Position numbers and translations under genes: made by a program. The notes beneath the pieces are model-generated. The model worked only from the letters and a program-made list of their open reading frames with translations, was not told the DNA's origin and did no database searches. From positions 1 to 45,007 of the forward strand of contig DRKS01000018.1 of NCBI GenBank assembly GCA_011051655.1: a stretch of 45,007 nt of DNA, given 5' to 3'. The stretch is from Sedimenticola sp. Lineage in GTDB: Bacteria; Pseudomonadota; Gammaproteobacteria; Chromatiales; Chromatiaceae. This document shows, in pieces, positions 1 through 45,007 of the stretch (the first letter of the stretch is position 1; every line of letters starts with the position of its first letter).

Positions 1-114
1 CCATACGTTTATCTACGCCAGGTTTTTAAAGAACTCCCCGCTGCGCAGACCCTAGCGCAAATCGAGGCGCTGCTTCCATGGAACTTGAATGCTGATAGCC
101 TGAAAGCGGCTTAG
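1..114 (+). CDS. IS66-family transposase, C-terminal fragment (cut by window edge)
   Basis: The frame is open from the first base and ends at a TAG after 37 residues. It begins PYVYLRQVFKELP and ends with ALLPWN followed by a short tail. This matches the C-terminal end of IS66-family TnpC transposases, which characteristically close with a YLR...LPWN segment. Only the tail is in the window, so whether the transposase is intact upstream cannot be judged. It is followed 7 bases later by an IS66-like terminal inverted repeat, so this is the right-hand end of an insertion element. The identification rests on the short conserved tail plus the adjacent terminus. Confidence 0.8.
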   Translation, partial: PYVYLRQVFKELPAAQTLAQIEALLPWNLNADSLKAA

Positions 115-121
115 CTTTGCT

Positions 122-148
122 GCAATGTGCGGTTTAATGATCGCTTAC
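122..148. mobile_element. Right terminal inverted repeat of the IS66-like element
   Basis: Read on the minus strand from 148, the sequence starts GTAAGCG, the usual outermost bases of IS66-family termini. It lies directly after the transposase stop codon. The element therefore ends at about 148. The bases that follow (TTAACTCG, 149-156) would be the 8-bp target duplication; the left copy is outside the window. The insertion falls inside an attC site. Confidence 0.7.
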
Positions 149-259
149 TTAACTCGGACAGACTTCCGCATTGTTTATTTGGTGTGGCCATTGCGCTATG
201 CTTCATTATCACACAAAACAAACAATGCGGAAGCCTACCAGTTAAGCACGACGTTAGCC
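149..259 (+). repeat. attC-like integron recombination site 1, 5' end lost to the IS66-like insertion
   Basis: The site ends with GTTAGCC (253-259), a match to the R' core GTTRRRY, preceded by GTTAAGC (241-247) as the L' box. The two arms form a perfect 13-bp stem, 164-176 pairing with 220-232. The left arm keeps TTAACT as the L'' remnant, but the R'' box (RYYYAAC) is missing exactly where the insertion element ends. The size and arrangement match attC sites of integron cassettes. Expected cleavage is between G253 and T254. Confidence 0.75.
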
Positions 260-274
260 GTACAGGAAAAACAA

Positions 275-430
275 ATGGATCGCCCAACACAATATTGTAT
301 ATACGGCGCTATAACTGGCGCAATATTTGGAACTTTACGAGGAGGAGTTGCGTCTGCTGTTTCATGGGCAATAGGCGGTTTCTTTGTCGGTCTTCTTGTT
401 GGGATTGCTCTTGATTCTGTTGACCGATAA
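275..430 (+). CDS. Small glycine-rich membrane protein in cassette 1
   Basis: This 51-residue frame starts at the first ATG after the attC core, as is usual for cassette genes. Residues 9-45 are nearly continuous hydrophobic, glycine-rich sequence (GAITGAIFGTL, then AIGGFFVGLLVGIAL), suggesting one or two membrane helices with Gly-zipper spacing. Glycine-zipper segments of this kind occur in small membrane proteins, but I recognise no family. An upstream extension of the frame would run back through the attC site and is unlikely. The stop is immediately followed by the ATG of the next small frame. Function unknown. Confidence 0.5.
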   Translation: MDRPTQYCIYGAITGAIFGTLRGGVASAVSWAIGGFFVGLLVGIALDSVDR

Positions 431-538
431 ATGAAAGAATTTGAAGATTTCGCAGAAAAACTCGGGGAATTTAAAGTCCAAGAAATATTTTCGCATGGAT
501 CATACATTGAGAGAAACAAGTCTTATGTCTCCGAATAG
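431..538 (+). CDS. Very small ORF (35 aa) directly after the cassette membrane protein
   Basis: The ATG abuts the TAA of the 51-residue gene, so translation could be coupled. The product starts MKEFEDFAEKLGEF and is acidic and helical in composition. No domain is recognisable. It overlaps the start of the next candidate frame (525-719). It may be a genuine tiny protein or chance; spacing and codon content in the AT-rich cassette give only weak support. Confidence 0.3.
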   Translation: MKEFEDFAEKLGEFKVQEIFSHGSYIERNKSYVSE

Positions 539-719
539 TTGCGCCGCAAAGAAGATGAACGCACCGAAGCGCGAGCACCCCTTACGAGATGTAAAAGAAG
601 AAGAAACCCTGTCAATATCCCGAGAGAGCAAAGAGATAGCTAAACGTGCACTGGAAATATCAGAGAATAATTTATCAGAAGCCAAACGATCCGCTTTATC
701 AGCCAGAGAACAAGTATAG
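525..719 (+). CDS. Putative coiled-coil cassette protein, probably frameshifted
   Basis: From the ATG at 525 the frame gives 64 residues rich in Glu, Lys and Ala with heptad spacing (SRESKEIAKRALEISENN), typical of a coiled coil, then stops at 719. In the -1 frame, starting just before that stop, the sequence continues as SIAVIMALIAIRK, a short hydrophobic segment, and stays open to a TGA at 809-811 inside the next attC. A coiled coil followed by a single membrane segment is a common layout in small proteins, so the original gene may have spanned 525-811 and lost its frame. The start codon is uncertain. Confidence 0.4.
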   Translation: MSPNSCAAKKMNAPKREHPLRDVKEEETLSISRESKEIAKRALEISENNLSEAKRSALSAREQV

Positions 720-792
720 CCGTAATTATGGCGCTGATCGCCATTAGAAAGGATACCGAATTCACCTATTATGGTCTCTTTAACCAATGTTC

Positions 793-882
793 GGCTAACA
801 AGGCTAATTGAGTCGGACTTGTCTTTCAATAGCTGCGCTACGCTTGCCATTGAAAAACAAGCCACTCTTGGAGACGTTAGGG
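793..882 (+). repeat. attC-like integron recombination site 2
   Basis: It opens with GGCTAAC (793-799, R'') and closes with GTTAGGG (876-882, R'), the two complementary core boxes of an attC. Between them 818-830 and 849-861 pair as an imperfect stem around an 18-base loop. The length of 90 bp is in the usual attC range. It separates cassette 1 (254-876) from cassette 2. Confidence 0.8.
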
Positions 883-894
883 GTTGGTAAAAAT

Positions 895-1419
895 ATGCGA
901 ATCAGGTTTTCCGATAGAATAAAGGCGTTCTTTTCAAGTGATGAAGAGACGTTTTGGTTCAACCATTTTACTGATGAAGAGAAAGCTCTGAGGCACATGG
1001 ATGTATGGGAGCTTGCCAAAGTCATAAATGAAGCTCGTGTTCGTAATCTAGCTGGTGAAGCTGAAAAACTAATTGTTGCAGAACACATGCTTAATGTTCG
1101 CTTGGCGAAAATACAGGCAAAAGCATCATGGGGTTCTGGCATTCTTGGGTTTACTGGGGCAATCATTGGCGCATCACTTTCAATTGCTTTAGCGTCCATT
1201 ACTCAAACCAATAATAATGAGGCTCAAGCACACCAAGAAAACACTAATACCGAACAAGCTATTTACGCTCCAGAAAAAAAGATACTCAAGTCAATAGCTA
1301 AATCTATTGAAAATACGCCAAGCACACCAAGCACCAACATACCAGCCGTAAAAGAAACCATAAAAAACAATCCATCCAATACAGAAACAAATGAGAACGA
1401 TGCTCCAGCCAACCCCTAG
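895..1419 (+). CDS. Hypothetical single-pass membrane protein (cassette 2)
   Basis: The ATG at 895 is the first after the attC core and gives 174 residues. The frame is open further upstream, but that would read through the attC, so the shorter form is chosen. Residues 1-100 are soluble and charged, with a helical stretch near 45-80. A membrane helix follows at about 105-128 (GILGFTGAIIGASLSIALA). The C-terminal ~45 residues are Asn/Thr/Pro/Lys-rich and probably disordered. The layout suggests a cytoplasmic N-terminal domain anchored by one helix. I recognise no family. Base composition is AT-rich like the rest of the cassette array. Confidence 0.65.
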   Translation: MRIRFSDRIKAFFSSDEETFWFNHFTDEEKALRHMDVWELAKVINEARVRNLAGEAEKLIVAEHMLNVRLAKIQAKASWGSGILGFTGAIIGASLSIALASITQTNNNEAQAHQENTNTEQAIYAPEKKILKSIAKSIENTPSTPSTNIPAVKETIKNNPSNTETNENDAPANP

Positions 1420-1436
1420 CGTAATCATAAATTCAC

Positions 1437-1532
1437 CCCTAACAAGCTTCAACACGGACATTTCCGCGTTGTTCGTTTGTGCTGCACAAGCCTCTTAACA
1501 CTCCAATGTGCCGGTTAAGCACGGCGTTAGGT
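1437..1532 (+). repeat. attC-like integron recombination site 3
   Basis: The R'' box is CCCTAAC (1437-1443) and the R' box is GTTAGGT (1526-1532), preceded by GTTAAGC as L'. The left arm starting GCTTCAACACGG pairs imperfectly with the right arm around 1503-1520 (CCAATGTGCCGGTTAAGC). The 96-bp length, the order of boxes and the position directly after a cassette gene fit an attC. It ends cassette 2 and begins cassette 3. Confidence 0.75.
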
Positions 1533-1594
1533 TTTTATATGGTTTACGATAATTTCGTATAGATAATAAATCCGCATATTTTAGGAGTAGTTTG

Positions 1595-1978
1595 ATGCAT
1601 CCAAGACTTCTTTCTTTGCTTATTTTTATAACCCTAATCACAGGTTGCGCTTCCGTTTCATATCTTCCTGTAGATAAGTCTATCACCTATCCTCCAACGG
1701 ATAATTTAGAGGTATTCTGGAAGGAGCCAAATAAAAATTACAAAATTATTGGAAAAATATCAGTAGAAAGCGGCGATTTAGGTGAAGAGGAGTTATTTGA
1801 AGAATTAAAAAATAAAGCAATGGCTGTAGGGGCGCATGCAATAATAATGGGCGGAACAAGTAAGCAAAGTTCGGTTGTTGGAACGCCTGTGTATGGTGGC
1901 GGAACTGTAATTGTTCCCGTTACAGAAACTCGGCTAGAAGCTATAGCGATTCGGTTCGATGATGCAGGCCAACCTTAA
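1595..1978 (+). CDS. Hypothetical outer-membrane-type lipoprotein (cassette 3)
   Basis: The product has 127 residues. The first ~18 form a signal peptide ending in LITGCAS, a clear lipobox with Cys as the lipidated residue. The mature part contains EELFEELKNKAMAVGAHAIIMGG, a helix-strand pattern seen in several small envelope proteins with a YbjQ/DUF4156-like fold, but I cannot assign a family firmly. The ATG at 1595 has AGGAG at 1583-1587; a TTG just before it is less likely. It is the last cassette gene seen. Location is predicted to be the cell envelope. Function unknown. Confidence 0.7.
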   Translation: MHPRLLSLLIFITLITGCASVSYLPVDKSITYPPTDNLEVFWKEPNKNYKIIGKISVESGDLGEEELFEELKNKAMAVGAHAIIMGGTSKQSSVVGTPVYGGGTVIVPVTETRLEAIAIRFDDAGQP

Positions 1979-2517
1979 TTTACCACTATTCGGGACAATT
2001 GAAACCTAACATCTATATAGCCTCCAGAGTCAAGGGGACAAATCAATGGGGTCACCCATTAGCCGTCCTCCTGCAAGTCATTTTACAACTATCGATCAAG
2101 CGGTACTGCTCGCTGAATCTTATCTTCATGCTCTTCATGGTGTATTTATTAGGGCCCGTTTTGTCATCGCATAGGACCCTTTCCGTCCAGTCGCTCACAA
2201 CACCAGGCGGTCTGCAAAAATCAAAGGGGATGCCCTGTGCTTTTTCAATCTGTTCTCCGCCTGCAAATGGCAAAAGGCTCTCTGCTGTTCAATTGGTGGG
2301 TGTCCTCATTTTCTATTTTGGGTGCCATTTTGAAATAAATATCCCCGGAGCAAGCTCTCTCGCTTCCGCTCGACTTTCTCGTTCCTCGAAAGCGGGGTAT
2401 TGATCCGTAAGCTTTATTTATACGCCCCAAGGGGCGGGGAATAAAACCCCAAGAGATTCAATGATTGGGTATACTGATAGCCGCGTAATAAGCGCAAAAT
2501 GATATCAGGCAGGCACC
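1979..2517. other. Non-coding stretch at the right end of the cassette array
   Basis: No convincing gene is visible. ACCTAAC at 2004-2010 resembles the first box of an attC, but no closing GTTRRRY box follows within normal distance, so the array seems to end in a truncated site. A perfect short palindrome CGCCCC-AA-GGGGCG lies at 2423-2436. Base composition is intermediate between the cassettes and the GC-rich chromosome. An open frame at 1999-2403 has no protein-like composition or recognisable motif. Confidence 0.5.
2470..2475 (+). promoter_or_regulatory. Possible -10 box (TATACT) upstream of the flavoprotein gene
   Basis: TATACT, preceded by TTGGG, lies 43 bases before the ATG at 2518 and is close to the sigma-70 consensus TATAAT. 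A convincing -35 element at the right spacing is not evident, so this is a weak call. Confidence 0.3.
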
Positions 2518-3702
2518 ATGAAAAAGAAGATCATTATCGTCGGCAATGGTTTCGCGTCCTTGTTTTTTATCAGTTATTTTTTGTCATTACCGGCATTTCC
2601 TGTGCTTGCCTTTTTCTCCCGCCGGATTTACTCACGTTACGACATCACAGTTATCGGCAATGGCCGGTTTGTCTATTTCCCCGCTATCCCCGAGTTCATC
2701 GTCGGCAAAAAAAACAAGAAGGGTATTACGCTTGATATCCGGCCCTGGCTATGGCGGCGGAATATCCGTTTTATCGATGATCAGGTAGTTGATATCCAGG
2801 ACGGTGGGCGAACCGTGCTGACCACGCAGGGTCGCTATAACAATGACGCCCTGTTCATCGGCATCGGTCCGGCTTTCAGGGTAGAGGATATTCCCGGCAC
2901 GAGTGCGCATACCTTCTCGCCCTGCACCGGCCCCGATGCCATGAATGCGTTCATGCAGAAGCTGGAAGGCCTGCAGGAGGGCATTATTTACGTGGGTTTC
3001 AAACTCAACAAGCGTGATGGTTTTGTCGCCGGCCGCGGCGGACAAATGTATGAATGCGCCTGCCTGCTCGACCATGCGCTGAGAAAAAAAGGTCTGCGGG
3101 AGAAATTCGAAATCCATTTCTTTTCACCGAATATTGAGCCGGGTGAAACCGGCGCCATCACCGACCGGCTGGCAGAACGCGGCATTATTCTCGATTACGG
3201 TTATGAACCGGCAGAGTTTGTCGAAGGCGGCATGCGCGATGCGGACGGCGCCCTCATAAAAGCGGATTTAGTCCTGTTTACACCCGGCATCATGGCACCG
3301 GAATGGGTTCGGCAATCCTGTCTGCCAGTTTCCGCTGGCGGACATATCGATGTCGACAAGTTTGGCCGCGTGAGAGGCTTGCAGAATGTATTCGCGGCGG
3401 GCGACTGCAGCAACCATGAGAACCCGCCACCCTGGGTGCCCCACCAGGCGCATATGGCGCAACTGCGCTCGGAGGCCGCTGCCAAAAACATGCAGGCGAT
3501 GTTAAACGGCCGGGAACCCTCGCACACTTATCGTTTCGAGCTTTCCTGCATTTTAAATATGGAAAACGATGCGATGTGGCTACACGCGGCCAGTGATGAC
3601 AAGCCGCCATTCTGGAACATTTTTCCACGTCATTCACGCAAGCTCGTTGTTGTCAAAGATCTGTTTGAGCGGCTGTACCTGTTTTATTTGCGTTACCTGT
3701 AG
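2518..3702 (+). CDS. FAD-dependent NAD(P)H dehydrogenase / sulfide:quinone reductase-like protein
   Basis: The 394-residue product starts with an FAD-binding strand-turn-helix (IIIVGNGFAS, residues 5-14), then the RYDITVIG strand near residue 40 and the YFPAIPEF segment found in NDH-2 and SQR-like flavoproteins. The second FAD motif, NVFAAGDCS, is at about residue 290, followed by the HQAHMAQLRSEAAAKN helix. Such enzymes pass electrons from NAD(P)H or sulfide to quinone at the inner membrane. The classic GxGxxG is altered to GNGFAS, and the first helix is very rich in Phe/Leu. I cannot see the paired redox cysteines that would prove SQR, so the substrate is left open. It stands alone between non-coding stretches. 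Confidence 0.75.
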   Translation: MKKKIIIVGNGFASLFFISYFLSLPAFPVLAFFSRRIYSRYDITVIGNGRFVYFPAIPEFIVGKKNKKGITLDIRPWLWRRNIRFIDDQVVDIQDGGRTVLTTQGRYNNDALFIGIGPAFRVEDIPGTSAHTFSPCTGPDAMNAFMQKLEGLQEGIIYVGFKLNKRDGFVAGRGGQMYECACLLDHALRKKGLREKFEIHFFSPNIEPGETGAITDRLAERGIILDYGYEPAEFVEGGMRDADGALIKADLVLFTPGIMAPEWVRQSCLPVSAGGHIDVDKFGRVRGLQNVFAAGDCSNHENPPPWVPHQAHMAQLRSEAAAKNMQAMLNGREPSHTYRFELSCILNMENDAMWLHAASDDKPPFWNIFPRHSRKLVVVKDLFERLYLFYLRYL

Positions 3703-4168
3703 AATAGGCCGGCACCGGACGCGCTGTGGGGCTCTGAATGTGGCTTTGTCATGGTTAGTAGTATGCTGGAGCGGATTTCAATTGATGGGCGCCACCATTT
3801 CTTCTCCTTCTCAGGGAAAAACGATAAACTATCCCGCGGCAAGCTGACAGGGTATTAAATTGTAGGAGCGGCGCCTCGCCGCGATGATCAGCCCACAGAT
3901 TAAACCACCGTGCGGAGTCATCGCGGCGGGGGCGCCGCTCCTACATTATCTCTTCGCAGCACCAAAGGCAGGCGCTTTGCCTGCATGGACGCAGGTAAGG
4001 CAGATAAATGCTCCTGCATTATCTGCATTCAACACATCCATGTGTCTTGGGCGTGAGCTAGGAGTGGAAGCTTTAGGCGGGCTGCGGGGAATTGAACCCA
4101 ATCAGATTAAAATCAAGTGCTTGATGTCTCAAAACAAAACATTCTCAACGCTACTCAGGAATACCAGA
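3703..4168. other. Intergenic stretch with palindromic repeats, no gene seen
   Basis: The stretch holds the REP-like palindrome at 3861-3945 and a smaller hairpin, GCAGGC-GCTTT-GCCTGC, just after it (around 3969-3985). An open frame from 3884 runs through the palindrome into the next gene but its first part is unlikely to be translated. An alternative start of the next gene at 4124 falls at the end of this stretch. Confidence 0.5.
3861..3945. repeat. REP-like palindromic element beginning TGTAGGAGCGGC
   Basis: The left arm starts TGTAGGAGCGGCGCC and the right arm ends GGCGCCGCTCCTACA; they are inverted complements, and the following CGCCGCGATGA / TCATCGCGGCG also pairs. The loop is about 30 bases. 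Extragenic palindromes of this TGTAGGAGCGGC type are widespread in gammaproteobacterial intergenic regions. Confidence 0.8.
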
Positions 4169-4558
4169 ATGAAAATAGTCGGGGGAGATTTTGGTGACAA
4201 CAGGATTCTATCCCTAAATGAAAATAATGACTTGGTGATAAACGGCGCAGGAGGCGTGACCTATTCGCCGGAACAGATTCAGTCCATAGAGGCAAACGCC
4301 AATAAGGAAAAAAGATTTGGGATAAACGGCTTTATTGTTGGGGCAGTTGCGCTAAGCGTGCTTTTTTGGATTTTCTTTGGGCTTCCCGGGATCATTGTCG
4401 CCTTGGTTGTCGCCTTCCCCTGCGGCTATATCGGCAATGAAACAAACAATGTCAACATCCTTTTTAAAGACAATAAATCAGTCAACCTGGAATGCTCCGC
4501 TGAGGAAACACAAGAACTCCTCCAGCTTGCAGACATTGAAAAGACGAACCAGATTTGA
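4169..4558 (+). CDS. Hypothetical membrane protein
   Basis: From the ATG at 4169 (MKIVGGDFGDN) the product has 129 residues; an ATG at 4124 in the same frame would add 15. The N-terminal ~50 residues look like a small beta-rich domain. A double hydrophobic segment follows at about residues 50-88 (FIVGAVALSVLFWIFF, then GIIVALVVAFPCGYIG), giving a two-helix hairpin. A further beta-rich tail (NNVNILFKDNKSVNLECS) may form a small module with the N-terminus on the cytoplasmic side. Its stop overlaps the first possible start of the next gene, suggesting an operon. Family not recognised. Confidence 0.6.
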   Translation: MKIVGGDFGDNRILSLNENNDLVINGAGGVTYSPEQIQSIEANANKEKRFGINGFIVGAVALSVLFWIFFGLPGIIVALVVAFPCGYIGNETNNVNILFKDNKSVNLECSAEETQELLQLADIEKTNQI

Positions 4559-4584
4559 TTACTTCAAATCTTTTGGATAGTGTT

Positions 4585-4932
4585 ATGAATCTGCCCTCAA
4601 TGATATTGTTTATTCTCGTGATTGCCCTGGCTGACCCTCTGCCGGCAGCGGAAGCGGCTGACGCAGCCGTCGGCGATGAAATTGAGACGGTTCTTACTGA
4701 AAGCACGCCCATGGCGGTCGCATTCATGCTCAGCATTACCGCCATCAAGATCACTGCATTTATCCTGGGCTATCTGATTGTCAGGCTGGGGCATGACACC
4801 CTGATCAAGGGTATAACGGGTGAAATCGATTTCGGCTTCAAGGGCAGCGGTATCGAAACAAAGCTCAAGGCCGGAAGCCCAGGGGCATTTTTCATCCTGG
4901 CGGGTGCAGCCATTATTATGGCCGCTGGCTGA
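4585..4932 (+). CDS. Hypothetical membrane protein
   Basis: This 115-residue product has an N-terminal hydrophobic segment with a plausible signal-peptide end (about residues 4-22, LADPLPAAEAAD), a second membrane segment at 47-68 (FMLSITAIKITAFILGYLIV) and a third at the extreme C-terminus (GAFFILAGAAIIMAAG). The segment between the last two (GITGEIDFGFKGSGIETKL) looks beta-rich. The C-terminus overlaps the peptidoglycan-binding gene in another frame. An upstream start at 4555 is possible, but the ATG at 4585 gives a normal signal-like N-terminus. Function unknown; context suggests an envelope complex with its neighbours. Confidence 0.6.
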   Translation: MNLPSMILFILVIALADPLPAAEAADAAVGDEIETVLTESTPMAVAFMLSITAIKITAFILGYLIVRLGHDTLIKGITGEIDFGFKGSGIETKLKAGSPGAFFILAGAAIIMAAG

Positions 4933-5251
4933 AATATTGCAGCAGTTGAATCTTTCCAACAATGATTGGGAGCAGTTTGTCGAAACCAGTGTTCTGCAAT
5001 ACCAGATTGATATCGCCAAAGACCGCGGCCGCCTGACCAATCCATCCGAAATAATATTCGTGCAACGCGCGCTGAATGCCCTAATCGACGCCGGGCTCGA
5101 GGAGGATGGCATCTGGGGCAGCGCCACCGAGAGGAAGGTGCGCGAATTTCAGCGCAGCCGTGGCCTGAAGGATGACGGTGTTGTCGGAACAAAAACACGG
5201 GCGTTGCTGCAAAAAGAATTCTCCCGCGCGGCCATGGCTGGCGCTGATTAA
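4904..5251 (+). CDS. Peptidoglycan-binding domain protein, start codon unclear
   Basis: The C-terminal ~60 residues form a peptidoglycan-binding domain of the PGBD type: VQRALNALI, then GLEEDGIWGSATERKVREFQ and LKDDGVVGTKTRALLQ, with the characteristic DGxxGxxT spacing. Such domains bind cell-wall peptides or glycan. There is no ATG in frame before the conserved part. A GTG at 4904 and a TTG at 4937 are candidate starts; GTG is used here and gives 115 residues. The gene overlaps the end of the membrane-protein gene, so it may be translated by coupling or by frameshifting. No signal peptide is visible, so if it acts outside the cytoplasm it would need the upstream membrane segments. Confidence 0.6.
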   Translation: MQPLLWPLAEILQQLNLSNNDWEQFVETSVLQYQIDIAKDRGRLTNPSEIIFVQRALNALIDAGLEEDGIWGSATERKVREFQRSRGLKDDGVVGTKTRALLQKEFSRAAMAGAD

Positions 5252-5266
5252 TCATGCCTGGCGACT

Positions 5267-6268
5267 TTATTTTCCGGCCTTCCTGGCCGCACGCTCCTTG
5301 GCCCGGGACAGGCGCATCGCCTCCTTGATGGACTTGTTCAACTCCTTGAGGGCCCAGTAGGCCTCCTCATGCTGGCCCCGCTCGATCTGTTGGGCGATCT
5401 TGTCCCGCTCCTCCCGGCTGCGCTGCAACAGGGCGATGGCCTCGGCGCTGCCGCTCGCCTCTATCCTCCCGGCGCTCTTGCCACTGAGCAGACGCTTGTC
5501 GACATACCTGAACGTCTTGTTGACGGACCGCTCCAGCTTCTCCGGGGTCATCCCCTTGGGCAGGGGCCTGCGCTCAGGGGGCGCTTCCACGGGAGGCGCC
5601 TCTTCGGCGGCCACCGTGGTGGGCCGCGCCTTACCAATGCGCCCGCCTCCCTGCTTTCTGGCAAGGGCTATGGCCTTCTGCAGCAGTTCCGTGGAGCCCT
5701 CATAGGCCGCCGCCGCGGATACGGGATCCTCGTCCCCCTCCAGGGACCGGGCCTGGATGCGCCGCTGCTCCGCCTGCCGGTATAGCGCGAAGGCTTCATC
5801 TCCCCCCGCGCCCCTGCCGATACCTCTTTTCCTGGCCCGCTCATAGTAGGCGTCGCTGATGGCGCGCGCACTCTCGAGCCTGTTCCCGGCCTCCCGCGCC
5901 GCACGCTCCTTGGCCCGGGACAGACGCATCGCCTTCTTGAGGGACTTGTTCAACTCCTTGAGGGCCCAGTAGGCCTCCTCATATTGGCCCCGGTCGATCT
6001 GTTCGGCGATCTTGTCCCGCTCCTCCCGGCTGCGCCGCAACAGGGCGACGGCCTCGGCGCTGCCGCTCGCCTCTATCTTCCCGGCGCTCTTGCCACTGAG
6101 CAGCCGCTTGTCGATATAGCGGAGCGTCTTGTTGACGGAACGCTCCAGCTTCTCCGGCGTCATTCCCTTGGGCAGGCCCTTCTGCTCATCGGCACAAAGC
6201 CCGGCGCTCCCCATGAGAAATGCAACGCCCATCATGGGGAGCAGCCACCTTCCGATAATCGCTTTCAT
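5267..6268 (-). CDS. Secreted protein made of two near-identical ~93-residue halves
   Basis: The 333-residue product begins with a signal peptide ending near LMGSAGLCA (residues 1-26). Two copies of a helical module follow, at about 32-124 and 236-328. Each starts LPKGMTPEKLERSVNKT and includes DKRLLSGKSAG, EASGSAEA, SREERDKIA and EEAYWALKELNKS. The linker (about 125-235) is itself helical and Ala/Arg-rich, ending in a Pro/Glu stretch. The duplication is very high at the DNA level too (5286-5564 and 5898-6176), implying recent origin or gene conversion. The product is probably periplasmic. It is convergent with the peptidoglycan-binding gene and divergent from the gene at 6513. No family recognised. 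Confidence 0.75.
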   Translation of the reverse strand: MKAIIGRWLLPMMGVAFLMGSAGLCADEQKGLPKGMTPEKLERSVNKTLRYIDKRLLSGKSAGKIEASGSAEAVALLRRSREERDKIAEQIDRGQYEEAYWALKELNKSLKKAMRLSRAKERAAREAGNRLESARAISDAYYERARKRGIGRGAGGDEAFALYRQAEQRRIQARSLEGDEDPVSAAAAYEGSTELLQKAIALARKQGGGRIGKARPTTVAAEEAPPVEAPPERRPLPKGMTPEKLERSVNKTFRYVDKRLLSGKSAGRIEASGSAEAIALLQRSREERDKIAQQIERGQHEEAYWALKELNKSIKEAMRLSRAKERAARKAGK

Positions 6269-6318
6269 GTCATACCTCTGCTGTAAAAATCATGGCCCCG
6301 CGGGCCCGGCGGGAGATG

Positions 6319-6342
6319 GGTGGAACCGCCGCGCTTGTTCCC
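6319..6342. repeat. Dispersed REP-like palindrome, copy 1 (degenerate)
   Basis: GGTGGAAC, then CGCCGCGCTT, then GTTCC; the right arm is degraded after GTTCC. It is the same sequence type as the element at 10913-10938, with one change in the loop. It lies between two divergent genes. Confidence 0.6.
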
Positions 6343-6512
6343 TACAACGGCCGTCGCGGGGTTTTCTGAACGCCCCGCGCCCCCGGGGCAATCGAAAACG
6401 ACGGCGCCTTCCCGCGCCATTGGATCAGAGACCCCCTCAACCAACGATGGTCCATCCCTCCGGGATAGGCTAGGCTACCCCCTGCGGCAAAGATCCTTGA
6501 CGGGAGGCGGCG

Positions 6513-7919
6513 ATGACAAAGCAGCGGGAAGCCATGGCGAAGGTGTGCTTCGTGGATATGCCCTTCGGGCGGAAGACTGACCCTCACTCAGGCGCCGATA
6601 TCGACTTCGATCAGATCTACCAGCAGGGTATCGAGCCCGCGGTCGTCCGGGCGGGCCTGCGCTGCATACGCGGCGACCGGGAGCAGACCGGCGGCATTAT
6701 TCACAAGGCCATGTTCGCACGCCTGCTGCTGAGTGAATTCGTCATTGCCGATCTCACCACCGCCAACGCCAATGTCTTCTATGAACTCGGCGTGCGCCAT
6801 GCCGCCAGGCCCTATACCACCATTCCGGTCTTCGCCACCATCGGCGGCCTGCCCTTCGACCTGAGCATGATCAGGGCCATCCCCTATGAGCTGGAAAACG
6901 GCCGGCTCACCCAGGCCGCCGCGGAGGCCCTGGGCCGGGCCATCCGGGAGCGCATCGACAGGGCGCTGAAAGGCCCCGTGGCCGAGGACAGCCCCCTGTT
7001 TCAACTGTTCGACCGCTTCCCGGGCATTGAAATCAGCCATGAGCTGACCGATGTCTTCATGGATCGCATCCGCGCCTCGGAGGAGTTCGAGGACCGGCTG
7101 GCCGAGGCCCTGGACAGGGCGCCTGCCGGCCGGGCGCTGGAGCGGGTCAAGGCCCTGCAGCGGGACCTGGGCGACCTCAAAACCCTGGACAAGGAGGTGC
7201 TGATCCGGCTCTACCTGACCTATCGCGACCTCAGCGCCTGGGACGAAATGGTGGCCCTCTACGGGGATCTGCCGGCGGCCCTGCAGGAGGCGCCCATGAC
7301 CCGCCAGCAACTGGCCCTGGCCCTGAACCGCCGGAACGCGCCGGGGGACAGGCGGCGGGCCGTCCGCATCCTGGAGGAGCTGCTGAAACAGCAGGGGGAG
7401 AGCGCCGAGACCTGCGGCCTGCTCGGGCGAATCTACAAAGACCGGTACAAAGCGGCCAAGGCGGCGGACGACCCCCGGGCCCCCGCCATGCTCGACCAGG
7501 CCATCCGGGCCTACACCCGCGGCTTCGAGTGCGAGCCCGCGGATTATTATCCAGGCATCAACGCCATCACCCTGCTGTTGCAGAAGGGCACACAGGAGGC
7601 GCAGCAGGAGGCCGAGCGGCTCACTCCCCTGGTCTCCTTCGCAGTGGCCCGCCGCGGCGGGGCGGCCTCCGGCGACTACTGGGATCTGGCCACGGTCCTG
7701 GAGCTGGCCATGGTGGGCCGGGACTATACCGCCGCCGCTGAAGCCCTGCCCCGGGTGCTCGAGGCGGCGACGGCCGGCTGGATGCCCGAGACCACGGCCG
7801 CGAACTTGGAGCTTATCCGGGACCTGCGGCGGCAAAAGGAGGACACCGCCGCGCTGGAAGAGGCCATCTCCGCCCTGCGGGCGCGGGCGAGACAATTGCC
7901 CAGTACTCCGTCAACCTGA
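6513..7919 (+). CDS. Deoxyribohydrolase-like (MAP3K TRAFs-binding-like) and TPR-region protein
   Basis: The product has 468 residues. Residues ~10-150 contain CFVDMPFGRK, a GGIIHKAMFARLLLSEF helix and ADLTTANANVFYELG (D80, E91), the hallmark of the nucleoside 2-deoxyribosyltransferase-related deoxyribohydrolase (DRHyd) fold found with the 'MAP3K TRAFs-binding' region. Glu91 sits where the related enzymes carry their catalytic acid. The remaining ~300 residues are Ala/Leu/Arg-rich helices consistent with TPR-like repeats. Published comparative genomics places such domains in nucleotide-centred signalling and conflict systems and in animal ASK kinases. The start has GGAGG at 6503-6507. No signal peptide; cytoplasmic. 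Substrate and role here are unknown. Confidence 0.75.
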   Translation: MTKQREAMAKVCFVDMPFGRKTDPHSGADIDFDQIYQQGIEPAVVRAGLRCIRGDREQTGGIIHKAMFARLLLSEFVIADLTTANANVFYELGVRHAARPYTTIPVFATIGGLPFDLSMIRAIPYELENGRLTQAAAEALGRAIRERIDRALKGPVAEDSPLFQLFDRFPGIEISHELTDVFMDRIRASEEFEDRLAEALDRAPAGRALERVKALQRDLGDLKTLDKEVLIRLYLTYRDLSAWDEMVALYGDLPAALQEAPMTRQQLALALNRRNAPGDRRRAVRILEELLKQQGESAETCGLLGRIYKDRYKAAKAADDPRAPAMLDQAIRAYTRGFECEPADYYPGINAITLLLQKGTQEAQQEAERLTPLVSFAVARRGGAASGDYWDLATVLELAMVGRDYTAAAEALPRVLEAATAGWMPETTAANLELIRDLRRQKEDTAALEEAISALRARARQLPSTPST

Positions 7920-8070
7920 TAATTTAGGATACAAAAACATTTAACCGCAGAGGACGCAGAGGTGCGCAGAGAAATGAAATGCTAGCCAGCTTATTGATAA
8001 TAAATAAAAACCTCTGCGAATCTCTGCGTCCTCTGCGGTTAATATTTATCTTTCACCAATCCTAATTTAT
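7919..8070. mobile_element. MITE-like palindromic element
   Basis: The ends are inverted repeats: ATAATTTAGGAT at 7919-7930 and ATCCTAATTTAT at 8059-8070, with one mismatch. Inside, TTAACCGCAGAGGACGCAGAG (7941-7961) is matched by CTCTGCGTCCTCTGCGGTTAA ending at 8042, and further CTCTGCG blocks pair towards the AT-rich centre. The length is about 150 bp and no protein is encoded. The first base overlaps the stop codon of the preceding gene. This type of CTCTGCG palindrome occurs in many bacterial intergenic regions. Confidence 0.65.
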
Positions 8071-8085
8071 AAAATTGATGAAGTG

Positions 8086-8409
8086 CTAGTCTGCCGGGGC
8101 CCAGCTCCCGTCATATTCCTTGAGATCGCTGCGGACCAGCCGCCCCCCCTTGTGCATCCTCTCGAACGCCTCCCGGGTGACGGGCCGCGCATGGCCGTCA
8201 ACATCCCTGTAGACCCATTTTCCATGGATCACCAGGCGCAGCACCGTATCCATGATGTCATCGAAGCGAATGGCGTACTTCTCCGCCAGCCGCAGGAAAT
8301 CATCATTGTGCAGGGGCCGCCCCTTGTTCTGATGCTTCTCCGTAATCAGGGCCGCGAGGGCGACATCCCACCGGGGCATTTCGTCTTCGTTATCGAATTG
8401 GACGGTCAT
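8086..8409 (-). CDS. Hypothetical protein in operon with pdsR
   Basis: The product has 107 residues, is highly charged and has no signal peptide or membrane segment. The middle (DDFLRLAEKYAIRFDDIMDTVLRLVIHGKW) looks like two to three helices followed by a strand pair (KWVYRDVDGHARPV), a pattern compatible with a winged-helix fold, but this is only a guess from composition. It starts 9 bases after the end of pdsR on the same strand, so the two are very probably co-transcribed. No family recognised. Confidence 0.65.
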   Translation of the reverse strand: MTVQFDNEDEMPRWDVALAALITEKHQNKGRPLHNDDFLRLAEKYAIRFDDIMDTVLRLVIHGKWVYRDVDGHARPVTREAFERMHKGGRLVRSDLKEYDGSWAPAD

Positions 8410-8418
8410 GGTGGCTCC

Positions 8419-9117
8419 TCATATGTCTTCCACCTTCCAACGGTACCCCATGCCATACACCGCTTCAATGGCGTCGAAGGCCGGGTCCAGGGCGCCAAAC
8501 TTGCGCCGGATGCGCTTGATATGGGTGGAAATGGTAGTGGCGTCGACCAGGATATTCGCCTCTTCCATGAGCTGGTCACGGGTTCTCACATGGCCGGGCC
8601 TGCGGGCCAGGGCGGCGACCATCCAGAGCTCGGTGACGGTGAGATCCACCGCGGCGCCGCCCCAGGTCACGGCCAGCCGGTCCAGGTCGACGCGCAGGGG
8701 GCCGCACGCCAGGACAGGCTCCCCGGCGGGGGGCCGGCGCAGGGCCTCCACCCGCCGGAACAGGGCGGCGATGCGGGCGCTGAGATGGGGCAGGCTGATG
8801 TCCTTGGTGAGATAGTCGTCCGCCCCCAGCCGCAGGCCGGTGACGGTGTCGATATCACCGTCGCGGGCCGTCAGGAAAATGATCGGCAGCCGGGGGGAGA
8901 GGGCGCGCAGCTCACGGCAGAGTTCAAAACCGCCGTCCGGATCCCCAGGCAGGCCGATGTCCAGGATGGCGAGATCCGGCAAGCGCTGGCAAAACGCCGC
9001 CAGCGCCTGCGGCCGCGCCGCATAGCCGTTCACTTCATAGCCCTGGCGGCGCAACACATCCGCATAGTTCTCGCGGATGGCGGGCTCATCTTCCACAATG
9101 GCGATTTTCTTACTCAT
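8419..9117 (-). CDS. pdsR: OmpR/PhoB-type response regulator of the proteobacterial dedicated sortase system
   Basis: The 232-residue product has a receiver domain (residues 1-118) with acidic pocket ED10-E11, phospho-acceptor D53 (LAILDIGLP), T83 and K105, and a C-terminal winged-helix DNA-binding domain ending with AVYGMGYRW. The spelling of the receiver (ENYADVLRRQGYEV, then GFELCRELR) matches the PdsR subfamily, which normally sits with the kinase PdsS, a class-specific sortase and its single VWA target protein. It is divergent from a PdsO-like gene, supporting the assignment. Kinase, sortase and target are absent from the window. It presumably binds the shared 228-bp intergenic region, though I see no clear operator. 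Confidence 0.75.
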   Translation of the reverse strand: MSKKIAIVEDEPAIRENYADVLRRQGYEVNGYAARPQALAAFCQRLPDLAILDIGLPGDPDGGFELCRELRALSPRLPIIFLTARDGDIDTVTGLRLGADDYLTKDISLPHLSARIAALFRRVEALRRPPAGEPVLACGPLRVDLDRLAVTWGGAAVDLTVTELWMVAALARRPGHVRTRDQLMEEANILVDATTISTHIKRIRRKFGALDPAFDAIEAVYGMGYRWKVEDI

Positions 9118-9344
9118 GGGGCTTATCCAAACGGGAGCCCTACTCTATACCATCCGGCCCCCGCATAAACAGCATCCGCGGCGATTGCCACCGGTTTGCC
9201 ATTTTTCGCCACCGGATCGCCCCCGGGGCGCAACCGGCGCGCCATCTCCTTCCGCTTCAATGTCTTTCACACCGGCGCAGGCAGGGAGGCCGGCGGAAAC
9301 GCCAGGGAGGGCGCGCCGGGCCAACCCAAAACCAGGAGTGAAAA

Positions 9345-10094
9345 ATGAAGCGCATCGTGGTTGCATTCACCTTCGCGGCGGCATTGGGCGCCAGCGCCCA
9401 GGCCGCCGCACGGGACACCGACGAAGAAATCCGCTATCCCCAGCAGTGGCGGGGCCTTGGCATCGGCGCCCTGATCGGGGCCCTCGCCGGCGGCCCGCCC
9501 GGCCTCATCCTCGGCGCCGCCGGCGGCGGCTGGCTTGGCCACCATCAGGGGATCAGGGAGGACCTGGAAGAGGCCCGTCGGCGCATCGCCGAACTGACCG
9601 CCCTGGAGGACGGCATGACGGCGGCGCAACGGGAAATCGCAGCGCTGCGCCAGGGCCTGTCCCGGGACCAGGGCGCCCGCGAGGCCCTGGAAAAGGCCCT
9701 GGAGGCCGCGAAAAAGCAGCATCGGGCGCGGCTGGACGCCATCGCCCGGGGCTTTGTCCTGAACATCCAGTTCCGCACCGAAAGCGCGGAGCTGGAACCC
9801 CGCTTCGGCCGGCAGCTCGAACAGGGCATCGCCCTGTTGCGGGCCTTTCCCGAACTCGTGATCCAGGTGGACGGCCACGCCGACCGGCGGGGGACGGACG
9901 CCTTCAACCAGGCCCTGACCCGGCGGCGGGTTCATGCGCTCACCCAGCGGCTGCGCGCCGCCGGCATCCCCGCCGGCCGCATCCGCGAGCGCCCCCTGGG
10001 GGAAAGCGGGGCGGCCTATCCCCCGGAGGATGCGGAAGGCCTCGCCTTTGACCGCCGGGTCCTGCTGTATCTGCGCAGGGACCAGGGAGACTGA
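9345..10094 (+). CDS. pdsO: Sortase-system-associated OmpA-like protein (PdsO type)
   Basis: The 249-residue product starts with a signal peptide (cleavage after about AQAAA, residue 22). A glycine-rich membrane-spanning-like segment follows at ~38-68 (GIGALIGALAGGPPGLILGAAGGGWLG), then a coiled coil at ~72-130. The C-terminal OmpA-like domain (~135-249) contains VDGHADRRGTDAFNQALTRRR, with the Asp and Arg that bind diaminopimelate in peptidoglycan. A Gly-rich segment plus coiled coil plus OmpA domain beside PdsR is the organisation of PdsO. It probably anchors a surface assembly to the cell wall. The start has AGGAG shortly upstream. Confidence 0.75.
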   Translation: MKRIVVAFTFAAALGASAQAAARDTDEEIRYPQQWRGLGIGALIGALAGGPPGLILGAAGGGWLGHHQGIREDLEEARRRIAELTALEDGMTAAQREIAALRQGLSRDQGAREALEKALEAAKKQHRARLDAIARGFVLNIQFRTESAELEPRFGRQLEQGIALLRAFPELVIQVDGHADRRGTDAFNQALTRRRVHALTQRLRAAGIPAGRIRERPLGESGAAYPPEDAEGLAFDRRVLLYLRRDQGD

Positions 10095-10159
10095 CCGGCT
10101 CCCCCTCCAATCATGCTAAAGTCATCCCCTGGCTTTTCCAACCGACAGGGAGACAGGGC

Positions 10160-10912
10160 ATGAACAAGACGCTATATCGCCCCGGCATATTGATTCTGGC
10201 GCTGCTGGCCGCTCCGGCCCAGGCGGGCTGGCTGGACAAACTCAAGGAGCAGGTGCTCGGCGGCGGCCCCGTCCAGGACCAGGCGGCCGCGGCCCTGGGC
10301 AGCGACGAAATCGCGGCCGGCCTGAAGCAGGCCCTGGAGAAGGGGGTGCGCAGCGCCGTCGATCTCCTCGGCCGGACCGACGGCTTCCTGGGCAATCCCA
10401 AGGTGCGCATCCCCATGCCCGACCACCTGCAGCGCATCTCCAGCGGCCTGCGCACCCTGGGCCAGGACAAGTACGCCGACGAGTTCGAACGCACCATGAA
10501 CCGGGCGGCGGAGGCGGCGGTGCCCGAGGCCAAGGCCATTTTCATGGAGGCAATCCGCGGCATGACCCTCGAGGATGCGAAAGCCATCCTCGACGGGCCG
10601 GACGACGCCGCAACCCAATACTTCCGCAAGACCGGCGAGCAGCGGCTGCGGGCGCGCATGCTGCCGGTGGTGCAGGAGGCCACCGCCCGGGTGGGGGTGA
10701 CCAACGCCTATAACAACCTGGTCAAAAACCTGGACTTTCTGGGCGGCATGGTGGATACCAAGGCCCTGGACCTGAACGATTACGTCACCACCAGGGCCCT
10801 GGACGGCCTCTTCCTGATGATTGCGGAGGAGGAAAAGCGCATCCGCGAAAACCCGGTGGAACGCACCACCGATCTGCTCAAGAAGGTGTTTGGCAGTCTC
10901 AATCAGATATAG
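10160..10912 (+). CDS. DUF4197 family secreted protein
   Basis: The 250-residue product has a cleavable signal peptide (ALLAAPAQAG, residues 1-22) followed by WLDKLKEQVLG and a largely helical body. The pattern SDEIAAGLKQALEKGVRSAVDLLG, then GFLGNPKVRIPMPDHL and the C-terminal DYVTTRALDGLFLMIAEEE is characteristic of DUF4197 proteins, which are periplasmic, about this length and of unknown function. It ends just before a REP-like palindrome and lies 69 bases before the PBP1B gene on the same strand. Confidence 0.85.
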   Translation: MNKTLYRPGILILALLAAPAQAGWLDKLKEQVLGGGPVQDQAAAALGSDEIAAGLKQALEKGVRSAVDLLGRTDGFLGNPKVRIPMPDHLQRISSGLRTLGQDKYADEFERTMNRAAEAAVPEAKAIFMEAIRGMTLEDAKAILDGPDDAATQYFRKTGEQRLRARMLPVVQEATARVGVTNAYNNLVKNLDFLGGMVDTKALDLNDYVTTRALDGLFLMIAEEEKRIRENPVERTTDLLKKVFGSLNQI

Positions 10913-10938
10913 GGTGGAACCGCTGCGCTTGTTCCACC
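10913..10938. repeat. Dispersed REP-like palindrome, copy 2
   Basis: GGTGGAAC (10913-10920) and GTTCCACC (10931-10938) are perfect inverted complements around CGCTGCGCTT. A degenerate copy is at 6319-6342. It directly follows the stop codon of the DUF4197 gene and could form a transcript-end hairpin. Confidence 0.7.
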
Positions 10939-10981
10939 AATCTCCGCGCCTTGGTAGCATAGCGGGATTTGAACAGGTTCG

Positions 10982-13324
10982 ATGATCCGGCGTTCCCCGC
11001 GCGGCAAGCGTAAGCGAAAGAAAACCACGCGGCGGCGCAAGTCCCCCAAGGCATCCTGGCTGAGGCGCTGGCTGCTGTACACGGGGCTGGCGCTTGGCCT
11101 GGCCGGGGCCGCCTACGCCGCCTATCTCGATTATGTCGTCCGGCGCGAGTTCGCCGGCAAGCGCTGGGCGGTGCCGGCCCGGGTCTATGGCCGCCCCCTG
11201 GAGCTCTACCCGGGGGCCCTCCTGACCCCGGACCAACTGGTGGACGAATTGGGGCGGCTGGGCTACGACAAGGTCCGGTATCCGCGCAAGGCCGGGGCCT
11301 ATTCCCGCAACCGCAGCCGCTTCCTCATCCGCACCCGGCCCTTCACCTTCTGGGACGGCCGCCGGCCGGGGCAGTTCCTGGATATCCGCTTCTCCGGCAC
11401 CCGCCTGGCCGCGCTCAAGACGGCGGCGGGCAAGTCCCTGACCCTGGCCCGCCTGGAGGCCCCCGCCATCGGCAGCATCTACCCGGCCCACAACGAGGAC
11501 CGGGTGCTGGTGCGCCGCCGGGACCTGCCGGACCTGCTGGTGCAGGCCCTGGTCGCAACCGAGGACCGCAGCTTTTACCGCCACCCTGGGGTGGACGCCC
11601 GGGCCATCGCCCGCGCCATCTGGGCGAACCTGAGGGCGGGAGGCGTGGTGCAGGGAGGCAGCACCCTGACCCAGCAGTTGGTGAAAAACTTTTTCCTGAC
11701 CCGGGAGCGCAGCCTGTGGCGCAAGGCCAACGAGGCCGTCATGGCCCTGCTGCTGGAGCGCCGCTACTCCAAGGACGAGATCCTGGAGGCCTACGCCAAT
11801 GAAATCTACCTGGGACAGGACGGCAAGCGCGCCATCCACGGATTCGGCCTCGCCAGCCATTACTATTTCAGGCGGCCCCTGCGGGAGCTGGACCTGCCCC
11901 GGCTGGCCCTGCTGGTGGCGCTGGTGCGCGGGCCCTCCTATTACGATCCCCGGCGCCATCCCCGGCGGGCCCTGAAACGCCGCAACCTGGTGCTGGACAT
12001 CATGCGCAAGCAGGGGATCATCACGGCGGCCCGGGCGGAAAAAGCGGCCCGGGCGGGCCTGGGGGTGACCGCCACCAAAGGTGGCGCCGAAGGTCACTAC
12101 CCGGCCTTCATGGACCTGGTGCGGCGACAGCTCCACCGGGACTACCGCAAAGAGGACCTCACCTCCGAGGGCCTGCGCATCTTCACCACCCTGGACCCCT
12201 GGCTGCAGAAACAGGCGGAATCGGCCCTGGCCGGACAGCTTCGGGCCCTGGAGAAGGAGCGGAAAAAGCCGCCCGGAACCCTGGAGGCCGCCGCGGTCAT
12301 CGCCGGCTCCGAGAGTGGCGAGGTGCTGGCCCTGGTGGGCGGACGCAAGGCCGGCTTCGCCGGCTTCAACCGAGCCCTGGACGCGGTCCGGCCAATCGGC
12401 TCCCTGGTGAAGCCCGCGGTCTATCTCGCGGCCCTGGGCCAGCCCGCCCGCTACAACCTCCTCTCCCCCCTGGAGGACACCCCCCTGCGGCTGCAAGGAC
12501 CAGACGGCAGGATCTGGGCGCCGGACAACTACGACCACAAGTCCCACGGCAGCGTCCCCCTGCACCAGGCCCTGGCCCGCTCCTACAATCTGGCCACCGT
12601 GCGCCTGGGCATGGCGGTGGGCCTGGACCGGGTGGGAGACACCCTGAAGCAACTGGGCCTGAAGCGCCCCTTCGATCTCTATCCCTCTCTGCTGCTGGGG
12701 GCCCTGTCCCTGTCGCCGCTGGAAGTGGCCCAGCTCTACCAGACCCTGGCGGCCGGAGGGTTCCGCACCCCCCTGCGGGCCATCCGGGAAGTGCAGACGG
12801 CGGAGGGAGAGCCCTTGCAGCGCTATCCCCTCACCGTGCGCCAGGCCGTCCCGGCCGGCCCCGTCTTCCTGGTGAACCTGGCGCTGCAGGAGGCGGTCCG
12901 TAACGGAACCGGCCGCGGCCTGGCCCGTTATCTGCCGCCCGAAATGCATATCGCCGGCAAGACCGGCACCACAGACGACCTGCGGGACGGCTGGTTTGCC
13001 GGCTTCAGCGGTGATAAGGTCGCCGTGGTCTGGGTGGGACGGGACGACAACAAACCCGCCGGGCTCAGCGGCAGCCAGGGCGCCCTGCGCGTATGGGGAA
13101 GCATCATGCGCCGCGCCGGGCCCGCCCCCCTGGACCTGCTGATGCCGGACTCGGTGGAACAGCTCTGGATCGACCCCCGGACCGGACTCCGGACAAGCCC
13201 GGACTGTCCCGGCGCCGTCCCGGCCCCCTTTCTGGCGGGATCGGCGCCCAGGGAAGGGTCCCCCTGTGCGGCCCCCGGGGGAAAATCCCCCTTTTCCAAG
13301 CTGCTGGAGAGCATTTTCGAATGA
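10982..13324 (+). CDS. mrcB: Penicillin-binding protein 1B, bifunctional peptidoglycan synthase
   Basis: The 780-residue product polymerises and cross-links peptidoglycan at the inner membrane. A basic cytoplasmic tail (1-30) precedes the membrane anchor (31-50) and a UB2H-like region. The GT51 transglycosylase domain carries the catalytic Glu in ATEDRSFYRHPG (E194) and GGSTLTQQLVKN (225-236). The transpeptidase domain has SLVK (S474-K477), SYN (534-536) and KTG (660-662). Length and motif order are standard for PBP1B. The stop overlaps the ATG of the next gene by ATGA, implying translational coupling. A second ATG start is not obvious near by; the basic N-terminus supports this one. Confidence 0.95.
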   Translation: MIRRSPRGKRKRKKTTRRRKSPKASWLRRWLLYTGLALGLAGAAYAAYLDYVVRREFAGKRWAVPARVYGRPLELYPGALLTPDQLVDELGRLGYDKVRYPRKAGAYSRNRSRFLIRTRPFTFWDGRRPGQFLDIRFSGTRLAALKTAAGKSLTLARLEAPAIGSIYPAHNEDRVLVRRRDLPDLLVQALVATEDRSFYRHPGVDARAIARAIWANLRAGGVVQGGSTLTQQLVKNFFLTRERSLWRKANEAVMALLLERRYSKDEILEAYANEIYLGQDGKRAIHGFGLASHYYFRRPLRELDLPRLALLVALVRGPSYYDPRRHPRRALKRRNLVLDIMRKQGIITAARAEKAARAGLGVTATKGGAEGHYPAFMDLVRRQLHRDYRKEDLTSEGLRIFTTLDPWLQKQAESALAGQLRALEKERKKPPGTLEAAAVIAGSESGEVLALVGGRKAGFAGFNRALDAVRPIGSLVKPAVYLAALGQPARYNLLSPLEDTPLRLQGPDGRIWAPDNYDHKSHGSVPLHQALARSYNLATVRLGMAVGLDRVGDTLKQLGLKRPFDLYPSLLLGALSLSPLEVAQLYQTLAAGGFRTPLRAIREVQTAEGEPLQRYPLTVRQAVPAGPVFLVNLALQEAVRNGTGRGLARYLPPEMHIAGKTGTTDDLRDGWFAGFSGDKVAVVWVGRDDNKPAGLSGSQGALRVWGSIMRRAGPAPLDLLMPDSVEQLWIDPRTGLRTSPDCPGAVPAPFLAGSAPREGSPCAAPGGKSPFSKLLESIFE

Positions 13325-13899
13325 AGCCCCCCTTATTGATCCTGCCCATCCTGATGTCCCTGCTCCTGACCGGCTGCCTGGATCCCTATTACCGCCCGGG
13401 CGCCCCGGTAAAAGAGAGCAGCTCCCCGGCCCGTCCGCCGGCCCCGGTCCAGACCGCCGGCCGGGAAACCAGCCCCCCCGGGACCGCACAAACCCAGGCC
13501 CCAACCGGGGAGCAAGACCAGGGAGTGCAAATCGCCGCCTACACCCCTCCCCCCAGGGTCCGGGCCAGGCCGGTGACCAGCCAGGCGGTTGCGGGCCTGG
13601 TGCAGCGCGCCGGACAGCAACGCCAGGCGGGAGACCTGGCGGGGGCGGCGGCCACCCTGGAACGGGCCCTGCGCATCGAGCCGCGCAACGCCCACCTCTG
13701 GCACCGCCTCGCCCGGATACGCCTGGAGCAGAAGCGCTATGACCAGGCGGAGGGGCTGGCGGCCAAGTCCAACAGCCTGGCGGCGGCCGACCGGGACCTG
13801 CGCCGGGAAAACTGGCGCCTGATCGCCCGCGCCCGCCGCACCGCCGGCAACCTGGCGGGAGCGAGAGAAGCCGAAAGCCAAGTGGCCCGCATGAGGTGA
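13321..13899 (+). CDS. TPR lipoprotein, likely LpoP-type PBP1B activator
   Basis: The 192-residue product has a short signal peptide ending LLLTGC (Cys18 as lipid site), a Pro/Thr/Gln-rich flexible region (25-90) and a TPR-like helical domain (90-190) with AGDLAGAAATLERALRIEPRNAHLWHRLARIRLEQKRYDQAE. It starts inside the PBP1B stop (ATGA overlap). In Pseudomonas the TPR lipoprotein LpoP activates PBP1b and replaces the unrelated LpoB of enterobacteria. Gene fusion-like coupling, lipobox, linker and TPR all fit that role. The functional assignment is inference from context and layout. Confidence 0.75.
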   Translation: MKPPLLILPILMSLLLTGCLDPYYRPGAPVKESSSPARPPAPVQTAGRETSPPGTAQTQAPTGEQDQGVQIAAYTPPPRVRARPVTSQAVAGLVQRAGQQRQAGDLAGAAATLERALRIEPRNAHLWHRLARIRLEQKRYDQAEGLAAKSNSLAAADRDLRRENWRLIARARRTAGNLAGAREAESQVARMR

Positions 13900-13965
13900 T
13901 GGTTGTAACTTGCAGATGCTATTTAAGATACAATCCTCCCAACTCAACCTATGAGGTCATCGGGC

Positions 13966-14463
13966 ATGGGCGTCTATGCCGCAGAGAAACTAATCAGCCA
14001 GGCGCGGCAACTGGCGGCGGAGTACCGCCGCACCATGGGCAAGCCGCTGCCCGGCATCAGCGCCGAGATCGCCGAGCACGACGCCATACGCCTGCTCAAC
14101 CTCGCTCCCAAGACGGAAGAAAGGGGAGGCTATGACGCCATCGACCCAGCCCGCGGCAACAAGCGCATCCAGATCAAAAGCCGCACCATTTTCGATGAAA
14201 GCAAGTCCGGCCAGCGCATCGGCCAGATCAAGGCGGACCAGCCCTGGGACAGCGTGGTGCTGGTGCTGATGGACGAGGACTACGAGCCTTACGAGATCTA
14301 CGAGGCGGAACGCGAAGACCTCCTGGAGTACATGGAAAAGACCAGCAGCAACCGCGCCAGGCGGGGGGCCCTGTCGGTCGCCCGCTTCAAGATTATCGGC
14401 CGCCTGGCCTGGACCCGGGAAAACGGCATCGAACCCGAAATCTGGGACAACCAGGCGGGATAG
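13966..14463 (+). CDS. DUF6998-like protein with a possible nuclease-type fold
   Basis: From the ATG at 13966, with GAGG at 13953-13956, the product has 165 residues. The first helix (AAEKLISQARQLAAEYRR) is followed by AEIAEHDAIRLLNL and then GYDAIDPARGNKRIQIKSR and DSVVLVLMDEDYEPYEIYEA. The Asp in YDAID and the Gln/Lys in IQIKSR are spaced as in PD-(D/E)xK nuclease-like folds, so a nucleic-acid role is possible (inference). I believe this corresponds to the family annotated DUF6998. It lies 26 bases before the helicase gene on the same strand. An ATG 15 bases upstream is also possible. Confidence 0.65.
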   Translation: MGVYAAEKLISQARQLAAEYRRTMGKPLPGISAEIAEHDAIRLLNLAPKTEERGGYDAIDPARGNKRIQIKSRTIFDESKSGQRIGQIKADQPWDSVVLVLMDEDYEPYEIYEAEREDLLEYMEKTSSNRARRGALSVARFKIIGRLAWTRENGIEPEIWDNQAG

Positions 14464-14489
14464 AAACAAGTCGTGCAACTCTCGGGAGC

Positions 14490-16424
14490 ATGATGGAAAT
14501 CGCCGATATCCTCGGCCCGGACGGCCTGCTGGCCAAGCGCATCCCCGGCTTTTCCCACCGCCCCCAGCAGGAGGAGATGGCCCTGGCCGTGGCCGAGACC
14601 CTGGACCGGGGGGGAGTGCTCATCACCGAGGCCGGCACCGGCACCGGCAAGACCTTCGCCTATCTCGTGCCGGCCCTGCTCTCCGGCCGCAAGGTCATTA
14701 TCTCCACCGGCACCCGCAACCTTCAGGACCAGCTCTTTCACCGGGACCTGCCGGTGGTGAAGGATGCCCTGGCCGCCCCCGTCTCCGTGGCCCTGCTCAA
14801 GGGACGCGCCAATTATCTTTGCATCCACCGCATGGAAAACGCCGCCCTGGACGGGCGCGCCCGCATACGCGAGGTGGCGGACCAGCTGGTCCAGGTCCAG
14901 CGCTGGGCGGGGCGGACCCGCCGCGGCGACATCGCGGAGCTGGCGGACATCCCGGAAAACGCCCCCGCCTGGCCCCTGGTGACCTCCACCACCGACAACT
15001 GCCTGGGCCCGGAGTGCCCGGCCTACAGCAAGTGCCATCTGGCGGAGGCCCGCCGCAAGGCCCAGGAGGCGGACCTGGTGGTCATCAACCATCACCTGCT
15101 GTGCGCCGATTTCGCCCTGAAAGAGGAGGGCTTCGGCGAACTGCTGCCGGGGGCCGACTGCTTCATCCTGGACGAGGCCCACCAGCTCCCCGAGGTGGCC
15201 AGCAGCTTTTTCGGCCTCAGCGTCAGCGGGCGCCAGTTGCTGGATCTGGCCCGGGACACGGAGACCGAGTACCTGCGCGAGGCGGGGGATATGCAGGAGA
15301 TCCCGGATCAGGCGGCAGCGCTGACCAAGTCCGTGCGGGACCTGCGCCTGGCCTTCGGGCTGGACATCCGGCGCGGCGCCTGGAACGAAATCAGCGCTGA
15401 CGGCCGGGTTCTGAGCGCCCTCCAAAGGGTCAGGGAACAGATCACCGGGCTGGCCGCATTGCTGGAGACGGTGGAGGGCCGCGGCAAGGGGCTGGACAGT
15501 TGCCTGAGCCGGTGCCAGCAGCTGGCCCTGCAATTGAGCGCCCTGTGCGACGAAGAGGGAGAAGAGCACATCCGCTGGTTCGAGACCCAGCGCCAGAGCT
15601 TCCGGCTCAACCGCACGCCGCTGGAGATCGCCGACGCCTTCCAGGCCCGGATGGCCCAACACTCGGGGGCCTGGATCTTCACCTCCGCCACCCTGGCGGT
15701 GGGCGAGAGCTTCGCCCACTTCCAGGATCAACTGGGGCTCACCCAGGCCCGCACCGCCCGCTGGGACAGCCCCTTCGACTACCCCCGCCAGGCCCTCTGG
15801 TTCGTGCCCCGGGGCATGCCGGACCCCCGGGAGCCGGGCTATACCGAGGCGGTGCTGGATATCGCCGTGCCCGTGCTGGAGGCCAGCGGCGGCCGGGCCT
15901 TCCTGCTCTTCACCAGCCACCGGGCCCTGCGCATGGCGGCGGAGGCGCTGGCGGACCGCATCGAGTTCCCCCTGCTGGTCCAGGGCAGCGCCCCCAAGGG
16001 CGAGCTGCTGGAGCGCTTCCGCGGGCTGGGCAACGCCGTGCTGCTGGGCACCGCCAGCTTCTGGGAAGGAGTGGACGTGCGCGGCGAGGCCCTGTCCTGC
16101 GTCATTATCGACAAGCTGCCCTTCGCCTCCCCCGGCGACCCCGTGCTCCAGGCCCGCATCGACGCCCTGAGGAAACGGGGCGGCAACCCCTTCATGGAAT
16201 TTCAGCTGCCCCAGGCCGCCATCGCCCTCAAGCAGGGCGCCGGGCGCCTGATCCGGGACGAGACCGACCGGGGCGTGCTGGTGATCTGCGACCCACGCCT
16301 GCTCTCCAGGCCCTACGGCCGGATATTCCTCAACAGCATGCCGGCCATGGCGCGCACCCGCGACATTGCGGATGTGCGGCGATTCTTCAAAAAAAGCGAA
16401 CAGCCGTCAGCGGTCAGCCAATAG
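14490..16424 (+). CDS. yoaA: ATP-dependent helicase of the YoaA/DinG (XPD-like) family
   Basis: The 644-residue product is a superfamily 2 helicase with an iron-sulfur cluster. Walker A is EAGTGTGKTF (47-56). The cluster cysteines are probably C111, C171, C176 and C182 (CLGPECPAYSKC). The DEAH box is at 228-231, and the C-terminal motifs TASFWEGVDVRG and QGAGRLIR with arginine finger close the fold. YoaA helps repair stalled replication forks and pairs with the clamp-loader subunit chi in E. coli. The yoaA-tsaB order is also that of E. coli. The last codons and stop overlap a run of 7-base repeats (16401-16428), which give the odd C-terminus EQPSAVSQ. Two adjacent ATGs; either may start. Confidence 0.88.
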   Translation: MMEIADILGPDGLLAKRIPGFSHRPQQEEMALAVAETLDRGGVLITEAGTGTGKTFAYLVPALLSGRKVIISTGTRNLQDQLFHRDLPVVKDALAAPVSVALLKGRANYLCIHRMENAALDGRARIREVADQLVQVQRWAGRTRRGDIAELADIPENAPAWPLVTSTTDNCLGPECPAYSKCHLAEARRKAQEADLVVINHHLLCADFALKEEGFGELLPGADCFILDEAHQLPEVASSFFGLSVSGRQLLDLARDTETEYLREAGDMQEIPDQAAALTKSVRDLRLAFGLDIRRGAWNEISADGRVLSALQRVREQITGLAALLETVEGRGKGLDSCLSRCQQLALQLSALCDEEGEEHIRWFETQRQSFRLNRTPLEIADAFQARMAQHSGAWIFTSATLAVGESFAHFQDQLGLTQARTARWDSPFDYPRQALWFVPRGMPDPREPGYTEAVLDIAVPVLEASGGRAFLLFTSHRALRMAAEALADRIEFPLLVQGSAPKGELLERFRGLGNAVLLGTASFWEGVDVRGEALSCVIIDKLPFASPGDPVLQARIDALRKRGGNPFMEFQLPQAAIALKQGAGRLIRDETDRGVLVICDPRLLSRPYGRIFLNSMPAMARTRDIADVRRFFKKSEQPSAVSQ

Positions 16425-16428
16425 CCAA
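16401..16428. repeat. Four tandem heptanucleotides overlapping the helicase stop codon
   Basis: The units read CAGCCGT, CAGCGGT, CAGCCAA and TAGCCAA. The helicase TAG stop (16422-16424) is the first three bases of the fourth unit. The consensus YAGCSRW resembles the TAGCGGT units in the large array at 31967-32162. The repeat ends just before the tsaB start region. Confidence 0.6.
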
Positions 16429-16446
16429 CGGGCTGAAGACTGAATC

Positions 16447-17127
16447 ATGAAACTGCTTGCCATCGAAACCACCACCGAGGCCTGCTCCGCCGCCCTCTAT
16501 ATCGACGGTGAAATCACTGAGCGCTTTCAGGTGGAGCCCAGGCGGCACGCCGAGCTTATCCTCTCCATGATGGATGAGCTGCTTGCTGAAGCGGAATTGG
16601 GGCTCAGGCAACTGGATGCCCTGGCCTTCGGCCGCGGGCCGGGGTCCTTCACCGGCGTGCGTATCGCCACCGGCGTGATTCAGGGAACGGCCTTCGGCGC
16701 GGACCTGCCGGTGGCGCCGGTGTCCACCCTGGCGGCCCTGGCCCAGCGCCGTTTCCGCGAGCAGGGCGCCCGGCGCATCCTGCCCGCCTTCGACGCCCGC
16801 ATGGGGGAGCTCTACTGGGCCCCCTGTACAATCGGCGCGAACGGCCTGGCGGAAATCACCGGCCCGGAACAGGTCGCCGCGCCGGAAGAGGTCGCATTGC
16901 CGGATGGCGACGGCTGGCACGGCGTCGGCACGGGCTGGGCCAGCTACGGCGAGGGGCTTTGCCAACGCATGGGTGACCGCCTGGCGGCGGTGGATGGCGA
17001 ACTGCTGTGCAGCGCCCATGATGTCGCCCTGTTGGGGGCCGGGTGCTTCAACGCGGGACGGGCGGTCACGGCGGAAAAAGCGCTGCCGCTCTATCTGCGC
17101 GACCGGGTGGCGCGCAGGCCGGGCTGA
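16447..17127 (+). CDS. tsaB: tRNA threonylcarbamoyladenosine biosynthesis protein TsaB
   Basis: The 226-residue product begins LLAIETTTEACSAAL, the ASKHA-type start of TsaB, followed by RRHAELIL and AFGRGPGSFTGVRIATGVIQG, the family signature near residue 60-80. TsaB is the catalytically inactive partner of TsaD; with TsaE they transfer threonylcarbamoyl to A37 of ANN-decoding tRNAs in the cytoplasm. Length is normal. The gene follows the helicase on the same strand by 22 bases. It ends 25 bases from the convergent pilE. Confidence 0.93.
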   Translation: MKLLAIETTTEACSAALYIDGEITERFQVEPRRHAELILSMMDELLAEAELGLRQLDALAFGRGPGSFTGVRIATGVIQGTAFGADLPVAPVSTLAALAQRRFREQGARRILPAFDARMGELYWAPCTIGANGLAEITGPEQVAAPEEVALPDGDGWHGVGTGWASYGEGLCQRMGDRLAAVDGELLCSAHDVALLGAGCFNAGRAVTAEKALPLYLRDRVARRPG

Positions 17128-17152
17128 ACCGTATCGCCCGGCCGGGCGCGCA

Positions 17153-17554
17153 TTACCAGCAACTGGAGCTCGTGCCCGATTTTTGCCCCAGGTGGTCCAG
17201 GGTCAGGGTCGAGCAATCAGTGTCATCGACCTGCTTGCCAATCGCCGTGGCCGTCAGCGTAAAGGTCGAGGGGGTCAGGACAGTGGCCGAAATGGTGTAG
17301 AACTGTTCCGCTCCGCCTACCGGCGCGTTGAACGGCAATGTCACATTGCAGCCCGCATCGGTGTAGGACAAAAGTTCAGTGGAGCAGCGCTCAAGCCGCT
17401 GCGCCGTATCCATCAATGCCAGCTTGGCCGTCGCCCTGCGGGTTTTCTGGATATAGCCCTGGTAAATCGGGTATCCCACGCCCGCGATAATTGAAATGAC
17501 GGCAATGACGATCATCAATTCGATAAGCGTAAACCCGTGTAACCTCTTTTTCAT
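17153..17554 (-). CDS. pilE: Type IV pilin-like protein PilE (minor pilin)
   Basis: The 133-residue prepilin has a short basic leader (MKKRLHG) followed by FTLIELMIVIAVISIIAGVGYPIY: cleavage after Gly7, mature Phe1 and Glu5 for assembly. The C-terminal part has Cys residues (ERCSTELL, AGCNV, DDTDC and a final SSSCW) that probably form disulfide loops. It is the last gene of the minor pilin operon, as in Pseudomonas, where PilE belongs to the tip complex with PilV, PilW, PilX and PilY1. A hairpin lies between pilY1 and this gene. Final pairs of Cys and the short length match minor PilE rather than the major pilin. Confidence 0.88.
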   Translation of the reverse strand: MKKRLHGFTLIELMIVIAVISIIAGVGYPIYQGYIQKTRRATAKLALMDTAQRLERCSTELLSYTDAGCNVTLPFNAPVGGAEQFYTISATVLTPSTFTLTATAIGKQVDDTDCSTLTLDHLGQKSGTSSSCW

Positions 17555-17565
17555 CTTGATTCCTC

Positions 17566-17587
17566 ATGCCCGGCTTTCACCGGGCAT
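17566..17587. promoter_or_regulatory. Hairpin between pilY1 and pilE
   Basis: ATGCCCGG (17566-17573) pairs perfectly with CCGGGCAT (17580-17587) around a 6-base loop. No T-run follows on the minus strand. It could protect transcript ends or lower read-through into pilE. Confidence 0.5.
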
Positions 17588-17625
17588 CACATAATGTGGC
17601 CTTGAGCAGTCATGACCGTTCCTGC

Positions 17626-20600
17626 TCAATCGAATTCCTCATACCAGTAGGTTCTCCTACGGATATCGACATTGATGCTGAATTTTTCAGTCCCGATGAG
17701 CACAATGGTCCCGCCATCTTCCGGCATCATCACCTGGGGTGAAGGCGGAATGCCCATCCGGCCCAGTTGCCTCCTGCGATCATCCTTGACCAAGTCGGTC
17801 TCGGAGCCGGTTCCATCGAGGTTCAGGGTGGGGGTGGCATCCCAGAGGCTTACGGCATAGAGATATCCTCCGCCCTGGGCGGCGCCGCAGGCGGAAGTCG
17901 CCGCATGGGGGGCATAGCTGGTGAAATAGATAGTGCCATCCAGGGTCGTGGCCGTGCTGAGCACCTTCTCTCCGCTGTCCTCCATGTGGATATACCACCC
18001 ATGCAGCCCTTCAAGAGCCGAGTTAGCCGCCAGCTTCTCACTGTCTGCGCCTTCTCCAATGATATTGGCAGTGGCGTCGTACAGATCGGCTTCCGTGTAT
18101 TTTGGATAATCCGGCTCGCCATCCTCATTCGAGTCGGCGGGAGGGGCATAGATGTCACTCAGGCGCATGGTGTAGAACCTGTCATTCACCACCGTATCGA
18201 GGGGGTGGGCGCGCCAGCCCGATCCAAGGATTATGGAAAGCGAGTTATAGCCGGGCTTGCTCAACAGCGCCACGTCGGGCGGATAATAGAATTTTCTGTT
18301 ATCCACCGCGGTGGAGCCGCCGAGGTCCGCAATCACGCTGCCGGTAACCAGCGCATTCGCCACATTTCCGTTGTGGATGTCAAAGCGCCAGACCTGGGCG
18401 CCCATGTCGCCCACGTACATCTGATCGGTCAACCCATCGAGATTGATATCGACGAGCGTGATGTCCGAGGGAATGCTGTACAGCATGTCGTCAAAGCGCT
18501 TTGTAAAGCTGACATCCGGACCGCCCGACCATACCAGGGCGCCGGTTTCGGCATCGACGATGAAAATAGCGCGGCCCTCGGAGTCGGCGGTCCGTACCGT
18601 GTTGATATCGTTGTCGGTATCATAGCCGCCGCCAAATATGAGGACCCGTTTCTTGACGCCGGCCACGTCGATCTGGGCAACCGATGGCTTCGACCAGGTT
18701 TGCGACAGCTCGGCAAAGTCGCCGACGCCGCCTTCGATTTTCCACAGCCACTTCGGATTCGTGCGGTCCGTCACATCCAGGGCATAGTAGTAATTGCCGC
18801 CGCGGCGCATGCCAAAGTAGAGATACACCCTGTCGCCCGCTGCCGGATCAACGACAAAATCACCATTCTTGTCGTCCAGCCAATAACTTATCTGCCCGTC
18901 CAGACCGTAGGTATGAACCGATGCAGATGAGTTCTTGTACAAAGCATTCAGATTGACCAGCAATTCTTGCGGCATGAAGGCGAACTGCTCCTGGCCGGTT
19001 GCAGTATCGACCGCATGCAGGAAGCCTTCATTGGTCGCAACATAGACGGTTGCATCCGCAACATCGCCGGATGTGCCGTAGGTCACCACCACCGGCCGGG
19101 AATGAAGAGGATCTCCCATTTGCATGCGGTCCTCAGTGGTGTCGCCATCATTGTCATAGTCGGTCACATCTATGCCACGGGCCCATTTGAGGACGTTTTG
19201 GACATAGCTGTCGGTCTCACCTTCCAATCCCAGCATGGCCTTGGTGATGGCAGTGTTGGCCTCATGCAATCTGTTCGTGCTGTCGGCAAGGGAGCTGTTT
19301 GTCCCCGTATAGGTAAAGACATTGCGTGAAAGGGACGTCGGCATTTTGGATGCTGCACCCCCTTCTTCCACGGCCCCGCCATCGATATTCGGCGACCACC
19401 AGCTCTGGGCGGTGGTTTTGAAGAAGCCGGTCGCCGCGTCAACCGCCGGGTCATTGTTCACATCCACGATCTTCGTCGCTTCCGTGGCGCTGCCATACAG
19501 GCCGTAACGCTTCAGGTTGCCGGGCCAGCGGGTGCTGTCGGACGGCTTGAACAGCGAGAAGTAAAGCTCATCGCTGTGAGCCAGGCGGTTGAACTGGTTG
19601 ACTGTTACGCCGGGTGCCACGAAGGTGGTGTCCACGGAAAGAATTTCCCGGATGATATTCTGAAAGACCCCGGCCAGTTCGCTGGAGGTGGAGGCCGAGT
19701 AATACTCGCCCTTCCCGAGCTCGGCCAGGTCCTTCAGGAACTGTATGGCGGACGCCTGGCCGCCTTCATCCAGGTTGAAACCGATGGTGTAGGTGCGCAC
19801 ATTCTGCAGCCCGTCAATTGAAGCGGCCTGATCCGCCTCCGCCATCCACTTGACAAGCTCCCTGGCGCATGACTCGCCACCACTGCTCGAATTGCATGAG
19901 GTTCCCGTAAGGGATTTGATCAACCCGGTTGAATTGTTGTGATTGGCCTGGCCGTCGGTCAACAACACCGTATAACTCGACTGGCACTGGTCGACAATAG
20001 GACTGGTATAGATGGGATTCCCATCGATGTATTCATTATAACAAGCGGTTGCATTCGGGTTCGTATAGGAGCATCCCGGGTTCTGGACCACGGTCCCGCC
20101 GGTGTAAGACGAAGGATGGCTCAGCCGGCCATATTTCGTTTGCTGACCGCGGCCCTTTCCGTACAGGACTCCTTCGCCGCGGTAATAAAGGGCGGACTCG
20201 TAGAGGGTATCGACAATAGGCGTCCAGCCGCTTGGCACCAGATCATCCACCAGATCATGGAGTTTGCTCCGCACGGTGTATGTGGAGCCGGCAAATACAC
20301 CACCGAACTGAACCTTGATCTTAAGCAGCGCGGCGGCGCCCGCCGACGAATTATACGTGAATGCGCGCCGGTCCTTGCTGCCGGACGCCTCGACCACGAG
20401 CGCCATGGCATTGCCGGGAGTCCAGCCGGTGCGATTGACGACGGACTGAACAAGGCTTTTGATATCCGGAGATTCATATGTTCCATTCGCCACCCAGTCG
20501 GTTGGCGACCAGCTCACCGCCCCGGTCGTCGGCCGGTTGCTGATATCGCTGTTCACCGACGAATAGGTATTTGCATCGTCGTTGTTTTCGGCCTTCAGGG

Positions 20601-22272
20601 TAATGGTCATCGACCCGGTATCATTATATTTGGAAGTAAGCTGGAGCCGGGCCTCCATGATGGTCGCTCCCTGATTGATGCGGACATCATTGAAGCGGAG
20701 ACCATTCGTCTGGCTGGACTGTATATTGAACACGGTGCCCGTAAGGGACATCCCCCCGTTGCTGTTATATTCTTCCGCATCATCTGTTGACTGGCCCACG
20801 CGGTAGTAAAGCCATTCATTGATACAGCCTCCGCCTGCCGGCACAGTATCGGGGTCATAGGTGACCCTCAGCAGCGGCGCCTTGTTCGGGCTGCCTTCAT
20901 AGCTGTAGGCAACACGGTTATCGACATCCGGACCGGAAATCTCGAATGCCATGGCATTGTTTCCGCACCAGCCGGAACGGTTTACGATTTCCTGCACGAC
21001 GGCCGTAAGATCATCCGTCTGGTATACGTCATCACTAGTCCAGGCGCCCGGCGACCAGGCGACACTGTTGCCGGTTTTGGGACGCATGGTCAAATCACCG
21101 GCCGCTGCGCCAAAGGCGGCGGCATTGTCGTCATCGATGCCCTTTATGGTGAGATTGACGGCATTGGACGTGGATTGCGCCGCGGTAAACTCTATGGTCG
21201 CGCTCAAAATGGTGGCACCTTGTGGTATTGCCACATTGGTGAAGCGCAAGCCCACCTTCTGCGTGTCTGCCGGCGAAGGCGTGTAGGTCACCGTCAGCTC
21301 AGCGGCCCTTGACGCACTGCCGCCATAACGGTACGGCCTTCTCCTGTTGCCGGATACATAGGTCTCGATAAAGGCCATATCATTACCGGAAGCCCAGTCG
21401 CCACGATCGACGATCTCCTGCACAATGGACGAGAGATCCGGGGTGTTGTACTCGCCGTATTGAATCCAGGCCGCAGGCTCCCACAATATCGAGGCGCTCG
21501 TTTTGGTACGGCTGGAGACGTTGTAGCTGCTGGTCGCAAAGGTGGGCGCATCGCCGATGTCTTCTCCATAAAAGCGAAACCCGGCATCACTGGTGTCACT
21601 TCTTCTTGCAGTCAGCTTGATCCTGGCGCTGTTAATGGTGGAACCGGGCGGAATGGTAATATTCTTAAACCGGAGGCCATTGGTTTGGTTGCTGTTCATG
21701 TCCCATTGACTGCCCCAGAGCGACATGCTGCCAGAGGAGTACTGCTCCATGTCATCATAGCGGTTATCAACTTTCCTGGTGATCGTGGTTTGCCCCGTGC
21801 TGGCGGCGCCGTGCGCCATTTCCAGGTGGGTACTGGCAAGCTGCATGGTCATGAGCGCGCCAATCTCTTCAACGTCATCATTGCCGTCACTTATGCGTGA
21901 TGTCACGGTGCCGGCAGGATCACCCGGGGAAACCGTCTCTATTGGCTCATCCACGAAGGTCGTTGGGAAAAGGATGGGGCCGCCGGGATCATTGAAGCGC
22001 ATCAGTCCCACGTTGATATTGTTTACACTGTCCAATATCGAATGCAGCGCAAGCTTCATATGCTCCATCCGGTTGAGCCCGGTACTTCCGACCTGGGTGC
22101 CCATGGACCCCGATGTGTCAAGGATGAAAAGCACATTTGGATGCACGTTTGCAGCCGACGGCGGCGCCCCAAAAAACACTTCGGTATCGTCGGCGTAAGC
22201 CGGGAAACATATGGCAAGCGAATAAATCAATCCGCCGACCAGGGCGCGTATTTTAAGGGTGTCTTTAATCAT
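17626..22272 (-). CDS. pilY1: Type IV pilus tip adhesin/assembly protein PilY1 with an expanded VWA domain
   Basis: The 1548-residue product has a signal peptide (1-27). The VWA domain starts with VLFILDTSGSMG (MIDAS D52-S54-S56) and is interrupted at ~170-660 by three modules, each with a GLRF-x-x-[VI] opening, a GATI/GSTI-x-x-A strand, a P-D-L/I-x-x-[VI]-V-Q segment and NAMA/NDMA. The VWA resumes at WTPIVDTLYESALYYRG (683-699) and TVLLTDGQANHN (768-779). The C-terminal ~600 residues form the PilY1 beta-propeller (GDPLHSRPVVV, ATNEGFLHAVD), with DINLDGLTD as a likely calcium loop. PilY1 tips and primes type IV pili and can mediate adhesion and surface sensing. It is considerably longer than the ~1160 residues of the Pseudomonas protein because of the insertion. 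Confidence 0.92.
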   Translation of the reverse strand: MIKDTLKIRALVGGLIYSLAICFPAYADDTEVFFGAPPSAANVHPNVLFILDTSGSMGTQVGSTGLNRMEHMKLALHSILDSVNNINVGLMRFNDPGGPILFPTTFVDEPIETVSPGDPAGTVTSRISDGNDDVEEIGALMTMQLASTHLEMAHGAASTGQTTITRKVDNRYDDMEQYSSGSMSLWGSQWDMNSNQTNGLRFKNITIPPGSTINSARIKLTARRSDTSDAGFRFYGEDIGDAPTFATSSYNVSSRTKTSASILWEPAAWIQYGEYNTPDLSSIVQEIVDRGDWASGNDMAFIETYVSGNRRRPYRYGGSASRAAELTVTYTPSPADTQKVGLRFTNVAIPQGATILSATIEFTAAQSTSNAVNLTIKGIDDDNAAAFGAAAGDLTMRPKTGNSVAWSPGAWTSDDVYQTDDLTAVVQEIVNRSGWCGNNAMAFEISGPDVDNRVAYSYEGSPNKAPLLRVTYDPDTVPAGGGCINEWLYYRVGQSTDDAEEYNSNGGMSLTGTVFNIQSSQTNGLRFNDVRINQGATIMEARLQLTSKYNDTGSMTITLKAENNDDANTYSSVNSDISNRPTTGAVSWSPTDWVANGTYESPDIKSLVQSVVNRTGWTPGNAMALVVEASGSKDRRAFTYNSSAGAAALLKIKVQFGGVFAGSTYTVRSKLHDLVDDLVPSGWTPIVDTLYESALYYRGEGVLYGKGRGQQTKYGRLSHPSSYTGGTVVQNPGCSYTNPNATACYNEYIDGNPIYTSPIVDQCQSSYTVLLTDGQANHNNSTGLIKSLTGTSCNSSSGGESCARELVKWMAEADQAASIDGLQNVRTYTIGFNLDEGGQASAIQFLKDLAELGKGEYYSASTSSELAGVFQNIIREILSVDTTFVAPGVTVNQFNRLAHSDELYFSLFKPSDSTRWPGNLKRYGLYGSATEATKIVDVNNDPAVDAATGFFKTTAQSWWSPNIDGGAVEEGGAASKMPTSLSRNVFTYTGTNSSLADSTNRLHEANTAITKAMLGLEGETDSYVQNVLKWARGIDVTDYDNDGDTTEDRMQMGDPLHSRPVVVTYGTSGDVADATVYVATNEGFLHAVDTATGQEQFAFMPQELLVNLNALYKNSSASVHTYGLDGQISYWLDDKNGDFVVDPAAGDRVYLYFGMRRGGNYYYALDVTDRTNPKWLWKIEGGVGDFAELSQTWSKPSVAQIDVAGVKKRVLIFGGGYDTDNDINTVRTADSEGRAIFIVDAETGALVWSGGPDVSFTKRFDDMLYSIPSDITLVDINLDGLTDQMYVGDMGAQVWRFDIHNGNVANALVTGSVIADLGGSTAVDNRKFYYPPDVALLSKPGYNSLSIILGSGWRAHPLDTVVNDRFYTMRLSDIYAPPADSNEDGEPDYPKYTEADLYDATANIIGEGADSEKLAANSALEGLHGWYIHMEDSGEKVLSTATTLDGTIYFTSYAPHAATSACGAAQGGGYLYAVSLWDATPTLNLDGTGSETDLVKDDRRRQLGRMGIPPSPQVMMPEDGGTIVLIGTEKFSINVDIRRRTYWYEEFD

Positions 22273-22292
22273 CTTTCACCTTCCCGGGTTCA

Positions 22293-22742
22293 TCAATTGG
22301 CTACTGGTTTGAGCCATTGAACCCCATGATTGATAGTCGTCTCAGCCACGATGCTGCCGTCACTGCGCTGCAGGCGACCGGTCCCGACAATATTGAAATT
22401 AAACAGGTTATATTGAAGGGATGAGTTACTCGAATTGGACAGGCGGGTCATCTCGACCTGCGCCTCCGCATCAATGGTTGCGGCACTGTCGAAATCCGGC
22501 TCAACAGTAATTGCAACCGAGGACATGGCGGCCGCCGAAAGATTCGATGTGTTGTTCAGGAGTTCCTCAATGGCGTTTTCAGCGGACATGAAGGCAACCG
22601 TATGTTGGGCCTGGCTGGCGGCCATGCGCTCTTCCATTGTCGCCTCCTGGAATGAAGTGGTTGACAGAATCGTCAGTATGAGAAGTAAAACCAGGGCCCA
22701 GATGAGAATGGCACCTTCCTGCTTCGAGTCTATTCTCTTCAT
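22293..22742 (-). CDS. pilX: Minor pilin-like protein PilX
   Basis: The 149-residue product has a short N-terminus (MKRIDSKQEG) then a hydrophobic helix (AILIWALVLLLILTILSTTSF) and the PilX signature QEATMEERMAASQAQHTVAFMSAENAIEE. As usual for PilX, position 5 after the cleavage Gly is not Glu. PilX is part of the priming tip complex of the type IV pilus. It lies 3 bases after pilW and 20 bases before pilY1, so the genes are co-transcribed. Confidence 0.88.
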   Translation of the reverse strand: MKRIDSKQEGAILIWALVLLLILTILSTTSFQEATMEERMAASQAQHTVAFMSAENAIEELLNNTSNLSAAAMSSVAITVEPDFDSAATIDAEAQVEMTRLSNSSNSSLQYNLFNFNIVGTGRLQRSDGSIVAETTINHGVQWLKPVAN

Positions 22743-22745
22743 GAC

Positions 22746-23840
22746 TTAAAACTCCGAACGACGGTTCCTGATGTTTATGGTCGTGTTGAACACGCGCCGC
22801 AATTGTTTGTCTTTTGGATGCGTTGCGACACCGCCCCCGCCTTCGGTGGTTACCGTCACGCCGGCCAGCATGTAGCTCTTTTCATCATCCTTCTCTTTTA
22901 CGGCGCTGCCGGAAGATGCAAGCACGCCGATTTTCACATGGGTAACCAGGTCAAAATCTATACTGCTGTCATCCGCCTCGAAGAACTGTATGCCGCTGCC
23001 GGCCGCATCCGGCTGGCCATACATGATCTGCATGTTGTCCACCCCGGCAAGCAGTTCCGTCGGAGTATTATTTCCATCGCTGCGGACAAACAGGGCATTG
23101 ATGGGTTGTCCACTGGCGGTGGTTCTGCCGGTTGGACCGACAAAGTAGATATTTGAAATCAGTTTCCTGACAACAGCGTCCGTCCCAAAGGATTTGGTAA
23201 GAGGCGACCCTGCATGCTTCAGCGCTCCCCCCACTGAACCCGGGTCATCGGTTCGCACAACAATGTTTGCTTCCTCGCAGTCGGATATCAGAAATTGTCC
23301 GTTTTGCGGTATTGTCTTGGACAGATCATTGGGTACCGGGATATTGCTTGTCGGCGAAATGGGGGCGGTAATATTCCTCCCGGCGGAATCGGCATACTCT
23401 ATTACGATAATGTCCGTCCCGGCGATGACTTCACCATTGGCATTATCACCATCCGCAAGCTTCGTAATATCTGCTCCGGCCCCGGTTTCCCATCCGGCAA
23501 CATCGGTCTCATAGCCCAGCAACGAACCTGTCCACGGATACGGATTGCCACTCGCGTCCCGCGCTTCGGAAACCAGTTTGGCCCGTGTATCCTTATCCTC
23601 ATCAATGTCCGCATCATGGGGAGCGCATCCCTGGAAACTGGTCATCCTTATATCCTGGGAGAGGATATCCAGTGCAATACGGCCTGTTTCATTCAGGTCG
23701 GCGACGGCGTTCCCGCTGCGGGAGGTCTGCTTTTGCCCGGCAAACATCGTCGTCATGGCCAGCAGCAGCACCAGGGACAATCCCATGCTGATCATCAATT
23801 CGACCAGGGTGAGCCCGCGTTGGCGAATGAAATATCTCAT
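22746..23840 (-). CDS. pilW: Minor pilin PilW
   Basis: From the ATG at 23840 (MRYFIRQRG) the product has 364 residues. Cleavage after RQRG leaves LTLVELMISMGLSLVLLLAMTTMF with Glu5. The PilW segments RSGNAVADLNETGRIALDILSQDIRM and later FVRSDGN and GVDNMQIMYG match the family. An upstream in-frame start would overlap pilV and add a non-pilin leader, so it is rejected. One base separates it from the pilV stop. It is part of the minor pilin tip complex. Confidence 0.9.
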   Translation of the reverse strand: MRYFIRQRGLTLVELMISMGLSLVLLLAMTTMFAGQKQTSRSGNAVADLNETGRIALDILSQDIRMTSFQGCAPHDADIDEDKDTRAKLVSEARDASGNPYPWTGSLLGYETDVAGWETGAGADITKLADGDNANGEVIAGTDIIVIEYADSAGRNITAPISPTSNIPVPNDLSKTIPQNGQFLISDCEEANIVVRTDDPGSVGGALKHAGSPLTKSFGTDAVVRKLISNIYFVGPTGRTTASGQPINALFVRSDGNNTPTELLAGVDNMQIMYGQPDAAGSGIQFFEADDSSIDFDLVTHVKIGVLASSGSAVKEKDDEKSYMLAGVTVTTEGGGGVATHPKDKQLRRVFNTTINIRNRRSEF

Positions 23841-23841
23841 C

Positions 23842-24354
23842 TTAAAGCACCACATCGATCGAGAAGGACTTGGTAGGATTGTCGGAATCAACCGAATTGT
23901 TCATGGCCTGCACTTCAGTCCAATTTATGGATACGGTAAACACGCCGGCATTCTTTGTAACGGTGCCGTAGGCGTTTGCCGGGAGGGCCGGAGAGTATTG
24001 GGAGCCGAGGTTGTACACGTCAAAGAAATGATTGGCCCACTCTCTGATATCCTGGTTCGCTATCTGGGCCGGCGAGCAAAGGGATGTGTCGCAATTCTGA
24101 TCATCCGGGGCTCCGTTCCTGGTATCGACGGCATCATAGTTGCCTGCCGCGACGCCAGCCTGATTGGTTCGCATTCTTGCAATGATGTCACTGGCGATCA
24201 TGGTCGCCTGGCTGCGCAGGTGGGCATGCTGGTTGTAACGGAGCGAGGCGGCCTGCATCGCGCCAAGGCCGAGCAACCCGAGTGACAGGATGGTGACGGC
24301 GATGAGCACTTCAAGAAGCGTAAAGCCTGTTTGTGATCCGATGTTGCGATTCAT
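23842..24354 (-). CDS. pilV: Minor pilin PilV
   Basis: From the ATG at 24354 (MNRNIGSQTG) the product has 170 residues. Cleavage after Gly leaves FTLLEVLIAVTILSLGLLGLGAMQAASLR with Glu5, the recognised PilV start including the GLLGLGAMQA helix. The C-terminal domain has the single Cys pair around QNCDTSLC. It lies 14 bases after fimT and 1 base before pilW. A longer in-frame form beginning 24 bases upstream is less likely because it overlaps fimT. Confidence 0.9.
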   Translation of the reverse strand: MNRNIGSQTGFTLLEVLIAVTILSLGLLGLGAMQAASLRYNQHAHLRSQATMIASDIIARMRTNQAGVAAGNYDAVDTRNGAPDDQNCDTSLCSPAQIANQDIREWANHFFDVYNLGSQYSPALPANAYGTVTKNAGVFTVSINWTEVQAMNNSVDSDNPTKSFSIDVVL

Positions 24355-24368
24355 GTCAATAGCTCGAA

Positions 24369-24857
24369 CTAGTTGCAAGTAATGCTTGTGGTATTGATTT
24401 TGCCTACGGCATTGATGGTGAACGAGGTTCCCTTCTCACCATTGTTGTCTTTACATACATTGAATGTTCCGCCCGGAACCGGGCTCAGGTAGCCTTTTGA
24501 TATAAAGGTCAATGTCGTTACGTCACTGCTGCTGTCCAGGGTAAGATTGCCGGGCAAGGGGTCGAGGACGGCAATAACCTCCGCGGTAGTGGCGTCCACC
24601 ATCTGCGCCCCTCCGCCCCACTCATTGCTTCCCGCCCCCGCCGTGCTGGTGATCCTGACGGAATGGCCCCGCTTTATCGCCTCACCGCGGGCCATTTGCA
24701 AAAAAGCCGAGAAGGCATTCGTCTGGCTGGTCACCCTGTTGTTGTGGGAGAGGATTTGGAAAGAAGGGATCCCAAAGGCCAGAAAGACGATCGCCACAGC
24801 AAGTGTGATCATCAATTCGATCAAGGTGAATCCGGATTGATTAACCGGCATTTTCAT
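24369..24857 (-). CDS. fimT: FimT/FimU (GspH-like) minor pilin
   Basis: From the ATG at 24857 the product has 162 residues and starts MKMPVNQSG; cleavage leaves FTLIELMITLAVAIVFLAFGIPSF with Glu5. SHNNRVTSQTNAFSAFLQMARGEAIKRG is the GspH/FimT family pattern that follows the helix. AGAGGG-like sequence lies ~9 bases upstream of this ATG; a TTG three codons earlier is the alternative. It is the first gene of the operon fimT-pilV-pilW-pilX-pilY1-pilE. FimT proteins in some species bind DNA for natural transformation; FimU caps the minor-pilin complex. I cannot tell which role applies. Confidence 0.85.
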   Translation of the reverse strand: MKMPVNQSGFTLIELMITLAVAIVFLAFGIPSFQILSHNNRVTSQTNAFSAFLQMARGEAIKRGHSVRITSTAGAGSNEWGGGAQMVDATTAEVIAVLDPLPGNLTLDSSSDVTTLTFISKGYLSPVPGGTFNVCKDNNGEKGTSFTINAVGKINTTSITCN

Positions 24858-25204
24858 GGATGCCAATCCCTCTCGAAATACTGTGTTATGCGCCGAAGCA
24901 CATGGGCGCGCTAAATGTAAGTCTCTGGCAGTAGACTATTCGGTAGAGGGGGGTGAAACTTGAACCGGGTTCACACTTTGATGTGAAGATTAGCCGGCGG
25001 GACGGCGGGAAAACGCCGGAACGGCCCAAAAAACGGATCAAAACGGGAAGAAGCTTCCTTTTCCCGGGCGCTTATACAGGGTTTTTGCGGCCTTTTGGCC
25101 TGATTGTGCCGTTTATCCAGGCAATACAACCGCCGAGGGTCGATGGGAAGAAAAGGCGGGCTTTTTCAACAGGAAAACACTCCCTGGCAGTCAGCATCCG
25201 GCAC
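24858..25204. other. Intergenic stretch between fimT and glgB (both minus strand)
   Basis: This stretch must hold the promoter of the minor pilin operon and the end of glgB transcription. I see no gene, no clear sigma-54 or sigma-70 promoter and only a weak palindrome, GGCC-TTTT-GGCC, near 25090 with a following T/A-rich side. Base composition is mixed, with A-rich runs around 25020-25050. Confidence 0.4.
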
Positions 25205-27406
25205 TCATCCCTCCCACTTCAGCACCACCGCTCCCAACGGTGGCAGCACGAGTGCGGCGGACTGCTCCTGATTCATCCATGAGACCGGTTCCGCGCCGAC
25301 GCCTCCGCCGTTGCCCAGATTGCTGCCGCCATAGTGTTCGGAATCGGAGTTGAAGATCTCGCGATAGAAGCCCGGCCGTGGCAGCCCAACGCGGTAATTG
25401 GTTCTGGGGACCGGCGTGAAATTCAGTATTGCGATGACGATATCGCCATCCGCACTCTTGCGCATATAGCTCAGAACCGACTGGCTGGCGTCGTGGCAGT
25501 CGATCCATTCAAAGCCGGCATGCTCGAAATCCAGGTCATGCAGGGCGCTGTTTTCCCGGTAGAGTCGGTTCAGATCCGCTACCAGCGCCTGGATGCCTTG
25601 GTGCTGCGGACGTTCCAGAAGATACCAGTCCAGCGCCGCGGCATCGTTCCATTCCCGGCCCTGGGCAAATTCGTTCCCCATAAACAGCAGTTTTTTGCCG
25701 GGATAGGTGAACATGTAGCTGTAAAGCAATCGCACAGAGGCGAACTTCTGCCAGCTGTCACCTGGCATTTTATCCAGCATGGAGCCCTTGCCGTGCACCA
25801 CTTCGTCATGGGAAAAGGGCAGCACGAAGTTCTCGGTGAAGGCATAGAGCAGCCCGAAGGTGAGCAGATCGTGGTGATAGTGCCGGTGAATGGGATCCTT
25901 GGACAGATAGGCCAGGGTGTCGTGCATCCAGCCCATGTTCCATTTCATGCTGAAGCCCAGCCCGCCAAGCCAGGTGGGGCGCGATACCTGGGGCCAGGCG
26001 GTGGACTCTTCGGCAATGACCAGGGCACCCGGGAACTGGTCGTGGACGACGATATTCATGTGGCGCAGGAATTCCACTGCTTCCAGGTTCTCCCGGCCGC
26101 CATATTGGTTCGGCACCCAGTCGCCGGGCTCCCGCGAGTAATCCAGGTAGAGCATGGAGGCGACGGCGTCCACCCGCAGGCCGTCCAGGTGAAACTCCTC
26201 AAGCCAGTAAATGGCGCTGGCGAGCAGGAAGTTCTTCACCTCCTTGCGGCCATAATTGAAGATGAGCGTACCCCAGTCCCGGTGTTCGCCCCGGCGGGGG
26301 TCTTCATGCTCATACAGGGCGGTACCGTCAAACCGGGCCAGGGCATGCTCATCCCGGGGGAAATGGGCGGGCACCCAGTCGAGAATGATGCCGATGCCGT
26401 TCTGGTGCAGATGGTCCACGAAGTAGCGGAAATCATCCGGCGTGCCGAAACGGCTGGTAGGGGCGTAATATCCGGTGGTTTGGTAACCCCAGGAGGCGTC
26501 GAAGGGGTGTTCGGTGATGGGCAGCAGTTCTACATGGGTGAACCCCAATCCCCGCACGTGAGCGGCAAGGCGATGGGCCAGTTCCCGGTAGTTCAGATAG
26601 CCGCCGTTTTCATCCCGCTGCCAGGAGCTCAGATGCACCTCGTAGACAGAAAGAGGCGCATGCTGCCAGTCGTGCTGATCCCGCGCCTCTATCCATTGCT
26701 GATCCTGCCACCGGTACGGCGTGTCCGCAGTTATGATACAGGCCGTGTCCGGGCGGAGCTGAAACCGGTTGCCGTAGGGGTCTGTTTTCAGCATCACGGC
26801 GCCGGAGCGGCTGCGGATCTCGAATTTGTAGAGGGCGCCGGGCTCAAGCCCCGGTATGAAAAGCTCCCAGACGCCGGTTGCGCCCCTGTTGCGCATGGGG
26901 TGGACCCGGCCGTCCCAGCGGTTGAAATCCCCCACCACGCTGACCCGCTCGGCGTTCGGCGCCCAGACCGCGAACACAACGCCGGTGACGCCGTCGGCCC
27001 GATGCACATGGGCGCCCAGGAAGCGGTAGGCATGCCAGTGGGTGCCTTCGCCGAAGAGGTGCAGGTCGAAATCCTTGAGCTGGGGAGGAAAGCAATAGGG
27101 GTCGAAAGCGGTGTGGAGAGCGCCGGACTCATCGGTCCAGGTGAGCTGGTAGCGGTCGGGGACCTCTGCGGCCTGCCCTTGCCATGCAAAAAGATCCGTG
27201 CCGGGAATCCGCTCCAGAGAGACATCGGTTCCTTCAATGCATACCCGGCTGGCCCATGGCAAAAAAACCAGAATGCGCACCCGGTCCCCGCTCCCGTGGC
27301 GCCCCAGGACTTCAAACGGGTTATGATGGCGGGCCTCTATAATACGCCGCAGTGATTCATCCGGTATTTCTTTATGAATGGTGTCGATTGGAGCCATAAC
27401 CTGCAT
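25205..27406 (-). CDS. glgB: 1,4-alpha-glucan branching enzyme GlgB
   Basis: The enzyme moves alpha-1,4-linked glucan segments to alpha-1,6 branch points in glycogen. An N-terminal ~100-residue module and a CBM48 domain ([19 protein letters not shown]) precede the GH13 barrel, with [16 protein letters not shown], the nucleophile Asp in [12 protein letters not shown], acid/base Glu in [10 protein letters not shown] and [10 protein letters not shown]. The C-terminal all-beta domain ends VVLKWEG. The start is uncertain: ATGs at 27406 and 27397 are both possible and neither has a strong ribosome site; 27406 is used, giving 733 residues, the normal size. It is divergent from glgC across a ~110-base shared promoter region. 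Confidence 0.95.
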
Positions 27407-27517
27407 ATCAGCGAAAGAGTTGCCAGACCTCCGGGGCGCCAAATGGTATCATATCGGGGAATTTGAGGTTCCGGTTCAGAGCATTGCCATATGCAGGCCC
27501 AAGGAGATTGAACAGAG

Positions 27518-28786
27518 ATGAATCAAGACCATAACCCGCGCTTCGTCAGCCGGCTGACGAGAAACACCTTGGCCCTGATCCTCGCCGGCGGCCGCGGATC
27601 CCGGCTGGAGCAGCTTACCCAGTGGCGCTCCAAGCCCGCCGTTCCCTTCGGCGGCAAGTTCCGGATCATCGACTTCCCCCTCTCCAACTGCATCAACTCG
27701 GGCATCCGCCGCATCGGCATCCTGACCCAGTACAAGGCCCACTCCCTGATCCTGCACATCCAGCGCGGCTGGGGCTTCCTGCGGGGCGAATTCGGCGAAT
27801 TCGTCGAATTGCTGCCGGCCCAGCAGCGGGTGGAAAGCTGCTGGTACCAGGGAACCGCCGACGCCATTTACCAGAACATTGACATCCTGCGCAGCCATAA
27901 CCCGGAATACATCCTGATCCTGGCCGGGGACCATGTCTACAAGATGGATTACGGCACCATGATTGCGCGCCATGTGGAGTCCGGCGCCGATATGACCGTG
28001 GGCTGCATCGAGGTCGACCTGGAAACGGCCTCGTCCTTCGGCGTCATGAGCGTGGACGGCGACGGCCGCGTCCTGGAGTTCGAGGAGAAACCAAAGAACC
28101 CGAAACCCATGCCGGGAACGCCGGACGCGGCCCTGGCCTCCATGGGCATCTATGTGTTCAACAAGGCCTTCCTGTTCGAGCAGTTGGCCAAGGATGCGCA
28201 CACCAAGGGCTCCAGCCATGATTTCGGCAAGGACATCATCCCCGCCGTGATCAAGAACTACCGGGTGGTGGCCCATCTGTTCAGGGAAGAGGAATCCGGC
28301 AAGCAGGCCTATTGGCGGGACGTGGGAACGGTGGACGCCTTCTGGCAGGCGAACCAGGAGCTGATCGGGGTAACGCCGGAGCTGAATCTCTATGACGCCA
28401 GCTGGCCCATCTGGACCTATCAGGAACAACTGCCGCCGGCCAAGTTCATTTTCGACGATGACGGCCGCCGCGGCATGGCGGTGGACTCCATGGTGTCCGG
28501 CGGCTGCATCATATCCGGGGCGCTGGTCCGCCACTCCCTGATATTCTCCAATGTGCGCATCAACTCCTTCTGCCACATCGAGGATTCGGTGGTGCTGCCC
28601 AATGCGCTGATCGAGCGCAACTGCCGCATCACCAAGGCGATCATCGACGACGGCTGCCGCATACCCAAGGGCACGGTGATCGGCGAAGACCCGGAAGAGG
28701 ACGCCAGGCGGTTCCACGTCACCCCCAACGGGGTGGTACTGGTGACCCCCCTCATGCTGGGGCAGGAGACCAACCGTGTCCGGTAA
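27518..28786 (+). CDS. glgC: Glucose-1-phosphate adenylyltransferase GlgC
   Basis: The 422-residue product makes ADP-glucose from glucose-1-phosphate and ATP, the committed step of glycogen synthesis. Motifs are [56 protein letters not shown] and [13 protein letters not shown]. The C-terminal left-handed helix domain has repeated hydrophobic hexads ([21 protein letters not shown]). [13 protein letters not shown] at the N-terminus includes the arginines usual in the allosteric site. AGGAG lies about 11 bases before the ATG. Its end overlaps the next gene by 11 bases, implying coupled translation. Confidence 0.95.
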
Positions 28787-30482
28787 GGGCAACCCCCTGA
28801 AGGTGGTGCTGTGCTGGCACATGCACCAGCCGGACTACCGGGGCCCGGATGACAGCGACTACCAGCTCCCCTGGGTCTATCTGCACGCCATCAAGGACTA
28901 TTCCGACATGGCCGCCCATCTGGAAAAGAATCCGGCTGCGCGGGCGGTGGTGAACTTCGCCCCCGTCCTGCTGGAACAGCTGGCCGACTACGCCGGCCAG
29001 GTACAGAGCTGGCTGCAGACAGGCGAACGGATCCGCGACCCCCTGCTGGCCGCGCTGGCGGGACCCGGGCTGCCCGTGGACCGCAGATCCCGGCGTGAGC
29101 TGATCAAGGCCTGCCAGCGGGCCAACGAGAAGCACCTCATCAACCACTACAGCGCCTTTCAGCGCCTGATCGAGCTCGCCTCCTGGCTGGAGACCCACCC
29201 GGAATCCATCCGCTACCTGAATGACCAGTACCTCGCCGACCTCCTGGTCTGGTATCACCTGGCCTGGATGGGAGAGAGCGTGCGCCAGAACGACCTGCGC
29301 ATCCAGTCGCTGCAGAAAAAGCGCCGGGGCTACGACAGCGACGACCGGCGGCGCCTGGTGGAGCTGATCGGTGAGATTCTCTCCGGCCTCATCGAGCGCT
29401 ACCGCCGGCTGGCGGAATCCGGCCGGGTGGAGCTGTCCGTCACCCCCTACGCCCATCCCATCATCCCCCTGATGCTGGACATCCAATCGGCCCGGGAGGC
29501 CATGCCCGACGTCCAGCTGCCCGAGCTGGAAAGCTATCCCGGCGGCGAATCCCGCGCCCGCTGGCACATCCGCAAGGGCCTGGAGGTGTTCGAACAATTC
29601 TTCGGTTTCCGCCCGGAAGGCTGCTGGCCGGCGGAAGGGGCGGTGAGCACGGACACCCTGCGCCTGCTGGAGGAAGAGGGATTCCGCTGGGCGGCCAGCG
29701 GCCAGCAGGTCCTGCACAACAGCCTGACCGCCGTGGGCGACAGCGCCGCCCTGGACAAAAACTGGCTCCACCTGCCCTACCGCTTCAACGAAGGCAGGCT
29801 GAACTGCTTCTTCCGCGACGACGGCCTGTCCGACCTGATCGGATTCAAATACGCCGACTGGCACGGGGACGACGCCGTCAGCAACCTGATCCACCACCTG
29901 GAAAACATCGCGGACGCCTGCGCCGACGAGCCGGACAGCGTGGTGTCCATCATCATGGATGGTGAAAATGCCTGGGAATACTATCCCCACAACGGCTGCT
30001 ATTTCCTCACCGCCCTCTATGCGCGTCTGGCCGAGCATCCGCGGCTGGAGCTGACCACCTTCTCGGATTGCCTGCGCCAACTGAAAAACCACCGCCCCGC
30101 CCTGCCAAAGCTGGTGGCGGGCAGCTGGGTCTACGGCACCTTCTCCACCTGGATCGGCGACCCGGACAAGAACCGGGCCTGGGACATGCTGGGCGACGCC
30201 AAGGACGCCTTCGACCGGGCCGTCGCCTCCGGCAGGCTCGACGCACAAACCCTGGCCAGGGCCGAACTGCAACTGGCCACCTGCGAAGGCTCCGACTGGT
30301 TCTGGTGGTTCGGGGACTACAACCCCGGCGACACGGTGAGCGATTTCGAGCGCCTGTTCCGCCGCCAGTTGACCCACCTCTATGAAATCCTGGGTGAACC
30401 GCCGCCTTCCTATCTCTACCAGGTCTTCGCCTTCGGCAGCGGCGACCCGGCCCGGGGTGGGGTCATGAAAAGCAGCATCTGA
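28776..30482 (+). CDS. Glycoside hydrolase family 57 protein (alpha-amylase-like)
   Basis: The 568-residue product has the GH57 signature near the start, [15 protein letters not shown] (HMHQP, 15-19). GCWPAEGAV at about 280 carries the presumed nucleophile Glu, and [12 protein letters not shown] near 390 the presumed acid/base Asp. GH57 enzymes cleave or transfer alpha-1,4 glucans; members beside glycogen genes are usually annotated alpha-amylase or glucanotransferase-like. It overlaps glgC by 11 bases and is followed by malQ 2 bases later, so it acts in glycogen or maltodextrin handling. Exact reaction not determined. No signal peptide, so cytoplasmic. Confidence 0.88.
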
Positions 30483-30484
30483 AT

Positions 30485-31969
30485 ATGGAGGCCTGCCTGG
30501 ACCGACGCCGAGCCGGCATCCTTCTGCACATCAGCTCCCTGCCCGGCCACGGCCCGACCGGCGGGCTCGGCTCCGAGGCCAGGCATTTCGTGGACTTTCT
30601 CCACAGCGCCGGTTTCAGCGTATGGCAGACCCTGCCGGTGGGACCCACCCAGCACGACGGCTCCCCCTACCAGTCCACCTCCGTGCATGCCGGAAACCCG
30701 GACCTGATCGACCTGGAGAGCCTGGCCGCAAGGGGCTGGCTTGCAGAGCCCCCCGCGGAGCAGGACGCCTCCCCCGCCCCCGGCCGGGACAAAAAGCGAG
30801 GGAAGACCCTGCGCGCAGCCTGGGAGGGATTCTGCGCCAGCGCCAGTGAAGCCGAACACTCGGCCCTGCACCACTTCAGCCACGAACAGCGCTTCTGGCT
30901 GGACGACTACGCCCTTTTCCAGGCGCTGCACGACGAACACCACACCGGCTGGTGGGACTGGCCCGCGCCCTTGCGCCGCCGGGACCCGGAGGCCCTGGCG
31001 CTGGCCAGGGCGCGACTGGGCAAGAAAATGGATTTTCTCCGCTTCGAGCAATTCCTGTTCTTCAGCCAATGGCTGGAACTGAAACAATACGCCAACCAGC
31101 GGGGCATCAGGCTGTTCGGCGACATGCCCATCTTCGTCGCCCACGACAGCGCCGAAGTCTGGGCCCACCAGGAGCTGTTCACCCTGAACGGCGAAGGCCG
31201 CCTCGAAGTGGTGGCCGGCGTGCCGCCGGACTGCTTCTCCGACCTGGGCCAGCGCTGGGGCAACCCCCTCTACCGCTGGGACCGGCTCCAGGAGACGGAC
31301 TTCTCCTTCTGGATCGACCGGATGGCCACCCAGTTGCACCTGTTCGACCTCATCCGGGTGGACCACTTCCGCGGCTTCGAATCCTACTGGGAGATACCGG
31401 CGGCACAGGAGCACGCCATCAACGGCCGCTGGGTGAAGGCCCCCGGCGACGCCCTGTTCGAACGCCTGCACCAGGTCTACGACCCCCTGCCCCTGGTAGC
31501 GGAAGACCTGGGCATCATCACCCCGGAAGTCAGGGCCCTGCGGCACAAATACCGCCTGCCGGGCATGAAGGTGCTGCAATTCGCCTTTTCCGGCGGCCCG
31601 GAAAACCCCTACCTGCCGTTCAATTTCACGGCCAATTCCGTGGTCTACACGGGCACCCACGACAACGACACCACCCTGGGCTGGTACCTGGGCCTGGACG
31701 ACGCCACCCGGCACTATGTGGATGAGTTTCTGGGGCGCTCCCGCGAGATCATGCCCTGGCCGCTGATACGCTGCGCCCTGGCCTCCCGCGCCCGGCTGGC
31801 GGTCCTGCCCATGCAGGATATCCTGGGCCTGGACAGCCGGCACCGCATGAACCTGCCCGGCACCACCGAAAACAATTGGAGCTGGCGGTTCAACTGGGAC
31901 CAGGTCGAACCGGACCTGGCAGCCCGCCTGCGCAACCGGATCGGGATGTATGGGCGGCTGGTGGGGTAG
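30485..31969 (+). CDS. malQ: 4-alpha-glucanotransferase (amylomaltase) MalQ
   Basis: The 494-residue GH77 enzyme disproportionates maltodextrins in the cytoplasm. It starts RRRAGILLHISSLPGHGPTGGLG and has QTLPVGPTQHDGSPYQS. The catalytic residues are the Asp in IRVDHFRGFESYW, the Glu in LVAEDLGIIT and the Asp in YTGTHDNDTTLGWY; NLPGTTENNWSWR closes the family pattern. Length is typical of the short bacterial type. The stop codon TAG (31967-31969) is also the first three bases of the heptad-repeat array that fills the gap to galU. It is the third gene of the glgC-GH57-malQ operon. Confidence 0.95.
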   Translation: MEACLDRRRAGILLHISSLPGHGPTGGLGSEARHFVDFLHSAGFSVWQTLPVGPTQHDGSPYQSTSVHAGNPDLIDLESLAARGWLAEPPAEQDASPAPGRDKKRGKTLRAAWEGFCASASEAEHSALHHFSHEQRFWLDDYALFQALHDEHHTGWWDWPAPLRRRDPEALALARARLGKKMDFLRFEQFLFFSQWLELKQYANQRGIRLFGDMPIFVAHDSAEVWAHQELFTLNGEGRLEVVAGVPPDCFSDLGQRWGNPLYRWDRLQETDFSFWIDRMATQLHLFDLIRVDHFRGFESYWEIPAAQEHAINGRWVKAPGDALFERLHQVYDPLPLVAEDLGIITPEVRALRHKYRLPGMKVLQFAFSGGPENPYLPFNFTANSVVYTGTHDNDTTLGWYLGLDDATRHYVDEFLGRSREIMPWPLIRCALASRARLAVLPMQDILGLDSRHRMNLPGTTENNWSWRFNWDQVEPDLAARLRNRIGMYGRLVG

Positions 31970-32162
31970 CTTTTGGCGGTTAGCTTTTAGCGGTTAGCTT
32001 TTAGCGGTTAGCTTTTAGCGGTTGGCGGTTGGTTTTTAGTGGTTGACTAAAGTCCCGCGGGTGCTTGCCAATACTAAATTAACACCTAACCGCTAACCGC
32101 TAATCGCTAACTGCTAATCGCTAATCGCTAATCGCTAATCGCTAAAAGCTAACCGCTAACCA
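31967..32162. repeat. Inverted pair of heptanucleotide arrays between malQ and galU
   Basis: The left arm (31967-32043) is eleven 7-base units, mostly alternating TAGCTTT and TAGCGGT. The right arm (32086-32162) is eleven units of CTAAYCG type (CTAACCG, CTAATCG and variants). The arms are inverted complements in type, separated by 42 bases that contain AAGTCCCGCGGG. The left arm begins with the malQ stop codon and the right arm ends 15 bases before the galU ATG, just before its GAGG ribosome site. RNA from this region could fold into an imperfect hairpin of about 70 bp. Confidence 0.85.
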
Positions 32163-32177
32163 AAGAGGAAGACGAGG

Positions 32178-33068
32178 ATGACAAAAAGAGTCAAAAAAGC
32201 GGTTTTTCCCGTGGCGGGGCTGGGCACCCGCTTTTTGCCGGCCACCAAGGCCAGCCCCAAGGAAATGCTGCCCATCGTGGACAAGCCCCTGATCCAGTAC
32301 GCCGTGGAAGAGGCGGTGGCCGCGGGGATCGAGATCATGGTGTTCGTCATCGGGCGCAACAAGCACTCCATTACGGACCATTTCGATACCGCCTATGAAC
32401 TGGAGTCCGAGCTGGAGGCCCGGGGCAAGGACGAGCTGCTCAAGGTCGTGCGCGGCATAGTGCCGCCGCATGTCTCCTGCATCTACATCCGCCAAGCCAT
32501 GCCGCTGGGACTCGGGCACGCCGTACTGTGCGCGCAACCCGTGGTGGGGGACGAACCCTTCGCGGTGGTGCTGGCGGACGACATGATCAACGACGGCGGC
32601 GCCGGCTGCCTGGCCCAGATGGTGGAGGCATTCGCCAATGCCGGCTGCAGCATCCTTGGGACCGAGCAGGTGGCGGCGGAAGAGACGGACCGCTACGGCA
32701 TCGTGGACGCCGAGGGCGAGGGGCCGCTGCTGGAGGTGAAAAGCATTGTGGAAAAGCCGAGACCGGAAGAGGCCCCGTCGAACCTGGCGGTGGTGGGCCG
32801 CTACATCCTCACCTCCGGGATCTTCACCCACTTGTCGCAGACCGGGCGCGGCGCCGGCGGCGAGATCCAGCTCACCGACGCCATTGCGCGGCTGATGGAA
32901 AAGGACCGGGTCCTGGCCTACCGGTTCACCGGCACCCGCTATGACTGCGGCAGCAAGCTCGGCTACCTGATGGCGACGGTGGACTACGCCCTGCAACACC
33001 CCGAACTGGCCGAGGGATTCAGGGAGTGGCTGAAAGAGCGCTTCTTCGGCGCAAACACCCGGGGCTGA
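32178..33068 (+). CDS. galU: UTP-glucose-1-phosphate uridylyltransferase GalU
   Basis: The 296-residue enzyme forms UDP-glucose from UTP and glucose-1-phosphate, used for lipopolysaccharide, capsule and osmolyte synthesis. It opens [41 protein letters not shown], the GalU signature, with [10 protein letters not shown] and the C-terminal [18 protein letters not shown]. Length is normal. The ribosome site GAGG is close to the ATG. It lies downstream of the heptad array, which may separate its expression from the glycogen operon. It is convergent with the TPR lipoprotein gene, 6 bases apart. Confidence 0.96.
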
Positions 33069-33074
33069 CGGACG

Positions 33075-33662
33075 TCACCCGGCCGGGGGCCGGGTGGCCT
33101 TGTGCTGTTCGATCTTTTGCAGGAACTTCTCGGCCTCGGCGCCAATATTCCCATTGGGGTCCAGTTCCTTCGCCCTGCGCAGCGGGGCCTCCGCATCCTG
33201 GAAGCGGCCGATGGACACCAGGACGAATCCCTTGCTCAACCAGGCATACTTGTAATCCGGGTTCACCGCAACGGCCTTGTCCAGGGCCTCCAGGGCGGCC
33301 ACCTCGTTTCTGGTGTAAAAGTAACAAAGCCCCAGGTCGTTCAGGGCGTCGTAGTTCTGCGGATTGATGGCAACGGCCTTTTCGTAGACGGGGATGGCCT
33401 CCTGAAAGCGCTTGGCCTCGAAATAGGCGTCGCCCAATGCGGACAGGAGCATATCGTTTTCCGGCTCATCGAAAAGCCGGCTCTTGAGGGTTTCGATCCG
33501 GGAGGCCGGACCGCCGATAGCGGGCTGGAATTCCGGCAGCCCCTGGGCCGCCGGGGCCGCCTCCTCCTTGCCGCCCTCACACCCGGCCACGACCAGGAGC
33601 GCGAACAAGAGGCCCAAGGCCATCCCGCACTTTTTGACCGGACAGAAAACCTGGTAGTTCAT
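33075..33662 (-). CDS. TPR-repeat lipoprotein
   Basis: From the ATG at 33662 (MNYQVFCPVKK) the product has 195 residues. The signal peptide ends LLVVAGC, a lipobox with Cys as the lipid site. Residues ~60-190 hold about four TPR units, such as ALGDAYFEAKRFQEAIPVYEKAVAINP and NYDALNDLGLCYFYTRNEVAALEALDKAVAVNP. Such lipoproteins act as scaffolds at the envelope. The frame is open far upstream, but that part has no protein character and covers yqaA in another frame. No specific partner can be named; galU is convergent and yqaA is upstream on the same strand. Confidence 0.8.
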   Translation of the reverse strand: MNYQVFCPVKKCGMALGLLFALLVVAGCEGGKEEAAPAAQGLPEFQPAIGGPASRIETLKSRLFDEPENDMLLSALGDAYFEAKRFQEAIPVYEKAVAINPQNYDALNDLGLCYFYTRNEVAALEALDKAVAVNPDYKYAWLSKGFVLVSIGRFQDAEAPLRRAKELDPNGNIGAEAEKFLQKIEQHKATRPPAG

Positions 33663-33742
33663 GCTGAAAAATCCCCCGTGCATACAGGCGTCGACGCCAT
33701 TTGGAACCGAAGGCGGGATCATCCGACGAAGGGAGGGTTTCG

Positions 33743-34162
33743 TCAAGGCGTCAGCCAGAAGACGATGACGGCATAGCGCAGGGCCTTGCCGCTCGCGATG
33801 TAAAGCAGGGACGGGAGCCAATGGGTGCGCAACCAGCCGGCGGCCAGGCACAGCGGATCGCCCACCAGGGGCAGCCAGGAAAAAAGCAGCGCCGGGCCGC
33901 CCCAGCGTTGCAGGCGGCCCATGGCGGCCCGGTGTTTTTGCTCCAGCCCATGTGCGGGAAAACGCCACACCAGCCAGCGTCCGAGAAGCCAGGAGAGCAT
34001 GCCCCCCAGGCTGTTTCCCGCCGTGGCCGCCATGAGCAGCGCCAAGGGGGGGCCGGCATGGCTCGTCGCCTGGTAGGCCAGCAGGGCCTCCGAGCCGCCG
34101 GGAAGCAGGGTGGATGAAATCAGGGCGCTGAAAAACAGCTCCCACAGTGGATAGTCGGTCAT
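33743..34162 (-). CDS. yqaA: YqaA family inner membrane protein (SNARE-associated/DedA-like)
   Basis: The 139-residue product contains several hydrophobic segments. LISSTLLPGGSEALLAY near the start, GNSLGGMLSWLLGRW in the middle and LLFSWLPLVGDPLCLAAGWLR near 95 are the YqaA/DedA-type pattern with the small, glycine-rich re-entrant helices. DedA relatives are linked to lipid carrier recycling, but YqaA itself is not well characterised. It is on the same strand as nirD, 27 bases after it, and before the TPR lipoprotein gene. Confidence 0.88.
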   Translation of the reverse strand: MTDYPLWELFFSALISSTLLPGGSEALLAYQATSHAGPPLALLMAATAGNSLGGMLSWLLGRWLVWRFPAHGLEQKHRAAMGRLQRWGGPALLFSWLPLVGDPLCLAAGWLRTHWLPSLLYIASGKALRYAVIVFWLTP

Positions 34163-34189
34163 GCCCGGAGTTTACCGGGGCTGCCGACG

Positions 34190-34498
34190 TCAAACCATCA
34201 GGAAAATCCGCCCCTCTTTGACCCTCACCCGGTAGACGCGGGCGCAGCCCTCGTCCGGGGCCACCGCCTCGCCGGTGGCGAGCTGGATTTGCCAGTCGTG
34301 CATGGGGCAGGTCACCCGGTCGCCATGCACGATCCCCTGGGAAAGGGGGCCGCCCTTGTGAGGGCATTCATCCTTGAGGGCATGGATCTTGTCCTGGGCA
34401 GTGCGGAAGACGGCGATATCGCCCTCCCCTGTCCGCACCGTGCGGGCCCCCTGGCGGGGGATATCCTCGATCCTGCCTATTTCAATCCAGTCAGCCAT
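34190..34498 (-). CDS. nirD: Nitrite reductase small subunit NirD (Rieske-type)
   Basis: The 102-residue product is a small Rieske-fold protein, with CPHKGG (C45, H47) and CPMHDW (C64, H67) as a complete set of 2Fe-2S ligands. NirD partners NirB in cytoplasmic NADH-dependent reduction of nitrite to ammonium. E. coli NirD lacks these cysteines, so this version may bind a cluster. It follows nirB by 68 bases on the same strand. Other small Rieske ferredoxins look alike; the nirB context decides the name. Confidence 0.88.
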   Translation of the reverse strand: MADWIEIGRIEDIPRQGARTVRTGEGDIAVFRTAQDKIHALKDECPHKGGPLSQGIVHGDRVTCPMHDWQIQLATGEAVAPDEGCARVYRVRVKEGRIFLMV

Positions 34499-34566
34499 GT
34501 GTCGTCTCTCTCAAAATCCGGTGTCTTTCCCAGCGCTCTTCGCGCTGCTGTCGCTTCGGGTTGGAA

Positions 34567-37020
34567 TCAGGCCGTTTCCGGGGGGACGGCCAGGGATTTC
34601 AGCGGCGCGAACTCATGGGCCTCGGCGCCCCCGGCCCGGGCCTCCCAGGGATCCGCCTGGGCCGATTTCTGGGATTCGTGAAAACGCGCGGCCAGCGCCT
34701 TGCGCCCCTCCGGGTCCTCCACCAGGCGCTTTTTGACATGGGTCAGGCCCACCCGCTCGATCCAGGGGGCGGTCCGCTCCAGGTAGTGGGCCTGTTCGCG
34801 GTAGAGCTGAAGAAAGGCGGCGGCGTACTCCAGCACCTCTTCCCGGGTCCGGACCTTGCACAACAGATCGGCGGCCCGCACCTTGACGCCGCCGTTGCCC
34901 CCCACGTGCAGCTCCCAGCCGGAGTCGATGCCCACCACGCCCAGATCCTTGATGCTGGCCTCGGCGCAATTGCGGGGGCAGCCCGACACGGCCATCTTGA
35001 ATTTGTGGGGCGTCCAGCTGGCCCAGGTCATCTTCTCCAGCTCCACCGCCAGGCCGGCGGAATCCTGGGTGCCGAAACGGCACCAGCGGGAGCCGATGCA
35101 GCTTTTCACCGTGCGCAGGGATTTGCCATAGGCGTGGCCGGAGACCATGCCGGCCTTGTTGAGATCGGCCCAGACGGCGGGAAGCTGCTCTTTTTTGACC
35201 CCGAACAGATCAATGCGCTGCCCGCCGGTGACCTTCATCTCCGGGATATTGAATTTGTCCGCCACATCGGCGATGGCGCGCAGCTCATCCGGGGTGGTCA
35301 TGCCCCCCAGCATGCGCGGCACCACCGAATAGGTGCCGTCCTTCTGGATATTGGCGTGCACCCGTTCGTTGATGAAACGGGAGCGGGGGTCGTCCTGGTA
35401 CTCCCCCGGCCAGGCGCACAGCAGGTAATAGTTCAGGGCCGGGCGGCATTTGCTGCAGCCGTCCGGCGTTTTCCATTCCATGAAATCCATGACGGCGCGG
35501 ATATCCTTCAGCTCATGCCGGACCAGGGTGGAGCGCACCTCATCGTGGGTATAGTCCGTACAAGGGCACAGGGGCCTGTTCTTGGGGCTGGCGGTAAAGT
35601 CCGAACCCACTGTGGAAACCAACAGCTGCTCCACCAGGCCGGTGCAGGAACCACAGGAGGCGGAGGCCTTGGTATGGGTGCGGACCTCCTCCAGGGTAAA
35701 GAGCCCCTTGGTGGTAATGGCCCTCACCACGTCACCCTTGGTGACGCCGTTGCAGCCGCAGATCTCGGTATCGTCCGGCATGGCCGCGAGCTGGTCCGCC
35801 GCACCGTGGCCGGAATCACCCATGTGGGCCTGGCCGAACAGGAGCTGTTCCCGCATGTCCGAGATATCCACCTCATCCCGCATGAGCTGGGAGTACCAGG
35901 AGCCGTCCAGGGCGTCCCCGTAGAGCAGGCATCCCGTGATGCGGTTGTTGCGGAGGACGATCTTCTTGTAGACGCCGCGGCCGGCGTCCTGAAACAGCAG
36001 TTCCTCGGTATCGGCGCCGCCCCTGAAATCGCCGGCGGAAAAGAGGTCGATACCGCTCACCTTGAGCTTGGTGGAGGTCACCGAGCCTTCATAGCGGGCG
36101 GTGCCGATCCGGCCCAGGTGGTTGGCGCACACCTTGGCCTGTTCGAACAGGGGGGCCACCAGCCCATAGGTGACGCCCCGGTGCTGGACGCACTCCCCCA
36201 CGGCGTAGATGCGGGGATCATAGGTCTGGAGGGTGTCGCTGACCACGATACCCCGCTCGCAATAGAGGCCGGCGGATCTGGCCAGGCCGATGTTGGGGCG
36301 GATGCCCACGGCCATGACCACCAGATCCGCCGGTATCTCCAGGCCGTTGGAAAAGCGAATGCGCTGGACCCGGCCGTCGCCGAGCAGGGCCTCGGTCTCA
36401 TGGGCCATCAGGAACTTCAGGCCACGCTCGTCCAGGCTGCGCTTCAGCAGGGCGGCGGCGGCCTCGTCCAACTGCTGCTCCATCAGGCTGTCCAGCAGGT
36501 GCACCACGGTCACATCCATGCCCTGCTTCAGCAGGCCGTCGGCGGCCTCCAGTCCCAGCAGGCCGCCACCGATCACCACGGCGTGCCTATAGGTGCGGGC
36601 GGCCTCCAGCATGCGCTCCACGTCCTGGATGTCGCGGAAGCCCACCACCCCCTCCAGATCGACACCGGGGACCGGGATCATGAAGGGGCTGGAGCCGGTG
36701 GAGACGATCAGGCGGTCATAGGCCGCCTCGACGCCCTTGTCGGTCACCACCGTGCGCCGGGCCCGGTTGATCTCCACCACCCGCTCCCCCTTGTGCAAGA
36801 CGATACCGTTATCCCGGTACCACTGCTCGTCGTTGAGCATGATGTCATCCATGCTCTTTTCGGCGGCCAGCACCGGGGAGAGGAGAATGCGGTTGTAGTT
36901 GCCGAGGGGCTCGGCGCCGAACACCCTGATGTCATACAGGTCAGGAGCGATTTTCAGCAGCTCCTCCAGGGTGCGCACGCCCGCCATACCGTTACCGATC
37001 ACTACCAGCTTTTCTTTCAT
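34567..37020 (-). CDS. nirB: NADH-dependent nitrite reductase large subunit NirB
   Basis: The 817-residue product begins MKEKLVVIGNGMAGVRTLEELL, an FAD-binding motif, then AVVIGGGLLGLEAADGLL as the NAD site. A BFD-like 2Fe-2S domain has CGCNGVTKGDVV and CGSCTGLVEQLL. The C-terminal siroheme/4Fe-4S half has CIGSRWCRFGTQDS and GCPRNCAEA, the four cluster ligands. It reduces nitrite to ammonium in the cytoplasm for assimilation or detoxification. ATGs at 37035 and 37095 would add residues; the ATG at 37020 puts the FAD motif near the N-terminus with GGAG just upstream. A siroheme synthase is not seen near by. Confidence 0.95.
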   Translation of the reverse strand: MKEKLVVIGNGMAGVRTLEELLKIAPDLYDIRVFGAEPLGNYNRILLSPVLAAEKSMDDIMLNDEQWYRDNGIVLHKGERVVEINRARRTVVTDKGVEAAYDRLIVSTGSSPFMIPVPGVDLEGVVGFRDIQDVERMLEAARTYRHAVVIGGGLLGLEAADGLLKQGMDVTVVHLLDSLMEQQLDEAAAALLKRSLDERGLKFLMAHETEALLGDGRVQRIRFSNGLEIPADLVVMAVGIRPNIGLARSAGLYCERGIVVSDTLQTYDPRIYAVGECVQHRGVTYGLVAPLFEQAKVCANHLGRIGTARYEGSVTSTKLKVSGIDLFSAGDFRGGADTEELLFQDAGRGVYKKIVLRNNRITGCLLYGDALDGSWYSQLMRDEVDISDMREQLLFGQAHMGDSGHGAADQLAAMPDDTEICGCNGVTKGDVVRAITTKGLFTLEEVRTHTKASASCGSCTGLVEQLLVSTVGSDFTASPKNRPLCPCTDYTHDEVRSTLVRHELKDIRAVMDFMEWKTPDGCSKCRPALNYYLLCAWPGEYQDDPRSRFINERVHANIQKDGTYSVVPRMLGGMTTPDELRAIADVADKFNIPEMKVTGGQRIDLFGVKKEQLPAVWADLNKAGMVSGHAYGKSLRTVKSCIGSRWCRFGTQDSAGLAVELEKMTWASWTPHKFKMAVSGCPRNCAEASIKDLGVVGIDSGWELHVGGNGGVKVRAADLLCKVRTREEVLEYAAAFLQLYREQAHYLERTAPWIERVGLTHVKKRLVEDPEGRKALAARFHESQKSAQADPWEARAGGAEAHEFAPLKSLAVPPETA

Positions 37021-37292
37021 GGGCTCCAGTCTCATCGTGAATTGATTGCCATTGATGCAATAGCCATGCCAAAAAATAACAAGGCCCCCAACCATCTGTA
37101 TTCAAAAGGGACAACAGGGCCAAGACTGCCCCCGAAAGCTTGACGGAAGGTGGAGCGCACCATAATGGTGCAATAACCCCGCCGCCATCCGGGGGAGGTA
37201 TCTCCTTGTCGGTACGCGCTTCGGCCTATGCCTGGAGACGGCTTTCGCTGCTATTATCCGCAGCCATCTTCAGCAACGCGGGCGCTCCAACC

Positions 37293-37934
37293 ATGGACTC
37301 ACTTAAAAAATTGATTGAAGGCTATGAGAAATACCGGCAGGGCTACTACCGGGAACACTGCAAATGCCTGGAAGAGCTGGGCCGCAAGGGACAATCCCCC
37401 AAGGTCGCAGTGGTCGCATGCTGCGACTCGCGGGTGGACCCCACCGTGATCACCAGCAGTAACCTGGGCGACCTGTTCGTCATCCGCAACGTGGCCAACC
37501 TGGTCCCCCCTTTCGAAAAGAGCGAGTACCGGCACGGCACCAGCGCCGCCCTCGAATTCGCGGTGCGCAACCTGAATGTGGAGCACATCATCGTCCTGGG
37601 GCATGCCAAATGCGGCGGCATACGCAGCCTTTTCGAAACGGACGGCGAGAGTACCCCGGAGGACAGTTTCATCGGCGCCTGGATGAGCACCGCGGACGAG
37701 GTGCGGCGGCAGGTCCTGGCGGACCCCACCCTCACCACCCTGGATGAGCGCGCCACCGCCTGCGAGCAACGCTCGATCCTGGCATCGCTCGCCAACCTGA
37801 TGACCTACTCCTGGATCCGGGAGCGGATGGAGGCCGGCAGGCTGGAGCTGCACGGCTGGTATTACAACGTGATCTCCGGGGAACTGCTCATGCTGGAAAA
37901 CGACAAAACATGCCTTTGCGAAGCAAACGATTAA
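37293..37934 (+). CDS. Beta-class carbonic anhydrase
   Basis: The 213-residue enzyme interconverts CO2 and bicarbonate. Zinc ligands are C44 in ACCDSRVDP, H104 and C107 in LGHAKCGG; the Asp-Arg pair D45/R47 completes the active site. GDLFVIRNVANLVPP and TSAALEFAVRNLNV are family segments. The frame is open to 37140, but the ATG at 37293 gives the usual N-terminus (MDSLKKLIEGYEKYR). No signal peptide is visible in this form; the longer form has a hydrophobic stretch (LLLSAAIFSNAGA), so export cannot be fully excluded. It is divergent from nirB. Confidence 0.92.
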   Translation: MDSLKKLIEGYEKYRQGYYREHCKCLEELGRKGQSPKVAVVACCDSRVDPTVITSSNLGDLFVIRNVANLVPPFEKSEYRHGTSAALEFAVRNLNVEHIIVLGHAKCGGIRSLFETDGESTPEDSFIGAWMSTADEVRRQVLADPTLTTLDERATACEQRSILASLANLMTYSWIRERMEAGRLELHGWYYNVISGELLMLENDKTCLCEAND

Positions 37935-37961
37935 AGATATTGGCCGATTGACCGCTAACCT

Positions 37962-37978
37962 GGGCTCTTGGAGAGCCC
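37962..37978 (+). terminator. Weak hairpin after the carbonic anhydrase gene
   Basis: GGGCTCT (37962-37968), a three-base loop and AGAGCCC (37972-37978) form a perfect stem 28 bases after the stop. A second short palindrome, CCCCGG and CCGGGG, follows at once. There is no T-run, so an intrinsic terminator is uncertain. Confidence 0.35.
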
Positions 37979-38036
37979 CGGGCCTGGAGAGCCGGGGGAA
38001 AACACTCCAGTCACCCAAGAATAAAGCGGCCAATCA

Positions 38037-38396
38037 ATGCGCAAAACAACATCATCGAACCCACGATCCAGGCGTCGGGAAGCGACCTCCCTGTTGATGG
38101 AGCTCTGCTGCCATGGCGGACAAACCCTTTCCTGCAAGGCCCTCAATCTGTCGGTCGAAGGAATGCTGCTGGAAACCGGCGACATCACACTCTCGACCGG
38201 GGCCCTGGTTGACTTGCACATTCACACCGGCGCGGGGGACATGAAGATCCCCGCCGCCGTGATCCACAGCAACACCGGCTGCACCGGCGTAATGTTTCAC
38301 CGGCCTCAGCCGGATCTCTACCGCATGATCACCCAGCCCCTGAACCATGGACGCAGCACCATCGCCGGTCGGGTGCCCCTCGGGGCAGGCGGCTGA
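38037..38396 (+). CDS. PilZ domain protein
   Basis: The 119-residue product consists of a single PilZ-type beta-barrel. RSRRREATS (11-19) supplies the RxxxR element and NLSVEGM (37-43) the [D/N]xSxxG element that together bind cyclic-di-GMP. The rest (LVDLHIHTG, KIPAAVIHSNTGCTGVMFHRP) gives the strands. Such single-domain proteins relay c-di-GMP levels to pili, motility or polysaccharide enzymes. It is 102 bases after the carbonic anhydrase gene and just before a strong terminator. The target is unknown. Confidence 0.85.
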   Translation: MRKTTSSNPRSRRREATSLLMELCCHGGQTLSCKALNLSVEGMLLETGDITLSTGALVDLHIHTGAGDMKIPAAVIHSNTGCTGVMFHRPQPDLYRMITQPLNHGRSTIAGRVPLGAGG

Positions 38397-38410
38397 CAAA
38401 GACCTTTCCG

Positions 38411-38455
38411 AAAAACAAAGGGCCTGGCGAAAACTCGCCAGGCCCTTTGTTTTTT
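38411..38455. terminator. Strong bidirectional terminator between the PilZ gene and tRNA-Asn
   Basis: A stem of 20 bp (38411-38430 with 38435-38454) around a four-base loop, with core GGGCCTGGCGA and flanking A and T runs. Each strand ends the hairpin with a U-run, so it can end both the PilZ transcript and the tRNA transcript from the minus strand. It ends two bases from the CCA end of the tRNA. Confidence 0.9.
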
Positions 38456-38456
38456 A

Positions 38457-38532
38457 TGGCTCCCCGGGACAGGCTCGAACTGCCGACCTAGTGATTAACA
38501 GTCACCCGCTCTACCGACTGAGCTACCGGGGA
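38457..38532 (-). tRNA. tRNA-Asn (anticodon GTT)
   Basis: Read on the minus strand it starts TCCCCGGTAGCTCAGTCGG and ends CCGGGGAGCCA, so the acceptor stem closes with an encoded CCA. The D arm is TAGCTCAGTCGGTAGAGC, the anticodon loop CTGTTAA with GTT at 38497-38499, and the T loop GTTCGAG. Length is 76 bases. No integrase or element is inserted at its 3' end. Confidence 0.96.
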
Positions 38533-38781
38533 ATGATATTGAGGCCGCGTATGATAAAGCCCCACCCCAGCCGGGTCAAGGAAGGGTTCCAGGAAGGGTT
38601 CCAGCCCGTTTCCGGCCCCCGGACAAGGCCCGGGCCGTGGTTTCTTCAGGGCCTTTTCTTCACTGCGGCGGCTTTGAATGCCACCCCTTTTGGCCACAGG
38701 CGCGCAGCTCCAAACACCACTTGTCAGAAACGGGGTGAAATGAAATCATCACCGTGATCAAGCATTTTCATTCGTCTGGCG

Positions 38782-39621
38782 ATGAACACCGAACTGCTGA
38801 AAACATTCCTGGAGGTGGCGCGAACCCGGCACTTCGGGCGGGCGGGCGAGAATCTCTTCGTTACCCAGTCCGCCGTCAGCGCCAGGATACGTCAACTTGA
38901 AGAGACCCTCGGGGTGCGGCTTTTCAAGCGCAGCACCCATGGCGTTTGCCTGACCGCCGCAGGCGAACGCATGGCCCAGCACGCGGAGGCCATACTTGGC
39001 GCATGGCACAGGGCCATACAGGATACGGCGATGGATGAGGAACACAGCCAGGCGCTCACCATCGGCGGCATGTACAGCCTGTGGGACATCCTGGTGCAGA
39101 AATGGGTGCACAGGCTGCATGGACAGCATCCGGGACTGGTGCTCCATGCCGATGCCCAAAGCCACGAGGTATTGCTGCGCCGGCTGCTCGACGGCATGCT
39201 CGACGTGGCCTTCATGTTCGAGCCGGCCCATGCGGCAAAGTTGCTGGTGAAGGAAATCGCCACTATCGAACTGATCATGGTGGCCACCTCCCCGGGGCTT
39301 GGCGCCGATGAGGCCCTGGCCGGCAATTATGTCATGGTCGACTGGGGCACATCCTTTGCCGTCAATCACGCCCGGCTCTTCCCTGAGATGCCGCCGGCCG
39401 CCATCCATATGGGGCTGGGGCGCATCGCCCGCTCATACATCCTGGAATGCGGCGGTTCATGCTACCTGGCAAGGGCGATGACGGAGAAATACCTCGAGGA
39501 TGGAAGCCTGTTCCGGGTGCAGGACGCCCCGGTCATCGAACGCCAAGCCTATGCCGTATATCCCGCCGATGGAGAGCGCCTGGCGCTGGTGCAGGAGGCC
39601 CTGGCGCTTTTTGATGAATAA
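38782..39621 (+). CDS. hdfR: LysR-family regulator, HdfR type
   Basis: The 279-residue product has an N-terminal winged helix (1-60: TELLKTFLEVARTRHFGRAGENLFVTQSAVSARIRQLEETLGVRLFKR) and a periplasmic-binding-protein-like effector domain (~90-270). The N-terminal spelling and the effector start (LTIGGMYSLWDILVQKWVHRLH) closely follow HdfR, known in E. coli for repressing flhDC and affecting other genes. Effector unknown. It runs convergent to the small PA3496-like gene. Confidence 0.8.
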   Translation: MNTELLKTFLEVARTRHFGRAGENLFVTQSAVSARIRQLEETLGVRLFKRSTHGVCLTAAGERMAQHAEAILGAWHRAIQDTAMDEEHSQALTIGGMYSLWDILVQKWVHRLHGQHPGLVLHADAQSHEVLLRRLLDGMLDVAFMFEPAHAAKLLVKEIATIELIMVATSPGLGADEALAGNYVMVDWGTSFAVNHARLFPEMPPAAIHMGLGRIARSYILECGGSCYLARAMTEKYLEDGSLFRVQDAPVIERQAYAVYPADGERLALVQEALALFDE

Positions 39622-39625
39622 AGGG

Positions 39626-39841
39626 TCAATAACCTTCTTCTGAAAAAATATCGCCGATCTCGCGGTTCAACCGCTTTTCATCCAGATACCTTTCAACAAG
39701 CCTGCGCTTGCCGGGGTTATAGCGGCGCCGGGAGTCGGCATAGCCAAGACCCCGCGTCAGGTTATCCATATCCAGATCTCCGCCCTCCATGTCTTCCACG
39801 TCATCACCATTGAGATAATCGATATCACTGTCTTTCGTCAT
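39626..39841 (-). CDS. Small acidic protein, PA3496-like family
   Basis: The 71-residue product is acidic in its first half (DSDIDYLNGDDVEDMEGGDLDMD) and basic/helical in its second (RRRYNPGKRRLVERYLDEKRLNREIGDIFSEEGY). The second half matches the pattern of the small proteins annotated 'PA3496 family putative envelope integrity protein'. No signal peptide or membrane segment is visible. It is convergent with hdfR, ends 4 bases apart. The family call rests on a short stretch. Confidence 0.65.
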   Translation of the reverse strand: MTKDSDIDYLNGDDVEDMEGGDLDMDNLTRGLGYADSRRRYNPGKRRLVERYLDEKRLNREIGDIFSEEGY

Positions 39842-40092
39842 AGGAGAGAATCTCTGAAACTATCAAGAAACCGCCCGGATCAGGTCACGGGACACCACCT
39901 GAATTACAACGATAAAATGGCTTATAGCTCTCAAATCCGGACATGGAAAGCAAAAAATATTTCTTGGTGCGATAAAAAATATTTATCGGAGCGGCGGCGG
40001 CCTGCTGTACTGAACAGCCATTGCGGACACCCGGAGTTGTGGCGGAAAGGTACCCCTGGTTATATGATCCACCCCCTGTTTCAGTGGAATCC

Positions 40093-42396
40093 ATGGCCCC
40101 AGACGAGGTTTTCAATCATGGCGACGCCACCCCCATGACAACCCCGGAGGTCCCGAAGCGCCTGGGCATCCGGGTAAAGGGTCTGGTGCAGGGGGTCGGT
40201 TTCCGGCCCCACGTGCACCGCCTGGCCTCCCGCTATGGATTGACGGGCTGGGTATGCAATGACGGCGCCGGCATCGACATCGAAGTGCAGGGGGGGCGGC
40301 TGGAGGCATTCGTTGACGCCTTGCGCAGCGAGGCGCCCCCCCTGGCGCGCATCGATACCCTGCAGACGAAAGAGATACCAAGCCGGAGAGAATCAGGCTT
40401 CGCCATCCGAAGCAGCGGCTCCGGTCCGGTGACTACCGCCATCACACCCGATGTTGGCGTGTGCGGGGCCTGCCTGGGGGAGCTGTTCGATCCCCACAGC
40501 CGCTACTATCGTTACCCCTTCCTCAACTGCACCCACTGCGGGCCGCGTTACACCATCACCCGCGCCCTGCCCTATGACCGCGCCCGCACCGCCATGGCCG
40601 CATTCCCCATGTGCGATGCCTGCGCCCGGGAATACCAGGACCCGGACAACCGCCGCTTCCACGCCCAACCCACGGCCTGTCCCGCCTGCGGTCCGCGGCT
40701 TTCCATGCCTTTATCGAAGGTACTGCACCACATTCAGGAAGGGCAGATCCTGGCCATCAAGGGCCTGGGGGGCTACCACCTTGTGTGTGACGCCGGCAAT
40801 GAAGAGGCGGTGCAGCGCCTGCGCCTGCGCAAGAATCGCGAGGAAAAACCCTTTGCGGTAATGGTGGCCAATCCGGCCAGCGCCCGGCGGCTGGCCGGAT
40901 TCGATGCCGCCTCCGCCGCCCTGCTGGAGAGCCCGGCGCGTCCCATCGTGCTGGCGCCGAAAATGGACCCCACTCCACTCGCACCTTCAATTGCCCCCGG
41001 ACTGCCCTGGGTCGGGCTGATGCTGCCCTACACGCCCCTGCATTACCTGTTGTTCCACGAGGCCGCCGGCCGCCCCGCCGGCACGGACTGGCTGCAACAG
41101 CCCCAAGAGCTGATGCTGGTGATGACCAGCGCCAACCCCGGCGGCGAGCCCCTGGTGACGGACAATGAGGAGGCCCGGCGGCGCTTGGCCGGGATTGCGG
41201 ACACCATCGTGACCCATAACCGGCCGATTGCGGTGCGCGCGGACGATTCGGTCATGCGGGTGACAAACGCACAGCCGTGCTTCATCCGCCGCGCGCGGGG
41301 ATTCGTCCCCCAGGCCATCAGGCTGCACCAGGAGCTGCCCCCCGTTCTGGCGGTAGGCGCCCACTTGAAAAACACCATTTGCATCACCCGCGGTGACGAG
41401 GCCTTCATATCCCAGCATATAGGCGGCATGGACAACCCGGAGACCATCCGTTTCTTTGAAGAGACGGTGGCCCACCTGCTGGATATCCTGCAGGTAACGC
41501 CGGAGCTGGTGGCCCATGATGCCCACCCGGATTTCTACAGCACCCGCTTCGCCGCCGGCCTGGGGCTGCCCACCATTGCGGTGCAGCATCACCATGCCCA
41601 CCTGGCCGCGGTGGCCGCCGAGCACCGGATCCATGGACCCGCCATCGGCCTGGCCCTGGACGGTTTCGGCCTGGGCGATAACAATGAGTCCTGGGGTGGT
41701 GAATTGCTGCTTCTCGAGGGAACCGGCTACAGGCGGCTCGGCCATCTGGCGCCCCTGAAGCAGCCGGGCGGAGAGGCCGCCGCGCGCCAGCCCTGGCGCA
41801 TGGCCGCGGCAGTGCTGGGGCGGTTGGGCCGGGGGGAAGAGATTGCCCGTCGCTTCCGCGGGCAGCGCGGGGCCGGACAGTTGGCACAGCTGCTGGCCAA
41901 GGACATCAACTGCCCCCCCACCACAAGTTGCGGCCGCCTGTTCGATGCCGCCTGCGGTCTCTTGGCCGTGCAGCCCGTGAGCACCTTCGAGGGTCAGGCG
42001 CCGATGCAGTTGGAAGGACTGGTGACCCGGCCCGAGGCGATGAAAGGCGGCTGGCGCATCGAAGGGGGAAACCTGGAGTTCTGGCCCCTGCTGGCCCGCC
42101 TGGCCGATTGTGATGATGCAGTCATGGGCGCCAACCTGTTTCACGGCACCCTGATGGCGGGACTTGCCGACTGGGCGGCCCGGGCGGCCCGGAAAACGGG
42201 GGTGCGCACCGTCCTGCTGGGCGGCGGCTGCCTGCTCAACCAGGTGCTGACCGAGGGCCTGACCCGGCGCCTGTCCGGGCATGGACTCAAGGCCCTCACT
42301 GCCCGGCAGGTCCCGCCCAATGACGGGGGCCTGAGTCTCGGCCAGGCCTGGGTGGCGGGGCTTCGGTCTCTTTCCTCCAAACCGGGGATTTGTTGA
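40093..42396 (+). CDS. hypF: Carbamoyltransferase HypF (hydrogenase maturation)
   Basis: HypF converts carbamoyl phosphate and ATP to a carbamoyl adenylate and moves the carbamoyl to HypE, the source of the cyanide ligands of NiFe hydrogenase. From the ATG at 40093 the product has 767 residues. Domains in order: acylphosphatase-like (~18-105, VKGLVQGVGFRPHVHRLA), two zinc fingers (CGACLGE, CTHCGP, CDACARE, CPACGP), a YrdC-like domain with KGLGGYHLVCDA and a Kae1-like domain with VAHDAHPDFYSTRFA and QHHHAHLAAVAAEH. The start could also be the ATG at 40135. First of four tightly packed hyp genes. Confidence 0.94.
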   Translation: MAPDEVFNHGDATPMTTPEVPKRLGIRVKGLVQGVGFRPHVHRLASRYGLTGWVCNDGAGIDIEVQGGRLEAFVDALRSEAPPLARIDTLQTKEIPSRRESGFAIRSSGSGPVTTAITPDVGVCGACLGELFDPHSRYYRYPFLNCTHCGPRYTITRALPYDRARTAMAAFPMCDACAREYQDPDNRRFHAQPTACPACGPRLSMPLSKVLHHIQEGQILAIKGLGGYHLVCDAGNEEAVQRLRLRKNREEKPFAVMVANPASARRLAGFDAASAALLESPARPIVLAPKMDPTPLAPSIAPGLPWVGLMLPYTPLHYLLFHEAAGRPAGTDWLQQPQELMLVMTSANPGGEPLVTDNEEARRRLAGIADTIVTHNRPIAVRADDSVMRVTNAQPCFIRRARGFVPQAIRLHQELPPVLAVGAHLKNTICITRGDEAFISQHIGGMDNPETIRFFEETVAHLLDILQVTPELVAHDAHPDFYSTRFAAGLGLPTIAVQHHHAHLAAVAAEHRIHGPAIGLALDGFGLGDNNESWGGELLLLEGTGYRRLGHLAPLKQPGGEAAARQPWRMAAAVLGRLGRGEEIARRFRGQRGAGQLAQLLAKDINCPPTTSCGRLFDAACGLLAVQPVSTFEGQAPMQLEGLVTRPEAMKGGWRIEGGNLEFWPLLARLADCDDAVMGANLFHGTLMAGLADWAARAARKTGVRTVLLGGGCLLNQVLTEGLTRRLSGHGLKALTARQVPPNDGGLSLGQAWVAGLRSLSSKPGIC

Positions 42397-42405
42397 GATA
42401 GGCCC

Positions 42406-42645
42406 ATGTGTCTGGCATTCCCGGCAAGAGTATTGACCCTCCAGGACGCGGCCATGGCCACCGTGGACATAGGCGGCGTGCGCAAGGAGATCTCACTGGG
42501 GCTATTGGAAGGCGTGAAGGCCGGCGATTATGTCATGGTCCACGTGGGTTACGCCCTCAGCCGCATCGACGAGGAGGAGGCCCGAAAGACCCTGGCCCTG
42601 TTCGCCGAAATGGAGCGGCGCTTTGGGGAGGACGGCGGGGCATGA
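42406..42645 (+). CDS. hypC: Hydrogenase maturation chaperone HypC
   Basis: The 79-residue protein starts MCLAFPARV, with the essential Cys2 that holds the iron together with HypD, followed by the small beta-barrel (ATVDIGGVRKEISLGLLEG, GDYVMVHVGYALSRIDEEEA). It ferries the Fe(CN)2CO unit to the large subunit precursor. It lies 9 bases after hypF and its TGA overlaps the hypD ATG (ATGA). Confidence 0.95.
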   Translation: MCLAFPARVLTLQDAAMATVDIGGVRKEISLGLLEGVKAGDYVMVHVGYALSRIDEEEARKTLALFAEMERRFGEDGGA

Positions 42646-43757
42646 AGCACGTCGACGAGTACCGCAACGGCAGGCTGGCGCGGGCCATGGCCCGCGCCAT
42701 CGCCGCAGAGGCGCGGCCGGGACGCGTCTATCGCCTGATGGAATTCTGCGGCGGCCATACCCATGGCATCCACCGGTACGGCATTCCCGGGCTGTTGCCG
42801 GACAATGTGCGCATGATCCACGGCCCCGGCTGTCCGGTGTGCGTGTTGCCCATGGGCCGCATCGATGCCGCCATCGAACTGGCCAACAGGCCCGAAGTCA
42901 TTCTGTGCACCTATGCCGACATGCTGCGGGTCCCCGGCTCCAGGCGCACCAGCCTGATGCAGGCCCGCGCCCTGGGGGCCGACGTGCGCATGCTCTATTC
43001 CACCCTGGACGCACTGAAGATCGCCCGGGAGAACCCGGGGCGTGAGGTGGTGTTCTTCGCCATCGGCTTCGAGACCACCACGCCTCCAACCGCCATGGCG
43101 GTGAAAGAGGCGCAACGGCTCGGCCTGGGCAATTTCACCGTTTTCTGCAACCACGTGCTGACGCCGCCGGCCATGCGGGGCATCCTGGCCCAGCCGGGGG
43201 TCATGATCGACGGCTTCGTGGGGCCCGGCCACGTCAGCGCCGTCATCGGCAGGGACGCCTATGAATTCGCGGCCCGGGAATACGCCAAACCCCTGGTCAT
43301 CTCGGGTTTCGAGCCGCTGGACCTGATGCACGCCATCCGGTTGCTGATCCGGCAGCTCAACGAGGGACGCGCGGAGGTGGAAAACGAGTACGCCAGGGTG
43401 GTGAGCGACCGGGGCAATCCCATCGCCCTGGATCTGATGGACGAGGTCTTCGAACAGCGTCCCAGCTTCGAGTGGCGTGGCCTGGGGATGATCCCCCACA
43501 GCGCGCTCAGGCTGCGTGATGAATTCGCCGCATTTGACGCGGAGCAACGCTTTGCCCTTGCCGCCGGCCCCGTGCCGGACAACAAGGCCTGCGAATGCGC
43601 CGACATCCTGCGCGGCCTGAAACAGCCGCAGGACTGCAAGGTCTTCGCCACTGCCTGCACACCCGACAATCCACTGGGCGCCTGCATGGTCTCATCCGAA
43701 GGCGCCTGCGCCGCCTGGTACACCTATGGCCGCCACCGGAAAAGGAGGCGCGCATGA
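42642..43757 (+). CDS. hypD: Hydrogenase formation protein HypD
   Basis: The 371-residue iron-sulfur protein is the scaffold on which the Fe(CN)2CO group is built. Key motifs are LMEFCGGHTHGI with the Cys that shares iron with HypC, GPGCPVCV, FAIGFETTTPPTA, FCNHVLTPPAM, GFVGPGHVSAVIG, and the C-terminal cluster cysteines in CECADILRG, CKVFATACTPDNPLGACMVSSEGAC. Start overlaps hypC by 4 bases and its end overlaps hypE by 4, so translation is coupled. Confidence 0.95.
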   Translation: MKHVDEYRNGRLARAMARAIAAEARPGRVYRLMEFCGGHTHGIHRYGIPGLLPDNVRMIHGPGCPVCVLPMGRIDAAIELANRPEVILCTYADMLRVPGSRRTSLMQARALGADVRMLYSTLDALKIARENPGREVVFFAIGFETTTPPTAMAVKEAQRLGLGNFTVFCNHVLTPPAMRGILAQPGVMIDGFVGPGHVSAVIGRDAYEFAAREYAKPLVISGFEPLDLMHAIRLLIRQLNEGRAEVENEYARVVSDRGNPIALDLMDEVFEQRPSFEWRGLGMIPHSALRLRDEFAAFDAEQRFALAAGPVPDNKACECADILRGLKQPQDCKVFATACTPDNPLGACMVSSEGACAAWYTYGRHRKRRRA

Positions 43758-44791
43758 GCCGTTCCACCCGCTCCCTGGATCTCAGGCAGGGCCATGTCGA
43801 TATGTCCCACGGCGGCGGCGGCAGGGCCATGGCGCAGCTCATCGAAGAGCTGTTCATGGAACACTTCGACAATGAGCTGTTGCGCCAGCAGAACGACCAG
43901 GCGGCCTTCAATGTAGCGGCGGGCAGGATGGTCATGGCCACCGACAGCCACGTGGTTTTTCCCCTGTTCTTCCCCGGCGGCGACATCGGCAGCCTGTCGG
44001 TCCACGGAACCATCAACGACGTGGCCATGGCGGGGGCCCGGCCTCTGTATCTGTCGGCCGCCTTCATCCTGGAAGAGGGTTTCCCCCTGGCGGATCTGGA
44101 GCGCATCGTCCGCTCCATGGCCCGGGCGTCGCGGGCGGCGGGGGTGCCGGTGGTGACCGGTGACACCAAGGTAGTGGAGCGCGGCAAGGGCGACGGCGTC
44201 TATATCACCACCACCGGCATCGGCGTGGCGCCCGAGGGCGCGCGGATCTCGGCGGACCGCGCACAACCCGGGGACGCCATCCTGATCAATGGCGCCCTGG
44301 GGGATCATGGCGTGGCGGTGATGTCCAGCCGGGAAAATCTCAGCTTCGCCACCAACATCGAATCCGACAGCGCACCCCTGCATACCCTGGTTGCCGCCAT
44401 GGTCGAGGCCTGTCCCGATATCCACTGCCTGCGTGATCCCACCCGCGGTGGTCTCGCCGCCACGCTCAATGAACTGGCTGGGCAGTCGGAGGTCGGCATG
44501 GTGATCCGTGAGCGGGATCTTCCGATACGCGAGGAGGTTGCGGGCGCCTGTGAATTACTGGGCCTCGATCCCCTGTACGTGGCCAACGAGGGCAAGCTGG
44601 TGGCCATCGTCCCCGGGGAGGCGGCGCAGCGGCTGCTGGCGCTCATGCGCGCCCACCCGCTGGGCAGGGAGGCGGCCGTCATCGGCCGGGTGATCGAGGA
44701 TGATCACTGTTTCGTGCAGATGAAAACCGCATTCGGCGGGACGCGCATGGTCGACTGGCTTGCCGCCGAGCAGTTGCCGAGGATCTGTTAG
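43754..44791 (+). CDS. hypE: Carbamoyl dehydratase HypE
   Basis: HypE dehydrates the thiocarboxamide on its C-terminal cysteine to thiocyanate, giving the cyanide ligand. The 345-residue product has an AIR-synthase-like fold with MSHGGGGRAMAQLIEELF, GDIGSLSVHGTINDVAMAGARP, PVVTGDTKVVERG and CLRDPTRGGLAATLNELA, and it ends PRIC with the acceptor Cys345. AGGAGG precedes the start, which overlaps the hypD stop. It is the last of hypF-C-D-E here; hypA and hypB are not in the window. Confidence 0.95.
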   Translation: MSRSTRSLDLRQGHVDMSHGGGGRAMAQLIEELFMEHFDNELLRQQNDQAAFNVAAGRMVMATDSHVVFPLFFPGGDIGSLSVHGTINDVAMAGARPLYLSAAFILEEGFPLADLERIVRSMARASRAAGVPVVTGDTKVVERGKGDGVYITTTGIGVAPEGARISADRAQPGDAILINGALGDHGVAVMSSRENLSFATNIESDSAPLHTLVAAMVEACPDIHCLRDPTRGGLAATLNELAGQSEVGMVIRERDLPIREEVAGACELLGLDPLYVANEGKLVAIVPGEAAQRLLALMRAHPLGREAAVIGRVIEDDHCFVQMKTAFGGTRMVDWLAAEQLPRIC

Positions 44792-44803
44792 GGCCTGTTA
44801 ACA

Positions 44804-45007
44804 CTAATCCAAAGTCGATGTCTGACTGCGGCCATACATATCGAGCAATTGGAGCTGGGTCGCCTTCAGGCGGTCGATGACCATGGCGGAGAACCGCTTC
44901 ATCAATTCATAGCCGAGGGCGGGATCGGCCTCGCATTTGCCGCGCAGGCATTTGCCATCCAGGGCGATGGCGCGGGTATCCTCCACCGCGCGGGCGTCAT
45001 GGTGCCA
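44804..45007 (-). CDS. Cyclic-nucleotide-binding-domain protein (Crp/Fnr-like), N-terminal part beyond the window
   Basis: The frame is open to the last base, so only the C-terminal 67 residues are seen. The segment ARAVEDTRAIALDGKCLRG, then ALGYELMKRFSAMVIDRLKATQLQLLDMYG matches the end of a cNMP-binding beta-roll and the C-helix. No winged helix follows before the stop, so this looks like a stand-alone sensor domain rather than a full Crp regulator. It converges on hypE. Genes of this kind are found next to soluble NiFe hydrogenase operons, which would be further right (inference). Confidence 0.8.
   Translation of the reverse strand, partial: WHHDARAVEDTRAIALDGKCLRGKCEADPALGYELMKRFSAMVIDRLKATQLQLLDMYGRSQTSTLD

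What the first reader, a model, noticed from the sequence alone, without database searches (positions are those of the whole stretch)
31967..32162. Paired inverted arrays of eleven heptanucleotides each
Eleven TAGCTTT/TAGCGGT units face eleven CTAAYCG units across a 42-base spacer. Each arm is exactly 77 bases. The left arm starts with the malQ stop and the right ends beside the galU ribosome site, so the transcript could fold into one long hairpin controlling galU. A 7-base period is out of phase with codons, and resembles the short tandem heptad repeats known in cyanobacteria.
Basis: seen in the sequence. Interest (0 to 1): 0.65.

Follow-up and report, generated by a model that had tools for sequence, protein, structure and literature searches.

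The report
Facing arrays of seven-base repeats
Between two sugar genes lie two facing stacks of a seven-base DNA repeat; they are one case of a scattered, poorly understood class of intergenic seven-base repeats in bacteria, and not a switch shown to control the next gene.

Summary
In detail: two 77-base arms of eleven heptads flank a 42-base spacer, from the malQ stop to 15 bases before galU. It is not a lone artefact. This genome has 12 TTAGCNN loci (six inverted pairs, six single arrays) and many YAACTGR arrays. A paired form with centre TAGCTA occurs in 85 stretches of GTDB genomes from many phyla. None of 113 arrays tested lies inside an ORF. Arms change by whole units, independently, and are not mirror copies; two contig ends carry one locus with exactly one unit of difference. 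Only one polarity was found: 15 stretches against 0 in viral contigs, 0 reversed here. Four relatives with malQ-galU synteny have a 44-132 nt gap without arrays. A long hairpin is predicted, but nothing shows that it regulates galU.

Closest precedent: GGGANTN heptads of Xanthomonas (Rehm 2015), with a four-unit mode, convergent inverted pairs and stop-codon proximity. TTAGCNN has no G tract yet shares these features (the four-unit mode in the cross-phylum set, not in this genome), so quadruplexes are a weaker explanation. Best reading: a slippage-grown intergenic repeat pair. Cause of polarity: unknown. New member of a known kind.

The parts
30485..31969 (+). malQ (4-alpha-glucanotransferase); its TAG stop is the first three bases of the left arm
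   Evidence: NF011080 E 4.9e-198; TIGR00217 E 6.5e-100
31967..32043 (+). left arm: 11 heptads TRGYNNT (TTAGCNN phase), largely alternating TAGCTTT/TAGCGGT
32044..32085 (.). 42-nt spacer with an 8-bp CCCGCGGG palindrome; folds no better than shuffles; no second copy in the genome found
32086..32162 (-). right arm: 11 heptads CTAANNG (ten exact TAGCNNT units on the minus strand at 32089-32158)
32163..32177 (+). galU leader, with AGAGGA at 32164-32169, a probable ribosome site, directly after the right arm
   Evidence: read from the sequence
32178..33068 (+). galU (UTP--glucose-1-phosphate uridylyltransferase)
   Evidence: TIGR01099 E 1.9e-111

Best explanation
This is an oriented, inverted pair of intergenic heptanucleotide arrays. 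Each arm is a tandem of a 5-base core plus 2 variable bases (TTAGC+NN), and the two arms point at each other. Arms lengthen and shorten by whole 7-bp units, independently of each other, most likely by slipped-strand replication. Growth is tolerated only in non-coding space. Here it filled the malQ-galU gap from the malQ stop codon to the galU leader, probably in the lineage of this organism. The pair can be transcribed into a long imperfect hairpin, but that is a by-product; any effect on galU is incidental. Shown: the arrays, their genome-wide and cross-phylum recurrence, unit-wise length differences, the independence of the arms, one polarity in every set searched for both, the intergenic position, and the absence in four syntenic relatives. 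Inferred: slippage as the mutational step, gain here rather than loss in the relatives, transcription of the hairpin, and lack of a dedicated role. Not explained: what first makes a pair, why only one polarity is seen, and why arms of four units are the commonest in the cross-phylum set.
For: Period 7 dominates tandem arrays with many different cores: 30 of 35 arrays of period 4-12 in 529 kb around the GTDB loci, DNA chosen because it holds a TTAGC pair, and 4 of 5 arrays of period 4-15 in a 319-kb sample of this genome. Unit-wise length change: contig ends C91 and C95 hold the same locus with exactly one 7-bp unit of difference. Homologous loci of related MAGs differ arm by arm: L058 has 3 and 6 units where L109 has 4 and 4; L090 has 3 and 2 where L113 has 4 and 6. 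Arms evolve apart: NN of facing units agree no more often than in shuffles at shifts 0 to 4 (32 of 392 at shift 0), while neighbouring units in one arm agree in 98 of 352 cases. Intergenic: 0 of 81 arrays in GTDB loci and 0 of 32 in this genome lie inside ORFs. The malQ-galU gap is about 44-132 nt without arrays in the 4 of 29 relative loci read that keep malQ beside galU. Six of 12 TTAGCNN loci here are single arms.
Against: Plain slippage does not predict the single polarity: 15 stretches against 0 in viral contigs for TTAGC, 2 against 0 for CGATT, and 0 reversed TTAGC pairs here. Nor does it predict the fall from 28 arms of four units to 4 arms of five outside a set-apart Desulfobacterota group, nor the shortage of purine-pyrimidine NN (6 of 301; 2 of 143). 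One hybrid pair with its 57-nt spacer is present at two places with unrelated outer flanks, which points to copying as a unit. The excess of period 7 is not seen in a 400-kb sample of the relative G022, where 2 of 7 arrays have period 7.
Confidence: 0.6

Rival explanations
1. A small repeat element that is copied as a pair, REPIN-like (REPINs recalled): arm-spacer-arm is the unit that spreads, single arms are remnants, and slippage only alters it later.
For: One polarity only. The commonest arm is four units, often with ends AGC...GCT, in unrelated phyla. A hybrid TAGCGGT-57 nt-YAACYGA pair exists twice in this genome, 96.5% identical over the segment, with unrelated outer flanks. In a group of Desulfobacterota MAGs the heptad pair lies inside a dispersed element with terminal inverted repeats.
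Against: No second copy of the window spacer in the genome. NN strings differ between copies in one genome outside the set-apart group. No shared flanking gene family beyond one cluster of five proteins and ten of two. No transposase has been linked to it; none was searched for.
Confidence: 0.2
2. A cis-acting RNA hairpin that regulates galU or stabilises the malQ message.
For: Fold far below shuffles; the right arm ends next to the galU ribosome site. All five core changes of the window left arm keep G-U pairing in the sense strand.
Against: Absent at the same site in four relatives. Similar pairs occur between many other genes. Elsewhere core changes do not favour G-U pairing in the sense strand: one in L031, one in L040 and six in two single arms do not fit, and the GTDB tandem loci give 5 fitting, 4 not, 12 transversions. 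One search also contained a misphased window right arm, which I discard.
Confidence: 0.1
3. A tandem binding array for a protein that reads TTAGC every 7 bp, for example a ribbon-helix-helix protein of the kind that binds contiguous heptads (omega of pSM19035, recalled).
For: 5-base core with constrained NN and a fixed relative orientation of the arms.
Against: Cores differ between and within genomes. In the phylum sample the reversed core CGATT is no rarer: apart from this genome, 3 of 199 genomes have four-unit TTAGC arrays and 5 of 199 the reversed pattern. Few arrays lie between divergent genes, where a regulator would often bind: 6 divergent, 11 convergent, 44 tandem.
Confidence: 0.06
4. 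Intrinsic transcription terminator between malQ and galU.
For: Long inverted repeat at the 3' end of malQ.
Against: No terminator-like site at the array in the scan; no T run after the right arm. galU starts 15 nt later in the same direction.
Confidence: 0.03

Closest known systems
GGGAATC / (GGGANTN)n heptameric repeats of Xanthomonas (Rehm et al. 2015, PMC4692102; sections 10, 15, 16 and passages read)
   Same: 7-nt unit with fixed and variable positions, commonest length four units, convergent inverted pairs (70 in Xcc, 75 in Xac), 89-93% intergenic and near stop codons, few between divergent genes, no function found
   Different: Core is TTAGC without a G tract, so G-quadruplexes are not expected; seen here in many phyla; four of the six TTAGCNN pairs in this genome have no spacer or almost none, while the window has 42 nt. 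The same paper reports only a few pairs for the Nostoc GGGGA(C/T)T repeats
TAACTGA direct repeats of marine Beggiatoaceae (MacGregor 2015, PMC4679880; abstract, outline and introduction read)
   Same: Intergenic heptads; the same family (YAACTGR) is abundant in this genome
   Different: [quoted passage not shown] here four inverted YAACTGR pairs, all of one polarity
Short tandem arrays in Geobacter metallireducens (PMC2700814; passages read)
   Same: Arrays of four octanucleotides (GTTGCTYN) or five heptanucleotides (MTYCTGA), mostly in pairs on opposite strands, called putative global regulator sites
   Different: Different cores; a further four-heptad family (GGGACCG) is not described as paired in the passages seen; no polarity or growth analysis there
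Heptad stem of the Nostoc trnL intron P6b (PMC4476775; passages read)
   Same: Stem built of degenerate heptads with 5 fixed and 2 variable (NNTGAGT) or similar (TDNGATT) positions; unit-wise length change on one or both sides
   Different: Inside a group I intron, where pairing is part of a functional RNA
Long simple sequence repeats with 7-nt units (Mrazek 2007, known to me only through PMC4679880 and PMC4692102) and cyanobacterial STRR (recalled; named in the listing)
   Same: Excess of 7-nt units, polymerase slippage proposed
   Different: Inversion and polarity are not part of that description as cited

Membership tests
Bacterial intergenic heptanucleotide arrays (long simple sequence repeats) | Head-to-tail units of 7 nt in excess of chance | tested here: met
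Bacterial intergenic heptanucleotide arrays (long simple sequence repeats) | Copy number varies by whole units | tested here: met
   for other loci of the class; not testable for the window locus itself
Convergent inverted heptad pairs as in Xanthomonas | Two arrays on opposite strands, always in one orientation | tested here: met
   reversed pairs were not scanned in the GTDB set
Convergent inverted heptad pairs as in Xanthomonas | Commonest length four units | tested here: inconclusive
   Met for the cross-phylum set (28 of 84 arms outside the set-apart group, with a minimum of 2 forced by the pattern); not met for this window (11) or for most arrays of this genome (4-17)
Convergent inverted heptad pairs as in Xanthomonas | G-quadruplex potential | tested here: not met
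   Unit TTAGCNN has no G tract (by inspection; units)
REP/REPIN elements | GTAG-headed short hairpin and a RAYT transposase (definition recalled) | tested here: inconclusive
   A GTAG occurs at the outer edge of the left arm only (the malQ stop), not of the right arm; a RAYT gene was not searched. REP-like sequences are present elsewhere
MITE | Terminal inverted repeats and target duplication around a dispersed copy | tested here: not met
   No second copy of the window spacer. An element with terminal inverted repeats and an internal heptad pair exists in other organisms
Intrinsic terminator | GC-rich stem followed by a T run | tested here: not met
Riboregulator of galU | Structure changes galU expression | not testable with these tools
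   needs RNA and reporter data

The most novel reading that the evidence does not exclude
Facing heptad arrays are scars of an unrecognised bacterial end-extending activity. A polymerase would add short T/G-rich heptads to the 3' ends of both sides of a break, telomerase-like, after which the two tails anneal at a self-complementary core (TAGCTA) or around filler and are joined. This would account for the fixed polarity, the unrelated arms, the single arms, the centre, and the different cores in different genomes.
Probability: 0.07. Interest if true: 0.92.

Novelty: new member of a known kind. Interest (0 to 1): 0.48.

Why it matters
Heptad arrays have been described piecemeal in several bacterial groups under different explanations (quadruplexes, translational regulators, IHF/HU sites, intron stems). 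TTAGCNN pairs share the four-unit mode in the cross-phylum set, the convergent pairing and the position at gene ends, but have no G tract for quadruplexes. That argues for a cause that does not depend on one sequence. The single polarity is a sharp, checkable constraint on any proposed mechanism, and the variants seen within one assembly and between related MAGs make the mutational step observable in strain collections.

Tried and rejected
Fold-back copying of one arm into the other: rejected, NN do not match at any shift from 0 to 4. Avoidance of pairing at NN: 16 of 218 equal against about 13% in shuffles at first, with 23 and 15 of 2000 shuffles as low, but 32 of 392 with 81 of 1000 shuffles as low after removing related arms; I do not claim it. 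TTAGC as a specially favoured core: rejected for single arrays, since the reversed core is no rarer in the phylum sample (4 of 200 genomes with TTAGC, 6 of 200 with the reversed pattern, this genome in both, where its reversed hits are TTAGCGA units). Stop codons in all frames as the common reason: not general, because GGGAATC and TTGGAAA heptads have none (by inspection). T/G-rich strand always inward: 19 of 21 non-TAGC pairs, but with related copies among them, several near 0.5, and two clear exceptions (L061, L124), so only a tendency. GC-rich or other hairpins in the spacers: clear in L040, L207, L211, L214, L215, not in the window (20 spacers scored). YAACTGA pairs in viral contigs: none in either orientation, so no information. 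Period-7 excess in the relative G022: not seen, 2 of 7 arrays. Literature: six two-unit strings of this family gave two papers, unrelated by title; other searches. A term search of a short-tandem-repeat survey (PMC12699852) found nothing on heptads. Position tables: searches contained a misphased window right arm; one search replaces the position table (its NN count is unaffected), and the own-pair totals are not used. In one search the arrays had been delimited by TRGYNNT, so positions 1, 3 and 7 are fixed by construction.

Rows dropped: L039 was left out where L040 (same locus) was used. Identical pairs were removed before counting (81 to 74, to 68). The set-apart group is nine assemblies chosen by me for shared NN strings; the flank probes hit only six of them. 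In one search, arrays L032:1523-1557 and L034:2597-2680 were not entered, and L225 and L228 gave no cluster of three units. The YAACTGR places come from the first 100 of 120 matches that one search listed. Gene calls come from a crude longest-ORF caller. 80 of the 85 stretches were analysed.

Full report
WHAT IS THERE. The window holds malQ (30485-31969) and galU (32178-33068) in the same direction. Between them are a left arm of eleven heptads (31967-32043), a 42-nt spacer, and a right arm of eleven heptads of opposite strand (32086-32162). In one common phase the unit is TAGCNNT, or TTAGC plus two variable bases. [quoted passage not shown] the left arm has seven exact units and four with A to G or C to T changes, three of these at its inner end. 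The malQ stop is the first TAG. A probable galU ribosome site follows the right arm.

NOT ALONE IN THE GENOME. A three-unit pattern has 109 matches in the 3.12-Mb assembly against 10 for its reverse; a four-unit pattern has 89 against 5. They group into 12 loci: six inverted pairs (C13:30332, this window, C73, C81, C91/C95, C103) and six single arrays (C13:23454, C46, C49, C61, C62, C90). Three pairs have the exact centre TAGCTA and one a near variant, without a spacer. A second family, YAACTGR, has 120 matches against 0 for the control and includes four inverted pairs among the places listed. In a 319-kb sample of other contigs, 4 of 5 tandem arrays of period 4-15 have period 7, and Markov shuffles gave none; in a 400-kb sample of the relative G022 only 2 of 7 do.

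NOT ALONE IN BACTERIA. A 26-base-specific pattern for the spacerless pair hit 85 stretches of GTDB genomes. The record titles name Deltaproteobacteria, Cyanobacteria, Acidobacteria, Anaerolineae, Bacteroidota, Selenomonadaceae, Omnitrophota, Ignavibacteriales, Kiritimatiellales, Methylomirabilota and others. In the 80 loci held (74 different pairs), arms of four units are commonest: 33 of 64 arms in nine Desulfobacterota assemblies that I set apart for shared NN strings, and 28 of 84 elsewhere, against 3 and 4 arms of five units. The outer ends often read AGC...GCT. In six of the nine set-apart assemblies the pair lies beside or inside a dispersed sequence whose ends read, in most of nine copies aligned, TTAGTGYCTGTCCGAAAA and its inverted match. 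The core itself is not special. In 200 genomes of the phylum, 4 have four-unit TTAGC arrays and 6 have the reversed pattern CGATT, this genome in both; in 55 genomes, this one and 54 relatives, the figures are 3 and 2. In 529 kb of DNA around the GTDB loci, 30 of 35 other tandem arrays of period 4-12 have period 7, with many different cores; that DNA was chosen because it holds a TTAGC pair.

PLACE. None of 81 arrays in the GTDB loci lies inside an ORF. Where both neighbours are known, 44 lie between tandem genes, 11 between convergent and 6 between divergent genes. None of 32 arrays tested in this genome lies inside an ORF, and 10 of the 32 reach to within 15 nt of genes on both sides. Both counts use a crude gene caller.

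HOW IT CHANGES. The ends of contigs C91 and C95 show the same locus twice with one 7-bp unit of difference, one substitution in the flank and a REP loop that is flipped, so these are likely strain variants. Homologous loci of related MAGs differ arm by arm: L058 has 3 and 6 units where L109 has 4 and 4, and L090 has 3 and 2 where L113 has 4 and 6, amid 93.5% and 91.7% identity; L070/L097 differ in the NN of units without any length change. Facing arms do not match at their NN at any shift tested, while neighbours within an arm match in 98 of 352 cases. So arms are amplified from within, and one arm is not a copy of the other. The purine-pyrimidine class is rare at NN: 6 of 301 outside the set-apart group and 2 of 143 here. 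About 23 and 14 would be expected from the two positions taken apart (my arithmetic from those calls; related units inflate the contrast). I have no explanation for this. At malQ-galU, four relatives with the same gene order have gaps of about 55, 44, 52 and 132 nt and no array. The other 25 relative loci read showed no malQ beside galU.

POLARITY. All six TTAGCNN pairs and the four YAACTGR pairs here face the same way, TTAGC or TCAGTT running inward. The reversed TTAGC pair was not found in this genome with gaps up to 60 nt. In viral contigs, with gaps up to 30 nt, there are 15 stretches against 0 for TTAGC (two of the 15 share a contig and three are near-identical contigs) and 2 against 0 for CGATT. 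No reversed scan of the GTDB set was possible. The published Xanthomonas pairs are also described as convergent. A hairpin should form about as well either way (reasoning, not computed), so hairpin formation alone is unlikely to be the reason. This is the most informative new constraint.

COPYING. A hybrid pair, TAGCGGT array, 57-nt segment, YAACYGA array, occurs on C46 and C61 with unrelated outer flanks. The window spacer has no second copy. So copying of a pair with its spacer, or exchange between arrays, has happened at least once in this genome, but not detectably for the window pair.

FUNCTION. The transcript would fold strongly, but there is no terminator-like site at the array. Core changes fit sense-strand pairing in the window left arm (5 of 5) but not in the other few usable arms (read with its stated fault). 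The arrangement recurs at unrelated genes. I therefore judge the galU-control idea unlikely (0.1) and slippage-driven growth of a repeat pair in non-coding DNA most likely (0.6), with a REPIN-like copied pair next (0.2).

KNOWN KIND. Rehm et al. 2015 (PMC4692102; sections 10, 15 and 16 read, and passages) describe nearly the same features for GGGANTN in Xanthomonas and found no function. MacGregor 2015 (PMC4679880; abstract and introduction read) describes TAACTGA and reports the 7-nt slippage proposal of Mrazek 2007. The Geobacter metallireducens genome paper (PMC2700814; passages) lists arrays mostly paired on opposite strands. The Nostoc trnL P6b stem (PMC4476775; passages) is built of paired degenerate heptads. 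Six two-unit TTAGCNN strings gave two papers in the held library, unrelated by title. What is added here is the TTAGCNN member, its spread over phyla, the independence of arms, the polarity test, the within-assembly unit variant, and the point that four-unit arms occur where there is no G tract.

Noticed in passing
L039:110-316 and L040:2395-2608 (contig ends C91 and C95): The same array locus appears twice; between the arms lies a pair of inverted REP-like repeats (GTAGGAGCG...) whose loop of about 27 nt is in opposite orientation in the two copies, besides one heptad of difference.
   Followed up: partly
L052, L063, L066, L071, L087, L090, L106, L112: A dispersed element in Desulfobacterota MAGs, with ends TTAGTGYCTGTCCGAAAA and TTTTCGTCCAGCCACTAA in most of nine copies aligned, carries a heptad pair in its middle.
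   Followed up: partly
L032:2573-2756 and L034:2494-2677: A composite of a TAGCGGT array, a 57-nt segment and a YAACYGA array is present at two places of this genome with unrelated outer flanks.
   Followed up: partly
window 5271-5564 and 5883-6176: Direct repeat of 294 bp at 92.5% identity.
   Followed up: no
window 3862-3886: REP-like stretch with GTAGGAGCGGCGCCTCGCCGCGATG; a 25-base match is shared exactly with L039:1071-1095.
   Followed up: no
window 7941-7971 and 8012-8042: Inverted repeat of 31 bp at 93.5% around CCGCAGAGGACGCAGAGG.
   Followed up: no
L211, L214, L215 (viral contigs): TTAGCNN pairs whose spacer holds a GCGCGC hairpin, in two different contigs.
   Followed up: partly
own genome and GTDB loci: The two variable bases of TTAGCNN are rarely purine then pyrimidine; cause unknown.
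   Followed up: partly
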